Assembly: GCA_002841865.1 (NCBI GenBank)
Contig: PHBD01000008.1
Span: 1-64,000, forward strand
Direction: 5' to 3'
Source of the DNA: Deltaproteobacteria bacterium HGW-Deltaproteobacteria-19
Lineage (GTDB): Bacteria; Desulfobacterota; Syntrophia; Syntrophales; PHBD01
DNA length: 64,000 nucleotides
Part shown: piece after piece, positions 1 to 64,000 of the stretch
How positions within the stretch are numbered: the stretch's first letter is position 1
How the letters are laid out: every line of letters starts with the position of its first letter
Notes under the pieces: generated by a model
Seen by the model: the letters and a program-made list of their open reading frames with translations, nothing else
The model's database searches: none
What the model was told of the DNA's origin: nothing
Program-made: the position numbers and the translations under genes

Positions 1-73
1 CCGCGAAGCTGAAGGTTGCCGTCAGAAGAACCACAATCCCTGCCACCATCATCGTTCCCAGTGTCTTTTTCAT
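1..73 (-). CDS. N-terminus of an exported protein, cut by window edge
   Basis: Only the first 24 codons are present. They encode a classical signal peptide: Met-Lys-Lys, a hydrophobic stretch (MMVAGIVVLLTA) and a small-residue end (FSFA), so the product is secreted or periplasmic. A good ribosome site (GAGAGGAGA) lies 6-7 bases before the ATG. The mature part is outside the window and no function can be given. A sigma-54-like promoter lies about 50-65 bases upstream, so expression may be tied to nitrogen, carbon or another enhancer-binding regulator. Confidence 0.75.
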   Translation of the reverse strand, partial: MKKTLGTMMVAGIVVLLTATFSFA

Positions 74-122
74 GATCTGTCTCCTCTCTGAGGGTTTTTT
101 GTTTCGTTTGATGATCTCTAAA

Positions 123-137
123 GCGAAAGGCGTGCCA
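123..137 (-). promoter_or_regulatory. Candidate sigma-54 (-24/-12) promoter
   Basis: On the minus strand the sequence is TGGCACG-N4-TCGC. The GG and GC dinucleotides are separated by exactly 10 bases, as sigma-54 RNA polymerase requires. It matches TGGCACG-N4-TTGC except for one base in the -12 element. It lies about 50-65 bases upstream of the signal-peptide gene ending at 73. Confidence 0.5.
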
Positions 138-641
138 GGAGGGAAAACACAAGGGTATGTGATTGTAACAAGTTGATGTTGTTATTGAATATGGTTGAGG
201 GGGGTCTCTTGATAGGATTGCGAAAGTGTCGATGCGGCAATTCGGGTTGAACGGATCTTTCAACCTATTGAACGGATCGAAAAAAAGGCCGGTTCTTTCT
301 GCTTGACCGTCTGCCGTGCCCCCTTAACAATGTCACAAATGTGCTGATGGGAGGTATGTTATGAAATAGATTGTATTTATCACTTTTCAGGACGATTCTG
401 TCCTGTTCATCCGCGCCATGCTCCACGCCCCGGATCTGAAAGATAGGGGGGGCGATGCGAGGGTGATCCCAGAGGGAAAGGCCACGGTGCTGATTCCAAT
501 GCTGGCGGCGGAGGATCATCCTCTGCATCGCCTCCGGGCTGGGTGAAGGAGGCCCGTCTCATGGATGGCGTCTGCAGGGCCTGCTCGTCCAGGATGAAGA
601 CCCCTGGACACCTGCCTTGATGCAAGCCCGCCGCAAGGAGC
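138..641. other. Non-coding stretch, no gene recognised
   Basis: About 500 bases separate the sigma-54-like site from the stop of the next gene. Open frames exist on both strands, but none has a recognisable domain, a good ribosome site or a plausible composition. No tRNA, clear terminator or repeat was seen. The part from 400 to 640 could be a decayed gene, but nothing positive supports that. Confidence 0.4.
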
Positions 642-1145
642 CTAACGAATCTCCGGATCGGCAATCCAGATCTGATTCACTGACGGCTTGGCGGGAGGCG
701 TGGATGCAGGCTTTTGGGCAGGGATCCGTTCCTTGGCCGGGAAGAAGGCCTCCAGCCCCGGCGATGCTGTCCGCTTTTTTCCCTGTCCCCACAGGCAATT
801 CAGGCGCGGATAATTGTCGGGATCGCTGACATGAAGGCAGGACAGCATCATGGCTTCCGGAGCTTCTCCCTGAAAGAGAAGAATGTCGGATTCCCCGACG
901 GAGGTCCTCTCGAAGCGTCCGTGGAAGGTCGTTTCCTTTCCGTCCACGATCCTCAGGAGAACGAGGCCGTCCTCGCCCGCGGAGATCCTTGCGCTGCCCG
1001 TGTATGATTCACCTTCATCGGGCATGCTTCCCACGATGTCGTAATCGCCGGCAAAAAATTCGTAGGGAGGGAGGCTCGACGGCGCGGCGAATGCGGTGAC
1101 CGCCGCAAGGACCAGGAAGAGTGAAGAAAGTATAATATTCCGCAA
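642..1145 (-). CDS. Small exported protein of unknown function
   Basis: A 167-residue protein read from a TTG start (TTG-CGG-AAT), with GAAAGAGAG about seven bases upstream. The first 20 or so residues form a clear signal peptide (IILSSLFLVLAAVTAFA), which supports this start over the longer open frame. The mature protein begins near APSSLPPYEFFAGDYDIVG and has a beta-rich look, with Gly-Asp-Tyr-Asp and repeated polar turns, then a Pro/Lys-rich tail. It has one Cys pair-like arrangement (SCLHV and NCLWG). No family was recognised. The gene follows the CULT-domain gene by 14 bases, so the two are probably co-transcribed. Confidence 0.6.
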   Translation of the reverse strand: MRNIILSSLFLVLAAVTAFAAPSSLPPYEFFAGDYDIVGSMPDEGESYTGSARISAGEDGLVLLRIVDGKETTFHGRFERTSVGESDILLFQGEAPEAMMLSCLHVSDPDNYPRLNCLWGQGKKRTASPGLEAFFPAKERIPAQKPASTPPAKPSVNQIWIADPEIR

Positions 1146-1159
1146 GGCGTTTCTCTCTT

Positions 1160-1618
1160 TCAGTGCGATTGGCTTTGCCGGACAAGATTGTCCAGGATGA
1201 GGCCGAAGAAGCTCTCCGCTCCTGAGTCGTAATGCCATCCCAGGTGGAGCCCGCAACGCCCGCAGCTGCAAAAGCGCCACCGGAATCCGGGAAACCAGGT
1301 GAATGCATGAGTCGGAACGCCGTGTAGAATGCAGTTCCAGGCCTTTGAGAAGCATCCGAGGCGAAAGGTATACCCCGCCGGGTTGTCGAAGGTGTGCTCA
1401 AATCGGCCGTGCCGGTGGATGCCGAAGTCGGCCTCCGTGATCTCGTTTCCGCAGGCTTTGCAGCGCAGAGGGTCCTGTCGTTCTTCTTGGTCTTCCTCTT
1501 CCTCCCGGGATAGAAGCCGGACATCCGCTTCGTCCTCCCCTGACTCTTTCAGGAATTGGAAAATACGCTGTCCCATCGATCCCCCCGGGTCCGGTTGGTC
1601 CGTCCGTTTGCCCTCCAT
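1160..1618 (-). CDS. Bacterial cereblon-like CULT-domain protein
   Basis: A 152-residue protein whose C-terminal 100 residues match the CULT domain, the thalidomide-binding domain of eukaryotic cereblon that also occurs in short bacterial proteins. Two CxxC pairs (C53/C56 and C119/C122) would bind zinc. NP at 79-80 and the TWFPGFRW stretch followed by HLGWHY supply the three cage tryptophans W108, W114 and W128, equivalent to human W380, W386 and W400. Residues 1-50 are acidic and low-complexity. A start at MGQRI, 42 bases downstream, is also possible because it has a GGGGGG ribosome site. The natural ligand of bacterial CULT proteins is not established; binding of cyclic imide-type compounds is known for the family. 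The next gene encodes an exported protein. Confidence 0.85.
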   Translation of the reverse strand: MEGKRTDQPDPGGSMGQRIFQFLKESGEDEADVRLLSREEEEDQEERQDPLRCKACGNEITEADFGIHRHGRFEHTFDNPAGYTFRLGCFSKAWNCILHGVPTHAFTWFPGFRWRFCSCGRCGLHLGWHYDSGAESFFGLILDNLVRQSQSH

Positions 1619-1824
1619 GGGTTGCCTTTCCCCTGCCGGGAAGATAGCGTTTCGGAGGATAAAAAAGAAGCATTTTGTCAACGGCAGTCCTGCGAACCGC
1701 AGTCAGGTGCACGGGCACTGGAAAACGGGTAGATCGGAGCCTTTTCCGCCGGGATGGAACCGTTGGCGCTGCATGTTTTTCGAGCGAGTTCGAAATAAAA
1801 GGGAGGCTGAGTCGAACAAGGGGG

Positions 1825-1857
1825 GAGGGGGCCGACAAAACTCCCGTCGGCCCCCTC
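1825..1857 (-). terminator. Hairpin terminator after the BKACE operon
   Basis: A perfect 12-bp stem (left arm GAGGGGGCCGAC) with a 9-base loop lies 10 bases beyond the BKACE stop codon. The following run is C-rich with few T residues, so it may act as an mRNA 3' end stabiliser as well as a terminator. Confidence 0.6.
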
Positions 1858-1866
1858 AGGGGGGGA

Positions 1867-2790
1867 TCAGTAATTCACGTTGGCAATACCCTTGAGGCCC
1901 AGGATCTGGCGGGCCTCGTCCGGCGTCGCCGGCTCGATGCCGAGCTCCTTGGTGACCCGGACCATCTTGGCCACCTGCTCGGCGTTGCTCTTCGCCATCC
2001 GGCCCTTCTCCAGCCAGAGGTTGTCCTCCAGGCCCACCCGGCAGTTGCCGCCCAGGAGCAGCGACTGGGTGCAGATGGGAACCTGGGCCCGGCCGGCCAC
2101 GCACACGGAGAACTCGAACTCGCCGATGTTTCGTTTTGCGTGCTCCACGAGGAACATCAGGTTCTCGGGGCTCGCCGAAAGCCCGCCCAGGATGCCCAGG
2201 ACGAACTGGATGTAGACGGGCTTCTTGATGTAGCCGGCCTGGATCAGGAAGGCCACGTTGTTCACCATGCCCGCGTCATAGATCTCGAACTCGGGCTTCG
2301 TGTTGTTTTCGCTGAAGACCGCGCAGTACTCCCGCAGGGTCTTGAAGGTATTGGTGAAGATGAAGTCTTCCGTCATGCCCAGCATGACTTTTTCCCACTC
2401 GTGCTTCCACTCCTTGTAGCGTGTCACCATCGGGAAGAGCCCCCAGTTCATGGACCCGGCGTTGCAGGAGGCCAGCTCGGGCTTGTATGCCGTGACCGGG
2501 GCGACCCGCTGTTCCAGGGTCATGCCGGCTCCGCCGCCGGTGGTGATGCAGACGACGGCGTTGCAGCGGCTCTTGATGCTGGTGATGATTTCCTTCATCA
2601 GGTTGATGTCCGGGGATGGAAGCCCGTTCTCGGGATTTCGGGCGTGGACGTGGACCACCGCTGCCCCCGCCTCGTAGGCCCGGACGGCCTCGTCGGCGAT
2701 CTGCTGGGGTGTAATGGGGAGGTAGTCCGACATGGTGGGGGTATGGATGCTCCCTGTAATAGCGCAGGTGATGACCGCTTTTTCTTTCAT
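1867..2790 (-). CDS. BKACE family 3-keto acid cleavage enzyme (DUF849)
   Basis: A 307-residue TIM-barrel enzyme of the BKACE/Kce family. Members condense a beta-keto acid with acetyl-CoA and release acetoacetate plus a new acyl-CoA. The zinc-binding HVHAR motif is at 47-51, and the conserved 'GGGAGMTLEQR' and 'CVAGRAQVP' segments are present, with a late Glu in VGLEDN. The founding member cleaves 3-keto-5-aminohexanoate in lysine fermentation; others act on dehydrocarnitine or 3-ketoadipate-like acids. The substrate cannot be read from sequence. It is the last gene of an operon with a dehydrogenase able to make a 3-keto acid and a GntP permease, which favours a 3-hydroxy acid as the imported compound. 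Confidence 0.9.
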   Translation of the reverse strand: MKEKAVITCAITGSIHTPTMSDYLPITPQQIADEAVRAYEAGAAVVHVHARNPENGLPSPDINLMKEIITSIKSRCNAVVCITTGGGAGMTLEQRVAPVTAYKPELASCNAGSMNWGLFPMVTRYKEWKHEWEKVMLGMTEDFIFTNTFKTLREYCAVFSENNTKPEFEIYDAGMVNNVAFLIQAGYIKKPVYIQFVLGILGGLSASPENLMFLVEHAKRNIGEFEFSVCVAGRAQVPICTQSLLLGGNCRVGLEDNLWLEKGRMAKSNAEQVAKMVRVTKELGIEPATPDEARQILGLKGIANVNY

Positions 2791-2840
2791 TTTATGATGC
2801 TCCTTTCTGACATGTTCATGCTTTCTGGCGCTTGCCGCCT

Positions 2841-3860
2841 CTACTCCGGCAATTTCGTCAACTGGAAGATGGACAGATTGTCGAATACCGCCTTGTATTT
2901 TCCCTGTTCGATTCCCTTGACGATGGATACGACGGTATCGTTGATCGGGGTCGGAACGCCCGTTTTCCGGCCATTTTCGCAGACAATGCCGTTGATGGCG
3001 TCGATCTCCGTCTTCAGCCCCTTCTCGATGTCCTGGAGCATGCTGGCCTTGAGGAGCCGGTGGGGACCGAAAACCATCTTGTAGATCCCCGCGCGTGCCG
3101 CCATTTCCGCCTGGGTCTGGAAGGCCAGGATGTTCAGGTCCGCCCCCTGGATTTTTTCCAGGGCCACGCCCAGCTTGTGCACGACGGCAATGGTCTCGTT
3201 TCCGATCAGCGCGACGCAGGCTAGGGCTTTTTCATTGTCGAGAACCTCTCCGAACGTGCAGCCCAGGGCGGCGGACATGCCGCTCAGGGTGGCGTTGATG
3301 AGGAGTTTCGACCACCGGATGCCGGGCAGGTTCGTCGTGATCTCCGTAGGGCAGATCTTCTCCAGAATCGCCGCCACGGCCTTGGTCCGATCCCGGATCG
3401 TCCCGTCCAGTTCTCCCACGTCCAGGGTCATCTTGTCCGATTCCGACGTGAGTTCCGACACGCCGGGACGAAGCCAGGTGGCTCCCCAGCCGACGGCGCA
3501 TCCCATGACTTTCTCCCGGCCGACATGGGCCGCCACGGCGTCCTCGGGCACGCCGTTCTGCAGGGTGCACACGATGCTGTCTTTATGCAGATGGGGAACG
3601 AGCGCCTTCAGGGCCGATTCGTTGTACGTCTGTTTGACCAGGTACAGGATGAGGTCGTATTCGCCCGACATCGCATCGGGTGTGATCGCCTTGACGGGAA
3701 CGGTAATGTCCATCTTGCCTGTGATCGTCGCCCCGTTTTTGTTCAAGGCCTCGACGTGTTCCCGGTTCGCATCGATGAGAACGACGTCTCCCCCGTTCTT
3801 TGTAATCAGCGCCCCGGAAATGGTTCCCAGGGACCCTGCTCCCAGTATTGCTACTTTCAT
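2841..3860 (-). CDS. Ketopantoate reductase-family (PanE/ApbA-like) oxidoreductase
   Basis: A 339-residue NAD(P)-dependent reductase. The N-terminal Rossmann motif GAGSLG is at 7-12, QNGV at 101-104, and the catalytic lysine of the family lies in RWSKLLINA (K185). The C-terminal helical domain ends with the typical KTEIDAINGIV and GVPTPIN segments. PanE makes pantoate from ketopantoate, but many paralogues reduce other 2-keto acids. Its place between the 3-hydroxyacid dehydrogenase and the BKACE gene argues for a role in the same organic-acid pathway rather than CoA synthesis. Gaps of 50 and 65 bases to its neighbours fit one transcript. Confidence 0.85.
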   Translation of the reverse strand: MKVAILGAGSLGTISGALITKNGGDVVLIDANREHVEALNKNGATITGKMDITVPVKAITPDAMSGEYDLILYLVKQTYNESALKALVPHLHKDSIVCTLQNGVPEDAVAAHVGREKVMGCAVGWGATWLRPGVSELTSESDKMTLDVGELDGTIRDRTKAVAAILEKICPTEITTNLPGIRWSKLLINATLSGMSAALGCTFGEVLDNEKALACVALIGNETIAVVHKLGVALEKIQGADLNILAFQTQAEMAARAGIYKMVFGPHRLLKASMLQDIEKGLKTEIDAINGIVCENGRKTGVPTPINDTVVSIVKGIEQGKYKAVFDNLSIFQLTKLPE

Positions 3861-3925
3861 GACAAAACCTCTCTATCTCCTGTTTTCGACAGGCATGATT
3901 TTGTGGTGTGGGTTGATCCCTCAAC

Positions 3926-4894
3926 CTACAGTTTTCCGTGGAACCTGAGCAGGGCCAGGAGCCCGTCATCCCGCCAGCGGGCGATTTCCTCGCTGGTCCG
4001 ACCCTGTTCCGGCGGCCGGTTCGCCATTTCCTGGAGTACGCCCTCATGGGCCGCCTCCAACCAGTTTTCCGGCCATTTCTTCCAGTCCGCCATGTCTTCC
4101 CACCACCACTCGACGGTGGGACCGATGTGATGCATGACGCCCTTGAGGCCGAATGGTCCTCCGGCCAGGTGATAGATCATGTTGGGCCCCATGAGCCCGT
4201 AACGGAGACCGGGCCCGAAGGTGACGCACTTGTCCACGTCTTCCACGGAGCACACGCCGCGGACCACCAGGTCCACCGCTTCCCGGTAAAGGGCCACGGA
4301 AAGACGGTTGGCGATGAATCCCAAAGCCTCCTTCCGGAGGACGACGGGCTCCTTGCCGAGGGCCTTGTAAAAGGCGACAGCTGTCTCGACGGCCGCCTCG
4401 GACGTCTTTTCTCCCTTCCCGATCTCCACGAGGGGGATCAGGTGGGGAGGATTGTAGGGATGGGCCCCGAGGCAGCGCTCCGGGTGGGCCGATCCCTTGG
4501 CGATCTCCGTGATCAGGAGACCCGACGTGCTGGAGGCAAAAATCGCCTCCGCCGGGGCATGGCGGTCCACCTCGGCCAGCAGGGCCTGTTTCACTTCGTA
4601 TCGCTCCGGGGACGCCTCCTGGATGAACTGGACGTCCGCCACGGCCTCCGCCAGATCGGTCGTGTATTTGGCGAGACCCATGGCAACGTGCGCCTTGTCC
4701 GCTGTCAGGATGTTCCGTTTCACCAGGAAATCGAAGCCCGCCGCGATCCGGTTCCGGGCGTTCTGCAGGGCCTCTTCGTTGATGTCGAATATGTGGGCGG
4801 GGTAGCCCTTCCACAGGAAATTCAGGGCCCAGCAGGATCCGATCATGCCCCCGCCGCCAAGCACGGCCACTTTCTTGATATCCTTGACGTTCAT
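3926..4894 (-). CDS. 3-hydroxyacyl-CoA/3-hydroxyacid dehydrogenase family protein
   Basis: A 322-residue NAD-dependent dehydrogenase with a glycine-rich Rossmann loop (GGGGMIG, 13-19) and the catalytic segment HPYNPPHLIPLVEI, in which H145 is the probable catalytic histidine. The NPP-x-x-IPLVE form resembles L-gulonate 3-dehydrogenase (lambda-crystallin) and carnitine 3-dehydrogenase more than fatty-acid FadB. The substrate may therefore be a free 3-hydroxy acid. The length fits these short single-unit enzymes. The start has a GCGGAGGAAACC ribosome site. Oxidation here would produce the 3-keto acid needed by the downstream BKACE enzyme. Confidence 0.85.
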   Translation of the reverse strand: MNVKDIKKVAVLGGGGMIGSCWALNFLWKGYPAHIFDINEEALQNARNRIAAGFDFLVKRNILTADKAHVAMGLAKYTTDLAEAVADVQFIQEASPERYEVKQALLAEVDRHAPAEAIFASSTSGLLITEIAKGSAHPERCLGAHPYNPPHLIPLVEIGKGEKTSEAAVETAVAFYKALGKEPVVLRKEALGFIANRLSVALYREAVDLVVRGVCSVEDVDKCVTFGPGLRYGLMGPNMIYHLAGGPFGLKGVMHHIGPTVEWWWEDMADWKKWPENWLEAAHEGVLQEMANRPPEQGRTSEEIARWRDDGLLALLRFHGKL

Positions 4895-4919
4895 GGTTTC
4901 CTCCGCTTCCAGGCGCCTC

Positions 4920-6230
4920 TTAGTAGATCAGGATTCCCAGGGGGATCACGATCAGGAGGGCGATGATTGTCGCCACGATGTGGCCCCACCAGATATGCTT
5001 GTAACCGTTCATGTGGGTCAGACCGGTGACGGCCAGGAAGGTGATGACCACGCCGTTGTGCGGCAGGGCGTCGAAGCAGCCCGCCGACATGGTGGCAACC
5101 CGGTGAATCAGGTCGGGGGAGAGGCCCAGGGCCAGGTACTTCGGCGCCAGGGTCTCGAGGATGATGCCCAGACCGCCCGAAGCGGAACCGGTGATGCCTG
5201 CCATCATGTTCGTGGCGATCGCCAGGGAGACGATGGGATGCATCGGCAGCGTGAGGAGCCAGCCGGCGATGACCTTGAATCCGGCCGTGGCCGCGATGGC
5301 CATTCCGTAACCGACGTCCGCACAGGTGTTCACGATCGGGATAACGGTGTTGACGGCACCCTTGTTCAGGGTCTCCGGGAGGTTCTTGAAGTACTTCCAG
5401 AAGAATACGATGCAGAAGGCGACGCCGCCCAGCAGCGCCCACACGGCGTCGAGTTTGAACGCATTCAGCATGATAACAACGACGATCATGGGAACGATGC
5501 TCAGGAACACGTTGGGAAGCTTTTCCATGGCGACCACTTCGCCGGCGACGACACCGACGCCGCTCGGGGCCACGTAGCCTTCACCGCGTGCCTTGGCTTT
5601 CTTGAGCTGGTATTTGAAATAGAAGACGTTGAAGGCCGCCACCACGATGGCGCCCAGGATGCCCAGCAGGGGGGCGGACATGGTGGACGAGGCCATGTAC
5701 TTCGTAGGCATGATGTTCAGGATCTGGGGAGAACCGGGCATCATGGTCATGGTGATCGAGCCGATGCTGAAGGCATAGGGGATCACGAAGAGGTGCCATG
5801 GAAGGTCCAGTTCCTTGAAGATGGGACGGCCGATGGGGATGAGGGCGAAGATGACGACGAAGAGGCTCACCCCGCCGTAGGTCAGGGCGACGCCGATCAG
5901 GGCGATGGCCATGACGCCGTTCATCGGGTTCCCCCGGCCGACGATCTTCAGGATCCCCTCGGCGATGGCCCGGGCGGCGCCGCTGTCCTCCATGACCTTG
6001 CCGAAGAGGGACCCCATCAGGAAGATGAGGTAGAACTTCCCCGCGTAACTGACAAAGCCCTTCATGTATGGGCCTAACAGGGTGGGAAGAATGTCCAGGC
6101 CGGAAAAGACCGCGACGAAAACGACGGCCAGAGGGGCCAGGATGATGATGTGCCATCCCCGGAGGGCAAAGACAACGATGAATGCCAGGGATAGAACGAT
6201 GCCGATGATGCTGAGGGTACTAGGATCCAT
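4920..6230 (-). CDS. GntP family permease
   Basis: A roughly 436-residue inner-membrane protein with about 12 hydrophobic helices and GntP family features, including MTMMPGSPQILNIMP in the middle and GSASGGLGI late in the protein. GntP permeases import gluconate and other small hydroxy acids by proton symport. Two in-frame ATGs are present. The second (6230) is preferred because AGGAG lies eight bases before it, whereas it is only two bases before the first (6236). It is the first gene of the catabolic set, 127 bases after a two-component regulator on the same strand, with G-tract hairpins between. Confidence 0.85.
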   Translation of the reverse strand: MDPSTLSIIGIVLSLAFIVVFALRGWHIIILAPLAVVFVAVFSGLDILPTLLGPYMKGFVSYAGKFYLIFLMGSLFGKVMEDSGAARAIAEGILKIVGRGNPMNGVMAIALIGVALTYGGVSLFVVIFALIPIGRPIFKELDLPWHLFVIPYAFSIGSITMTMMPGSPQILNIMPTKYMASSTMSAPLLGILGAIVVAAFNVFYFKYQLKKAKARGEGYVAPSGVGVVAGEVVAMEKLPNVFLSIVPMIVVVIMLNAFKLDAVWALLGGVAFCIVFFWKYFKNLPETLNKGAVNTVIPIVNTCADVGYGMAIAATAGFKVIAGWLLTLPMHPIVSLAIATNMMAGITGSASGGLGIILETLAPKYLALGLSPDLIHRVATMSAGCFDALPHNGVVITFLAVTGLTHMNGYKHIWWGHIVATIIALLIVIPLGILIY

Positions 6231-6295
6231 TTCCATCTCTCCTTTCTTTGGATTTCTCTGGCATCCGTTTTAAGAGAGATGGACAGGAAAGAACA

Positions 6296-6332
6296 ATGGG
6301 GGGTGACCCCCATTTCAGGGGGGACGCCCCCC
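6296..6332 (-). other. Twin G/C-tract hairpins between regulator and permease genes
   Basis: Two short hairpins stand side by side: a 7-bp stem ATGGGGG/CCCCCAT (6296-6302 with 6307-6313) and a 6-bp stem GGGGGG/CCCCCC with a 3-base loop (6318-6332). The arms are interchangeable, so other pairings are possible. On the coding strand they follow the response-regulator stop and are trailed by TTGTTCTTT. They could be a weak terminator that lowers read-through into the permease operon, or an operator. Confidence 0.45.
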
Positions 6333-6357
6333 ATTCGGTGGGAATTGGACGGACCGG

Positions 6358-7026
6358 TTATCCTTCCCAGAGGTCCGGGTCGGCAACGCCGATCTTGATG
6401 GCATATTTCAGGAGTTCAAGCCGGTCGTGGATGCCCAGCTTGTTCATGATGCTGGTGCGATGCTTTTCCACGGTCTTGGCACTGACACAGAGAATGTCGG
6501 CGATCCGGGCGGTTGAGTTTCCCTCCACGACGAGGCGGAAGACCTGCTGCTCCCGCTCCGTCAGGAGCTCATAGCCCTTGGGGGCGGGTGTCTTTTCACG
6601 ACTCCGCACGTAGCTGCCGATGACGTCCGCCCGGATCTTGGAGCTGAGAAAGTATTCTCCCCGGTAGGCCGCCCGGATTGCCTCGATGATGTCCGTGCTC
6701 GGCGACGCCTTCAGGACGTAGCCGATGGCACCCGAGGCCAGGGCCTGATGGACGTAGCTTTCCTTGGCGTGCATGGACAGGACGACCATCCGGGCGGACG
6801 GTACGGTTTCCCGGATCAGGCTGATCACGTCCAATCCGCTGAGGCCCGGCATGCCGATGTCCAGCACGATGACGTCGGGACGATTGGATTTTGCCATTTC
6901 CAGGGCCCGGCAGCCGTCCTCGGCCTCTCCGACGACTTCCATGTCCGCCTGCACATTGAGCAGCTGGCGCAGGCCTTCCCGGATGATGGCGTGGTCGTCC
7001 GCGATCAGGATGCGGATTTTTTTCAT
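6358..7026 (-). CDS. NarL/FixJ-type response regulator
   Basis: A 222-residue two-domain regulator. The receiver domain (3-120) has the acidic pair D10/D11 and phospho-acceptor D56 in VIVLDIGMPG. A LuxR-type helix-turn-helix follows (LTEREQQVFRLV to SAKTVEKHR, about 150-215). Its start overlaps the kinase stop by ATGA, so the pair is translationally coupled. It lies just upstream of the GntP-dehydrogenase-BKACE operon on the same strand and is the likely regulator of that operon; this target is inferred from position only. Confidence 0.92.
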   Translation of the reverse strand: MKKIRILIADDHAIIREGLRQLLNVQADMEVVGEAEDGCRALEMAKSNRPDVIVLDIGMPGLSGLDVISLIRETVPSARMVVLSMHAKESYVHQALASGAIGYVLKASPSTDIIEAIRAAYRGEYFLSSKIRADVIGSYVRSREKTPAPKGYELLTEREQQVFRLVVEGNSTARIADILCVSAKTVEKHRTSIMNKLGIHDRLELLKYAIKIGVADPDLWEG

Positions 7027-8528
7027 GTGGCGCCTCCCTCCTCGGGTATCTCCACCCGGACGGTTGTCCCCCGGCCGGGGGCGGAGGTGATATCGATGGT
7101 TCCGCCCAGGGAGGCCACCCGTTCCTGCATGCTCAGGAGGCCGATCCCCTTGGGCATTCCGCCGGGAAGGCCTTCTTCCGCCGTTTCGAATCCAACACCG
7201 TCGTCCCGGATGACAAGGATTGTTTTCGGGTAGCTGTGGGTCAGGAGGATATTTACGCGATTCGCCTGGGCGTGCTTGGCGATGTTGGTCAGGCATTCCT
7301 GAAAAATCCGATACAGAACGATCTCGGAAGCTCCTCCGAGGCGCCGCTTGAATCCGGTTGCCTGGAACTGGATGTCCAGGCGGTCGCGGTGGCTCAGGAA
7401 ATCCTGGATATGCCACTCCAGGGTCGGAATGAGGCCCATGTGATCCAACAGGTCCGGCCTCAGGCGGGCCGTCGTTTTCCGGACCTGGTCGGCCAGCTGT
7501 TCCACCCGGCGGGCAAGCGTCCGGCACCGATCTCTCCTTTCGTCGCCGCCGTCGTCAAAGGATGCCTCCAGCGCCTCCAGGCCGAAATGCAGGGAAGTGA
7601 GGGACTGGCCGAATTCATCGTGCAGATCCGCCGCGAGGCGCCGGCTTTCTTCTTCCATGACATCGATCAGGCGCCGCGACAGGTGATGGATCTTTTCCTC
7701 CGCTTCCTTCCGGCCGGTGATGTCGATGACGATGGCCACAACCGCGGGTTCCCCCTGATAAATGGCGGGGCTGGCCCAGAGCTCGACCCAGATGATCGAA
7801 CCGTCCTTGCGGAGTGCCCGGAAGATGTACTGGGCGGGTGAGAAGGAGATTTTCTGGCGTTTGATCCCCCTCTTTTTCACCATGTCCCGATCGGCCGGAT
7901 GGATCACTTCCCAGAAAGGCATGCCGACGATTTCCTCGGGAGAGTCGTAGCCCAGCATGTCGGCGAGCCGCTGGTTCACATACTGAAAGATCCCATTCTG
8001 GTGAACATTGATCCCGGCGAGGGAGTTGTCCACGACGGTTCGATATTTTTCCTCGGATTCCTGGAGTTTCCGTTCGGCCCGTTTCCTGTCCGTTACGTCC
8101 ACGACAAATCCCTCGTATCCCTCGGGTTCTCCCTGCTTGTTCCGCCGGATTGCCGAGGTGATGTGGACGTCGATGACACTGCCGTCCTTCCGCTGCATAT
8201 CGGTTTCAAATTCCTGGACGGAACCGTGCAGGCCCATCACCTCCTTGAACCGGAGGCGGCTTTTCGGATCCGTATAGAGAGACCGGGTCGAGTCCAGGCC
8301 GATCACCTCTTCCCGGGAATCGTATCCGAGCATGCGGGTGCCGGCGTCGTTGATGTCGAGGATGATCCCGTCGAGGTCGGTCAGGTTGACCATGGCCGGG
8401 GAGTGTTCGAAGAGATGACGGTATTTCCGCTCGGATTCGCGGAGATTCTTCAACTCCCGCCGGCATTCTTGCAGTTTTGTTTCCAGGGCGGCAATCCGCC
8501 GCTCTGTCGACTGATTTGCGGATTTCAT
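7023..8528 (-). CDS. PAS-PAS sensor histidine kinase (NarX/DegS class)
   Basis: A 501-residue kinase with an N-terminal coiled coil (1-35), two PAS domains (about 33-148 and 158-272), a HisKA_3 dimerisation domain with phospho-acceptor H303 in DLHDEFGQ, and a C-terminal HATPase (NIAKHAQAN, DDGVGF, GIGLLSMQERV). There are no transmembrane helices, so it senses a cytoplasmic signal such as a metabolite, redox state or oxygen. The ATG at 8528 is chosen because AAAGGAAAGG precedes it; the longer open frame lacks a ribosome site. Its partner is the overlapping NarL-type regulator. Confidence 0.92.
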   Translation of the reverse strand: MKSANQSTERRIAALETKLQECRRELKNLRESERKYRHLFEHSPAMVNLTDLDGIILDINDAGTRMLGYDSREEVIGLDSTRSLYTDPKSRLRFKEVMGLHGSVQEFETDMQRKDGSVIDVHITSAIRRNKQGEPEGYEGFVVDVTDRKRAERKLQESEEKYRTVVDNSLAGINVHQNGIFQYVNQRLADMLGYDSPEEIVGMPFWEVIHPADRDMVKKRGIKRQKISFSPAQYIFRALRKDGSIIWVELWASPAIYQGEPAVVAIVIDITGRKEAEEKIHHLSRRLIDVMEEESRRLAADLHDEFGQSLTSLHFGLEALEASFDDGGDERRDRCRTLARRVEQLADQVRKTTARLRPDLLDHMGLIPTLEWHIQDFLSHRDRLDIQFQATGFKRRLGGASEIVLYRIFQECLTNIAKHAQANRVNILLTHSYPKTILVIRDDGVGFETAEEGLPGGMPKGIGLLSMQERVASLGGTIDITSAPGRGTTVRVEIPEEGGAT

Positions 8529-8652
8529 GACGGGGGCCTTTCCTTTCAGCCGTTGCCCGGGCAGGGGCCTCATTCGTTCCGAATCTGTCCTTTAAGACGG
8601 CACCATGTACAGTCAAACCGATTTCTGCAAAAGGGGCAAGAAAAAGAAGCTT

Positions 8653-10254
8653 TTACCGGATGCTGAACGAGTCTTCTCCGAATTGGTGCCCGTCCACGAA
8701 AACGATCACCCGGTAAGTCCCGGGCGGCCAATGTCCGGGCTCATCCCATCCCCAGCTGTGGCTGACCCAGGCAGTCCGCCAGTCCTTGCGGACCGTGAAG
8801 GGCAGTGTGGCTTCTCCGCGAAGGGTTCCATCGGAATTGAGATACTGCCAGACGAAGGTGTAGAGCCGGTTTCTGTCCTGCCACAGGTCGTTTTCCATGT
8901 CCACCTGGCACCAGATGTAGCGGGATGAGTTCCGGGCGAATTCCGATGAAAAGCGGCGTTTATTCATGGGAACATTGGATGTCCCTCCTTCATAGAACCG
9001 GATAGCCTGTGGGCGGAGGGAAATCCCTGCAGCGGTGTCTTCCCGGCGCTTGCCTGCGGTTTTCCGTTCAATGCCGGCAATCCATTCCTCCTGCCAGAAA
9101 CCGGGCTTTGTCCGAATAATGATCCTGTCCCCGACGCGAACCTTACGGAAAAAGTCGACGGTGACGGAGAGTCGGTTGGTCTCGCCCGGATGCTGCCAGG
9201 AGGGGAACGTAAGATAGTATGATTGGCTGTCCTTGCTCTTCGTGACATATCGGTCCGTTACGGGAACCTCCCGGGGTGTCTCGACTCCCTGGTCCATATA
9301 TCCGTTCGTGGTGACGGCGCTTCCGATCAGGGCGAGCGGAAAGCCCACCAGCGAAAGGATCAGGACGATGAGATAAATTCGATGGGATGACGAACGGCCC
9401 CGGATCCAGCGGAATGCGAAATAGAGGAAGACCAGTGCCGCAGGTGCGGAAATGGCCAGGGCATTTAAAATCAGACGGTTGCCGAGGGGTTCGTACTCGC
9501 TGAGCCCGAATCCGAGACAGACGGCCCCTCCCATGATGAGAAAGGCGATGAACGAAAACAGGAGGACGAGACCGGTGGGGGATACGGGAGGACGCGGTGC
9601 GCCCGGAAAGAGGGAACGGCCGTAGGATGATGAGTGGCCTTTATCCGTCAATCCCCCGGAAAGAGACAGCAAACCGTCCAGGTACCCCTCAGCCGGAACC
9701 GACGCGAGCGCATCCCCCTTCAGCGGAGACAGGACGATCCGGAGGCCCTTCTTATCAAAGGCGATTTCCCGGACGGGTAAGCCCAGGTTGAAGAGACCAT
9801 CGATCTGCTGGCGCCGGGCCGGTTCCGAGAGGTAAGGCAAGAAGACGTCGCCCCGCTCTGTGTCGAAGAAATAGGTTTTGTCAAACGAGGGGTCGCCCGT
9901 CTGAAGCTCCGCCACTAGGCCGATCCGTTTCGCGAGACGGTCGTACCAGGCTTCCTGCCGGATCGTGAACTTGGCCGGGCATGGGATCTTGATCAGGATT
10001 GTCAGGGAGGGCGGGCTGTTCCTGGAGCCCATGAAATAGCGACAGGAGAAGGGGACTCCGCTATGGAGGCCTTCCAGGACATCTCCCGTAAAGAGGGATT
10101 TCCGGATAACACGGCCGTTGAGTTTTTCGGCCAGATCCTGAAAGGCCCGGCGGCTTCTGGAGAGTTTCCGGCGGTAAACGTACAGGAACGCCAGGAGAAC
10201 GGCGATGCTGAGGAAGACGATTGCAAAGGCAGCGCTCAAGAAGATCTGGGCCAT
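8653..10254 (-). CDS. Multi-pass membrane protein of unknown function (DUF3592-like middle)
   Basis: A 533-residue protein. It begins with a membrane anchor (residues 5-27), followed by a soluble region of about 190 residues and three hydrophobic segments between about 225 and 320. A long soluble C-terminal half follows. The stretch around VPVTDRYVTKSKDSQSYYLTF to VRVGDRIIIRTKPG resembles the small beta domain of DUF3592 proteins. The C-terminus (GTYRVIVFVDGHQFGEDSFSI) looks like an immunoglobulin-like beta sandwich. No enzymatic motif is visible. It is alone on its transcript, 124 bases upstream of the histidine kinase and divergent from the CoA-transferase genes. Confidence 0.7.
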   Translation of the reverse strand: MAQIFLSAAFAIVFLSIAVLLAFLYVYRRKLSRSRRAFQDLAEKLNGRVIRKSLFTGDVLEGLHSGVPFSCRYFMGSRNSPPSLTILIKIPCPAKFTIRQEAWYDRLAKRIGLVAELQTGDPSFDKTYFFDTERGDVFLPYLSEPARRQQIDGLFNLGLPVREIAFDKKGLRIVLSPLKGDALASVPAEGYLDGLLSLSGGLTDKGHSSSYGRSLFPGAPRPPVSPTGLVLLFSFIAFLIMGGAVCLGFGLSEYEPLGNRLILNALAISAPAALVFLYFAFRWIRGRSSSHRIYLIVLILSLVGFPLALIGSAVTTNGYMDQGVETPREVPVTDRYVTKSKDSQSYYLTFPSWQHPGETNRLSVTVDFFRKVRVGDRIIIRTKPGFWQEEWIAGIERKTAGKRREDTAAGISLRPQAIRFYEGGTSNVPMNKRRFSSEFARNSSRYIWCQVDMENDLWQDRNRLYTFVWQYLNSDGTLRGEATLPFTVRKDWRTAWVSHSWGWDEPGHWPPGTYRVIVFVDGHQFGEDSFSIR

Positions 10255-10394
10255 GCGGTCTCCGGAAAACCGACCTGCCCGGGCGATCTGAACATCGCTG
10301 TTACACCGGGTCCCGGACAGGCTTGTGTCGGCTGCGCGAGATCATAGGTGATATGTCCCTTGCCTGTCAATTCAAACGGGCCAAATGAAGGCGT

Positions 10395-10417
10395 GGATCC
10401 GGAATAGTTCCGGATCC
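10395..10417. repeat. Perfect inverted repeat in a divergent intergenic region
   Basis: GGATCCGGAA is followed by a 3-base spacer and its exact complement. It stands about 140 bases upstream of the unknown membrane protein and 300 bases upstream of the CoA-transferase A gene. It could be an operator or a hairpin; no T-run follows. The remaining 10,255-10,717 interval shows no gene. Confidence 0.45.
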
Positions 10418-10717
10418 TTCCTTACGAGACACCTCTTGCCTCTCTTGCTGTCTGGAAATACGGAGCTGTTCCGTCAGGGCTTCTGCCGGTCAGAATCGTT
10501 GGTCATGAGCGATCGATCGAATCACACCCGTCAGATAGATGCTGATGGGTGGAAAGGACATATGGACTTGACTTTTCAGCAATTCCCCGATTTCCAACTC
10601 CGTATTTTTTGATAGTCTACCCGGCGGAAACATGAAAGCGGTTTGCCCGCCGATGCGAGCATTCACCGTCCGTGATTGCTCCGCGGGGCAGCGTACGAAA
10701 AGGAAGGAGTCCATCTC

Positions 10718-11815
10718 ATGGGAATATTTTCCTACAGCCGTGAGGCCTTGGAGAATCTCCGGATTGCCGATCCAGCCATTCTTGCCCCCCTGGTTGACGT
10801 TGAGTCCGCTCGGAAGGCCCATCTGACGAAGGATCATGCCAAACGGGACAAGAGGATGTCCCTCCGGGATGCCATTGCCGAGTTCGTGCAGGACGGTGAC
10901 ATTGCCACCGATTCGGGGTTCGCCTATGTGCGGACACCCCACCAAGCCTACTTCGAAATGATGCGCCAGGGCAAGAAGGGGCTCCACTTCATCGGATCCC
11001 CCAATACAAACCAGAGCTATCTGATTAACTACGGCGTCTGTGCATATTCTCACAATTCATACGTCGGAGCAGAGATGCGCGGAAGCGACCGCAACTATTC
11101 CCGCCAACTCCTGAACGGCAGGGTAACCATCCTCTCGGAATGGAGCCACGGTTCCATGGCCCAGGGTTTCAAGGCGGCGCAGCTCGGTGCTCCGGGTGTT
11201 TTCAGCAAGCAGCTGCTGGGATCGGATATCCTGCGATTCAATCCCTATGTGAAAGTCATGCAGAACCCCATGCGGGTCGATCCGGACCCGGTGACCTTCA
11301 TCCCCGCCCTCTATCCGGATGTGACGGTCATTCACGTCCATGCCGCGGATAAATACGGAAACGCCAGGATCTATGGACCTGCGGTGAACGACGTCGCCCT
11401 GGCGGCGGCGGCTCGCAAGGTCATTATCACGGCTGAGGAAATCGTTCCGGAAATGGATATGCGCTACAACAACCAGGGGGTGGTGATCCCCTTCGTCTGC
11501 GTGGACGCCGTTGTGGAACTTCCGTACGGTGCCGTCCCGGGGAACATGCCCGGGTGTTATTACTGGTCCCGCCAGTGGTGGGAGAAGTTCCTTCGATGGG
11601 GCACGCTGTCCGACGAGAACATCCGGGAGTTCCTGGACTACTGGGTCATGGACAGCAAGGACCCCTTCGACTTCGTTGAGAAGCTCGGAGGCGCCAAATG
11701 GGTCGCCCTGTCCCGCCGGATGACGAAGACGGCCGAATATGACAACGAGGACGACGGATACAATTTTGCCTATCAGTCCTACAAGCCCGGGAGCGATTCC
11801 GGCATCTACTATTGA
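10718..11815 (+). CDS. Glutaconate-type CoA-transferase, subunit A
   Basis: A 365-residue subunit of the family I CoA-transferases, closest in pattern to glutaconate CoA-transferase GctA. The family hallmarks are the early oxyanion-type GDIATDSGF segment, 'TVIHVHAADKYGNARIYGP' and 'KVIITAEEIVPE'. With subunit B it would move CoA from acetyl-CoA to a carboxylic acid such as glutaconate. The ATG has AAGGAAGGAG upstream. The C-terminus has a roughly 40-residue tail rich in Tyr and Asp that is not typical of the short family members. Subunit B starts 14 bases after the stop, so the two form one operon. Confidence 0.88.
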   Translation: MGIFSYSREALENLRIADPAILAPLVDVESARKAHLTKDHAKRDKRMSLRDAIAEFVQDGDIATDSGFAYVRTPHQAYFEMMRQGKKGLHFIGSPNTNQSYLINYGVCAYSHNSYVGAEMRGSDRNYSRQLLNGRVTILSEWSHGSMAQGFKAAQLGAPGVFSKQLLGSDILRFNPYVKVMQNPMRVDPDPVTFIPALYPDVTVIHVHAADKYGNARIYGPAVNDVALAAAARKVIITAEEIVPEMDMRYNNQGVVIPFVCVDAVVELPYGAVPGNMPGCYYWSRQWWEKFLRWGTLSDENIREFLDYWVMDSKDPFDFVEKLGGAKWVALSRRMTKTAEYDNEDDGYNFAYQSYKPGSDSGIYY

Positions 11816-11829
11816 GGAAAGGGGATGTC

Positions 11830-12618
11830 ATGGAAGCATTAAAACCGGCCAATCCTCTGGAAATGATTGCCTACGTTCTCTCGCTTCAGATCCGGGACCA
11901 TCAGGTCGTCTATGTTGGAACGGGCCTGCCCATGGTTGCAGCGATCCTGGCGAGAAAGACCCACGCCCCGCACATCACGATGGTCTATGAATCGGGCGGG
12001 CAGGACCCCATCCCGGGAGACATGCCGTGGTCCGTCGGGGATCCCTTCACGTGGAGAAAATCCGCGCTGATCCAGGAAATGGCCTATTCCTTCGCCCAGG
12101 CCTACAACGGTTATGTGGACATCGCCTTCCTGGGATTCGCTCAGGTTGACATGTATGGCAACGTCAATACCCATCAGATCGGGGCGGATTTTCTCCACCC
12201 CAAGGTTCGTCTGACCGGTTCGGGAGGAAATAACGACCTCACTTCCCTGACGGAAAATATCGTCCTCGTGGGATTGCACGCACCGGACAAATTTCCCCTG
12301 CGGGTGGATTTCATTACCAGTGTGGGCCATCTGAATGGAGGAGACTCGAGGAAAGAGGCGGGACTCCCGGGAAACGGCCCGGTGGCGGTGGTGACCAATG
12401 CAGGCGTCCTCGACTTTGAACCCGTCACCAAACGCATGCGTGTTCAATCCCTGCAGCCCGGAATGACCTTCGATCTGGCCCAGATATGCACCGGTTTCGA
12501 GCTTTTGAGGCCGGACGGCGACATCCCGGTGACGCCGGTGCCCGATCCGGCCATCCTGGAGATCCTGCGGACCCAGGTGGATCCTCACGGCGTCTTCACA
12601 AAGATTCCCGGCCTCTAA
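11830..12618 (+). CDS. Glutaconate-type CoA-transferase, subunit B
   Basis: A 262-residue partner of the preceding A subunit. The catalytic glutamate that forms the CoA thioester is E54 in MVYESGG, the same number as the known active-site Glu54 of Acidaminococcus GctB. Family features 'GFAQVDMYGNVNTHQIG' and 'RLTGSGGNND' follow. Start at MEALKP is preferred because GAGGAAAGGGG stands ten bases before it. In syntrophic deltaproteobacteria such enzymes take part in crotonate, glutarate or benzoate breakdown; the actual acid cannot be read here. Confidence 0.9.
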   Translation: MEALKPANPLEMIAYVLSLQIRDHQVVYVGTGLPMVAAILARKTHAPHITMVYESGGQDPIPGDMPWSVGDPFTWRKSALIQEMAYSFAQAYNGYVDIAFLGFAQVDMYGNVNTHQIGADFLHPKVRLTGSGGNNDLTSLTENIVLVGLHAPDKFPLRVDFITSVGHLNGGDSRKEAGLPGNGPVAVVTNAGVLDFEPVTKRMRVQSLQPGMTFDLAQICTGFELLRPDGDIPVTPVPDPAILEILRTQVDPHGVFTKIPGL

Positions 12619-12655
12619 GACAGGCCCGCCCTGGCCATGCCGTGCTTGAATCCCC

Positions 12656-12684
12656 TTGACAGGGGGGGCCTTTCTCGCTACAAG
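12656..12684 (+). promoter_or_regulatory. Probable sigma-70 promoter of greA
   Basis: TTGACA, a 17-base G-rich spacer and TACAAG end 53 bases before the greA ATG. The -35 box is perfect and the -10 box matches four of six positions. Confidence 0.55.
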
Positions 12685-12737
12685 CGAAGCCTCTTGCCGG
12701 TGGGAATTGAGGATTCCCCGGGACAGGGAGGGAGCGC

Positions 12738-13220
12738 ATGGAAAAGGTACCCATCACCCGGGCCGGGTTTGAGAAGCTGAAGAAGGATCTTGAGCATCTG
12801 AGAAACGTGGATCTTCCGGAGAACGTCCGGGACATCGAAGTGGCCAGGGCACACGGAGATCTGTCGGAAAACGCTGAATACAAGTCCGCCAAGGAACGGC
12901 AGGCTTTTATTCATGCGCGCATCAAGGAAGTGGAGCAGAACCTGTCCGCCTGTCAGGTCATCAACGCGAAAGCGGCCGCCGACGGCCGGGCCGTTTTCGG
13001 CTGTACCGTGGCCATTGATGATCTCAAGAGCGGCGACACCACCGAATATCGTCTGGTCGGTCCCTTTGAATCGGATATCGCGGAGAACAAGATCTCCGTG
13101 ACCTCTCCCATCGGGCGGGCTCTCATCGGGCGGAAGATCGGCGAGCAGATCCGAGTTCAGGTTCCGGGCGGCGTGCGGGAAATAGAGATCGCCGATATTT
13201 TCCTGGAGCCGGAAGAATGA
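12738..13220 (+). CDS. greA: Transcription elongation factor GreA
   Basis: A 160-residue GreA. It binds RNA polymerase through its C-terminal FKBP-like domain and inserts the N-terminal coiled coil into the secondary channel to rescue backtracked complexes by transcript cleavage. The coiled coil tip carries the acidic GDLSENAEY motif that acts at the polymerase magnesium site. The C-terminal half has GCTVAIDDLKSG and 'ISVTSPIGRALIG'. Length is standard (158-160). It is monocistronic, with its own promoter and a bidirectional terminator shared with the atp operon. Confidence 0.97.
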   Translation: MEKVPITRAGFEKLKKDLEHLRNVDLPENVRDIEVARAHGDLSENAEYKSAKERQAFIHARIKEVEQNLSACQVINAKAAADGRAVFGCTVAIDDLKSGDTTEYRLVGPFESDIAENKISVTSPIGRALIGRKIGEQIRVQVPGGVREIEIADIFLEPEE

Positions 13221-13248
13221 TCGACGATTCGCGGTAAAATGAAATAAG

Positions 13249-13278
13249 AAAAGCCGGGAATGGATGTTCCCGGCTTTT
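13249..13278. terminator. Bidirectional terminator between greA and atpC
   Basis: A perfect 12-bp stem AAAAGCCGGGAA/TTCCCGGCTTTT with a 6-base loop. The T-run is part of the stem end in either direction, so it can serve greA on plus and the atp operon on minus. Confidence 0.9.
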
Positions 13279-13321
13279 CGTCGTTCGGATCCGGCCCCGA
13301 AGGGCCATACCGGCTCGTTTT

Positions 13322-13729
13322 TCAGTTTTTATCCGCCACGTTCAGGCGAATCAGGGCCTTGTCCAGCGAGGCCTTCGCCTTATCATATTCGGGGTCTTCC
13401 TTGGCAAGTTTCCCCATCTTCTCTTCGGCGAGTTGTTTGGCCCGCTGGGCGCGCTCCTTGTCGATCATGTCCGACCGCTCGGCGCTCTCCACCAGGACCG
13501 TTACCTTCGTAGCGGTGACCTCCACATAGCCGTCGGCAACGGCGAAGTTCCGCTTCTTCCCTTCCTGTGTGAAACTCAGGGCACCGATGTCAACCCCGCT
13601 CAGGAGAGCCGCATGCCCTTTCAGGACACCGAACTCTCCCTCCGACCCGGGAACGGTTATTTCTTCAACTTTCCCGGTGAATACCATTCGCTCGGGGGTG
13701 ACGATTTCCACCATCAACTCATCAGCCAT
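13322..13729 (-). CDS. atpC: ATP synthase F1 epsilon subunit
   Basis: A 135-residue central-stalk subunit. The N-terminal beta sandwich (about 1-85) is marked by '[17 protein letters not shown]', '[18 protein letters not shown]' and VADGYVEV; the C-terminal part is a two-helix hairpin rich in Glu, Lys and Ala. Epsilon couples rotation to the c-ring and can inhibit hydrolysis. The start at MADELMV has GAGGGATAAGTCC before it. It is the last gene of the atp operon, four bases after atpD. Confidence 0.95.
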
Positions 13730-13733
13730 GGAC

Positions 13734-16059
<2,326 letters not shown>

Positions 16060-16111
16060 GACAGCGAACTCCCTTTCTGTTTACGGATGCTTTGGATCTC
16101 CCCTTGGTGGA

Positions 16112-17623
16112 TCAGGCGACGTAGACCGTGTCGAACTCGGTGAGAATATCCCGCATCTTCTTTTCCAGTTCGGGGCTGATGACCTGCTTATCGTCGATTT
16201 CCTTCAAAATTTCCGGATACTTGCTTTCGACGAAGCTCAGCATCTGCGGTTCGTAGTTTTTCAGCTTGTCTACATCGTACTTGTCCAGGAAGCCTCGGGT
16301 GCCGGCAAAGAGGATGGCGACCTGCTTGCCTAGAGACATGGGCTGGAACTGAGGCTGCTTAAGGATTTCCACGAGCCGGACGCCGCGGTCAAGCTGGGAC
16401 TGGGTGGCCTTGTCCAGGTCGCTGCCGAACTGGGCGAAGGCGGCCAGTTCACGATACTGGGCAAGGTCGAGCTTCAAGGTTCCGGCCACCTGCTTCATGG
16501 CCTTTACCTGAGCGGCGCCGCCGACACGGGAGACTGACAGACCGACATTGATGGCCGGACGGATGCCGGAAAAAAAGAGACTCGGCTCCAGATAGACCTG
16601 ACCGTCGGTAATGGAAATAACGTTCGTCGGAATGTAGGCAGACACATCGCCGGCCTGGGTCTCGATGATCGGCAGGGCCGTGAGGGATCCACTGCCCAGA
16701 CTCTCGCTGACGCGGGCTGCGCGTTCGAGAAGCCGCGAATGGTTATAAAAAATGTCGCCGGGGTAGGCTTCCCGTCCGGGGGGACGTCGCAGGAGCAGGG
16801 AAATCTGCCGATAGGCGACTGCCTGCTTGGAAAGGTCGTCATAGATAATCAGAGCATCCTGCTTGCGGTCCCGGAAGTATTCGCCGATGCTGCACCCTGC
16901 GTAGGCGGCGATGTACTGGACCGTGGCCGGGTCGCTGGCGCAGGCGGAGACAACACAGGTATAAGGCATGGCACCGTGTTTGCGGAGGTTCTCCACCACC
17001 TGGGCGACGGTGGACTTTTTCTGGCCGATGGCCACGTAAATGCACTTCACGCCCGTGTCCTTCTGGCGGATGATGGCATCCACGCAGATAGCCGTCTTTC
17101 CGATCTGGCGGTCACCGATGACCAACTCGCGCTGGCCGCGGCCGATGGGGGTCATGGCATCGATGGCCTTGAGTCCCGTGTACATGGGCTGGTTGACCGG
17201 CTGGCGCTGAATGACGCCCGGGGCTACCATTTCAATCCGACGGAATTCCGTCGTATCGATGGGACCCTTGCCGTCAATGGGGGCGCCTGTTCCGTCGATG
17301 ACCCGACCGAGGACGGCCTCGCCGACGGGGACCTGGGCAATTTTGCCGGTCCTCTTGACGATGTCTCCTTCTTTGATGTGGGTCACTTCGCCGAGGACGG
17401 CAACACCGACATTGTCCCGCTCCAGGTTCAGAACCATGCCGAGGATCCCGCCGGGGAACTCCAGCAGCTCCATGGCCATGGCATTCTGAACGCCGTACAC
17501 TCTGGCAATACCGTCTCCCACGGAGAGGACCGTGCCGGTTTCGCTGATATCCAGCTTCTTCTGGTAGTCCTTGATCTGCTGGGATATGATCTGACTGATT
17601 TCTTCTGCTTTGATGCTCTCCAT
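16112..17623 (-). CDS. atpA: ATP synthase F1 alpha subunit
   Basis: A 503-residue non-catalytic nucleotide-binding subunit. It shows the Walker A loop [20 protein letters not shown], the [16 protein letters not shown] Walker B region and the signature '[17 protein letters not shown]'. The N-terminus ([17 protein letters not shown]) is the delta-binding helix. The ATG is preceded by GGGGAGGAAATATAAGGC. It starts three bases after atpH. Confidence 0.97.
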
Positions 17624-17626
17624 GCC

Positions 17627-18172
17627 TTATATTTCCTCCCCTAAGAGATTCCTGATATTGTTCAGCTGCGTCCGGATGCTCCCGTCATAGACCGTATCGC
17701 CGACTCGTACCACGATACCGGCCAGGAGGGAAGGCTCCTCCGTTACGGACATGTCCGCCTTCTTGTTCGTCATCTCCTCCAACTGCTTCAGGAGACTGGC
17801 CTGCTGTTCCGCGCTCAGCGGATAAGCCGTCCGAACGGACACCTGGACCCGCAGGAGGGTCTTGTCCATCATGTCCCGGTAGCTGGCGACGATCTCGTCC
17901 AGGAGCCCGATTCGGCCCTTGTCTACCAGTAGGCTCAGAAAGTTGGCCGTCAGGGGGGACAGTTCGATCCGCCCGAGCAGATAGTCCATAATCTGCTTCT
18001 TTTCGACGTGGTTGAAGACAGGATTGGCGAAGAAGTCCTTGAGGTCCTTGCTGGAGGCCAGAACACCGGAGAATCTGTTCAGGTCCTCGTAGAACATCTC
18101 ATAATTGTTTCCCTCGCCGGCGAGTTCGAAGAACGCCTTGGCATATCGCTTGGAAATCTCGCTGCCGATCAA
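17627..18172 (-). CDS. atpH: ATP synthase F1 delta subunit
   Basis: A 181-residue peripheral-stalk subunit with the N-terminal six-helix bundle (SKRYAKAFFELAGE) and a C-terminal strand region ending in the family motif 'GIVVRVGDTVYDGSIRTQL'. It connects the F1 head to the b/b' stalk. The start overlaps the atpF stop by ATGA, indicating coupled translation. Confidence 0.95.
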   Translation of the reverse strand: MIGSEISKRYAKAFFELAGEGNNYEMFYEDLNRFSGVLASSKDLKDFFANPVFNHVEKKQIMDYLLGRIELSPLTANFLSLLVDKGRIGLLDEIVASYRDMMDKTLLRVQVSVRTAYPLSAEQQASLLKQLEEMTNKKADMSVTEEPSLLAGIVVRVGDTVYDGSIRTQLNNIRNLLGEEI

Positions 18173-18783
18173 TGTTTGGTCACCACCTTGTCTAAGTAGT
18201 CCCGCACCATGTCATTGTGATCCTGGGCGGTGATGTTCTTCTTGAGGATCTCTTCGGCCATTTCCACGGCAAGCTTGGCAGCTTCCAATCTGAGCGCCGC
18301 GCTTCCCTTCTGGAACTCCTGCTCCATCCGGGCCTTTGTGTCTTCCTGCATTTTTTCTGCCGCCTTCTTGGCGTCGGCGATGATCTTTTCCTTTTCCGCC
18401 TGTCCCTGGGCCTTGATAATTTCGGCAATCCCGCTGATCTCATCGGTCATCTTGGTCAGCCGGGATGAATATTCATCGAATTTCTTCCGAGCCTCGGCTT
18501 TCTCGGCCTCCGTGTCATCGATCTCGGACAGGATCGAGGCGCGCCGGCCCACGAAGAATTCCTTGATCTTCTTGGCCAGAAGCCACCAGAGGAGACCCAC
18601 GAGAATGGAGAAATTGATGACCTTGAACATGAACTCTTTCATGTTGGCGCCGCCACCTTCGCCGTGCTCTCCGCCGCCCGCTGCGAGAAGCGCGGGCGCC
18701 CAGACAAGAATCAGGAGCCCTGCAAGGGCCAGGGCGAGGTACATGGCACGCGAGCGCATCACTTCAGTGAACCGAACCTTCAT
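18169..18783 (-). CDS. atpF: ATP synthase F0 subunit b
   Basis: A 204-residue stalk subunit. There are two hydrophobic stretches: residues 13-35 (a signal-like or extra helix ending ALLAAGGGEHG) and residues 53-70 (VINFSILVGLLWWLLAKKI), the usual membrane anchor. The rest is a long charged coiled coil. The leading extra segment makes it longer than E. coli b (156) and is common among deltaproteobacterial b subunits. A separate b' gene lies just upstream, so the stalk is a heterodimer. It overlaps the neighbouring genes on both sides. Confidence 0.93.
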   Translation of the reverse strand: MKVRFTEVMRSRAMYLALALAGLLILVWAPALLAAGGGEHGEGGGANMKEFMFKVINFSILVGLLWWLLAKKIKEFFVGRRASILSEIDDTEAEKAEARKKFDEYSSRLTKMTDEISGIAEIIKAQGQAEKEKIIADAKKAAEKMQEDTKARMEQEFQKGSAALRLEAAKLAVEMAEEILKKNITAQDHNDMVRDYLDKVVTKH

Positions 18784-19211
18784 TACTGGAGACTCCTTCC
18801 CAACACTTTCTCAGCGATCTCCAAGGACAGGCGTCGCGACTGATTTTTCAGGACGCCCCGGGCCTCGTCGATCTCGCGGTTCATTTTCCCCTGGAACTCT
18901 TCCATCATCTTCGGAATGACGCCTCGCACCGCATCGACAATCTTCCGTGCCTCATCGGCGCCTTCCTTTACATATTCCGCCTTCTGTTCCATGGCGGTCT
19001 GTTTGGCCTTGCGGACGGCTTCCTCGTATTCGGCCATCTTCTTCTCCACGGTCGAGTGAAGGTCGCGTACCTCGTCCCGGGCACCATCGAACTGCTGCTT
19101 GCGTTTCTCCATGATCCCGAGAATGGGTTTGTAGAGGAGAACATTCATGATGAAGACGAGGGCAATGAAATTGACCATCTGCAGCCAAAGGGTTGAATCG
19201 ATATCAATCAC
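18783..19211 (-). CDS. atpX: ATP synthase F0 subunit b' (b-type)
   Basis: A 142-residue single-pass protein: a short N-terminus, one membrane helix (LQMVNFIALVFIMNVLLYKPI, about 10-30) and a charged coiled coil to the end. This is the b' partner of the b subunit. It is the first gene of the operon; the membrane subunits a and c are not nearby, as in other deltaproteobacteria where atpB and atpE are elsewhere. Its stop and the atpF start share one base. Confidence 0.93.
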   Translation of the reverse strand: MIDIDSTLWLQMVNFIALVFIMNVLLYKPILGIMEKRKQQFDGARDEVRDLHSTVEKKMAEYEEAVRKAKQTAMEQKAEYVKEGADEARKIVDAVRGVIPKMMEEFQGKMNREIDEARGVLKNQSRRLSLEIAEKVLGRSLQ

Positions 19212-19239
19212 GGTGTCTTACCTCTCAAGAAAAATCAAT

Positions 19240-19400
19240 AAAAAAGCCGAGTGGAAAAACCTCCACACTCGGCTACTTTTCTCTTAACGATCCGGCGAGT
19301 CGTATAAATTAAAGTAACGATCGTAACAGGCTTTACCCTGTATTGCATGTTAAGGAATACAGTCACCCAACACCCCTGCGTGAAAGCCCATGGTAGTAAA
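19240..19400 (-). ncRNA. Candidate structured small RNA upstream of the atp operon
   Basis: The 300-base gap between the bactofilin and atpX has no convincing gene but is highly structured on the minus strand. A TTGACA box stands at 19434-19439, with a poor -10 near TTAGAA 17 bases on. Next come a 6-bp helix (19383-19388 with 19329-19334) enclosing a 7-bp helix CTGTATT/AATACAG (19356-19362 with 19338-19344), and finally a terminator hairpin. This could be a free small RNA or a leader of the atp operon with a terminator inside it. The boundaries are estimates. Confidence 0.35.
19245..19274 (-). terminator. Intrinsic terminator 34 bases before atpX
   Basis: On the minus strand a 9-bp stem AGCCGAGTG/CACTCGGCT with a 12-base loop is followed by TTTTTATTGATTTTTC. 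It ends transcription from upstream, or an RNA starting near 19,400, just before the atp operon. Confidence 0.8.
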
Positions 19401-19511
19401 GCGCGGACTTCTAACCATAACTGGGAAGGCTTGTCAAGCAGTTTTTGCCTTTTCTGACTGCCGGTCAGCATTCCAGTGTATGGCGCATAATAGCTTATAT
19501 ATATTGGTCAT

Positions 19512-19877
19512 TCAGCTGTTATCCGAAGGGCTGTCATCATCCTGTTGCATCTGGCAATGACCCGTGAAGAAGCCTCCCGCTTCGCATACAAAAACCGCCG
19601 TGCGAATGTCGCCACGGAGGCTTCCCGTTGCGGTCATGTGGACTGACTCATGCGCCTCGATGGATCCCAGAACGGTTCCGCTGATCCGGACCGAAGGGGC
19701 ATCAATGTCGGCCTCGATCCGCGCCCCCTCACCAATCACCAGCAAGCCGTCCCCGGTGATATTGCCGGACACATTGCCGTCGATCCGAATGGATCCATGA
19801 AAGGTGAGGTTTCCCTGAAAGGACGAGCCCTTGCCCAGAAATGCCCGGATGTCATCTGCCTTTTTCTTCCCGAACAT
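19512..19877 (-). CDS. Bactofilin
   Basis: A 121-residue bactofilin (DUF583). The core from about 20 to 105 is a right-handed beta helix with repeated turns such as GSIRIDGNVSGNI, GEGARIEADI and GTVLGSIEAHE. The flanking tails are short and polar, with MFGKKKAD at the N-terminus, typical of membrane-touching bactofilins. Bactofilins polymerise without nucleotide and organise local cell-wall synthesis. The start has GGCAGGAGGGACC before it. It is the last gene of the rod-shape operon, 63 bases after rodA, which supports a cell-shape role. Confidence 0.92.
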   Translation of the reverse strand: MFGKKKADDIRAFLGKGSSFQGNLTFHGSIRIDGNVSGNITGDGLLVIGEGARIEADIDAPSVRISGTVLGSIEAHESVHMTATGSLRGDIRTAVFVCEAGGFFTGHCQMQQDDDSPSDNS

Positions 19878-19940
19878 GGTCCCTCCTGCCGATGGAATAC
19901 CGTCCATCCCGGATTGCCGGAGGAGTTTCCCCGGACCTGG

Positions 19941-21050
19941 TCAGAACTGAAGGATATAGCGACGAACACTTATGTTCAGGAGCAGTCCCACGGCGGTCAT
20001 CATGACTACCAGCGAGGAGCCCCCGTAACTCAGGAAGGGCAGGGGAATGCCCACGACGGGAAGAAGTCCCAGCACCATGCCGATGTTGATGAACACTTCC
20101 CAGAAGAGAAGCATCGTGATCCCGAATGCAATCAGCATCCCTGCGTAATCCCGGGCATGGCGGGCGATTTTGACTCCCCAGAGGATGAGGGCCAGAAAGA
20201 TCAGCACCAGTACCAGGCCACCCAGGAATCCCCACTCTTCGGCAAACACGGAGAAGATGAAATCCGTCTGCTGTTCCGGAAGGAACTTGAGCTGGGTCTG
20301 GGTTCCTTTCAGGAATCCCTTTCCGAGAAAACCGCCGGAGCCGACGGCAATCATGGATTGGAGAATATGATAACCTGTCCCCAGAGGATCCTCGTCCGGG
20401 TTCAGAAAGGTCAGGAGCCGCTGTTTTTGATAGTCTTTCAGGAAAAACCAGGCTGCCGGAAGCAGGGTCAGGATTCCCGCGGCTGCAGGCAGGACGGATT
20501 TCAGGCGTACGCCGACAAAAAAGACCAGCGAAACGAATAAGATCAGGAGCATCAGGGCGGTTCCAAGGTCCGGCTGCTTGAGAATGATGAAGAAAGGGAG
20601 GAAAACAATCAGGAACGGGATCGCCAGTTCGCGCAGACGGTAGGGCTGCGGGAGGCGATGTTCGTCAAAGTATTTAGACAGCGCCAGGATGAGGGTGAGC
20701 TTCATCAGTTCCGACGGCTGAAACGAAAAACCGACCAGATTGATCCACCGTTGAGATCCTTTGACGGCGGTTCCGAGAAAGAAGACGGCGATCAGCAGGG
20801 CGATGGAGATCCCGTAGATAATGTATGCATGACGGGTAATGAACCGGTAATCCACGGAAAAGGCGATGAACATGGCAAGGATGCCGATTGTCATCGACTG
20901 CATCTGCTTCATGTACAGAGGCGTATGGCGGGCATCGGCCAGGCTGAACCCCGTGCTGTAGATGTTCATGACACCGATGGAACAGATGATCAGAACCATT
21001 CCGAACAGCTTCCAGTCAAAATTGAGCAGGAGCCTGCGATCGAACTTCAT
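19941..21050 (-). CDS. rodA: Rod-shape peptidoglycan polymerase RodA
   Basis: A 369-residue SEDS-family integral membrane glycosyltransferase with about ten helices. The signature segments are 'GSQRWINLVGFSFQPSE', KQPDLGTAL, the long loop with DFIFSVFAEEWGF and the C-terminal GIPLPFLSYGGSS. It polymerises lipid II for the elongasome with PBP2. The ATG with AAGGAGGATCC in front overlaps the mrdA stop by four bases. Confidence 0.97.
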   Translation of the reverse strand: MKFDRRLLLNFDWKLFGMVLIICSIGVMNIYSTGFSLADARHTPLYMKQMQSMTIGILAMFIAFSVDYRFITRHAYIIYGISIALLIAVFFLGTAVKGSQRWINLVGFSFQPSELMKLTLILALSKYFDEHRLPQPYRLRELAIPFLIVFLPFFIILKQPDLGTALMLLILFVSLVFFVGVRLKSVLPAAAGILTLLPAAWFFLKDYQKQRLLTFLNPDEDPLGTGYHILQSMIAVGSGGFLGKGFLKGTQTQLKFLPEQQTDFIFSVFAEEWGFLGGLVLVLIFLALILWGVKIARHARDYAGMLIAFGITMLLFWEVFINIGMVLGLLPVVGIPLPFLSYGGSSLVVMMTAVGLLLNISVRRYILQF

Positions 21051-22975
21051 GGATCCTCCTTCCGGGCCGGATCCGGCTTGACGGCCGCCAGAGAAGGTTT
21101 CGACCGGGAAGGAGAATCCTGGCGGACTGTCTGTTCCTTCCCGGCCTGATTTTTCTGATCGAAGTACGCATCGATAACCTTGCGGGCGACAGGTGCCGCC
21201 GCCGAGCCGCCATGTCCCGCGTTTTCCGCAATGACAGCGACAACGATTTCCGGGCGATCGTGGGGTGCGAAGCAGACAAACAGGGCGTGATCGCGAAATC
21301 GGGTGGAGAAGCTTCTGACTTTTCCGGCCGACGGGAGTCCCACAACTTGGGCGGTGCCTGTTTTCCCGGCCACATCGGCTTCTTTCCGGCGAAGCGCGCC
21401 TCCGGTTCCGCCCGGTTCGTTCACGACACCCCACAGGGCATCCCGAATGAGAAGTCGGTTCTTCTCACTGATCGGCAAAGTGCCTCGTTTCTCCGGCGTG
21501 AAGGCCTGAACGACTTTTCCATCGATGGTTTCGATTTGGCGGACAATGCGGGGGCGCCACAGGGTTCCTCCGTTGGCCAGGGTCCCGTAGGCCAGGGCAA
21601 GCTGCAGCGGCGTTACGGTGTTGAAACCCTGGCCGATGGAGATGGAGATGGTCTCTCCCGGCTGCCAGGGTTTCTTGAAGCGGGCGAGCTTCCACTCCCT
21701 AGTCGGGATGATGCCTCCCTTTTCCCTGGGCAGGTCGATGCCGGTGGCTTCGCCGAAGCCAAAGGCGCGTGCATAGTGGGCGATCTTGTCGACCCCGAGA
21801 AGTTTACCCAGGTTGTAGAAATAGACGTCACAGGAGGACACGATGGCTCTGTGAAGCGAAACACGACCGTGGCCGTGCTTCTGCCAGCAGTGAAACGTTC
21901 GATTTCCCAATGTGAAGGATCCATTGCAGTGGAAGGATGTATCCGGAGTGACAAGCCCCTCTTCGAGGGCTGCCGCGGCAACTACAAGCTTGTAGGTCGA
22001 TCCCGGCGGGTACTGCCCGGAGATGGCCCGGTTCTCGAGGGGGTGAGCGGGGTCCTGGCTCAGCTTCTTCCAGTCCCTGACGGAAATCCCTCCCCGAAAC
22101 AGATTCGGATCGAAGGCAGGCGAACTGACCATGGCGAGAACGGATCCGTCACGGGGATCCAGTGCTACAACCGATCCGGGTCTGCCCTCCAGGGCGTCCC
22201 AGGCAGCCTCCTGGAGGACGGAATCGATGGTTAACACGACATTGCGCCCTGCGATAGGCGAGAGCCGCCCCAGGATCCGGACTTCCTTTCCTACGACGTT
22301 GACGACCACATTCTCGGCGCCGTTGGTCCCCCGGAGGGAGGCGTCCAGATACCGCTCAATGCCGAATTTACCGACCATGTCGCCGCTGGCGTACCGCATT
22401 CCTTCCTTTTCCAGGTCTTCGGGGCTGATTTCGCCCATGTAACCGATGACATGGGCCATCTTTTCCCCCTGCAGGTACTGGCGGACAGGCACGACTTCGG
22501 AGACCATTCCCGGCAACTCCAGGGTGTGCGCCTCCACGAGGACCAGTTTTTCCCGGCTGATATTCCGTTCGATCCTCAGCGGCTCAACGGATCGGGTTTT
22601 ACGGATTTGAAGGATTTCCTCGGGATAGGAGAGAGAGCGCTCTGTGCACAGGGTTGCGAAACGATTCGTCACGTCCTGGACGTTTCCCGCCCGTTGGGGA
22701 TAAAGCAGGATGTCGAAAGCAGCCTGGTTGTCCACCAGCACCTTGCGGTTCGTGTCGAGGATGACACCTCGAACGGCACGGATGGTGCGGTTGCGCATAC
22801 TGTTGCTTTCGGAGCGCTGATACAGCTCGCTTCCCTTGATGACCTGGAGGTGCCACATCCGCACCACAAGGACCGCCATGGTGCAGACAATAATCAGAAG
22901 CAGCAGCCTGAATCGCTGGTGGAATTCGGCAGAGTCATGGCCATTGAGCCTGTTGTGCCGGCTTGCCATTCCCAT
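21047..22975 (-). CDS. mrdA: Penicillin-binding protein 2 (elongation transpeptidase)
   Basis: A 642-residue class B PBP: a short cytoplasmic start, one membrane helix (22-42), a PBP dimerisation domain, and a transpeptidase domain with S326-TYK as active-site serine motif, SCD at 381-383 and KTG at 538-540. It cross-links peptidoglycan made by RodA. The C-terminal extension after about 600 is Lys/Pro-rich. The start lies inside the end of mreD (41-base overlap); a second ATG six bases on is also possible and better spaced from GGAGG. Confidence 0.96.
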   Translation of the reverse strand: MGMASRHNRLNGHDSAEFHQRFRLLLLIIVCTMAVLVVRMWHLQVIKGSELYQRSESNSMRNRTIRAVRGVILDTNRKVLVDNQAAFDILLYPQRAGNVQDVTNRFATLCTERSLSYPEEILQIRKTRSVEPLRIERNISREKLVLVEAHTLELPGMVSEVVPVRQYLQGEKMAHVIGYMGEISPEDLEKEGMRYASGDMVGKFGIERYLDASLRGTNGAENVVVNVVGKEVRILGRLSPIAGRNVVLTIDSVLQEAAWDALEGRPGSVVALDPRDGSVLAMVSSPAFDPNLFRGGISVRDWKKLSQDPAHPLENRAISGQYPPGSTYKLVVAAAALEEGLVTPDTSFHCNGSFTLGNRTFHCWQKHGHGRVSLHRAIVSSCDVYFYNLGKLLGVDKIAHYARAFGFGEATGIDLPREKGGIIPTREWKLARFKKPWQPGETISISIGQGFNTVTPLQLALAYGTLANGGTLWRPRIVRQIETIDGKVVQAFTPEKRGTLPISEKNRLLIRDALWGVVNEPGGTGGALRRKEADVAGKTGTAQVVGLPSAGKVRSFSTRFRDHALFVCFAPHDRPEIVVAVIAENAGHGGSAAAPVARKVIDAYFDQKNQAGKEQTVRQDSPSRSKPSLAAVKPDPARKEDP

Positions 22976-23447
22976 ATCCCTCCAGTCGGCGGCAGAAATG
23001 GAATAATATCGGGGAGAGCCCGCTGAGAATGCACGCCTGGGGAAGATAAATCTTCAGTCCTGTAAGCAGGACGTTCATGTCATATATTATATAGTAGGCG
23101 GAGACAAGAATGATTCCCTCGGCCAGTACGGAAAGGAAGGTGACGGAAATCAGGAAGAAGGTCTTCGCCGAGTAGACGCGGGCGGAAACGGTGGAAAGGG
23201 TGAAGAAGAGGGCTCCGTAGGACAGGATGTACAGGCCCGGGAAGGGTGTAACCAGGGCATCCATGAAGTATCCCATCAGAAAGGTCAGAATGGCCCCCCT
23301 CCCCGTTTCCATGAACAGACCCGCATAGATCACGACCACGATGGTGAACTCCAGGCTGAGCCGCTCTGCCGTGAAGAGCTCCACGATCGATGTCTGAAGG
23401 ATAACGAGGCCCAGGGCGAGCGGTGGAAGGACAAGATAGCGGATCAT
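22935..23447 (-). CDS. mreD: Rod shape-determining protein MreD
   Basis: A 170-residue hydrophobic protein with five or six helices. The N-terminal LQTSIVELF and the MGYFMDALVTPFPGLYIL segment are typical of MreD. It is the membrane part of the MreBCD complex. It overlaps mreC by four bases and mrdA by 41 bases. Confidence 0.93.
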   Translation of the reverse strand: MIRYLVLPPLALGLVILQTSIVELFTAERLSLEFTIVVVIYAGLFMETGRGAILTFLMGYFMDALVTPFPGLYILSYGALFFTLSTVSARVYSAKTFFLISVTFLSVLAEGIILVSAYYIIYDMNVLLTGLKIYLPQACILSGLSPILFHFCRRLEGYGNGKPAQQAQWP

Positions 23448-24271
23448 TTCTTCTGTTTGTAAGCCAGAATCAGGACTTCTTCCAGACGGCTGAAGTCCGA
23501 TGCCGGAATAACCTCGATTTTCTGGAAAAGGCTGTCCGCTTTCTTGTCGAAGGCTGTGACCGAACCCAGTATAAGCCCCTTGGGATAAAGGCCGGCAAGA
23601 CCGGAGGTGAGAAGGAAATCTCCCGCCTGAACGTCCTCCAGATTGGATACGTATTTCAGACGTCCGCCGCCGGTACCGTCGCCCTGGAGGATGCCTTCCG
23701 CTCGGGTCCTCTGGATCAGGGCATCGACATTGCTCTTCTCATCCGTTATCAGAAGTGCCTTGGAAACATTTGGGGAAGCCTCGATGATGCGCCCCACCAC
23801 TCCCTTTCCGGAGAGAACGGGCTGCCCCGTCCGGACACCGCTGGATGTCCCCTTGTCCAGCAGGATGGTCTTGAAAAGGGTGGCCTGGCTCTTGTCGATG
23901 ACCTTCGCAACCACGGAAGGGATCTTTAATTCCTGCTGCAGGGAAAACAAGGTCTGGAGACGTTGGGCTTCCAGGTACCCCTCCCGATAACGGGTCAATT
24001 CGTTTGTCAACTCATCGATTTTCTTTTTCAGCTCCCGGTTTTCCTGCCGGAGCCCGATCAGGTGCAGATAATCCGCCCAGGTGTCCCGCAGGGCGTGGAC
24101 TGATGCGGTCAGGGTGGACTGAACAGGGCCGGTGATTTCCAGGACTGCAATGCGGACGAGTCCCGGAGTTTCGGGGTAACGGAGATGGTAAGAGATCATG
24201 GCAAGCGTGAGCAGGAGAAAGAGAGCCAGGACGATCAGGTTTTTTTTTCGTTTTGGTACGCTCATGTCCAT
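23444..24271 (-). CDS. mreC: Rod shape-determining protein MreC
   Basis: A 275-residue protein with a basic N-terminus (PKRKKN), one membrane helix (about 12-30), a coiled coil (about 70-110) and two periplasmic beta domains with the family segments 'TSSGVRTGQPVLSGKGVVG' and GDFLLTSGLAGLYPKG. It activates PBP2 and links it to MreB. Two close ATGs (24271 and 24265) are possible; neither has a strong ribosome site. A 252-base gap without any recognised gene separates it from mreB. Confidence 0.94.
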   Translation of the reverse strand: MDMSVPKRKKNLIVLALFLLLTLAMISYHLRYPETPGLVRIAVLEITGPVQSTLTASVHALRDTWADYLHLIGLRQENRELKKKIDELTNELTRYREGYLEAQRLQTLFSLQQELKIPSVVAKVIDKSQATLFKTILLDKGTSSGVRTGQPVLSGKGVVGRIIEASPNVSKALLITDEKSNVDALIQRTRAEGILQGDGTGGGRLKYVSNLEDVQAGDFLLTSGLAGLYPKGLILGSVTAFDKKADSLFQKIEVIPASDFSRLEEVLILAYKQKK

Positions 24272-24523
24272 CCCACAATCATGGCGGAATGGAGGTGCCT
24301 TGCATCGCGAGGACCGGTTCATGCCGGTCTTGATGCGAGGGACAGATCCCGTCTCGGTTCCGGTAGAAGCGAAAGAAGATGCCTGGGAAAGCCGTCCGGC
24401 GCCTCCGGCAGGGGGTGATGGCTGTTTGTTTCGCTTGCCCGGAGGTCGACCGGATCGGGGCGGGAATCGGCTTCACCGAAGCCTTTTCCATCGCGAAATC
24501 CGATTTTTCCGGGAAGCCGTCAC

Positions 24524-25659
<1,136 letters not shown>

Positions 25660-25850
25660 TCCATTTTTCAGTTACTTTGGTGTGAACAACCGGCATTGTA
25701 CAATCCTTCGGAAGGCGCGCTGAAACGGGACTTCCGGCCCGGGTTCCGATTGTTCACTGAAGGTTTGCAGGATGGATGCCTGCCAGCTCGTCCGTGTTGC
25801 GTCAAAACCTTGATGATGGTGCAACGGCGGGTTTTTTCTTGAAAATTCTA

Positions 25851-25879
25851 TTGCCTGTGGATGATCCCTTGTGTATAAA
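25851..25879 (+). promoter_or_regulatory. Probable sigma-70 promoter of ssb
   Basis: TTGCCT, 17-base spacer, TATAAA, ending 29 bases before the ssb ATG. The rest of the 350-base mreB-ssb gap holds no gene that I can see. Confidence 0.65.
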
Positions 25880-25908
25880 AGCTCATCTTCTCGACAGGAG
25901 GGACCGGC

Positions 25909-26316
25909 ATGCTCAACAAGGTGATGCTCATCGGACGGCTGGGGGCGGACCCCGAGGTTCGTTATACCCCGGATGGGGCCATGATCACGACGTTCCGGCT
26001 GGCTACGGACGAACAGTGGAAGGACAAGAGCGGCGAACGGGTCCAGCGGACCGAATGGCACCGCATCGTTACCTTTGGCCGGTTGGCGGAAATCTGCGGA
26101 AATTACCTGAACAAGGGGAAGCTGGTTTACGTGGAAGGGCGGATCCAGACGCGCTCGTGGGAGGACAAGGAAGGACAGAAACGCTACATGACGGAGATCG
26201 TCGCCGCGAACATGCAGATGCTCGACGGAAGAGGCCAGGCGAAGGCAGCTCCGGGTGAGGAATCGCAACCGTCCGCCCCCGAAGGTGGGTATCCGGAAGA
26301 CGACGTACCGTTTTAG
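25909..26316 (+). CDS. ssb: Single-stranded DNA-binding protein
   Basis: A 135-residue SSB. The OB fold (1-105) starts with '[20 protein letters not shown]' and includes the [14 protein letters not shown] and [14 protein letters not shown] strands. A short disordered linker follows and the protein ends in the acidic tip DDVPF that recruits repair and replication partners. The linker is shorter than in E. coli (178 residues). CAGGAGGGACCGGC precedes the ATG. It is convergent with tatA, only 13 bases apart. Confidence 0.97.
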
Positions 26317-26329
26317 ACGAAAAGGGGGG

Positions 26330-26515
26330 TTATTTCGGATCGACCTTCTTGTTCTGGGGGGTCACATCGATTTCGTCGGGTTCCCGCGTGGCTTTCTTGA
26401 AGTTCCGGATTCCCTTTCCCAGGGCATTGCCGATTTCCGGAAGCTTGCCGGCGCCGAAAATAATCAGGACGATCACCAGGATGATCAGCAACTCCGGAAT
26501 ACCGATACCAAACAT
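26330..26515 (-). CDS. tatA: Twin-arginine translocase TatA/E subunit
   Basis: A 61-residue protein with one N-terminal membrane helix ([20 protein letters not shown]), the FGxGKLPEIG hinge and an amphipathic helix ([14 protein letters not shown]), then a charged tail. This is the pore-forming TatA/TatE type. No tatB or tatC lies within the window. It follows rodZ by 80 bases on the same strand. Confidence 0.93.
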
Positions 26516-26595
26516 GATTCTTTACTCCCTGAAGGGTTTTTTATCTCCATAGTTCATCGCATGTAGCTTGTCAAACCCATCTTTCCGGAGGGCCT

Positions 26596-27459
26596 TCAGG
26601 GAAGTCGAAGGTGTACGACCTGTCCCGGGGCTCCCAGGGAGCCCAGGGCTTTTCCCTGGAAGGTCAGCAGGGTTCCTCCGGCGTTTCCCACATCGATGTC
26701 GAAAGACCGGGATGCGCGTCGCTCCAGCCTTTCCCCTGGTTTCAGCAGGACCTGGTATGGCTGGCTCTGATCCTCGCTGAGGCGAATCCATGTATAATCC
26801 CGAGCCTCAATGACAAGGGCGTAACCGTCCGTCGCTGCAGTTGCTGCCGCGGGCGGGGGCGGCTGCTGAGATTTCGGTGCCTGCTGAACCGGTACCGGAG
26901 AAGGGACGGATGCAGAAGGCTCAGGGACTGCCGTCGGGGAAACCGGGGTACCGGCCGGGGCTTGAAGCGGGGCCGGTGCGGGAGCAGCGGGTTCCACAGG
27001 CGCGGCGGGTGGGGCCGTGGCGGCAGGGACCGACGGCGCAGACGGCGCCTTGGCGGGTTCCCGGAGCATCAGAACGGCTGCCGCGATGAGCAGGGCCAGC
27101 AGAAGGCAGGATGCCGTAACGATCCATTTCTTGAAGGACCTTCTTTTCGGTGGTATGGGTGCCTCTTCCGGGGGGGGGCTCTGGGATTCCGCCAGGAAAC
27201 GGTTGTATCGCTCCAGGATTTTTCCTTCGTCGGCACCGATCGTCCGGGCATACGTCCTGATAAAGGAACGGGCGATGACCGGGGCCGGCAGTCTCCCGAA
27301 ACGGCCGCTTTCGATTGCCTCCAGGTTGACCACGGTGATCCGTGTGGCCTCGAAGATGTCCTTCAGCTCAATCCCTTGCGATTCCCTTAGGGCTTTCAGC
27401 TCCTGGACAGGAAATGCATGTTCCGGTAGGGCTTTCTGAGTGATTTCGTCTTTTTCCAT
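26596..27459 (-). CDS. rodZ: RodZ-like cytoskeletal anchor (HTH-TM-DUF4115)
   Basis: A 287-residue protein with an N-terminal helix-turn-helix of the RodZ type (about 18-85, LKALRESQGIELKDIFEATR), one membrane helix (WIVTASCLLLALLIAAAVLML, about 112-132), a long Pro/Ala/Val periplasmic linker and a C-terminal beta domain (DUF4115) with 'DYTWIRLSEDQSQPYQVLL' and 'RSFDIDVGNAGGTLLTF'. RodZ ties MreB filaments to the membrane, so it belongs functionally with the mre operon across the ssb gene. The linker length and low complexity are normal for the family. Confidence 0.92.
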   Translation of the reverse strand: MEKDEITQKALPEHAFPVQELKALRESQGIELKDIFEATRITVVNLEAIESGRFGRLPAPVIARSFIRTYARTIGADEGKILERYNRFLAESQSPPPEEAPIPPKRRSFKKWIVTASCLLLALLIAAAVLMLREPAKAPSAPSVPAATAPPAAPVEPAAPAPAPLQAPAGTPVSPTAVPEPSASVPSPVPVQQAPKSQQPPPPAAATAATDGYALVIEARDYTWIRLSEDQSQPYQVLLKPGERLERRASRSFDIDVGNAGGTLLTFQGKALGSLGAPGQVVHLRLP

Positions 27460-27642
27460 GGATGCGCCGTTTTGCTCCCGAGAATGAAATGATGTCGGAC
27501 CTTATCATTCTCGGCAATATCCATGCAATCGGAAATAGTAGAGTTTCGGCGGAAGAACCGGTTTCCTCCGGCCTGTCGCTTATGCTGATGCAGCGGGAGT
27601 TGAACCGGGACGAATAATTTAGGAACGGAGAGGCGCAGAACG

Positions 27643-28428
27643 ATGGATTCTTTCGGCTCCTTCATGATGGAGATCGCCCGGCAGGCCGGCGACTGGCTGA
27701 AGGGAAGGCTCGATGAAGAGCACACAATTGATTACAAGGGGATCATCAATATTGTCACGGAAGCGGACCGGCAATCGGAAGAGATGATCGTATCGGCAAT
27801 CCTCGGCCGGTATCCGGGACATGACATCCTGGCGGAAGAGAAGGACCGGTCTCCCCAGGGATCGCCTTACCGGTGGATTATCGATCCGCTCGACGGGACG
27901 ACGAACTATGCCCATGGTTACCCCGTATTCTGCGTTTCCATCGCCCTGGAAGAGAACGGAGTCATCCGGAACGGCGTGGTTTACAACCCGATGCTGGGGG
28001 AGATGTTCTATGCCTGCCGCAGTGAGGGGGCCTTTCTGAACGGACGTTCGATTCGCGTTTCCGGGACCCGGGATCTCTCCCACAGCCTCCTGGCCACGGG
28101 GTTTCCGTACGACATCCGGGAAAATCCCGACAACAATATGGATTATTTCAATGTCATGGCCAGGAATGCCCAGGCGATCCGGCGGGCCGGATCGGCGGCG
28201 CTGGATATGGCCTACGTGGCGGCCGGCCGTTTTGACGGCTTCTGGGAACTCCGTCTGATGCCCTGGGACACGGCGGCCGGTTGGCTCCTGCTGGTTGAGG
28301 CTGGAGGGAAGGTCACGAACCTGTCGGGCGCTCCCTTTGCGCTCGATGCACCCCATATCCTGGCCTCAAACGGACGGATTCACGAATCCATGATCGCTGC
28401 CCTCCGCCTGGCCTCCCCTCCGGGCTGA
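27643..28428 (+). CDS. Inositol monophosphatase family protein (SuhB-like)
   Basis: A 261-residue magnesium-dependent sugar phosphatase. Metal ligands are E65/E66, D81, D84 in IIDPLDGTTNYAHG and the later WDTAAG motif. Family members hydrolyse myo-inositol-1-phosphate, fructose-1,6-bisphosphate or related substrates; SuhB also assists rRNA antitermination in enterobacteria. The substrate is not determinable. It is alone on its transcript, divergent from rodZ. Confidence 0.93.
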   Translation: MDSFGSFMMEIARQAGDWLKGRLDEEHTIDYKGIINIVTEADRQSEEMIVSAILGRYPGHDILAEEKDRSPQGSPYRWIIDPLDGTTNYAHGYPVFCVSIALEENGVIRNGVVYNPMLGEMFYACRSEGAFLNGRSIRVSGTRDLSHSLLATGFPYDIRENPDNNMDYFNVMARNAQAIRRAGSAALDMAYVAAGRFDGFWELRLMPWDTAAGWLLLVEAGGKVTNLSGAPFALDAPHILASNGRIHESMIAALRLASPPG

Positions 28429-28460
28429 TCTAGAGATACGGTAACCTTTTCCATCCATTC

Positions 28461-28484
28461 CAACAGGCTGATCATGCCCTGTTG
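28461..28484 (+). other. Hairpin downstream of the phosphatase gene
   Basis: A 7-bp stem CAACAGG/CCTGTTG lies 33 bases after the stop, without a T-run. A second nested structure (CGTTCC/GGAACG inside CCGGGG/CCCCGG) follows at about 28,495-28,558. Either could be a 3' end structure before the Hsp20 promoter. Confidence 0.35.
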
Positions 28485-28566
28485 TACCGGGGGAACCGGG
28501 GATCGTTCCGCCGGGGAGGAACGGAAGCATGAATTCCCTCATCCGGGAACCCCGGCACAGCCTCCC

Positions 28567-28596
28567 TTGACAATGCCGGCTCGGTGTTTATATTAT
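28567..28596 (+). promoter_or_regulatory. Strong promoter of the Hsp20 operon
   Basis: A perfect TTGACA box and an overlapping -10 region TATATTAT (spacer 16 or 18). The expected start near 28,603 leaves a 5' leader of about 120 bases before the first Hsp20 gene. It looks like a sigma-70 promoter, not a sigma-32 one. Confidence 0.65.
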
Positions 28597-28722
28597 CGCC
28601 AAAAGGTACGAATTGAACAATATTAACAGGTTGTCGCCTTTCTGGCAGCCGGGAGAATTTGTTCCGAATTCCTTGGCATCCATGAAAGGGAGGCGATCAA
28701 ACCGGAAAAGGAGGTTTTGGAC

Positions 28723-29163
28723 ATGTTCGGACCGGTCTGGAGATTTGGAAGAATCGTGGATCTCATGCCGGAGGTACAGCGCCTCCAGCGGGAAATGAAC
28801 CGATTATTTTCGGGCGTCAGTCAGCCTTTCAGCCAGGATTTTCCGGCCATCAACGTATGGAGCGGTGAAAAAGAGATCATTGTCTCCGCGGAGTTGCCGG
28901 GAGCGGATCCCGACGGCATGGACATCTCCGTCGTGGGAGAAAGCATGACCTTGAGCGGCGGTCGAAATCCGGAGGCCCTGAAGGAAGGCGAGAATTATCA
29001 TCGCCAGGAAAGGAGCAGCGGGCGATTCAGTCGAACCCTGCAGCTGCCGTTTCGGGTCGATGCGGCAAACATAGCTGCCCGTTATGGAAACGGTATCCTT
29101 CACATCACACTGCCGCGGGCAGAGGCGGACAAACCCAGGAAAATCAGCATCAAGGCAGAGTAG
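28723..29163 (+). CDS. Small heat shock protein Hsp20 (first of three)
   Basis: A 146-residue alpha-crystallin chaperone. The ACD domain runs from about 40 to 135, with 'FPAINVWSGEKEIIVSAELPG' at its start, the RSSGRFSRTLQLP strand and the NGILHITLP motif; the C-terminal tail has the ISI (IXI) motif. ATG at 28,723 is used because GGAGG lies eight bases upstream. Hsp20 proteins hold unfolding proteins in an ATP-independent way. Confidence 0.95.
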   Translation: MFGPVWRFGRIVDLMPEVQRLQREMNRLFSGVSQPFSQDFPAINVWSGEKEIIVSAELPGADPDGMDISVVGESMTLSGGRNPEALKEGENYHRQERSSGRFSRTLQLPFRVDAANIAARYGNGILHITLPRAEADKPRKISIKAE

Positions 29164-29181
29164 AAAGGGGGGACGACCAAG

Positions 29182-29580
29182 ATGAAGGAACCGAATCTGC
29201 AGAAACAGACGGCTTCAAACCCGGCGGAAATGGAACGAACGCGAAACCGCAAGGTATATGTTCCTCGGGTTGACATCTATGAAACGAAGGAGTCCATTGT
29301 GCTTCTGGCCGATATGCCGGGTGTGGACGAGGGCTCCGTGGATATAATGCTGGAAAAGAACGTGCTGACCATCAACGGAACGGTGGAGCCTGTCGGGTTC
29401 CCGGAGCACAATCTCGTGTATGCCGAGTACGATACGGGAGACTATCAGCGGGCATTCACCCTTCCCGAGGAAATCGATCAGAACAAAATCGAGGCGACGG
29501 TGAAAAACGGGGTTCTCCGCGTCGTTCTCCAGAAGGCGGAGAAATCCAAGGCCAGGAAGATCGCCATCAAGGCCGCATGA
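29182..29580 (+). CDS. Small heat shock protein Hsp20 (second of three)
   Basis: A 132-residue Hsp20 with the shortest N-terminal arm of the three. The ACD starts at VPRVDIYETKESIVLLADMPG, followed by VLTINGTVEP, YQRAFTLP and NGVLRVVLQ, and the tail has IAI. It has no Phe/Pro-rich N-terminal arm, which suggests it forms mixed oligomers with its neighbours. It starts 18 bases after the first Hsp20 gene and its stop overlaps the longest possible frame of the third. Confidence 0.93.
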   Translation: MKEPNLQKQTASNPAEMERTRNRKVYVPRVDIYETKESIVLLADMPGVDEGSVDIMLEKNVLTINGTVEPVGFPEHNLVYAEYDTGDYQRAFTLPEEIDQNKIEATVKNGVLRVVLQKAEKSKARKIAIKAA

Positions 29581-29597
29581 GAAAGGAGGTGGCAGAT

Positions 29598-30104
29598 ATG
29601 GCAATCCGCAGATTTTTGCCATCGCTCTGGGGTGCGCCCACGGTTCCGGCGGGACAGGAGAGTGTTCCACCCTTTTCCGCCCTCCAGCAGGAAATGAACC
29701 GGATCTTCGACGATTTTTTCCAGGGGACGAATCTCTCCCCGTTTCCGGCTGCCGGTGGGCCCGCCTGGGCGTTTCATCCATCTCTGGATGTGAAGGAAGG
29801 GGAGAAGGAAATCGTCATTTATGCGGAACTTCCCGGAATGGATGAGAAGGATGTGGAGCTCCTTCTGGAGGAGTCTTCGCTCGTTCTCAAGGGGGAGAAG
29901 AAATTCGAGAAGGAAGACAAGGGTGAGGGCTACCATACCATCGAACGGAGCTACGGGTCGTTTCACCGGGTCATTCCCCTGCCCCGGGAGATCGATTTGA
30001 ACAAGGCGCAGGCCCGTTTCAAGAACGGCGTCCTGACGGTAACCCTGCCAAAGCTGGAGCAGGCGAAGGAAAAAGGAAAGAAGATTCCCATTCAGTCCGC
30101 CTGA
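29598..30104 (+). CDS. Small heat shock protein Hsp20 (third of three)
   Basis: A 168-residue Hsp20 with a full-length N-terminal arm ending at GPAWAFHPSLDVKEGEKE. ACD features are YAELPGMDEKDVEL, YGSFHRVIPLP and NGVLTVTLP, and the tail carries IPI. ATG at 29,598 has AAGGAGGTGGCAGAT before it; an upstream in-frame ATG overlaps the previous stop by four bases. A terminator follows at 30,183. Confidence 0.95.
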   Translation: MAIRRFLPSLWGAPTVPAGQESVPPFSALQQEMNRIFDDFFQGTNLSPFPAAGGPAWAFHPSLDVKEGEKEIVIYAELPGMDEKDVELLLEESSLVLKGEKKFEKEDKGEGYHTIERSYGSFHRVIPLPREIDLNKAQARFKNGVLTVTLPKLEQAKEKGKKIPIQSA

Positions 30105-30182
30105 CAGCGTAAATACGGAGATTCGGCTGCAACATGAAAGAGCCTTTCATATCCGGAAGGGAAAACGCCGACAAAAGAAGGG

Positions 30183-30222
30183 GGAGCGGGTTTGAAATCC
30201 GCTCCTCCTTTTCTTTCTTTTT
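30183..30222 (+). terminator. Terminator of the Hsp20 operon
   Basis: Stem GGAGCGG/CCGCTCC extended inward by TTT/AAA-type pairs, followed by TCCTTTTCTTTCTTTTT. The same stem sequence occurs in reverse at 30,608 and in variant form around 46,940 and 47,400. Confidence 0.8.
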
Positions 30223-30229
30223 GCATCGT

Positions 30230-30541
30230 GGCGCGGGGGCTGTCACGGGGATTCCCGCCGTCGCGGAGAATTTTCCGCGGAGTGCATTGTCCGACCGAGC
30301 AGCCATCCGGGTGGAAAATTCTCCTGATTGCTCCTCTGGGAACCCCCGGCCGCGCCCCCGCGGATGGCGGGGAGTGGGGCTTCCCGGAGTGCGAATAGAG
30401 GCTTTTTCGGGGCACCCTGCCGTCGCAGCGAAGCGCCCGCAAAGTCATCTGTCTGAGCGCCGCCAGGCGCGAGTTATGACTTTGCAGCGGAGCGAGACGA
30501 TGCAGGGTCGAAAAAACTCTTCTGAGCGCGAGGGAAGCCCC
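30230..30541. repeat. Dispersed double-palindrome element, copy 1
   Basis: Two large imperfect palindromes stand next to each other. Module A (30,230-30,363) pairs GCGGGGGC with GCCCCCGC at its ends, GGGGATTCCC with GGGAACCCC, and GGAGAATTTTCC with GGAAAATTCTCC inside. Module B (30,376-30,541) pairs GGGGCTTCCC with GGGAAGCCCC at its ends, AGAG with CTCT and CTTTTTCG with CGAAAAAA, CCCTGC with GCAGGG, and a perfect GCAAAGTCAT/ATGACTTTGC stem (30,439-30,448 with 30,476-30,485) capped by GCGCC/GGCGC. A diverged copy in the same orientation lies at 47,019-47,333. No transposase is present. It sits between the 3' ends of convergent genes. Confidence 0.85.
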
Positions 30542-30607
30542 CTCTTGCGAGTCGGCTTCTCAGCCAGGAACGCCGGGTTGCTTAAAAAAGAATAAAAGAA
30601 TAGAAGG

Positions 30608-30630
30608 AGGAGCGGATTTCAAATCCGTCC
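30608..30630 (-). terminator. Terminator of the yjbQ operon
   Basis: On the minus strand GGACGGATTTG pairs with AAATCCGCTCC and is followed by TCCTTCTATTCTTTTATTC. It ends the maf-yggS-HD-yjbQ transcript and closes the repeat element on its right side. Confidence 0.7.
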
Positions 30631-30672
30631 CGCCTTATTATTCCTGATGCGTGTTGGTTTTGGGGTTTTCTG

Positions 30673-31071
30673 TCAGGGGTCCGCCACCAGTTTCACCAGG
30701 ACTTTTCGCGTCCTCGGACCGTCGAACTCGCAGAAGAAGACCGACTGCCACGTACCGAGCACGAGGCGGCCCCCTTCGATGATCACCGTCTCCGAGGCCC
30801 CGAAGAGAGAAGCCTTCACGTGGGCGTCGGAGTTGCCCTCCTGGTGGCGGTAGGAGCCATCGGCGGGGACAAGTTTTTCCGTGGCGGCGAGGATATCCCG
30901 GACGACGTCCGGATCCGCGTTTTCATTGATGGTCACCGCGGCGGTCGTGTGGGGCACGAAGACGATGCAGAGGCCGTTCTCCAGACCTTGCTCGCGAACG
31001 GCAGACTGCAGGGCGTCGGTGATGTCGATCATCTGGATGCGGACGCCGGTCCGGACGGTGATCGTTTTCAT
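30673..31071 (-). CDS. yjbQ: YjbQ family protein (UPF0047)
   Basis: A 132-residue single-domain protein of the YjbQ/UPF0047 family, some members of which have weak thiamine-phosphate synthase activity. Signature: FVPHTTAAVTINENADPDVVRD and 'GSYRHQEGNSDAHVKASLFG', with conserved His residues, ending in TWQSVFFCEFDGPR. Its cellular role is not established. It is the last of four overlapping genes; its start overlaps the HD-domain gene by ATGA. Confidence 0.9.
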   Translation of the reverse strand: MKTITVRTGVRIQMIDITDALQSAVREQGLENGLCIVFVPHTTAAVTINENADPDVVRDILAATEKLVPADGSYRHQEGNSDAHVKASLFGASETVIIEGGRLVLGTWQSVFFCEFDGPRTRKVLVKLVADP

Positions 31072-31826
31072 AGCTTCTCCGGATCGTTCTGTTCCACCAG
31101 GGCGTCGTAGAGGTTTCGGCCGATGAGAAGTCCCCGGTCGATGAAGTCCGGCCCGTAGCGGCGTCCCGTCTCCGTCCGAAACGTCTCCCGGATTTTCCGG
31201 AGACTGTCGAGTCCCTGGAGAAACCGGGGGAGAATGACCTGGAGGGGGATCCGGCGCGGAAGGAGCATGGCCCAGAGGGTTTCCGTGAAATTGTCCGGTC
31301 CCCAGCGGAACTTGTCGGCGTCGTACAGGGCGTTCGAAATCAGCCGGGCCGCCGGGTCATCCGGCTCCTCGTGAGGCTGGAAGGCCTCGTGATTCCGAAT
31401 GGCCAGCGTGATGGCCTGACGTTCCCCTTCATCAAGGGCAAAGGCGCCGAGGAGCCGCTCCGCCTCTTCCGCTCCCCGCTGCGCATGCTGCCGCTCCGTC
31501 CGCCGGATGTCGTGCAGGATGCCGGCGAGATGGGCCAGGACGGTGATCCTCCGGAGCCCCTCATCGCCCCATGCCTGGCGGTCCTCCAGGAGAACGATGG
31601 CCCCGGCATCCACGGCTACTTTTTTCACGTGAAGAAGCCCGTGTCCGATGGGGTCCTCCTGGCTGGTGATGATGTCAACGGCCTCACTGACCATGGAGTC
31701 GGAGAGAAAGAGCTGCCTGGATATCCCGACGGCCTCTTCTCCCTCGCGATAGAAGAGGGGCACGCCGGCCTCGACGGCGAACCGCTCCGCCATTTCCTTT
31801 GCTTGCCGATACTGATCTTCCAGCAC
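31068..31826 (-). CDS. HD-domain phosphohydrolase
   Basis: A 252-residue protein with an HD domain: early His in GHGLLHVKKVAVDA, then HLAGILHDIRR (the HD pair), later IRNHEAF and NALYDADKFRWG. These supply the metal ligands of HD hydrolases acting on nucleotides or phosphorylated small molecules. A GTG start is inferred from GGCAGGAGGAAGACCC directly before it; the longer frame from an upstream ATG would overlap yggS. The substrate is unknown. Confidence 0.8.
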   Translation of the reverse strand: MLEDQYRQAKEMAERFAVEAGVPLFYREGEEAVGISRQLFLSDSMVSEAVDIITSQEDPIGHGLLHVKKVAVDAGAIVLLEDRQAWGDEGLRRITVLAHLAGILHDIRRTERQHAQRGAEEAERLLGAFALDEGERQAITLAIRNHEAFQPHEEPDDPAARLISNALYDADKFRWGPDNFTETLWAMLLPRRIPLQVILPRFLQGLDSLRKIRETFRTETGRRYGPDFIDRGLLIGRNLYDALVEQNDPEKL

Positions 31827-31842
31827 GGGTCTTCCTCCTGCC

Positions 31843-32544
31843 TTACACCGGCCGCTCGCCGAAAATGGCCCGGCCGACCCGGACAATCGTGGATCCTTCC
31901 TCCACGGCCACCCGGTAATCGTTTGTCATGCCCATGGAGAGCTCGTCCATGTGAACTCCTTCGATATGTTCCCGGCGGATTGCCTCCGCAAGTTGCCGGA
32001 GGGCCGCGAAGTGGGGCCGGGCTTCCTCGGGGTCGTCGAACCAGGGCGGCATTGTCATCAGTCCCCGGATGGAAAGGCAGGGGAATTCCGCCAGGCTGCG
32101 CACGAGGGTGATGGCCTGGGAAGCGGGTACGCCGCTCTTGCTGGCCTCTCCGCTCACGTTGACCTCCACCAGGATCTTCAGGGTCATTTCTTGAGCGGCG
32201 GCCCGGCGGTCCAGCTCCCGGGCCAGATCGATCCGGTCCACCGAGTGGATCAGGTCGAAGAGCCGCACGGCGTACTTCGCCTTGTTCGTCTGCAGGTGGC
32301 CGATGAAGTGCCATGGGAGCGGCCTGCCCAGGAGATCGATCTTGCGCCGGGCCTCCTGGACGTAATTCTCACCGATGAGGTCCACGCCCGCCGCGATGGC
32401 CTCCCGGATCCGGTCGTCGTCGACGGTCTTGGTGACTGCCAGGAGGCGGATCTCCGCAGGGGAACGTCCTGCTTTCCGGGCTGCCCGGGCGATTTCCTCC
32501 CGGACGAAGGCGATATTTTCGCTAACCGATCGGATCGTTTCCAT
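31843..32544 (-). CDS. PLP homeostasis protein YggS family
   Basis: A 233-residue alanine racemase-like TIM barrel that binds pyridoxal phosphate on the lysine in LLAVTKTV. The signature HFIGHLQTNKAK and LSMGMTNDYRVAVEEGSTIVRVG are intact. YggS/PLPBP proteins balance free PLP and affect amino-acid pools. METIRS at 32,544 is taken as start, overlapping the maf stop by 23 bases. Confidence 0.95.
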   Translation of the reverse strand: METIRSVSENIAFVREEIARAARKAGRSPAEIRLLAVTKTVDDDRIREAIAAGVDLIGENYVQEARRKIDLLGRPLPWHFIGHLQTNKAKYAVRLFDLIHSVDRIDLARELDRRAAAQEMTLKILVEVNVSGEASKSGVPASQAITLVRSLAEFPCLSIRGLMTMPPWFDDPEEARPHFAALRQLAEAIRREHIEGVHMDELSMGMTNDYRVAVEEGSTIVRVGRAIFGERPV

Positions 32545-33139
32545 TGGCCGAAAACCGGATGGCCCCCGCATCGCGGAGGACCTCCATGACTTCGCAGAGG
32601 GGAAGACCCATTACGTTTGTGTAGGAGCCCCGGATTTCCTGGATGAAGAAGGCGCCCATTCCCTGGACTGCGTACCCGCCGGCCTTGTCGTATGGTTCGT
32701 CCGAGCGGACGTACCAGTTCATTTCCTCGTCTGACAGGTTCTTGAACAGAACGGTCGAGGAGATCGCCCGGGAGACCGCGCGGCTTCCTCCCCCGGACAG
32801 AACGGAAAATCCCGTGTAAACCGTGTGCTCCCGGCCGCTCAGCATCCGGAGCATCGCCTTTGCCTCCTCCCGGCCGACGGGCTTGCCCAGGACCCGCCCG
32901 TCAATGACGACGATTGTGTCGGCGCCGAGCACCCAGGCATCCGGATGCCGCCGGGTGAGGGCTTCCGCCTTGGCCGCCGAGAGCCTGAGCACATGCTCCT
33001 CTGGGGATTCCTCGGGGTGTGCCGCTTCCTCCACGCCGCTGGGGACCACCTGGAATGTCAGGCCTACCCTCTCCAGCAGTTCAATCCGCCGCGGTGATGC
33101 GGATGCCAGGATCAGTTTGTTTTCTTGAATGATTCCCAT
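32522..33139 (-). CDS. maf: Maf/YhdE nucleotide pyrophosphatase
   Basis: A 205-residue house-cleaning NTP pyrophosphatase. The family features are LASASPRRIELL at the start, 'DAWVLGADTIVVIDGRVLGKP' in the centre, and 'YDKAGGYAVQGMGAFFIQEI' with 'GSYTNVMGLPL' late. It hydrolyses modified dTTP/UTP or m7GTP depending on subfamily. The start at MGIIQENK is consistent with family length; GAGAT upstream is a weak ribosome site. First gene of the four-gene operon. Confidence 0.93.
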   Translation of the reverse strand: MGIIQENKLILASASPRRIELLERVGLTFQVVPSGVEEAAHPEESPEEHVLRLSAAKAEALTRRHPDAWVLGADTIVVIDGRVLGKPVGREEAKAMLRMLSGREHTVYTGFSVLSGGGSRAVSRAISSTVLFKNLSDEEMNWYVRSDEPYDKAGGYAVQGMGAFFIQEIRGSYTNVMGLPLCEVMEVLRDAGAIRFSANGNDPIG

Positions 33140-33239
33140 CTGGTTGATCTCAACTTTCTTCAAGATACATCGACTTTGTAACACAGTTCGTCTCGCCTTG
33201 ACGACGGGATTTTGATATGCCCCGGAGCAGGAGGCGGGA

Positions 33240-33758
33240 ATGGAGGCGCATATGCTGGCATGGAAGCGATTTGTGGAGCCGTCCGACCGGGTCCGGATCC
33301 TGGAGATCGTTTTATCCACCGGGGCCTTCTCCGAGGAGGAGGCGGACATTGCCGTGGAGCTGGTGGACGAGCGCCTGGCCCACGGCGGGGACAGCGGCTA
33401 TGAGTTTCTGCTGGCCGAGGCGGAAGGGCGGCTGGCCGGATACACCTGCTTCGGCCGGGTCCCCGGGACCCTCTCCAGCTTCGACCTCTACTGGATCGTC
33501 GTGGCCCCGGAACGGCAGCGGAAGGGGGTCGGCGGCCTGTTGTTGATGGAGACGGAACGTGCCGCCCGGGAGAAGGGGGCGACACGGATCTACGCGGACA
33601 CGTCGTCCAGTCCCGGTTACGAGGCGGCCCGCCGTTTCTATGAGGCTTGTGGATACCGCCGCGAGGCCTTCCTCCCCGATTTCTACCGGCCCGGCGACGG
33701 AAAAGTGATCTATGCCAGGGTCCTGACGAGGAATCTTCCGGATGGAGAAAATTCCTGA
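33240..33758 (+). CDS. GNAT family N-acetyltransferase
   Basis: A 172-residue acetyltransferase with the GNAT acetyl-CoA motif 'LYWIVVAPERQRKGVGGLLL' (about 82-103) and the family-ending 'YEAARRFYEACGYRREA'. It would transfer an acetyl group to an amine; the acceptor is unknown. CAGGAGGCGGGA precedes the ATG. It is divergent from maf and convergent with the AI-2E-family gene. Confidence 0.88.
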   Translation: MEAHMLAWKRFVEPSDRVRILEIVLSTGAFSEEEADIAVELVDERLAHGGDSGYEFLLAEAEGRLAGYTCFGRVPGTLSSFDLYWIVVAPERQRKGVGGLLLMETERAAREKGATRIYADTSSSPGYEAARRFYEACGYRREAFLPDFYRPGDGKVIYARVLTRNLPDGENS

Positions 33759-33784
33759 ATTCACGGTCGACGATCGACCGGGGC

Positions 33785-34837
33785 TCAAGGATTCTCAGGC
33801 GGATAGAGGGAGACTTCGTACATGTCCAGGATGGACATGAGGAGCGATGCCAGGATCGGGCCGATGACAAAGCCCGAAATGCCGAACAGGGCAATCCCGC
33901 CCAGGGTGGACAGGAAGATCACGAGCGGGTGCATCTGGACATCCCGCCCCAGAAGGATGGGCCGTAAAAGATTGTCCACCATGCTGATGACCAGCGCACC
34001 CGCCAGAATCACGGTAATTCCCTCCCACATGTGTCCGGTCGCCAGGAGAAGCAACCCGGCGGGGGCCCAGACGATGGAGCATCCAACCCCCGGGATGATG
34101 GATGTCAGGACCATGACGACCCCCCAGGTGAGGGCGCCCTTGATCCCTACCAGGTAGAACAGGATCCCGCCCAGGCACCCCTGCAGGCCGCCGATGATGA
34201 AGGTGACTTTCAGTGTCGCCCGGGCGGTGATGACGAACCGCTCGTACAGCACCGACTCACGGTCTTTTCCAAGGGCGAAGAGCTGTTTGGCCCTCTGGAG
34301 CATCCGGTCCCCGTCGCGGATAAAAAAGAACAGGGCGTAGAGCATCACGGCGAATTTTACAAGGAACAGCAGGGTGTTCTGCGTGAGGTCTGTCAGGCTC
34401 TTGAAAATGATGTTCGCCAGGTTTTTGACCACATCGGTAAAGCGTTCGACGAGGGTATCACTGTTTAAGTGGAGCCGGGCCGTCGTGGGATGAGCCGCAA
34501 GACGGTCCGCCAGGTCGCGGGCCTTGTACTCCAGGTTGGCGATGTCCGCGTCGATGGAATTGTAGAGCTCGATGGATTCGTTCACCAGGAGCGTTGCCAG
34601 GATCCCCGCCGGGAGAATGAGGAGAAAAAGTACCAGGAGCAGGGTGATGGCAGCGTTCAGGGAAGGCCGGTTACGCTTTCTCTGGAGCCTGCGATAAAGG
34701 GGTTGAAAAAGGCCGGAGATGACGACGGCCCAGAAGAGGGCGAAGGCGAATGGCTTCAGGAGGTAGAAAGACAGCGCGACGACCACGCCGGCCAGGGCGA
34801 TGAACAGGATCCTGCGCGCTTTTACTGGGTCCACCAT
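33785..34837 (-). CDS. AI-2E family (PerM/YdiK-type) transporter
   Basis: A 350-residue membrane protein with about eight helices: a pair at the N-terminus (10-45), one near 60-85, a soluble loop (90-150), then helices including 'GGLQGCLGGILFYLVGIKGA' and 'MVLTSIIPGVGCSIVWAPAG', which are the family hallmarks. Some members export autoinducer-2 and others act as Na+/H+ antiporters, so the substrate is open. Single gene, 167 bases downstream of ilvD. Confidence 0.88.
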   Translation of the reverse strand: MVDPVKARRILFIALAGVVVALSFYLLKPFAFALFWAVVISGLFQPLYRRLQRKRNRPSLNAAITLLLVLFLLILPAGILATLLVNESIELYNSIDADIANLEYKARDLADRLAAHPTTARLHLNSDTLVERFTDVVKNLANIIFKSLTDLTQNTLLFLVKFAVMLYALFFFIRDGDRMLQRAKQLFALGKDRESVLYERFVITARATLKVTFIIGGLQGCLGGILFYLVGIKGALTWGVVMVLTSIIPGVGCSIVWAPAGLLLLATGHMWEGITVILAGALVISMVDNLLRPILLGRDVQMHPLVIFLSTLGGIALFGISGFVIGPILASLLMSILDMYEVSLYPPENP

Positions 34838-34907
34838 AACGGCCTGCCACTTTCGACGCGACCCGATGAAGTGCCGTTGTATCCGGGGGGCCCCGGCGCA
34901 TGTCGCT

Positions 34908-34931
34908 CGGGAGAGCGAATCCGCTCTCCCG
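34908..34931. other. Hairpin beyond the ilv operon
   Basis: A perfect 10-bp stem CGGGAGAGCG/CGCTCTCCCG with a 4-base loop, about 75 bases after the ilvD stop. No T-run on either side, so it is more likely an mRNA end stabiliser or attenuator-like element than a classical terminator. Confidence 0.4.
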
Positions 34932-35004
34932 GAAGAAATGAATAAAGGATTTTCCCGGCTCCGTCAATCGGGAACCGCGGGGCGAGAGGGGGGCGGAAGT
35001 GTGA

Positions 35005-36666
35005 TCAGTCCCCGAAGACCGCCCCGGTACTGGCGGACGTAACAAGACGGGCATACCGGGCCAGGTATCCCCCCGTCACACGGGGCCGAAAAGGCTTCAG
35101 GGTTTTCCGGCGTTTTTCCAGCTCCTGTTTCCCGACCTTCAGGGTGATCGTTTTCTTCGGAATGTCGATGGCGATCCGGTCCCCTTCCCGGACAAGGGCG
35201 ATGGGGCCGCCTTCGGCTGCTTCCGGCGAGATGTGCCCGATGGCCGCGCCCCGGGTTCCGCCGCTGAAACGGCCATCCGTGAGGAGGGCCACGGTCTTGT
35301 CCAGCCCCATCCCGGCGATGGCGGAAGTGGGCCCCAGCATTTCACGCATTCCCGGGCCGCCCCGGGGACCTTCGTAACGGATCACGACGATGTCCCCGGC
35401 CTTGATCTTTCCTCCCAGGATGGCCGTGATGGCCTCATCCTCGCTATCGAAAACCCGCGCAGTTCCCTCGTTGGCGAGCATGTCCTCCGCCACGGCAGAC
35501 TGCTTCACCACCGCCCCGTCGGGGGCCAGGTTGCCCCTCAGGACGGCGAGCCCGCCTTCCGGGTAGTAGGGGCTCTCCAAGGGGCGGATCACGTCTCTAT
35601 TGAGAATCCGGGCCGACTTCAGGTTGTCACCGACGGATTTGCCTGTCACCGTCAGGACGTCCAGTTCTACGACCCCGAGGCCGCTGACGGCCAGGAGGAC
35701 CGCTTGGATGCCTCCGGCGAGGTGCAAATCCTCGATATGATGGGTGCCGGCGGGGCTCAACTTGCAGAGGTTCGGGGTCCGGGCGCTGATTTCGTTGAAC
35801 AGATCCAGGTCGAGCCGCATCCCCGCCTCGTGAGCGACGGCGGGGATGTGGAGGACTGTGTTGGTCGAGCATCCCAGGGCCATGTCCGCGGCGATGGCGT
35901 TCCGGAAGGCCTTCAGGGTAGCAACGTCGCGGGGCCGGATCTCCTTCCGGACCAGTTCCATGATCTTCATGCCCGTTTCTTTTGCCAGTCGCCGCCGGGC
36001 CGCCTCCACGGCCGGGATGGTCCCGTTTCCCGGGAGCCCAAGGCCGAGGGCCTCGGTTACGCAGTTCATCGAGTTGGCCGTGTACATCCCCGAGCAGGAG
36101 CCGCACCCCGGACAGGCGCAGTCTTCCAGGGCCTGGAGGGTCTTCCGCGTCATCCGGCCGGCCTTGACGGCCCCGACACCCTCGAAGACGCTGATCAGAT
36201 CCACGGACTTTTCTCCCAGCCGGCCGGCCAGCATGGGGCCGCCGCTGACGAAAATGGCGGGAATGTTCAACCGCATGGCCGCCATGAGCATGCCGGGGAT
36301 AATCTTGTCACAGTTGGGGATGAGGACCAAGCCGTCGAATGGATGGGCCATGGCCATGACCTCGACGGAGTCGGCGATCAGTTCCCGGCTGGCCAGGGAG
36401 TATTTCATGCCGGTGTGTCCCATGGCGATGCCGTCGCAGACGCCGATGGCGGGGAACTCGACGGGAGTGCCTCCGGCCATGCGGATACCCGCCTTGACGT
36501 CCTCGGCGATCGTCCGGAGATGGACATGGCCCGGGATGATCTCATTGAAGGAATTCACCACGCCGATGAGCGGGCGGGCGATTTCCTCGTCGGTGTATCC
36601 CATGGCCTTGAACAGGGACCGGTGAGGGGCCCGTTCCAGCCCCTTTTTCATCTGATCGCTCCGCAT
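35005..36666 (-). CDS. ilvD: Dihydroxy-acid dehydratase
   Basis: A 553-residue iron-sulfur dehydratase making 2-ketoisovalerate and 2-keto-3-methylvalerate. Cluster ligands are the Cys in [15 protein letters not shown] and the central '[10 protein letters not shown]' neighbourhood; the C-terminal swivelling domain has '[19 protein letters not shown]' and '[13 protein letters not shown]'. Length is standard. Last gene of ilvBNCD, 103 bases after ilvC. Confidence 0.97.
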
Positions 36667-36769
36667 CGTGTCTTTCCCCCTTGATCGATGGTTTGAAGCT
36701 TCGTGAGGCGGGCTCTCCCCGGCCGTTCGGGGCCGGGGAGAGACAGGAATGGTAAATCAACCAGGATGG

Positions 36770-37822
36770 TTACTTTTTGCGATTTTCCGGGCGCAGGGAG
36801 CGCACCGCCGCACCGGCCCGCCACATCTCCGACTCCCGCATCTCAGCGAGTTCTTTGTCCAGTCGCTGGCGATAGTCAGGGGCGCTGTTGGCGTCCAGGA
36901 CGATCTGCGTCTCCTCGCCGCTGAGCACCCGTGCGTAGAGCTCATCGAAGACGGGGACGACAGCGTCGCGGAAGCGGCCCTTCCAGTCCAGGGCGCCCCG
37001 CTGGGCGGTGGTGCTGCAGTTCCCGTACATCCAGTCCATGCCGTTGTCCGCTACCAGGCGGATGAGGCTCTGGGTGAGCTCTTCCACGGTCTCGTTGAAG
37101 GCCTCGCTGGGGCTATGGCCGTGCTTCCGGAGGAGATTGTACTGGGCCTCCATGATCCCCGCCAGGGCGCCCATGAGGACACCCCGCTCGCCCGTGAGAT
37201 CGCTGTAAACCTCGTTGGCGAAGGTAGTCGGGAAGAGGTATCCGGAGCCGATGGCGACCCCGAGGGCAATCGTGCGCTCCAGTGCCCGACCCGTGTAATC
37301 CTGGAAGATGGCGTAGCTGGAATTGATGCCGCTCCCGGCCAGGAAGTTGGTCCGGACGGTCCGGCCCGATCCTTTGGGGGCCACCAGGATTACGTCCACA
37401 TTGGGCGGAGGGATGACGCCCGTCCGTTCCTTGTAGACGATGGAGAAGCCGTGGGAAAAGTACAGGGCGTCGCCCTCGTTGAGACATGCCTTGATGGCGG
37501 GCCACATGGTCTTCTGCCCCGCATCGGACAGGAGGTACTGGATGACCGTTCCCCGCCGGGCCGCCTCCTCCGGGGAGAACAGGGTCTCGCCGGGAACGAA
37601 CCCGTCGGCGAGGGCCTTCTCCCAGGAAGCGCCGCCTTCCCGCTGGCCCACGATAACCCGGATGCCGTTGTCCTTCATGTTCAGGGCCTGTCCCGGCCCC
37701 TGGACTCCGTAGCCTACGACGGCGACGGTTTCGTTCTTCAGAACCTCCCGGGCCTTCTCCAGCGGAAATTCCTCCGCCGTGACCACTTCTTCCCAGACGC
37801 CGCCGAAGTCAATCTTTGCCAT
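36770..37822 (-). CDS. ilvC: Ketol-acid reductoisomerase
   Basis: A 350-residue KARI. The Rossmann loop reads GYGVQGPGQALNMKDNG, which differs from the more usual GYGSQGHAHALN form. The cofactor loop is VIVGQREGGASWEKA. The catalytic helical domain has 'DLTGERGVLMGALAGIMEAQY' and YGNCSTTAQRGALDWKGRF. It converts acetolactate to dihydroxyisovalerate. The atypical glycine loop points to a KARI subgroup that may prefer NADH or use both cofactors; this is inference. The start has AGGAGTTTC before it. Confidence 0.95.
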   Translation of the reverse strand: MAKIDFGGVWEEVVTAEEFPLEKAREVLKNETVAVVGYGVQGPGQALNMKDNGIRVIVGQREGGASWEKALADGFVPGETLFSPEEAARRGTVIQYLLSDAGQKTMWPAIKACLNEGDALYFSHGFSIVYKERTGVIPPPNVDVILVAPKGSGRTVRTNFLAGSGINSSYAIFQDYTGRALERTIALGVAIGSGYLFPTTFANEVYSDLTGERGVLMGALAGIMEAQYNLLRKHGHSPSEAFNETVEELTQSLIRLVADNGMDWMYGNCSTTAQRGALDWKGRFRDAVVPVFDELYARVLSGEETQIVLDANSAPDYRQRLDKELAEMRESEMWRAGAAVRSLRPENRKK

Positions 37823-37889
37823 GAAACTCCTCCTGATTTCTCTCGAATATTCGAATGGGCCGTCTCCGCCCGCTCGGACGGTTCCGGAC

Positions 37890-38381
37890 TCACTCGGGTT
37901 TAAATTTCTCCAGCGCCACCATTCCCGATCGGGAAAAGTCTTCGAGTCCGAGGGGATCGAGAAGCTGGATCGCCCGGTCGATGCTGTCCTTTCGTCCCGA
38001 GACCTCGATGACACAGTACCGGTCGTCCATGCAGACCACCTTCCAGTTGTACAGATCGACGGCGGCCATGACGGCGGAACGGCTCTCGTCGTTCCATTTC
38101 ATGCGGAACAGGACGAGCTCGCGCCGGGAGGCCATCCTTCCCGTGAGGTCGTCGACGGAAAGAACGTCCACGAGCCGGTTCAGCTGCTTCTTCAGCTTTT
38201 CCATCGTGGTCGCCGATCCCTTTGTGGTGATGATGATCTTTGTCGTCTCCGGCGTCTTGGTGATGTTCGCCGTGATGCTCTCGATGTTGAATCCCCCCCC
38301 GCTGAAGGTGCCGGCAATGCGCGCCAGGACATCGGGTCGATTGCGTACGAGGAGAGCGATCGTGTTTTCTTTTGCTTTCAT
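37890..38381 (-). CDS. ilvN: Acetolactate synthase regulatory subunit
   Basis: A 163-residue small subunit with an N-terminal ACT domain (about 5-78, IALLVRNRPDVLARIAGTFS and GFNIESI) that binds valine for feedback control, and a C-terminal ALS_ss domain (about 85-160) with 'DRYCVIEVSGRKDSIDRAI'. It lies 99 bases after ilvB. Confidence 0.96.
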   Translation of the reverse strand: MKAKENTIALLVRNRPDVLARIAGTFSGGGFNIESITANITKTPETTKIIITTKGSATTMEKLKKQLNRLVDVLSVDDLTGRMASRRELVLFRMKWNDESRSAVMAAVDLYNWKVVCMDDRYCVIEVSGRKDSIDRAIQLLDPLGLEDFSRSGMVALEKFKPE

Positions 38382-38480
38382 CGGTTCATGAACCTTTCTC
38401 GAAATGGATTCGGGACAACCCCGGGGAAAAGGACCGCTTATCCTTCATTCTCATCCCCGGCCGCTGTGTCCCGTTTCTTT

Positions 38481-40232
38481 TCAATTGAAGCTGCGCGTCT
38501 GGGGATCCTCCCCCCCGTTGGTTGGGGCAGTCTCAGCGGCCGGAAGTTCCAAGCCCAGATCCATGTCCGCGATGGAGGCCCCGGGGCGGACCATCGGGTA
38601 GACGCATTCTTCTTTCTCCACCCGGATGTCCATGACCACGACCCCCGGGGTTTCCAGCCCTTTCTTCAGAACCGCTTCCAGTTCCTCCGGGCGGCTGGCC
38701 CGGAGCCCCGTGGCCCCGTATGCCTCGGCTATCTTCACGAAGTCGGGGGCGTAGCTCATGTCCGTGTGGGAGTAGCGCCGCCCGTAGAACATCTGCTGCC
38801 ACTGGCGGACCATCCCCAGGTACTGGTTGTTCAGGATCACGATCTTCACGGGGATGTTGTACTGCACGGCCGTGGCCAGTTCCTGGATGTTCATCTGGAT
38901 GCTGCCGTCTCCGGCGATGTCGATCACCGTCTTCTCCGGCCGCGCCACCTGGGCTCCCACCGCGGCGGGGAAGCCGAATCCCATGGTCCCGAGGCCGCCG
39001 GAAGAAATGAAGGTGTGGGGGTGGTCGTAGGTGTAATACTGGGCCGCCCACATCTGGTTCTGGCCGACCTCGGTCGCGATCAATGCCTCCCCTTTTGTCA
39101 GCTCGTACAGCTTCCGGATGACCTGCTGCGGCTTGATCCGGTCCGTGCTCTCACTGAAACGGAGGGGGACCCGCTTCTTCCAGGCGTCGATCTGGTCCAT
39201 CCATTCCCGGGTCTGTTCTGCCGGGACAGGATCTCCTCCGGCCAGGGCTGCATTCAACATGCCCAGCGCCGTCTTGGCGTCGCTGACGATGGAAAGGTGG
39301 GAGCGGACGATCCGGTCGATGGAGACGGGGTCGATGTCGATATGGATGATCTTCGCGTTGGGGGCGAAGGTGTCCACCTTGGAGGTCACCCGGTCGTCGA
39401 AGCGCATTCCCACGGCAACCAGCAGGTCGCAGCCGGTGATGGCCATGTTGGCGTAGTACGTCCCGTGCATTCCGGGCATCCCCAGCCAGAGGGGATCCGA
39501 GCCCGGGTAGGCGCCAAGGCCCATCAGGGTGGAGGTGATGGGAAAGCCGGTCCGCCGGACGAACTCCCGGAGCTCCTCCGAGGCCTTCCCCAGGAGCACT
39601 CCTCCTCCGGAGACAATCACCGGTTTCCGGGCGGCCCGGATCATCTCCACGGCCTTCGCGATGTCCTCCTGCTGCGGTTTCTCCAGCCCATTCAAGGTAT
39701 TGAAGTCGTCGCGGATGTCCTCCTCTTCGATGGTCGCCTGGGACACATCCCGGGGCAGGTCCACCAGCACGGGGCCGGGGCGTCCGGAGCGGGCGATGTG
39801 AAACGCCTCGTGGATGGTTGAAGCGAGGTCCTCGATCCGGCGGACCAGGAAATTGTGCTTCGTGCAGGGACGGGTAATCCCGGTGATGTCGACTTCCTGG
39901 AAGGCGTCGCTGCCGATCAGGCCCGTCGGCACCTGGCCCGTGAAGATGACCACGGGGATGGAGTCCATGTATGCGTTCGCGATGCCCGTAACCGTGTTCG
40001 TGGCGCCGGGTCCGGACGTGACGAGGCAGACCCCGACCTTGCCGGAAACCCGGGCGTACCCGTCGGCGGCGTGGATGGCGCCCTGTTCGTGACGGACGAG
40101 GAGGTGGCGGAATTTTTCCTTGTACAGTTCGTCATAGATTGGGAGCACGACTCCCCCGGGATATCCGAAGATGACGTCCACGTCTTCCCGGCGCATCGTT
40201 CTCAGCAATACCTGGGATCCTGTCAGTTTCAC
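38481..40232 (-). CDS. ilvB: Acetolactate synthase catalytic subunit
   Basis: A 583-residue thiamine-diphosphate enzyme. The catalytic glutamate is in HEQGAIHAADGYAR, the flavin region follows, and the ThDP motif is GDGSIQMN...NNQYLGMVRQWQQ. It makes acetolactate or acetohydroxybutyrate. A GTG start at MKLTGSQ is chosen because AGGAGGAACACC lies just before it; the upstream ATG frame lacks a ribosome site. It is the first structural gene behind the attenuator. Confidence 0.96.
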   Translation of the reverse strand: MKLTGSQVLLRTMRREDVDVIFGYPGGVVLPIYDELYKEKFRHLLVRHEQGAIHAADGYARVSGKVGVCLVTSGPGATNTVTGIANAYMDSIPVVIFTGQVPTGLIGSDAFQEVDITGITRPCTKHNFLVRRIEDLASTIHEAFHIARSGRPGPVLVDLPRDVSQATIEEEDIRDDFNTLNGLEKPQQEDIAKAVEMIRAARKPVIVSGGGVLLGKASEELREFVRRTGFPITSTLMGLGAYPGSDPLWLGMPGMHGTYYANMAITGCDLLVAVGMRFDDRVTSKVDTFAPNAKIIHIDIDPVSIDRIVRSHLSIVSDAKTALGMLNAALAGGDPVPAEQTREWMDQIDAWKKRVPLRFSESTDRIKPQQVIRKLYELTKGEALIATEVGQNQMWAAQYYTYDHPHTFISSGGLGTMGFGFPAAVGAQVARPEKTVIDIAGDGSIQMNIQELATAVQYNIPVKIVILNNQYLGMVRQWQQMFYGRRYSHTDMSYAPDFVKIAEAYGATGLRASRPEELEAVLKKGLETPGVVVMDIRVEKEECVYPMVRPGASIADMDLGLELPAAETAPTNGGEDPQTRSFN

Positions 40233-40283
40233 GGTGTTCCTCCTGTTGATCGACAATTGCGTTGTCCGGCGGATTCAAAAAAC

Positions 40284-40322
40284 AAAAAAACCGTTACCCG
40301 GGAGCCGAGTAACGGTTTTTTT
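40284..40322 (-). terminator. Attenuator terminator of the ilv operon
   Basis: On the minus strand AAACCGTTAC pairs with GTAACGGTTT around an 11-base loop, and a T-run with GTTTTTT follows. It stands 51 bases before ilvB. Its 5' arm and loop (40,300-40,315) can also pair with 40,348-40,363, which contains the leader-peptide stop: 13 of the 16 positions are Watson-Crick and the remaining three are close variants or wobble. This gives mutually exclusive terminator and antiterminator forms. Confidence 0.92.
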
Positions 40323-40350
40323 TGTTTCAAGGTATCTTACAAGTGCACCA

Positions 40351-40425
40351 TTACCCGGCCCCCATATGGATGGGGATGATAATTATGCCGATGATGCCGA
40401 TTACGCTTCTCCTCAACTTGAACAT
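40351..40425 (-). CDS. ilv leader peptide (attenuation)
   Basis: A 24-codon ORF upstream of the attenuator. After the start MFKLRRS it reads VIGIIGIIIIPI, giving eight isoleucine codons and one valine codon within 12 positions, then HMGAG and TAA. The ribosome site is AAAGGG. Its stop codon lies inside the segment that would form the antiterminator. A ribosome reaching the stop would cover that segment and let the terminator form. A ribosome stalled on Ile codons would leave it free and keep transcription going. This is the classical logic of branched-chain amino acid attenuation. Confidence 0.92.
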   Translation of the reverse strand: MFKLRRSVIGIIGIIIIPIHMGAG

Positions 40426-40459
40426 ATTGAACCCTTTTTTTAATCGAAACGAAGGCCCC

Positions 40460-40487
40460 TCTTAACAGCGGGATAACGCATTGTCAA
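40460..40487 (-). promoter_or_regulatory. Probable ilv operon promoter
   Basis: Minus strand TTGACA with a TTAAGA -10 box 16 bases on. The -35 box is perfect, the -10 is weak. It lies just after the hisF stop and about 35 bases before the leader peptide. Confidence 0.5.
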
Positions 40488-40507
40488 GAATTTTCCGGAC
40501 CGGTTTT

Positions 40508-41287
40508 TCACCAGTAGCGCCGGGTTTTCACGCCGCGCCCGCTGAGAAAGGCCTTGATCCCGTCGATGGTGTACGTCCGGTAGTGAACCATCGAGGCGAT
40601 GAGGGCCGCGTCGGCCTTTCCCGCCGTGAGGACGTCCGCGAGGTGCTGCGGCGTGCCCGCACCGCCGGAGGCGATGACGGGGATGCCGACGTGGGTCGAG
40701 ATCAGTTCCGTCAGGGTCAGCTCGTAGCCGTCCTGGGTTCCGTCGGCGTCGATGGAGTTCAGGCAGATCTCTCCCGCGCCGAGGCGTTCCGCCTCCCGGG
40801 CCCACCACAGGGCGTCGATGCCGGTGTACCGGCGGCCCCCGTGGATGACGATCTCGTAGCCAGAGGGGGTCGTGACCGAAGGCTCCACGCGCTTCACGTC
40901 CATGCCCAGGACGATGCACTGGCTGCCGAAGGCGCGGGCTCCCTCCGTGATGATGGACGGGTTCTCCACCGCGGCGGAATTGACGCTCACCTTCTCGGCC
41001 CCCGCCAGGATCACCTCCCGCATGTCCTCCAGGGTTCGGATGCCTCCACCCACGGAGAAGGGGATAAAAATCGTCTCGGCCACCCGGCGGACCACGTCGA
41101 TCATGATGTTCCGGCCGTCGGAAGAGGCGGTGATGTCGTAGAAGACGATCTCGTCGGCGCCCTGTTCGTAGTACTCCCTGGCAGCCTCGACGGGATCCCC
41201 GATGTCCACGTTTCCCTGGAATTTGATTCCCTTCGTCAGCTTCCCGTCCCGGACGTCGAGGCAGGGGATGATCCGCTTACTCAGCAT
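40508..41287 (-). CDS. hisF: Imidazole glycerol phosphate synthase subunit HisF
   Basis: A 259-residue TIM-barrel cyclase. Catalytic D11 is in CLDVRDG and the second acid in [11 protein letters not shown]; phosphate loops include GGGIRTLED and '[13 protein letters not shown]'. With HisH it makes imidazole glycerol phosphate and AICAR. TGGAGGGGCAACG precedes the start. It overlaps hisH by 11 bases. No other his genes are in the window. Confidence 0.96.
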
Positions 41288-41915
41288 CGTTGCCCCTCCA
41301 GCGGCAGAAGTTGGCCAGGATCTCAAGCCCCGGGCGGCCGCTCTTCTCCGGGTGGAACTGGACGGCCACGAGATTCCGGCACGCCACGGCGGCGCCAAAG
41401 GGGAACCCGTAGCGGGTCTCTCCGACGACGAGTTCCCGATCCGCCGGATCCGGATAGAAGGAGTGGACGAAATAGAACTCGGCCTCCGGCGGAATGCCTG
41501 CGAACACCGGGTGGTTCTTGCGGAAGGCCACGGAGTTCCATCCCATGTGGGGGATCTTGAGAATCTCTCCGTCTTCTTTCAGGCCGGCGGGGAAGCGGCG
41601 GACGATGCCGGGGAGGATCCCCAGGCAGGGGGTTCCGCCGTCCTCTTCACTTTTCTCGAAGATCACCTGGGTGCCCAGGCAGATTCCCAGGACCGGCCGG
41701 CCTTCCTGGACCCAGCGGCGGATCCATTCGTCCAGTCCAGATGCGCCCAGGTTGGCCATGGCCTCCCCGGCGGCGCCCACGCCCGGGAAAATGATGCGCT
41801 CCGCCCGGTCCAGCCTGGCCGGGTCGCTGGTGACCTCGCAGGGGATGCCCAGGAAATGCAGAGCCCGGGCCACGCTGGTGAGGTTGCCGGCCCGATAGTC
41901 CACGATGCCGATCAT
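41277..41915 (-). CDS. hisH: Imidazole glycerol phosphate synthase subunit HisH
   Basis: A 212-residue class I glutamine amidotransferase. The nucleophile is C79 in LGICLGTQ and the His/Glu pair is in VQFHPEKSG. Supplies ammonia to His[11 protein letters not shown] at the N-terminus is family typical. Starts inside the radical-SAM gene's stop (ATGA overlap), so all three genes are coupled. Confidence 0.95.
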
Positions 41916-42859
41916 GTCTTTCTTTCCTCGAAGCGGATTCCCTGATGGGCGTCCCGCCGTTCCAGTTCGCGGTCGATGGCGCCCAGTACGGCCATCTTGT
42001 TGACGGCCCATTCGGGGGCGAGGAATATATCCCGGTACCCGTCGGCGGTCAACCTCTGGATGACCATCTTCGGCGGCAGGATTTCCAGGACATCGCAGAC
42101 GGTTGCCACGTACTCTTCCCGGCTCCACAGCGGGAAGGGCTCTCGTTCGTAAAGCGTTCCGAGAGGCGTCCCCGAGAGCACCAGCAGGCAGTGGATCTTG
42201 ATCCCGTCGACGGGCAGGGCTGCAAGCGTCCGGGCCGTTTCGAGAACGTCCTCCCGGGTCTCGCCGGGAAGTCCTGCGATGATGTGAACGCAGAGGTGAA
42301 GGCTTCGTCCGGAGGCCCTCTCCACTGCCTCCAGGAATCGTTCCGCCGAATGGCCGCGATTGATGCGGACCAGGGTCCGGTCGTGAATCGACTGAAGGCC
42401 CAGTTCAAGCCACACGTGGCGGTTCTGTGCCAGTTCCTCCAGAAGATCCAGCGTCTCGTCGGGAAGGCAGTCGGGCCGGGTGCCGACGGACAGGCCGGCC
42501 ACGTCCGGCAGGGCCAGGGCCTCCCCGTAGAGGAGACGCAGCCGTTCCGGCGGGGCATAGGTGTTCGTGAAGGTCTGAAAATAGGCAATGTAGCGGGCGG
42601 CCTTGCGGTGTTCCCGGTAGTAGTTCATGCCCCGGAGAAGCTGGTCCGTGACGGACGGCAGGGGGCCCTCCATGCGGAGCCTGGAGCCGCGGCCGTCACA
42701 ATAGATGCAGCCGCCCGCGGCGACGGATCCGTCGCGGTTCGGGCAGGTGAAACCGGCATCGACGGACAGCTTGTAGACCCGGCAGCCGAACCGGTTCAGC
42801 CAGTAGCTTTTCAGGTCGTAATATCGTTTCCTGTTGTTCCAGAAATCTGGTTTGGCCAA
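41912..42859 (-). CDS. TIGR01212-type (YhcC-like) radical SAM protein
   Basis: A 315-residue radical SAM protein. Cluster cysteines are C39, C51 and C54 (wide spacing typical of this family), followed by the GLSVGTRPDCLP and WLELGLQS segments and a C-terminal half with 'LPPKMVIQRLTADGYRD'. The Elp3-like fold suggests RNA or small-molecule modification, but the reaction of YhcC is not known. Being the first gene of a hisHF operon is notable. Confidence 0.9.
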   Translation of the reverse strand: MAKPDFWNNRKRYYDLKSYWLNRFGCRVYKLSVDAGFTCPNRDGSVAAGGCIYCDGRGSRLRMEGPLPSVTDQLLRGMNYYREHRKAARYIAYFQTFTNTYAPPERLRLLYGEALALPDVAGLSVGTRPDCLPDETLDLLEELAQNRHVWLELGLQSIHDRTLVRINRGHSAERFLEAVERASGRSLHLCVHIIAGLPGETREDVLETARTLAALPVDGIKIHCLLVLSGTPLGTLYEREPFPLWSREEYVATVCDVLEILPPKMVIQRLTADGYRDIFLAPEWAVNKMAVLGAIDRELERRDAHQGIRFEERKT

Positions 42860-42922
42860 AGGGGACTCCGGGGACCGGTTCGCCTGCAGGAGGCGTGGGG
42901 TCCATTGATCTGAACGGATAAA

Positions 42923-42951
42923 TTGATTGCCATTATTCTTAAATGTAGTAT
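42923..42951 (+). promoter_or_regulatory. Probable promoter of the CBS-Nramp operon
   Basis: TTGATT, 17-base A/T-rich spacer, TAGTAT. Transcription would start near 42,958 and give a leader of about 115 bases. Confidence 0.55.
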
Positions 42952-42957
42952 AGCAAA

Positions 42958-43074
42958 TTTTTTTCCCGGGGCGACAGGCAGGAAGGCAAAAGAACCGCCT
43001 GCGTAATCCTGCAAAGGTGGGATGCTGCCGCGTTTGGAACCGGGGAAGGCAATCCCCGCAGGAGGATCCCCGGC
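42958..43074 (+). promoter_or_regulatory. Structured 5' leader of the CBS-Nramp operon, possible riboswitch
   Basis: The leader can form two mutually exclusive stems: CAGGC/GCCTG or GCAGGA/TCCTGC, both using the GACAGGCAGGA segment. A GGGGA/TCCCC hairpin lies right before the AGGAGG ribosome site. No known riboswitch class was recognised by eye. The genes behind it look like a metal transport system, so metal sensing is a reasonable guess only. Confidence 0.35.
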
Positions 43075-44334
43075 ATGGTCGTTCAAGCCGTTCAGGAACC
43101 GGAATTCTTTGTCTATCTGAGCCAGATTCTTGGCAAACCGGTTCAGGACGGTCAGGGCCGGGTGATCGGGTCGATCACCGACCTGTCGGCGAACTTGGCG
43201 GAGTTGTACCCCTCCGTCGGCACCCTCCGCATCCGTCTTCAGGGGGTGAAATCGCCCCACTACATTCCATGGCAGGACGTCACCCAGGCCAACGGTTCCA
43301 TCCGCTGTGAAGGCTCTCCGAAGGAGGCGCTTTTCCTGGGCGAGAACGAGCTGTTTCTCCGCGACGCCCTCCTGGACAAGCAGATCGTCGACACGAACGG
43401 CGCAAAAGTCCGGCGGGTCAATGACCTGCAGTTCCTCCGTTCCCACGAGCGCCTGCACCTGGTCCACGTGGACGTGGGATTCCGGGGCCTCATGCGGCGG
43501 GTGGGGCTGGAAAAGGCCATGGACCTGTTCCTCCAGTCCCTTTTCGATTACGAGCTGCCGAACCAGTTCATCTCCTGGAAATACGTCCAGCCCGTCTCGT
43601 CGCCGGACCTGCTCCGGCTTTCCATTACCCAGAACCGCCTGGCCCAGCTGCACCCGGCGGATCTGGCGGACATCATCGAGGACCTGGACATCCACCAGCG
43701 GGCGGCGGTCTTTCAATCCCTGGACGTCGAGACCGCGGCGGAAACCCTGGAGGAGACGGACCCGAAGATCCAGGTCAGCCTGATTGAAACGGTGACGACG
43801 GACAAGGCCTCGGACATCATCGAGGAGATGTCCTTGAGCGAAGCCGCCGATCTCCTGGGAGACCTGCCGAAGGACAAGGCGGAGGGAATCCTCAAGGAGA
43901 TGGAGCAGGAGATCGCCGAGGACGTGAAGGAGCTGCTGGCCCATCCCGAGGAAGAAGCCGGCGGGCTCATGACGACGGCCTACCTCGGCGTCCCGCCGGA
44001 AACGACTGCCGCCCAGGTCCTGGAGATTCTGCGCCGGGAGGCGATGGAGCTGGATTTCATCTATTACGTGTACGTGATGGATCCGCAGGAGCGCCTGCTG
44101 GGCATGTTGAGCCTCCGAGAACTCCTGGCAGCCGAGCCGGAGGCGAAGGTTGTCGACCTGATGGACACCCGATTTGTCACGGTCCGGCTGAACGAGGAGC
44201 CTGAAGAGATCGCGGAGCAGTTCGCCAAATACGGCATCATGGCCGTCCCGGTTGTGGACCGCGAAGAACGGATGAAGGGCGTCATCCCGTTCCGGAATCT
44301 CCTGGAACTGGTGGCCCCGAAACTGGGTAAGTGA
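43075..44334 (+). CDS. Soluble PRC/MgtE-N/CBS protein
   Basis: A 419-residue protein with no membrane helices. Two PRC-barrel-like domains (about 10-75 and 90-175) are followed by an MgtE N-terminal superhelical domain (about 185-290, with repeated LHPADLADIIEDLD, ETAAETLEETD and LGDLPKDKAEGIL). A pair of CBS domains (about 300-415, AGGLMTTAYLGVPPETT to KGVIPFRNLLEL) completes it. In MgtE, the same N and CBS domains sense Mg2+ and gate the channel. Here the MgtE channel part is missing and an Nramp-like transporter gene follows by 28 bases, which suggests a separate regulator. GGAGGATCCCCGGC precedes the ATG. Confidence 0.9.
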   Translation: MVVQAVQEPEFFVYLSQILGKPVQDGQGRVIGSITDLSANLAELYPSVGTLRIRLQGVKSPHYIPWQDVTQANGSIRCEGSPKEALFLGENELFLRDALLDKQIVDTNGAKVRRVNDLQFLRSHERLHLVHVDVGFRGLMRRVGLEKAMDLFLQSLFDYELPNQFISWKYVQPVSSPDLLRLSITQNRLAQLHPADLADIIEDLDIHQRAAVFQSLDVETAAETLEETDPKIQVSLIETVTTDKASDIIEEMSLSEAADLLGDLPKDKAEGILKEMEQEIAEDVKELLAHPEEEAGGLMTTAYLGVPPETTAAQVLEILRREAMELDFIYYVYVMDPQERLLGMLSLRELLAAEPEAKVVDLMDTRFVTVRLNEEPEEIAEQFAKYGIMAVPVVDREERMKGVIPFRNLLELVAPKLGK

Positions 44335-44362
44335 GATCGATGGAAGAGGACGGAGACCACGC

Positions 44363-45646
44363 GTGTTCCAAAGCCTGTTCGGTAAAACGGCCGGGAGCGT
44401 TCTCGCGAACCTGTCCCGCGGAGGCGTCTGGAGACGTTTTGCGGTGTTCCTCGCCTTCGTCGGTCCCGGGATCATCACGTCCAACGTGGACAACGACGCC
44501 GGCGGGATCACCACATACTCGCTGGCCGGGTCGGAGTATGGTCTTTCCCTCCTCTGGACCCTGATTCCCATCACCGTGGTCCTCATCATCATTCAGGAGA
44601 TGGGGGCACGCATGGGGGTGATCTCCGGCAAAGGTCTGTCGGACCTGATCCGGGAGCGCTTCGGCGCGAAGGTCACCTTCTACCTCATGATCACCCTTCT
44701 CCTGACCAACCTGGGAAACACCGTTTCCGAGTTCGCCGGTGTCGCCGCGAGCCTGGAAATTTTCGGCATCAGCAAGTATGTGTCCGTTCCGCTGGGGGCG
44801 GCCTTCGTCTGGTGGCTCGTGGTGAAGGGAAGCTACAAGTCCGTCGAGAAGGCCTTCCTGTTCGCCTGCGTGTTCTACCTCGCATACATTGTCTCGGGAT
44901 TTTTGGGAAAGCCGGACTGGGGGCTGGTCGGGGCTTCCCTTTTCAAGCCCACGGTCCGGTTCGATCCGGGGTTCCTGACCATGGCAGTTGGCCTTGTCGG
45001 GACCACCATCGCCCCCTGGATGCAGTTCTACCTCCAGTCTTCGGTGGTGGACAAGGGGCTCAAGGCGGAAAGCTATCCCTACGCCCGGATGGACGTCGTC
45101 GTCGGCTCCGTCATGGTCAATATTGTGGCCTTTTTCATCATCATGCTGTGCGCCATCACGCTTCACACGAGCGGGGTGAAGATCGAGACCGCCAAGGATG
45201 CCGCCCTGGCCCTGGCGCCCCTTGCCGGGACATACTGCTCCTGGCTGTTCGCCTTCGGTCTCCTCAATGCATCCCTCTTTGCTGCATCCATCCTGCCGCT
45301 CTCCACGGCCTACACGGTCTGCGAGGCATTCGGCTGGGAGTCGGGGCTGGATCACAAGTTCATGGACGCCCCACAGTTCTACGGGCTCTATTCCCTGATG
45401 ATCCTTCTGGGGGCGGGCATCATCCTCCTCCCCGGCATTCCCCTCATCTCCATCATGTACTATTCCCAGGTGATCAACGGCATTCTGCTCCCGGTGATTC
45501 TGGTCGCCATGCTGCTCCTCGTCAACGACCGGGGCATCATGGGGGAGCACGTGAACGGTCCAATCATGAATATCCTCTCCTGGGGCGCCGTGGCGGGACT
45601 GATCGTTCTCTCGGTGACTCTCCTCGCCTCGTCGCTTTTCTCCTGA
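44363..45646 (+). CDS. Nramp-related divalent metal transporter (NRMT-like)
   Basis: A 427-residue membrane protein with about eleven helices and the Nramp fold. Canonical Nramp metal ligands are DPGN in helix 1 and MPH in helix 6. Here helix 1 reads D43-N-D45-A-G-G and helix 6 reads A217-P-W, so the Asn, the thioether Met and the His are missing while an extra Asp is present. This pattern matches the Nramp-related magnesium transporters (NRMT) more than Mn/Fe Nramps. It is translated from GTG with CGGAG upstream. The CBS partner gene immediately before it strengthens the magnesium reading. Confidence 0.88.
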   Translation: MFQSLFGKTAGSVLANLSRGGVWRRFAVFLAFVGPGIITSNVDNDAGGITTYSLAGSEYGLSLLWTLIPITVVLIIIQEMGARMGVISGKGLSDLIRERFGAKVTFYLMITLLLTNLGNTVSEFAGVAASLEIFGISKYVSVPLGAAFVWWLVVKGSYKSVEKAFLFACVFYLAYIVSGFLGKPDWGLVGASLFKPTVRFDPGFLTMAVGLVGTTIAPWMQFYLQSSVVDKGLKAESYPYARMDVVVGSVMVNIVAFFIIMLCAITLHTSGVKIETAKDAALALAPLAGTYCSWLFAFGLLNASLFAASILPLSTAYTVCEAFGWESGLDHKFMDAPQFYGLYSLMILLGAGIILLPGIPLISIMYYSQVINGILLPVILVAMLLLVNDRGIMGEHVNGPIMNILSWGAVAGLIVLSVTLLASSLFS

Positions 45647-45686
45647 TAAATTGCTGCGATAAAAGACGGCTTTTTCCCTGCCACCC

Positions 45687-45700
45687 GGAGAACGTTCTCC
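45687..45700. other. Perfect 14-bp palindrome after the Nramp gene
   Basis: GGAGAACGTTCTCC lies 41 bases beyond the stop and 93 bases before the YchF-like promoter. Could be a regulator site or a small hairpin within a longer CACCC/GGGTG bracket. Confidence 0.3.
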
Positions 45701-45792
45701 TGATGGTCATCCGGGGTGATGAACGGTCAGGCCAGTCCGGTCGGATTCTTGAACCATTCCCTGACATTGGCGGCCCGCTGCCGGGTTTCTCC

Positions 45793-45822
45793 TTGCCACG
45801 GGGCCGGAGCGCTTGCTATAAG
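45793..45822 (+). promoter_or_regulatory. Probable promoter of the YchF-like gene
   Basis: TTGCCA, 18-base spacer, TATAAG, ending 24 bases before the ATG. Confidence 0.55.
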
Positions 45823-45845
45823 GTCAAGAAAATGGGGGTTTCACA

Positions 45846-46877
45846 ATGGAAATCGGCATTGTCGGGCTTCCTCAGAGCGGAAAAAGCACCCTCTTCGAGA
45901 TCATGACCGGGACGAAAAGCCGGGAACTCCACGGCGAGACGGTCGTCCGGGGACAGGCGACAGTCCCGGACGCGCGTTTCGACCGCCTGGCCGCCGTCTT
46001 TCCCGAACTCAAGGCGGTTCCGGCCCGGATTCCCGTCACCGATGTCCACGCAGCGGGCGAGAAGGCCTGGGAGACGCTCCGGCAAAGCCTGAGCGGGGCC
46101 GACGGCCTCCTTCATGTGGTGGATGGCTTCTCCATCCCCGAGGTCGACGAGGTCATCGCATCCTATCGCCGCCTCGAGGATGACCTGGTCCTGTCGGACC
46201 TGATGGTCGTTGAAAACCGCCTCGAGAAACTCCGGAAGATGTCCCGGACGGCCATGAAGCCCCTGGACCAGACCCACCTGGCCATCCTGCCCCGGGCCCA
46301 GGAGCAGTTGGAAGCGGGGCTTCCACTGCGGAAAGTCGAATTTTCCGAGGACGAGGCCTTTTCTCTCCGCAGTTTTTCCTTCTGGACGATCCGTCCCGAA
46401 CTCGTGGTGATCAACACGGCGGAAGACAACCTGGCCCTGGCGGAGGCCTTTCAGGAGAAGGCGGCCCTTTCGTCTCCGGTCATCGGGATCTGCTGCGAGT
46501 TCGAAGCGGACCTGGCGGGCCTGTCGGCGGAGGAGCAGAAGGAGTTTCTGGCTCCCCTGGGCCTCGATGAGCCGGCCTTCGGACGGGTCGTCCGGGCGGC
46601 CTTCTCGCTCCTGGGCCGCATCTCCTTCTTCACCATCGGCAAGGAAGAGGTGAAGGCCTGGGTCATCCCCGCGGAGACGAAGGCGCCTCGGGCGGCCGGG
46701 GCGATTCACAAGGACTTCGAGCGGGGCTTCATCAAGGCCGAGGTGATTCACTTCGAGGAGTTTGAGACCTCCGGGAAATCCTGGGCGGCCGTGAAAGCGG
46801 CGGGAAAGCTGCGGCTGGAGGGGAAGGAATACGTCGTACAAGACGGCGATATTATCCAGTTCCGTTTCAATGTTTGA
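45846..46877 (+). CDS. YchF/OLA1-like P-loop NTPase
   Basis: A 343-residue protein. Walker A is GLPQSGKST (7-15). The specificity motif reads INTAED instead of NKxD, as in YchF/OLA1 proteins that favour ATP. The C-terminal 75 residues form a TGS domain ('DFERGFIKAEVIHFEEFE' to 'VQDGDIIQFRFNV'). It is about 20 residues shorter than E. coli YchF and rather divergent, so it may be a second paralogue and not the housekeeping YchF. YchF acts at the ribosome and in stress responses. Confidence 0.88.
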   Translation: MEIGIVGLPQSGKSTLFEIMTGTKSRELHGETVVRGQATVPDARFDRLAAVFPELKAVPARIPVTDVHAAGEKAWETLRQSLSGADGLLHVVDGFSIPEVDEVIASYRRLEDDLVLSDLMVVENRLEKLRKMSRTAMKPLDQTHLAILPRAQEQLEAGLPLRKVEFSEDEAFSLRSFSFWTIRPELVVINTAEDNLALAEAFQEKAALSSPVIGICCEFEADLAGLSAEEQKEFLAPLGLDEPAFGRVVRAAFSLLGRISFFTIGKEEVKAWVIPAETKAPRAAGAIHKDFERGFIKAEVIHFEEFETSGKSWAAVKAAGKLRLEGKEYVVQDGDIIQFRFNV

Positions 46878-46932
46878 GAGCGGATCTGGAAAATGCCCGG
46901 ATGCGGCATTGTGCTGGCACCAATGACCGGAA

Positions 46933-46970
46933 GAGGACCCGGATTTCAAGTCCGCTCCTCTTCTTCTTAC
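46933..46970 (+). terminator. Terminator of the YchF-like gene
   Basis: GAGGA/TCCTC outer stem with CGGA/TCCG inside, followed by TTCTTCTTAC. The stem is a variant of the one at 30,183 beside repeat copy 1. Confidence 0.65.
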
Positions 46971-47018
46971 ATTTCCTTTCCTGACAGGCCTCCGCTTACC
47001 CCTTGTATTGAGCGTATT

Positions 47019-47333
47019 GGCGCGGGGGCTGCCACGGGGGCTTCCGCCGTCGCGGACATTTTTTCCCGCGTTCTCTCGTCGACGGCCTGTCAGGCTGGAG
47101 GGATGGGAAAAAAGTCCTGATTGCTCCTCTGGAAACCCCCGGTCGCGCCCCCGCGAACATCGGGTGGGGGAGGCTTCCCGGAGCGCGAATAGCGGCTTTT
47201 CCGGGGCATCTTGCCGTCGCAGCGCAGCGCCCGCAAAGTCATCTGTCTGAGCACCGCCCGGTGCGAGTTATGACTTTGCAGCGGAGCGAGACGCTGCAGG
47301 GTCGAAAAAACGCTTCTGAGCGCGAGGGAAGCC
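47019..47333. repeat. Dispersed double-palindrome element, copy 2
   Basis: Same two-module architecture and orientation as the element at 30,230. Module A (47,019-47,155) pairs GCGGGGGC with GCCCCCGC and GGAC-ATTTTTTCCC with GGGAAAAAA-GTCC. Module B (47,172-47,333) keeps the perfect GCAAAGTCAT/ATGACTTTGC stem (47,233-47,242 with 47,270-47,279) capped by GCACC/GGTGC, with AGCG/CGCT replacing AGAG/CTCT. Module B is the better conserved; the loop of module A is nearly unrelated between copies. It again lies between two convergent genes. Confidence 0.85.
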
Positions 47334-47396
47334 CTGTTCCACATGCGAGCCCCCATCCACGCTTGATTATCTGTAAAAAAGGGAAAAATAAAGGAA

Positions 47397-47423
47397 GGGG
47401 AGCAGATTTGAAACCGTTTCCCC
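47397..47423 (-). terminator. Terminator of the dapF-dapL operon
   Basis: On the minus strand GGGGA and TCCCC enclose a partly paired AACGGTTTCAAATCTGC segment, followed by TTCCTTTATTTTTCCC. It is also T-rich in the other direction. It closes repeat copy 2 on its right side. Confidence 0.65.
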
Positions 47424-47435
47424 TTTTTTGCATGT

Positions 47436-48548
47436 TCAGACGAACCGCTTCACCACCGGGCGGAGAATGCGGCCCAGGAGGGGCTCTGTTGTCCGGAGGG
47501 CGCCGCAGGGGCAGACCTCGATGCAGCAGTAGCAGCGGATGCAGGCATCGTAGTCGAAGCGGAGTCCCGTTTCTTCCACGGTAATGGCCTTCGCCGGGCA
47601 CATGTCCCGGCATATGCCGCAGAGCGTGCAGGATTCGGGATCGCAGACGGGACGCTGCAGAAGGTGCCGGCGCATCAGGCTGTTCACCGGCGCGCTCCCG
47701 AAGAAGAGGGGGTCCGTCCCGGGGATCCGGAAGCCCTGCACCTCCGGCAGCTCCCCGTCGATTGCGACCTCTTCTCCCGGAAGCCCCAGTTCCCGGGCCG
47801 CCCGGCAGGTCGGGAGTTTCTCCGGCGGGAACCCGACGAAGCGGCAGACCGCTTCGTCCAGGGCGAAGGGGTCCGTGGCGGCCATCAGGATGCCGAGCGC
47901 CCGGGGAGTGCCGCTTCTGCCCGGTCCTTCTCCCTCCATCGCGAGGATCCCGTCCATGATCGTGAAGGCCGGCCGGACGGTGCAGGCGATCTGCACCAGG
48001 AGCCGCGCAAAGAGGTCCCGGTCCACCCCCGCCCGCAGGTGCCACTCTGCCTTGCGGTATCCCACGACACAGCCGAAGAGGTTTTTCACGCCCAGGGTCA
48101 TCGCCATCTGGCTGTGGGTTTTCAGCTTCGGCAGGTTGATGACCATGTCCGCGGTCAGGACCTCCCGGGACAGTTCGATCTTTCCGAAAGGCGGCCCCGC
48201 ATCGACGGGGACAGAGTCCCTGAACTCGCGGACGGTGACAGGAAGGCCCTCCAGGGCCTTGTCGAGTCCGTTCTCCCGGAGGATACGCTCGAATGAGCCG
48301 ATGGCCTGGCTGTCCCTGACCTCGGGCCGGGCGCCCTGTCCCAGGACGTACTCCACGGCAGCCCGGACGATAAGCGGGTGGGTCAGGACAGCATGGTGGG
48401 GTTTCGCCGCCGACAGAAGATTCGGCTTGATGATGACCCGCATTCCCTCCCGGATGGCTTCCCGGCCGCCCAGGCGGTTCATAAGACCGTCGAATTCGGT
48501 CTTGAGGTGACGCCAGTCGTAGGATGCCGGTCGGACGAGGACGTTCAT
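47436..48548 (-). CDS. DUF362 protein with C-terminal 2[4Fe-4S] ferredoxin domain
   Basis: A 370-residue protein. The DUF362 domain (about 1-290) has IKPNLLSAAKPHHAVLTHP, 'INLPKLKTHSQMAMTLGVKN' and DGILAMEGEGP. Two four-cysteine ferredoxin clusters follow (about 300-355, CTLCGICRDMCPAKAI and CIRCYCCIEVCPCGAL). The family is common in anaerobes and its reaction is not established. It overlaps the upstream hydrolase gene by four bases and ends the dap operon. Confidence 0.9.
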   Translation of the reverse strand: MNVLVRPASYDWRHLKTEFDGLMNRLGGREAIREGMRVIIKPNLLSAAKPHHAVLTHPLIVRAAVEYVLGQGARPEVRDSQAIGSFERILRENGLDKALEGLPVTVREFRDSVPVDAGPPFGKIELSREVLTADMVINLPKLKTHSQMAMTLGVKNLFGCVVGYRKAEWHLRAGVDRDLFARLLVQIACTVRPAFTIMDGILAMEGEGPGRSGTPRALGILMAATDPFALDEAVCRFVGFPPEKLPTCRAARELGLPGEEVAIDGELPEVQGFRIPGTDPLFFGSAPVNSLMRRHLLQRPVCDPESCTLCGICRDMCPAKAITVEETGLRFDYDACIRCYCCIEVCPCGALRTTEPLLGRILRPVVKRFV

Positions 48549-49519
48549 AGCCTGGAAAAGGATTCCCGGACGGCCTCGACCCAGAGGCCCCGGTGGAAGA
48601 GAAAAGCCCCCACGTGGCCGCTTGCAACCCAGGTCAGGGTGGAGCCGGGCCAGTGGCGGTGGACGATCTCGACGGATTCCCTGGAGATGTAGGCGTCGGA
48701 GCGGGCTCCCACCAGGAAGGCCGCTTCGGGCCTCGGGAGCGGCGGAAGCCGCCGGATGTCCGTGTGGTCGAGGAATTCCCGCATCCGTGTCAGGGCGTCG
48801 CCGGAGCCGTCCAACTGGCGGTTCAGGACATCCCAGGCGCAGTAGTTCTTCAGGAGCCCCTCGGTGAAGACGGCGGTGGCCGAATGGGGGGTGATCAGGG
48901 CCGTCACGGCCAGCGGGTCCGGGTCCATGGCCGCCGTCCGGGCGCCCATGGACCCTCCCATGCTGATGCCGCATACCCCCAGGCGCTCGAATCCCTCGCG
49001 GCGGAGCCAGTCGACGAGCGATCGTCCTTCGGCAATTGTGGCCGCCGCCATGAGCCAGAGGTCGGTGAAGAGGTTCAGCATCTTGCTGTGCTGGCCGGGA
49101 GGGCGTCGTCGGCCGTAGTAGGGGTTTTCAAGGATGAGAGAGCCGATTCCGTGCTGGAGGAGAGGAAACGCCAGGGCCGTCCTCCGGCGCTCGAAGCCCT
49201 CGTCGCCGGTGGCGGCGAAATGGAGGCAGACGGGCGTCTGCCGGTTCCATTCCCGGGGCAGGACAAGCTCCACATGGGCCGTTCGGCTCTCAACAGGAAG
49301 GGCGGGGTGCATGAACGGACTTGGGAAGGACCCCTGCTTCAGGAGGGCGTCGCCCTCCTCGCGGATGTTCTCCCAGGCCGGGTTGACGGGGCGGACGGGC
49401 CTGGAATCCTCGTCTTCCCGGAGGGCCTCCTCCAGGAGAGAGAGATCCCCCCAGCCGTGGCGGAAAAAGAGCCTCCGGTTCGACCAGGCGGCATAGGTCC
49501 GGTCCAGAAGGCTCGCCAC
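48545..49519 (-). CDS. ABHD18-like alpha/beta hydrolase
   Basis: A 324-residue hydrolase. The nucleophile elbow is GVCGISMGGSMG, with a probable oxyanion region at CLHFAATGDEGFERR, and the catalytic His is likely in ASGHVGAFLF near the end. The 'LILENPYYGRRRPP' segment and the FLDHTDI portion recall the ABHD18/DUF2048 family. Substrate unknown. A GTG start is used, with GAGGGGGG a few bases before it. It follows a small ORF by 10 bases. Confidence 0.8.
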   Translation of the reverse strand: MASLLDRTYAAWSNRRLFFRHGWGDLSLLEEALREDEDSRPVRPVNPAWENIREEGDALLKQGSFPSPFMHPALPVESRTAHVELVLPREWNRQTPVCLHFAATGDEGFERRRTALAFPLLQHGIGSLILENPYYGRRRPPGQHSKMLNLFTDLWLMAAATIAEGRSLVDWLRREGFERLGVCGISMGGSMGARTAAMDPDPLAVTALITPHSATAVFTEGLLKNYCAWDVLNRQLDGSGDALTRMREFLDHTDIRRLPPLPRPEAAFLVGARSDAYISRESVEIVHRHWPGSTLTWVASGHVGAFLFHRGLWVEAVRESFSRL

Positions 49520-49529
49520 GGGACCCCCC

Positions 49530-49634
49530 TCAGCCCTGCTTCGCGCCGCACCCGGGGCGGAACTTCACCAGCCCGGACATCCCTGCCCCGCCTCGGTCCT
49601 CGCCGTTGCCGACGATGTCGATGATCCTGCTCAT
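49530..49634 (-). CDS. 34-residue small ORF in the dap operon
   Basis: A short ORF, MSRIIDIVGNGEDR followed by a Gly-rich middle (GGAGMSGLVKF), RPGCG and a short tail AKQG. CACGGAGGCATCCA gives a strong ribosome site with ideal spacing. It fills the gap between dapL and the hydrolase gene: 25 bases after one and 10 before the other. It has one Cys and no membrane segment. No family is recognised. Expression is likely but not proven. Confidence 0.5.
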   Translation of the reverse strand: MSRIIDIVGNGEDRGGAGMSGLVKFRPGCGAKQG

Positions 49635-49659
49635 TGGATGCCTCCGTGATTCGATCCGG

Positions 49660-50826
49660 TCACGCGAACTCCCGGATGATCCGCTCCATGGCCTCCTTGA
49701 GGCGGACGTTGGGGACGGTCAGGGAGATCCGGACGAACCCTTCCCCGTACTGGCCGTAGGCCGTTCCGGCGGCCACGACGACGGCCGTCTTGTCGAAGAG
49801 CCGGTTGGTGAACTCGATGGATGTCATTCCCTCCGGGACGGGAACCCAGAGGTAAAAGGTCCCCTTGGGGGCGTCGAAACGGATCCCGATCTTCTGGAGG
49901 GCCTCCAGCACCATCTGCCGCCGGAACCCGTAGACGTCCAGCATGTGCCCGATGGAGGAGACCTCGTTCTTCAGGGCATGGATGCCGGCGAACTGGACGG
50001 GATTGAAGATCCCCGAGTCGGTATTTTCCTTGACCTTGCTGATGGCGGCGAGGAGGTCCCGATTGCCCATGGCCATGCCGATCCGCCAGCCGCACATGTT
50101 GAAAGGCTTGGACAGGGAGTTGAGCTCGACACCCACGTCCTTCGCCCCCTCGGCCATGAGGAAGCTGATTCGCTCCTGTCCTTCGAAAAGGATCTCGCTG
50201 TAGGGGTTGTCGTAACAGACGGCGACGTCCCAGGAGCGGGCGAATTCCACGAGGCGGTTCAGGAACTCCCGGTTGGCGCAGGCGCCGGTGGGGTTGTTCG
50301 GGTAGTTCAGGAACATCCCCTTTGCCTTTTTCGCCACGTCCGTGGGGATGTCCTCGAAGGCCGGCAGGTAGCCGTTCTTCCGGAGGATCGGCACATTCCA
50401 GGGCTCACCGCCTCCCATGAGGATGCTGGCCCGGTAGGCCGGGTAGCCCGGGTCCGTCATGAGGACGATGTCACCGGGGTTGATGCAGGCCAGGACGAAG
50501 TGATGACACCCCTCCTTGGAGCCGATAAGGCCCAGCACCTCCGTGGCCGGCTCCAGGGTCACGCCGTAGCGGTTGTTATACCAGCGGGCGATTTCCTGCC
50601 GGAAGGCCAGCATGCCCTTCTCCTCGTCCGTGGGATACCGGTGGTTCTCCGGGTCCCGGGCAGTCCGGCACAGCTCGTCGATGATGCTCTCCGGCGTGGG
50701 CTCCACGGGATCGCCGATGGCCAGGCTGATGACGTCCACGCCGTCGGCCCTGGCCTTGGCGATCTTCTTGCGGAGTTCCATGAAGAGGTAGGGGGGGATC
50801 TTGGTCAGTCTCTCGGCGGTCTGCAA
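49660..50826 (-). CDS. dapL: LL-diaminopimelate aminotransferase (DapL-type)
   Basis: A 388-residue class I/II aminotransferase. 'RLTKIPPYLFMELRKKI' at the N-terminus, LNYPNNPTGA, the PLP lysine in SLSKPFNMCGWRIG and the C-terminal GEGFVRISLT are present. The PPYLF start and the direct neighbour dapF support DapL, which converts tetrahydrodipicolinate to LL-DAP in one step. It could be another aminotransferase of the family if the lysine route uses DapL elsewhere. Confidence 0.9.
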   Translation of the reverse strand: MQTAERLTKIPPYLFMELRKKIAKARADGVDVISLAIGDPVEPTPESIIDELCRTARDPENHRYPTDEEKGMLAFRQEIARWYNNRYGVTLEPATEVLGLIGSKEGCHHFVLACINPGDIVLMTDPGYPAYRASILMGGGEPWNVPILRKNGYLPAFEDIPTDVAKKAKGMFLNYPNNPTGACANREFLNRLVEFARSWDVAVCYDNPYSEILFEGQERISFLMAEGAKDVGVELNSLSKPFNMCGWRIGMAMGNRDLLAAISKVKENTDSGIFNPVQFAGIHALKNEVSSIGHMLDVYGFRRQMVLEALQKIGIRFDAPKGTFYLWVPVPEGMTSIEFTNRLFDKTAVVVAAGTAYGQYGEGFVRISLTVPNVRLKEAMERIIREFA

Positions 50827-50909
50827 GGTTTTTTGTCCTCCTTTGAATGGTTGAATGGGGCCGAACTGCTCACGAGAGCCCGGAAACCCGCTCGCTCCCG
50901 GTCGCTGCT

Positions 50910-51785
50910 TCAGTTGTCAAACGGCAGGCCCGCGGCCGCGTTCTGGGTCGCCAGGCTGCGGTAGGCCTCCTCCCAGATCGTCCCCTCGTAGGTAACCTGG
51001 ACCCGTCCCTCGAAGTAGACCCTGGAGAAACCTTTTGCATCCCGTTCATAATGGACCTTCAGAACCTCACCGCTCTGGACCCGGACATTGACGGGAGATT
51101 CCACCATCCCCCGCGCGGCGGCGATGAGAACGGAGGCCACCGAACCGGTTCCGCAGGCCAGGGTCTCGTCCTCGACGCCGCGCTCGTAGGTGCGGACCTG
51201 GATCGTGCGGCCGTCGATCACCCGGACGAAATTGGCGTTCGTTCCCTTGGGTGCGTAGTGTTCGTGATAGCGGATGGCCCGTCCCGTGTGGAAGACGTCG
51301 AATGTTTCCAGGTCTTCCGTGAAGTGGACCACGTGGGGCACGCCGGTGTTCACGAAATGGGTCTCCAGGGTTCGTCCGTCAACCGGCAGGGAGACATTCA
51401 ATTGAAGATCCGCCGGGTCCGTCAGGCGGAGTTTCACGACGTCCTTTGCCACCTGGGCGTCGATCACGCCGGCCGCCGTCTCGAAGGACATCGATCGGCC
51501 GGCGATCTTTTTCAGGAAGGCGAAGCGGGCGGCACATCGGCCCCCGTTGCCGCACATCTCCACCTCGCTTCCGTCGGCGTTGAAGAAACGCCAGCGGAAG
51601 GCGTGGCGGTCGGACCGCTCGATGAGGATCAGGCCGTCGGCCCCTACGGAGGCCACCCGGCGGCAGATCGACCGGACGAAATCCACGACCGGCACGGGGC
51701 CGAGTGCCGTCTCGACGACATGCTCCCGATTATCGATGAGGACGAAGTCGTTGCCGCTGCCATTCATTTTAAAAAAAGGAATCAT
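50910..51785 (-). CDS. dapF: Diaminopimelate epimerase
   Basis: A 291-residue cofactor-independent racemase with both active-site cysteines: NADGSEVEMCGNGGRC and TLACGTGSVAS. The N-terminus FFKMNGSGNDFVLID is family typical. It turns LL-DAP into meso-DAP for lysine and the cell wall. It starts the operon with dapL, the small ORF, the hydrolase and the DUF362 gene. Confidence 0.97.
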   Translation of the reverse strand: MIPFFKMNGSGNDFVLIDNREHVVETALGPVPVVDFVRSICRRVASVGADGLILIERSDRHAFRWRFFNADGSEVEMCGNGGRCAARFAFLKKIAGRSMSFETAAGVIDAQVAKDVVKLRLTDPADLQLNVSLPVDGRTLETHFVNTGVPHVVHFTEDLETFDVFHTGRAIRYHEHYAPKGTNANFVRVIDGRTIQVRTYERGVEDETLACGTGSVASVLIAAARGMVESPVNVRVQSGEVLKVHYERDAKGFSRVYFEGRVQVTYEGTIWEEAYRSLATQNAAAGLPFDN

Positions 51786-52017
51786 TCCGAGGACCTCCGT
51801 TCAAAAAACGGCGGGGAGCCGCCGGTTGGATTCTTCATACCGTTGTTTCGCCGGCCCGTCAATCTTCAAGAAGGGCCCTCGGGAGAAGGAATTATGAACA
51901 CGATTATGTTCCCGAAGGGACGGATGGCACAGAATTGTGCTATTCCCGCGCGTCTACCCCTCCTCCATTTATTAAATCCGCTTGTATTATCATACGGTTA
52001 GGTTTTGTAAGGCACGT

Positions 52018-52032
52018 TGGCACATCCCTTGC
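52018..52032 (+). promoter_or_regulatory. Sigma-54 promoter of amt-glnK
   Basis: TGGCAC-N5-TTGC with GG and GC exactly ten bases apart, the full -24/-12 consensus. The start site would be near 52,044, leaving a 46-base leader. This fits control of ammonium uptake by an NtrC-type activator. The rest of the 51,786-52,089 gap shows no gene. Confidence 0.85.
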
Positions 52033-52089
52033 CCTTTTGAGGTGACATCCGGGGGCATCCCCGATTCTTGCGGCATGGGAGGTGTAATC

Positions 52090-53322
52090 ATGAATACCGG
52101 CGACACAGCGTGGGTTTTGATCTCCACGGTCCTGGTCTTTGCCATGACGATCCCCGGACTGGCCTTCTTTTACGGGGGGCTGGTCCGGCGAAAGAACGTC
52201 CTGTCGATCCTGATGCAGTGTTTCATCGTCATGTGCGTCATCAGCCTGCAATGGGTTCTGTTCGGGTACTCCCTCTCCTTCGGACCCGACACGGGGGCGG
52301 GGATCATCGGAGGGCTTCAGTGGGCGGGCCTGAAATCCGTGGGAGGCCAGCCAAACGGAGATTACGCGGCGACGATTCCCCACATGGTCTTCATGATCTT
52401 TCAGGCCATGTTCGCGGTCATCACGCCGGCCCTGATCATCGGGGCCTTTGCCGAGCGGATGAAGTTCTCCGCGTTCCTGGTCTTTACCCTGCTCTGGACG
52501 ACCCTCGTGTACGACCCGCTGGCTCACTGGGTGTGGGGCACCGGCGGCTGGATGCGGAATCTGGGGGGGCTGGACTTTGCCGGAGGAATCGTCGTTCATG
52601 TCAGTTCCGGTGTTTCCGCCCTGGTCCTGTGTGTGCTTCTGGGCAGGCGCCTCAACTATCGGAAGTCTCCCTTCCGGCCACACAACCTGCCGTTTACCGT
52701 TCTGGGCGGGGCCCTCCTGTGGTTCGGCTGGTTCGGGTTCAACGCCGGCAGTGCCTTGGGGGCGAATGAACTGGCGGCCAATGCTTTCGTGACGACCCAC
52801 ATTGCCACGGCGGCGGCGGGGCTGACCTGGGCGCTCATCGAGTGGCAGCAGCACGGAGCGCCGACGGTCCTCGGTGCAACGACGGGCGCCGTGGCCGGGC
52901 TCGTCGCAATCACCCCGGCCTGCGGATTTGTGAATCCCATGAATGCGATTTTCATCGGCATCCTGGTGGCGGTCTTCTGCTATCTGGCCGTGGCCGTGGT
53001 CAAGGCAAAACTGGGCTATGACGATGCGCTGGACGCCTTCGGGGTTCACGGCGTCGGCGGGATCTGGGGGACCATCGCGACGGGACTCTTCGCCGAGAAG
53101 GCCGTCAACGCCGCCGGCGCAGACGGACTGTTCTTCGGCGGCGGTCAGCTCTGGCCGCAGCTGATCATGGTGGGGGTGGCCCCGTTGTTCGCCGGCGTCA
53201 TGACCTGGATTCTCTTCAAGGTAGTGGATGCCTGGATCGGCATGCGCGTTCCGGAGAAGGACGAGACCATCGGCCTTGACCTGACCCAGCAGAGTGAAGC
53301 GGCCTACACGGTCATCGAATAG
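52090..53322 (+). CDS. amtB: Ammonium transporter Amt
   Basis: A roughly 410-residue transporter with eleven helices. The twin histidines of the pore are H170 in GGIVVHVSSG and H320 in FGVHGVGGIWGT; the Phe gates and the Trp/Ser vestibule regions are in place. There is no typical cleavable signal peptide. The ATG with GGGAGGTGTAATC is preferred to the 36-codon longer frame, which would start inside the promoter leader. The PII gene follows by 15 bases. Confidence 0.96.
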   Translation: MNTGDTAWVLISTVLVFAMTIPGLAFFYGGLVRRKNVLSILMQCFIVMCVISLQWVLFGYSLSFGPDTGAGIIGGLQWAGLKSVGGQPNGDYAATIPHMVFMIFQAMFAVITPALIIGAFAERMKFSAFLVFTLLWTTLVYDPLAHWVWGTGGWMRNLGGLDFAGGIVVHVSSGVSALVLCVLLGRRLNYRKSPFRPHNLPFTVLGGALLWFGWFGFNAGSALGANELAANAFVTTHIATAAAGLTWALIEWQQHGAPTVLGATTGAVAGLVAITPACGFVNPMNAIFIGILVAVFCYLAVAVVKAKLGYDDALDAFGVHGVGGIWGTIATGLFAEKAVNAAGADGLFFGGGQLWPQLIMVGVAPLFAGVMTWILFKVVDAWIGMRVPEKDETIGLDLTQQSEAAYTVIE

Positions 53323-53337
53323 AAAGGGAGGTTCGCC

Positions 53338-53682
53338 ATGAAATATATCGTTGCCCTCATTCAACCGCATAAACTGGACGAGGTCCTGAAGGCCCTGGAA
53401 GATGTGCAGATCCCGCTTGTAACCGTCTCCACCGTGCTGGGCCGGGGCCGGCAGAAGGGTGTCACGGAAGTGTACCGTGGAGCCGCCCGGGAGGCGGGAA
53501 GCCTTCTCAAGAAGGTGAAGCTGGAGATTGCCGTGAACGAGGATTTCGTCGAGCCTGCCGTCCGGGCCATCACGCAAAGTGCGCGGACCGGCGAAGTCGG
53601 GGACGGCAAGATTTTCATCCTCGATCTGGTCGAGACCATCCGTATCCGCACGAGCGAGAGGGGCGGGGAGGCCATCGGCTGA
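53338..53682 (+). CDS. glnK: PII signal protein (GlnK/GlnB family) lacking Tyr51
   Basis: A 114-residue PII protein. The signature GRGRQKGVTEVYRGA is intact, but the T-loop that follows reads AREAGSLLKK, so position 51, the uridylylated Tyr of E. coli GlnB/GlnK, is Arg. The ATP/2-oxoglutarate pocket elements (GRQKG, EIAVNEDFVEPAVRAI, TGEVGDGKIF) are kept. It therefore probably senses nucleotides and 2-oxoglutarate without uridylylation and blocks Amt directly, as in some archaea and other bacteria. It forms an operon with amt. Confidence 0.95.
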   Translation: MKYIVALIQPHKLDEVLKALEDVQIPLVTVSTVLGRGRQKGVTEVYRGAAREAGSLLKKVKLEIAVNEDFVEPAVRAITQSARTGEVGDGKIFILDLVETIRIRTSERGGEAIG

Positions 53683-53775
53683 AGGACGGACGGCAGGCAA
53701 AAGGCCCAGACCCCGTATTCCCGATTCCAAAAGACGTTTCGCAACCCGCCGGTCAACCGCACGAACGGCGCCAAA

Positions 53776-53820
53776 GGAGAGGTTCCCATATCCGCACCCC
53801 CGGATATCGGGGACCTCTCC
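53776..53820 (+). terminator. Long hairpin after glnK
   Basis: GGAGAGG/CCTCTCC at the base, a short mismatch, and ATATCCG/CGGATAT at the top with a 6-base loop. The following bases are C/T mixed, not pure T. It probably terminates amt-glnK. Confidence 0.65.
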
Positions 53821-53872
53821 CTCCTCCCTGTTTCCCCAGTCTTTTCCATCTCCTTAAATCAGCCTTTCCGAA

Positions 53873-53901
53873 TTGACACCCCGGGACCGTTCGGATAAGA
53901 A
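53873..53901 (+). promoter_or_regulatory. Possible promoter of the acyltransferase gene
   Basis: TTGACA, 17-base spacer, TAAGAA, about 220 bases before the ATG. The -10 box is weak. The remaining leader to 54,121 holds no gene that I recognise. Confidence 0.35.
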
Positions 53902-54121
53902 GGCCGGCTGGAGGGAAATCCCATTCAAATAAATGTGTTCTCCCTGGCTGCCGCCATCCGGAACGCCGGGGGAGAGTGCTCCGTCTGCAACCGGATCGCC
54001 TTTCAGCAGACTATGCCGGCTTGCCGGTTCCGGGAGACCCGCTTCGACGGCGTGGGGAATCCTTGGCAATCCGCTGCGAGAACGTGAAATACGAACGGAA
54101 CATGAAGGAGGGAAACAATCC

Positions 54122-54841
54122 ATGGAGATACAAGCCAATGCTGCGCCGGAGAGCGATACGGCTGCGCTCCCATCGTCGCCGTCCCCGCGGGACACGGCCG
54201 GTGAGCCCATGCCGGGGCGCGTCATGTCACGAACCATGTTCGATACGCCCATCGTGAGGCAGGTTTTTTACGGAATCTCCCTCTTTCTGCTCCGGGTCAC
54301 GGGCTGGAAGAAAGAGGGGAAGCTTCCGGAGATCCCGAAATACGTGGTCATTGCGGCGCCCCACACGTCGAACTGGGACTTTCCCCTGACCCTGATGCTG
54401 GCCTTCGCCTTCCGCCTCAAGGTTTACTGGATGGGCAAACACACCCTGTTCCGGGGAATCATGGGTCCGATCTGCCGCTGGCTGGGAGGAATCGAGGTGG
54501 ACCGGAGGCGCTCCACGAACCTGGTGGCCCAATCCGTAGAGCGATTCCGGACCTCGAAGGCGATGACCATGATCATTCCCCCCGAGGGGACCCGGAAAAA
54601 GGTCCGTTACTGGAAGACGGGATTTTACCACATCGCCCATGGAGCCGGTGTTCCCATCGCCCTGGGATTCATGGATTACCGCCGCAAGGTCGGGGGACTG
54701 GGGCCCCTGTTTCATCCCACGGGAGACATCGACCGCGATATGGCGGAGATCCAGGCCTTCTACGAAAACGTTACGGGCAGGCGGCCGGACCAGTGGAACC
54801 TCGACAGCATCGCCGCGGGAGAGGGGCGAAGCGGGGCATAG
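54122..54841 (+). CDS. PlsC-like lysophospholipid acyltransferase family protein
   Basis: A 239-residue acyltransferase. The catalytic HxxxxD is HTSNWD in VIAAPHTSNWDFPL; the PEGTR motif that binds glycerol phosphate is in MIIPPEGTRKKV. A hydrophobic segment near 45-60 may touch the membrane. It likely acylates a lysophospholipid or related lipid. The start has GGAGGGAAACAATCC before it. The N-terminal 30 residues are low-complexity Ala/Ser/Pro. Convergent with the diguanylate cyclase. Confidence 0.88.
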   Translation: MEIQANAAPESDTAALPSSPSPRDTAGEPMPGRVMSRTMFDTPIVRQVFYGISLFLLRVTGWKKEGKLPEIPKYVVIAAPHTSNWDFPLTLMLAFAFRLKVYWMGKHTLFRGIMGPICRWLGGIEVDRRRSTNLVAQSVERFRTSKAMTMIIPPEGTRKKVRYWKTGFYHIAHGAGVPIALGFMDYRRKVGGLGPLFHPTGDIDRDMAEIQAFYENVTGRRPDQWNLDSIAAGEGRSGA

Positions 54842-54945
54842 GCCCGGTCTCACGCCCCGGGGCAGGAGATTCTGCAACCCGGAAAAACTGGTGAAAAAGG
54901 GGTGGCGACGGCGGGATCCTGCTTTCTTCAACCGTCAGCCGACGA

Positions 54946-57840
54946 TCAGCCGCTGAAGAAGGCGCACCGGTTCCTCCCCGCCCGTTTTGCCTTGTACATG
55001 GCCACATCGGCGTTCCTGAGGAGCGTGTTCATGTCGGTGCCATGGGAGGGGTAAAGGGCTGCCCCGATGCTCGTGGTGACTTCCAGGACATGGTCCCCGC
55101 AGGCGAAGGGTTCCCGGATGGCCTCCACGGCCTTCTGGCAGATCCAGAGGGTATCTTCGTCGCCCCGGACTTCCGGCAGCAGGATGACGAACTCGTCACC
55201 GCCGAAGCGGGCCACGGTGTCCACTCTCCGGAAAAGCCCCTTCAGGCGCGATCCGACGGCGATCAGGAGTTCATCGCCGATGGAATGCCCGAGTGTATCG
55301 TTGATGTTCTTGAAACGGTCGAGGTCCATCATCAGGACGGCCAGGACACCGTCCTCCCGTTCGGCCCGGGCAAGGGCCATCTCCAGGCGGTCGGTGAACA
55401 GTTTCCGGTTGGGCAGTCCGGTCAGGGGATCGTGGTAGGCCATTTCCCGGATGGCTTCCTCGTCCCGCTTGCGGTCCGTCGTGTCCCTGGCCACCCCCCG
55501 GAAACCCGTCGGATTCCCCTCGCCATCCCTGATCAGGGAGGCCGACATCTCCAGCGTCCTTGAAACGCCATCCCTGCGGATGATCTCGCCTTCGAAGCGG
55601 CTCACGGGGACACCCGTTTCGAGGATGCCGTCAAATATCCGATACGTCTTTTGCACGTTCTCTTCGTCCGCGTATTCCCGGTAGTTCCGTCCTGCCATTG
55701 CTTCCGTATCGAACCCCATGATCTTCCGCATGGAATCATTGAGAAAGATGAAGTTCCCGGTCAGGTCCACTTCGAAATAGCCGTCCTCGATGTTCTCGAT
55801 GATGGTCCGATACCGCTCTTCGCTTTGCTTCAGGACCTCCTCCATGCGTTTCCGGTCGCTGGTGTCGCGGATGGATTCGATGGCGCCGATGATCCGGCCG
55901 TCCCGGCCATGGAGCGGTGAGGCTTTCATGAAGATGTGCGCGCCCCGGCCGCCGTACAGGGCTGGACAGAACACTTCCGCGGTGATGGCGTTCCCGTCTC
56001 TCCGGAAATGGGAATAGCCGGCCTCGAGATCGGCGTTGTCTTCCCAGATCAAATCCATGAGCTGCGGGCGGCGCACGCCGTAGAATGGAATCGTGTAGGC
56101 GTAATCCCCCTGGCCGATCATTTCTGCGGTCGGAATTCCCGTCATTTCTTCTATTGCCCGGTTCCAGACGATGACCTTTCTGTCCGTGTCGATGGCCAGT
56201 GTTGCATCCGGCAGAAAACTGATGATGTCGGCCAGCCGCTGTTCCGACTCCCGGAGGGCGTCCTCCGCCTGCCGGCGGGCATGGATGTTCTCCATGATCC
56301 CCTCGTAGTAGAGAACCCGCCCGTGGGGATCCCGGACGCAATTCGCGTTGCTGGACACCCAGAAAGTTTCCCCGTCCCTCCTCCGGACCCGGAACTCGAA
56401 GTCCCGTATGACACCGTTTTGTTCCAGAGTTGACCGCATGTACTCCCTGTCCTGCGGATCCGCATAGACCTGGTTGGCGATGTCCGTCACGTCACGGACC
56501 ATCTCTTCCGGCGTTTCATAACCGCACATCCGGGCCAGCGCCGGATTTACCTGGATGTATTGCCCGTCGGGCGTGCTCTGGAAGATCCCTTCGGCTGCAT
56601 GTTCGAAGATATGCCGGTAATTCTCCTCGGAGATGCGCAGGCTCTCCTCAATCCGCTTCCGTTCCGTGACGTCCCTCGAAATGCCGCAGATTCCCGCGAC
56701 GCTTCCCCGTTCATCCCGAATGGGGGTCTTGATGACATGAAAGGTGATCGAGGTTCCCTGGACGCGGTGCGTCAGTTCGTATTCAACGCATTCTCCCGCC
56801 AGCACCCGGCTGTCCGTCTCTGTGATGGTCTGCTGCGTATCCGTATGGTTTTCAAAGATAGCGATCTCTGCATCCCTCTTCCCCAGAAAGGCATTGTCTT
56901 CGATCCCGATCCGTTTTCTGAAAAACGCGTTCACCAGGGCGTATCGCCGGTCCATGTCCTTGATGAAGACAAAATCCTCGATGGAATCAAACAGGGCCCG
57001 AAGGCGTCCCTCGCTTTCTCGCAGGGCCTCCTCCGCGGTGTGGCGTCCCGTGATGTCATCGAGGAAATTCAGGGTCGCCGGCTTTCCTTCCCATTCGATG
57101 CGGACGCCCTTGAGCTCGACCCATTTGACCGCGCCTTCCTTCGTTATGATCCGGAACGAATAAGTATAGGATGCGGGAACCTCCCCGGCCAGACGCTGAA
57201 GATGCCGCTCGACCACCATGCGCTGGTCTTCCGGGTGGATGAACTCCAGGAAGGAGTGGGAAAGAAACTCCTCTCTCGCATAGCCCGAGATTTCCGTCGA
57301 TTTCGGGTTGATGTACCGGATCAGGCCGTCCTGGGCCACGAAGATGGCTTCGTTGGCGTATTCCGCCAGGTTGCGGTACTTCTCTTCCGACGCCCGCAGG
57401 GCTTCCTCGGTTTTCAGGCGTTCCCTGATGTCGATGAAATGGACCTGGATGGCGGGCCGGCCTTGATAGCTGGTGACGTTGATAAATGCCTCCGCCGGAA
57501 GAATGCTGCCGTCCGGACGGACGATGCGGAGCCGGTTGGATGGAGAGAGGGGCTTCCCCTCCAGCCGTTCGGTCAGGCGGCGCCATACGCCGTCGCGATC
57601 CTCGGGGTGAAGGAGCCCGTCCATGCCGGTCCTGCTGAGCGCCAGGAGCTCGTCCCGGGTACGCCCGGTCATGGCTTCCAGGGCGGGATTGACGACAACG
57701 AAACGGTTGTCCTGGAAAACAAGGATGCCCAGGGGAGAAAACTCCAGGAGGGGATCGCATGCCTCGTGCGAGGCGACCTGTCTGCGAAGGATGTTCAGCT
57801 CTTCGATGAGCCGAGCCTTTGTTTTTCGCTCATCCTCCAC
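54946..57840 (-). CDS. Six-PAS diguanylate cyclase
   Basis: A roughly 964-residue cytoplasmic protein. Six PAS domains in a row (near 25-125, 150-250, 275-385, 400-505, 520-640 and 645-755) are joined by short helical linkers ending in DITxR/DRKR-like signatures. A C-terminal GGDEF domain (about 790-955) follows with MDLDRFKNINDTLGH and an intact FGGDEF active site. There is no EAL domain and no membrane segment, so it makes c-di-GMP in response to soluble signals such as oxygen or redox state. A GTG start is used because CAGGAGGTCCC precedes it. Confidence 0.92.
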   Translation of the reverse strand: MEDERKTKARLIEELNILRRQVASHEACDPLLEFSPLGILVFQDNRFVVVNPALEAMTGRTRDELLALSRTGMDGLLHPEDRDGVWRRLTERLEGKPLSPSNRLRIVRPDGSILPAEAFINVTSYQGRPAIQVHFIDIRERLKTEEALRASEEKYRNLAEYANEAIFVAQDGLIRYINPKSTEISGYAREEFLSHSFLEFIHPEDQRMVVERHLQRLAGEVPASYTYSFRIITKEGAVKWVELKGVRIEWEGKPATLNFLDDITGRHTAEEALRESEGRLRALFDSIEDFVFIKDMDRRYALVNAFFRKRIGIEDNAFLGKRDAEIAIFENHTDTQQTITETDSRVLAGECVEYELTHRVQGTSITFHVIKTPIRDERGSVAGICGISRDVTERKRIEESLRISEENYRHIFEHAAEGIFQSTPDGQYIQVNPALARMCGYETPEEMVRDVTDIANQVYADPQDREYMRSTLEQNGVIRDFEFRVRRRDGETFWVSSNANCVRDPHGRVLYYEGIMENIHARRQAEDALRESEQRLADIISFLPDATLAIDTDRKVIVWNRAIEEMTGIPTAEMIGQGDYAYTIPFYGVRRPQLMDLIWEDNADLEAGYSHFRRDGNAITAEVFCPALYGGRGAHIFMKASPLHGRDGRIIGAIESIRDTSDRKRMEEVLKQSEERYRTIIENIEDGYFEVDLTGNFIFLNDSMRKIMGFDTEAMAGRNYREYADEENVQKTYRIFDGILETGVPVSRFEGEIIRRDGVSRTLEMSASLIRDGEGNPTGFRGVARDTTDRKRDEEAIREMAYHDPLTGLPNRKLFTDRLEMALARAEREDGVLAVLMMDLDRFKNINDTLGHSIGDELLIAVGSRLKGLFRRVDTVARFGGDEFVILLPEVRGDEDTLWICQKAVEAIREPFACGDHVLEVTTSIGAALYPSHGTDMNTLLRNADVAMYKAKRAGRNRCAFFSG

Positions 57841-58136
57841 GGGACCTCCTGCTGGTTGGGGCGGATTCTCAGGGGAGACCGCCTGACAAGACCTTACGGG
57901 GTTTCCGGGTCGGGATCCCGAAGGGAGACCCCGAGTCACGAACAAACAAGCGGTGCAGGGCGAAAAGCCGCCTTTATGTATCAGGATTGAGATAAAAGTG
58001 CCATTTATTCATGATACGCATGGTGGGGGCTGGATGAAGATTTTGGCCGGAGCGGGTCGGATGCATCCGTCCGGCCGCGGTATGCCTTGCGGGATGAAAG
58101 GCCGCAGGGCTTGCCGCCATGGGAAAGGGAAGAGCC

Positions 58137-59579
58137 TTACGGAATGAGGGTGAGCTGAACCGGATCCGGCGTTTCAAGGCAGTACTTGCCGAATGTCTCG
58201 GGGGGTGTGAGGGGGTAATCTCCTGTGTAGCAGGCAAGGCAGAACCCGTGCGGATCCATGCCCGTGGCGGCGACCATGCCCTCCACGGAGAGGTAGTGGA
58301 GGGAATCCAGGCCGATGAACCGGGCGATCTCTTCTGTTTCATCCATTTCGGCCGCCAGGAGTTCTCCTTTGGCGGAAAAGTCGATCCCATAGGGGCAGGG
58401 ATGGCGCGTCGGGGGGCAACTGACGGCCATGTGGACTTCCCGGACGCCGTTATCCCGCAGGTTCCGCACCCGGTTGCGGCTTGTGGTGCCCCGGATGATG
58501 GAGTCCTCAATGATGAGGACCCGCCGGCCGGCGATGAGCGGACGGACCGGATTGAGTTTCACCCGCACGCCGAAGTCCCGGACCGTCTGGGTCGGCTGGA
58601 TGAAGGTCCGGCCGACGTAGTGATTGCGGATCATGGCCATCTCGAAGGGGATGCCGCTTCCCTCGGCGTAGCCCAGGGCTGCGTAATTCCCCGAGTCCGG
58701 GAACGGCATCACGAAGTCCACGTCGGGTCGGTACTCCCGGGCCATCTCCCGCCCGAGGCGCTTCCGGCAGAGGTAGACGTTCTGGCCGAAGATCTGGCTG
58801 TCGGGCCGGGAGAAGTAAATCAGTTCAAAGATACAATGGGCCTGCCGGACCGCCGGAAATGGTTCCAGGCTGCGGGGGCCGTGCTCGTCGATGATGAGGA
58901 TTTCTCCGGGACGGATATCCCGCAGGTACTGGGCTCCCACCAGGTCGAAGGCGCATGTTTCGGAGGCGACAACCCATCCGTCGCCGAGGCGGCCGAGGCA
59001 CAGGGGCCGGAATCCGCGAGGATCCCGGGCGGCGATGACGCGGTTGCGGGTCATAATGACCAGGCTGTAGGCGCCTTCGACTCGCGAGAGCGCGTGGGTG
59101 AGGGCGCTTTCAAGGCCGGCCTCGATATGACGGGCCATCAGGTGGACGATCACCTCCGTGTCCATGGTGGACTGAAAGATGGATCCCCGGGTCTCGAGTT
59201 CCCGGCGGACGGCCTGTGCATTCGTCAGGTTTCCGTTGTGGGCGATGGCGTAATATTCCTCGCCGTGATGCACGAGGAAGGGCTGGGCGTTCGAAAGAAC
59301 CGACGAGCCCGTGGTGGAGTAGCGGACGTGCCCGATGGCCAGGGAGCCCGTCAGTTTCACGAGGGTTTTCTCCGGGAAGACCTCGGAAACGAGTCCCATG
59401 CCCTTGTGTCCCCAGACCCGGCAACCGTCGGCCACCTTGATCCCGGCGCTTTCCTGCCCCCGGTGCTGGAGGGCGAAAAGCCCGAAATAGGTCACCCGCG
59501 CTGCATCGGAATGTCCGTAGACGGCGAACACGCCGCACTCTTCACGGGGTTTTCCGTCGATCCGTTCCATGTGTTCCAT
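58137..59579 (-). CDS. purF: Amidophosphoribosyltransferase
   Basis: A 480-residue enzyme for the first step of purine synthesis. The N-terminal glutaminase begins at the nucleophile Cys after a short propeptide (KPREECGVFAVYG). The PRPP loop VLIIEDSIIRGTTSRNR and 'CPPTRHPCPYGIDFSAKGEL' are in the C-terminal half, where further cysteines may hold an iron-sulfur cluster as in Bacillus PurF. Two starts nine bases apart are possible. It follows carB by 16 bases. Confidence 0.96.
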   Translation of the reverse strand: MEHMERIDGKPREECGVFAVYGHSDAARVTYFGLFALQHRGQESAGIKVADGCRVWGHKGMGLVSEVFPEKTLVKLTGSLAIGHVRYSTTGSSVLSNAQPFLVHHGEEYYAIAHNGNLTNAQAVRRELETRGSIFQSTMDTEVIVHLMARHIEAGLESALTHALSRVEGAYSLVIMTRNRVIAARDPRGFRPLCLGRLGDGWVVASETCAFDLVGAQYLRDIRPGEILIIDEHGPRSLEPFPAVRQAHCIFELIYFSRPDSQIFGQNVYLCRKRLGREMAREYRPDVDFVMPFPDSGNYAALGYAEGSGIPFEMAMIRNHYVGRTFIQPTQTVRDFGVRVKLNPVRPLIAGRRVLIIEDSIIRGTTSRNRVRNLRDNGVREVHMAVSCPPTRHPCPYGIDFSAKGELLAAEMDETEEIARFIGLDSLHYLSVEGMVAATGMDPHGFCLACYTGDYPLTPPETFGKYCLETPDPVQLTLIP

Positions 59580-59595
59580 GCCTGCTCTCCGCGGC

Positions 59596-62835
<3,240 letters not shown>

Positions 62836-62837
62836 GG

Positions 62838-64000
62838 TTACTCCCACTCGATGGTGCTGGGCGGTTTGGAGCTGATGTCGTAGACCACCCGGTTGACACC
62901 CCGGACCTCGTTGATGATCCGGTTGGAGACCTTTCCCAGGAGATCGTGGGGCAGGCGCGCCCAGTCGGCCGTCATGGCGTCGTCGCTGGTGACGGCCCGG
63001 AGGGCGAGGATGTTCTCGTAGGTCCGCTGGTCCCCCATGATGCCGACGCTCTTGACGGGCAGGAGGACCGTGAATGACTGCCAGAGTTTCCGGTATAGCC
63101 CGGCCGAGCGGATCTCCTCGAGGAAGATCACGTCGCACTTGCGCAGGACGGAAAGGCGGCGCTCCGTCACCTCGCCGATGATGCGGATGGCCAGGCCCGG
63201 GCCGGGGAAGGGCTGCCGCCAGATCATCTCCTCCGGGAGCCCCAGCTCTTTTCCGAGAAGCCGGACCTCGTCCTTGAACAGGTGCTTCAGGGGCTCCACG
63301 AGCCTGAGCTTCATCCGCTTCGGGAGCCCGCCCACGTTGTGGTGAGACTTGATGACGGCGCTGGGGCCGCCGAAGACCGACCGTGATTCGATCAGGTCCG
63401 GGTAGAGGGTCCCCTGGGCGAGAAATTCGGCTCCCTTGATCTTTCGGGCCTCCCGGTCGAAAACGTCTATGAAGGTCCTGCCGATGATCTTCCTCTTCCG
63501 CTCGGGGTCTTCCACTCCCTTGAGCTTCTTCAGGAATTCCCTTCCTGCCCTGACAAAGCGGAGCTTCACGCGGTAGTGGCTCCGGAAGACTTCCTGGACC
63601 CTTTCGGCCTCCCCGTGCCGGAGAACGCCGTTGTCCACGAAGACGCAGGTGAGCTGTTCGCTGATGGCCTGGTGCAGGAGGATCGCGGCCACCGACGAGT
63701 CCACGCCGCCGCTCAGTCCCAGGATGACCTTCTTGTCGCCGACCTCCTCACGGATCTCCGCGATGGTGTCCCGGGCGAAGCTCTTCATCGTCCAGGACCG
63801 CTTACAGCGGCAGACGTCGAAGAGGAAATTGCCCAGCATCCGCTTCCCTTCCGGGGTGTGAACGACCTCGGGGTGGAACTGGAGGCCGTAGAAGCGCCGT
63901 TTCGGGTCCTCCGCCGCGGCGACCCGGGTGCTGGGCGTCGTGGCGGTGATGCGGAAGCCCTTCGGGAGCCGGCCGATGGAATCGCCGTGGCTCATCCAGC
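62838..64000 (-). CDS. guaA: GMP synthase, C-terminal part, cut by window edge
   Basis: About 387 residues are present. The end of the glutaminase domain ([19 protein letters not shown]) is followed by the ATP pyrophosphatase P-loop [13 protein letters not shown] and the dimerisation domain ending KPPSTIEWE. The N-terminal part with the catalytic Cys lies beyond 64,000. It converts XMP to GMP. The stop is two bases before the carB start, so guaA-carB-purF form one nucleotide-synthesis operon. Confidence 0.97.

Follow-up and report, generated by a model that had tools for sequence, protein, structure and literature searches.

The question raised by this locus is what a cereblon-like protein of a single domain does in a bacterium. 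It lies in a window of 64,000 nucleotides, the whole stretch of DNA analysed, from contig PHBD01000008.1 of Deltaproteobacteria bacterium HGW-Deltaproteobacteria-19. Papers of 2014-2015 (PMC4287342, PMC4449219) had already described the CULT family, its mainly delta-proteobacterial single-domain occurrence and the lack of a settled ligand, and the original prediction agreed with both reports in regarding the native ligand of bacterial CULT proteins as unsettled. Translation of positions 1160-1618 on the minus strand yielded a single-domain CULT protein of 152 aa, encoded by a gene present in single copy in its own genome, and the residue numbers previously assigned to it (C53xxC56, C119xxC122, W108, W114, W128 and F106) were all correct. 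The protein was 96% identical to that of a sister species, the one same-genus genome compared. Pairwise comparison of the two genes revealed 8 synonymous and 6 non-synonymous changes over 151 codons, with base changes mostly at third positions, as would be expected of a protein-coding gene under constraint. In the same two-species comparison, residues 1-14 contained 2 substitutions and a 12-nt insertion, and the next 138 residues contained 4 substitutions. Because the changes cluster ahead of M15, the start codon is uncertain, and translation may begin at the ATG at 1576 (138 aa) instead of the ATG at 1618 (152 aa).

Family membership was assessed by sequence and by fold. A phmmer search against PDB sequences retrieved MsCI4 (MGR_0879, cereblon isoform 4 of Magnetospirillum gryphiswaldense) with an E value of 4.5e-26 and the human and chicken cereblons with E values of 5e-11 to 1e-8. 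Among the Pfam profiles, Yippee-Mis18 was the sole match and fell under its cut-off (E 0.0022). An AlphaFold (AF2) model built from 56 bacterial CULTs had core pLDDT values of 96-99, with low confidence for residues 1 to ~45. Foldseek placed this model on thalidomide-bound MsCI4 with an rmsd of ~0.9-1.2 Å and a target TM score of ~0.9, and on human CRBN at ~2 Å and ~30% identity, indicating a beta-tent fold. The two CxxC pairs that would hold one structural zinc, C53/C56 (1451..1462, minus strand) and C119/C122 (1253..1264, minus strand), were invariant in the 56 CULTs, and N79-P80-x-G82 at the tip of the inserted hairpin was kept in 53 to 55 of the 56 sequences. The protein consists of a CULT domain alone, as in MsCI4, with no other family match and an N terminus that is hydrophilic by inspection; neither inspection nor the family profiles revealed a signal peptide or a LON domain. 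It is thus not a cereblon proper, which carries a LON domain and a DDB1-binding connector upstream of CULT: the chain is only 152 aa long and had no LON match. Taken together, the model and the alignment indicate that the protein almost certainly forms a beta-tent core with one Zn(Cys)4 site and a cage of W108, W114 and W128, its base closed by Y130. Assignment to the bacterial cereblon-like CULT domains was therefore borne out by phmmer, the AF2 model and Foldseek, and the structure prediction proposed as a check returned a confident CULT core that superposes on liganded MsCI4.

The ligand pocket was then compared residue by residue. In MsCI4, Phe77 corresponds to human His378, Glu76 to Glu377, and Trp79, Trp85 and Trp99 to Trp380, Trp386 and Trp400; Tyr101 stands where human cereblon has Phe, and residue 77/378 makes its contact through the backbone (PMC8900816). 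In the phmmer alignment, the pocket rim A105-F106-T107-W108 (1295..1306, minus strand) matched E76-F77-S78-W79 of MsCI4 and E377-H378-x-W380 of human cereblon, the second cage residue W114 (1277..1279, minus strand) matched W85 and W386, and W128-H129-Y130 (1229..1237, minus strand) supplied the third cage Trp and the cage-base Tyr, equivalent to W99 and Y101 of MsCI4. F106, A105, W108/W114/W128 and Y130 are thus the window equivalents of the MsCI4 pocket residues. Ten residues were invariant in the 56-sequence alignment, namely both CxxC pairs, the three Trp, F109, G127 and F137. An intact tri-tryptophan cage with both zinc CxxC pairs, as originally predicted, is accordingly supported by the alignment, by this invariance and by the model, which superposes on liganded MsCI4. 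The accompanying statement that only the H378 equivalent is replaced was incomplete, since the conserved Glu (MsCI4 Glu76, human Glu377) is A105 and the human cage-base Phe is Y130. Nor is the His to Phe replacement a notable departure, given that thalidomide-binding MsCI4 itself has Phe77. Among the 56 bacterial CULTs, position 106 was occupied by F in 24, H in 9, W in 8 and Y in 6, position 105 by E in 37 and A in 7, and position 130 by Y in 35 and F in 21. Phe at 106 appears to be the typical bacterial state because it is the commonest residue there and is present in MsCI4; by these counts the change from E to A at 105 is rarer than that from His to Phe at 106.

Human cereblon recognises C-terminal cyclic imides of proteins through the same pocket (PMC11974815). 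Because of this shared cage and its invariance in the 56 CULTs, we tentatively propose, with somewhat less than even confidence in the statement as a whole, that the window protein is a cytosolic single-domain CULT that reads cyclic imides on damaged or cleaved proteins and brings them to a quality-control partner. Following the MsCI4 structures, a cyclic imide or uracil-like ring would enter the cage with its edge, the ring NH and a keto oxygen would pair with backbone atoms of F106 and W108, and the Tyr hydroxyl would add a further bond. The physiological ligand would be a C-terminal succinimide or glutarimide on a damaged or cleaved protein, which the CULT protein would deliver to a partner that may differ between lineages; the tail, with the hydrophobic-basic motif described below, would be the likely docking part. 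In mammals, C-terminal cyclic imides are produced by enzymes of the PCMT class (PMC11974815), and a PCMT homologue is encoded in the window's genome. Its presence carries no weight, since PCMT occurs in 378 of 395 genomes of the phylum and is almost universal there.

To what extent gene neighbourhoods point to a partner was examined across the family. CULT was found in 39 of 395 genomes of the phylum. Of the 155 genomes in the order, 12 gave a CULT hit, including a weak one that was dropped; L059 was left out as a false weak hit. In the phylogenetic tree, the window CULT and the order-level CULTs formed one clade with a support of 0.89, with the divergent L058 apart, and the distribution in the order fits vertical descent with frequent loss. 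No CULT was found on plasmids or viral contigs. The neighbourhood survey took in flanks of at most 8 kb around the CULT genes of ~50 genomes and of five named genomes, ~55 loci in total, with neighbours clustered; the printed neighbourhood table leaves out nine loci without a called CULT, even with CULT genes forced. No gene family qualified as a general CULT neighbour among the ~55 loci. Neighbours were specific to clades or single loci, and comprised the hemC/hemD-cobA region, PTPS, SDR, an alpha/beta hydrolase, an ATE-family transferase and dihydrouridine synthase. The new genomic context that had been proposed for the window gene did not withstand comparison with the sister species and with genomes lacking CULT. 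At L081, L085, L089, L090 and L006 the CULT gene begins where, or close to where, a cobA-hemD fusion gene of a hemC/hemD cluster ends, and the two overlap in several genomes, possibly reflecting translational coupling. At L086 (8087-8863; 1-1077) the CULT gene is followed by an ATE-family gene (aminoacyl-/arginyl-tRNA-protein transferase), with a LonB-like gene ~6.5 kb off.

One clade of CULTs, distant from the window protein, was found beside a protease. It comprised the eight loci L092, L093, L095, L096 and L114-L117, whose CULTs share a GNG-type stretch immediately ahead of the first Cys. Five of the eight (L095, L096, L115, L116 and L117, from G437, G283, G597, G600 and G596, respectively) had CULT in a block with genes for a Lon-like ATP-dependent protease and a bifunctional-nuclease-domain (BFN) protein. 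The protease contains AAA_32, LonB LID, LonC helical and Lon_C domains, indicating a LonB/LonC type. The order was CULT-Lon-BFN in L095, L096 and L116, with 13 bp from the CULT stop to the Lon start in L116, and Lon-BFN-CULT in L115 and L117; in the remaining three loci, fragmented contigs may hide such an adjacency. This Lon subfamily (at least 61% identity) occurred in all eight genomes of the clade. Within the class holding most of the clade, a CULT of this kind was present in 6 of 11 genomes with the Lon and in 0 of 74 without it (Fisher ~1e-6, calculated by hand and ignoring relatedness). Five genomes had Lon-BFN and no detected CULT, and the fetched Lon-BFN stretches likewise lacked CULT. 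The neighbouring Lon-like protease is probably the partner of CULT in this clade. No report of a CULT-Lon gene link was found in the open-access literature covered. Together with the ATE-family gene beside the L086 CULT, these blocks suggest a link to proteolysis, and the clade supports the idea of a protein reader in general. The link is not directly transferable to the window protein, since no relative of the linked Lon was found at E 1e-20 in the window's genus (G000, G001); the window CULT also belongs to a different clade of the tree, and 24 of the 52 CULT-bearing genomes are without the linked Lon.

In the window protein, docking would fall to the N-terminal tail, residues 1-52 up to C53 (1463..1618, minus strand), where pLDDT was mostly below 60 and the AF2 model placed no part of the tail against the core. 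The acidity emphasised in the original prediction is no family feature, because net charge before the first Cys ranged from -9 to +8 across the family. An unaligned EM motif search of 41 tails, with domain-adjacent residues removed and equal starts for data and shuffles, instead returned a hydrophobic-basic motif in which Arg or Lys comes after a pair or trio of hydrophobic residues and Pro often stands two positions further along; its instances include YFLRIPL, HLFRLPS and FFFRIPS as well as QFLKESG of the window protein (residues 21-27; 1538..1558, minus strand). The motif reached a log-likelihood (LL) of 70 versus a shuffle maximum of 57, and 25 of the 41 best matches, ~29-36 residues before the first Cys, fell in one 8-residue window, compared with a mean of 14.5 and a maximum of 19 for shuffled tails. 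On 25 sequences below 55% core identity the LL was 49.5 versus a null maximum of 48.6 and the clustering 14 versus 12. The motif is thus marginal after this reduction and suggestive, and is better supported than acidity as a tail feature. The divergent subgroup of L058, L087 and L118 has its own conserved tail ~25 residues ahead of the first Cys, in which DHLTYL precedes an acidic stretch of IFE type.

A role as a metabolite sensor is a serious rival for the window protein, if on balance an unlikely one: the ligand of the cage would be a free compound, namely uracil, uridine or some other small cyclic imide or lactam, in response to which the protein would regulate a partner, with no protein substrate involved. 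Uracil and uridine are bound by MsCI4 (PMC4287342), and the MsCI4 crystal structures include complexes with deoxyuridine and valerolactam. Furthermore, the sister species (G001) has, directly downstream of CULT, a complete gene (L049:1696-2328, minus strand) for an amidohydrolase of the isochorismatase family with weak similarity to RutB and biuret hydrolase. However, this gene neighbours CULT in no other locus, the window's genome has only distant paralogues of it, and among the surveyed loci no gene of a pyrimidine or imide pathway was a recurrent neighbour of CULT. Very improbable is the idea of an enzyme acting on the bound ring, for example by opening cyclic imides, like the beta-tent relatives MsrB and GFA. 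The fold family includes enzymes (PMC4287342), and hydrolysed compounds were present in MsCI4 crystals (titles 6r0s and 6r0v). H75, nearly invariant (55 of the 56 bacterial CULTs), could also be counted in its favour. Nevertheless, most of the invariant residues serve the structure, the zinc site or the cage, many MsCI4 structures are reported to contain intact ligands, and cyclic imides of the thalidomide-type drug class hydrolyse spontaneously.

The immediate neighbours in the window were also considered. The CULT gene lies 14 bp upstream, on the same strand, of a gene judged to be outside the system (642..1145, minus strand), which encodes an exported protein of 167 aa with a TTG start and a signal-peptide-like N terminus by eye; it had no match in Pfam, NCBIfam or PDB. 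Over CULT and the upstream cleavage-enzyme gene, the corresponding region of the sister species is 94% identical, and at the junction (1124..1157, minus strand) sister-species comparison and Pfam showed that the isochorismatase-family gene separates CULT from the exported-protein gene there. The 14-bp adjacency arose through an insertion or a deletion in either the window's lineage or that of the sister species, and therefore gives no evidence for partnership; homologues of the exported protein also occur in genomes without detected CULT, so that the earlier suggestion of this neighbour as CULT context falls away. The isochorismatase, adjacent in the sister species only, was likewise rejected as a conserved CULT partner. 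Upstream, a gene for a beta-keto acid cleavage enzyme, just over the NCBIfam cut-off for 3,5-dioxohexanoate:acetyl-CoA acetone transferase, lies ~250 bp from CULT on the same strand. It is the last gene of a row (1867-8573, minus strand) that also encodes a PanE-like reductase, a hydroxyacyl-CoA-type dehydrogenase, a GntP-like permease, a response regulator and a PAS histidine kinase, a probable regulated catabolic cluster; carnitine-type metabolism received no support, the dehydrogenase being under the curated cut-offs. A 14-bp GC-rich hairpin (1825..1857, minus strand; z -2.95) follows the cleavage-enzyme gene; it has no T-run and hence was not scored as a terminator, and is the probable transcription end separating CULT from the cluster. 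That CULT is a working partner of the exported protein or of the upstream cleavage enzyme/hydroxyacid dehydrogenase/GntP permease cluster is thus hardly credible, despite the shared strand, the short distances and the upstream adjacency retained in the sister species, given the intervening gene, the CULT-less homologues, the strong hairpin and a last cluster gene that was found beside no CULT outside the genus in the surveyed loci.

A side result of possible importance is the repeated occurrence of a CULT clade beside one Lon-like protease subfamily, so far only in genomes with that Lon. If this link is functional, the role of bacterial CULT would be directly testable by in vitro degradation. 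A broader reading, which we consider improbable, is that bacterial CULTs in general serve ATP-dependent proteolysis as adaptors recognising the cyclic-imide ends of damaged proteins, so that the cereblon function of imide-degron receptor would be older than its use with ubiquitin; the Lon-BFN-CULT blocks would then be its operonic form, and the window protein a free-standing one docking another partner through its tail motif.

Compared with known systems, the window gene encodes a well-behaved homologue and not a new system, because the family and its structures have been on record since 2014-2015. MsCI4 is also a single CULT domain (44% identity, ~1 Å rmsd) and has in common with the window protein the zinc site, the three Trp, Phe at the H378 position and the cage-base Tyr. 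The window protein differs in its longer tail with a motif and in Ala in place of Glu76, whereas the stretch ahead of the first Cys in MsCI4 is no longer than 24 residues, leaving no room for the tail motif at that distance. The delta-proteobacterial single-domain CULTs of group I (Lupas et al. 2015) have the same architecture and share the ten invariant residues, and the window protein differs from them by ordinary divergence only. With the C-terminal domain of human cereblon it shares the tri-Trp cage, the zinc site and the fold, and it differs in having neither a LON domain nor a DDB1-binding region and in carrying Phe for H378, Ala for E377 and Tyr for the cage-base Phe.
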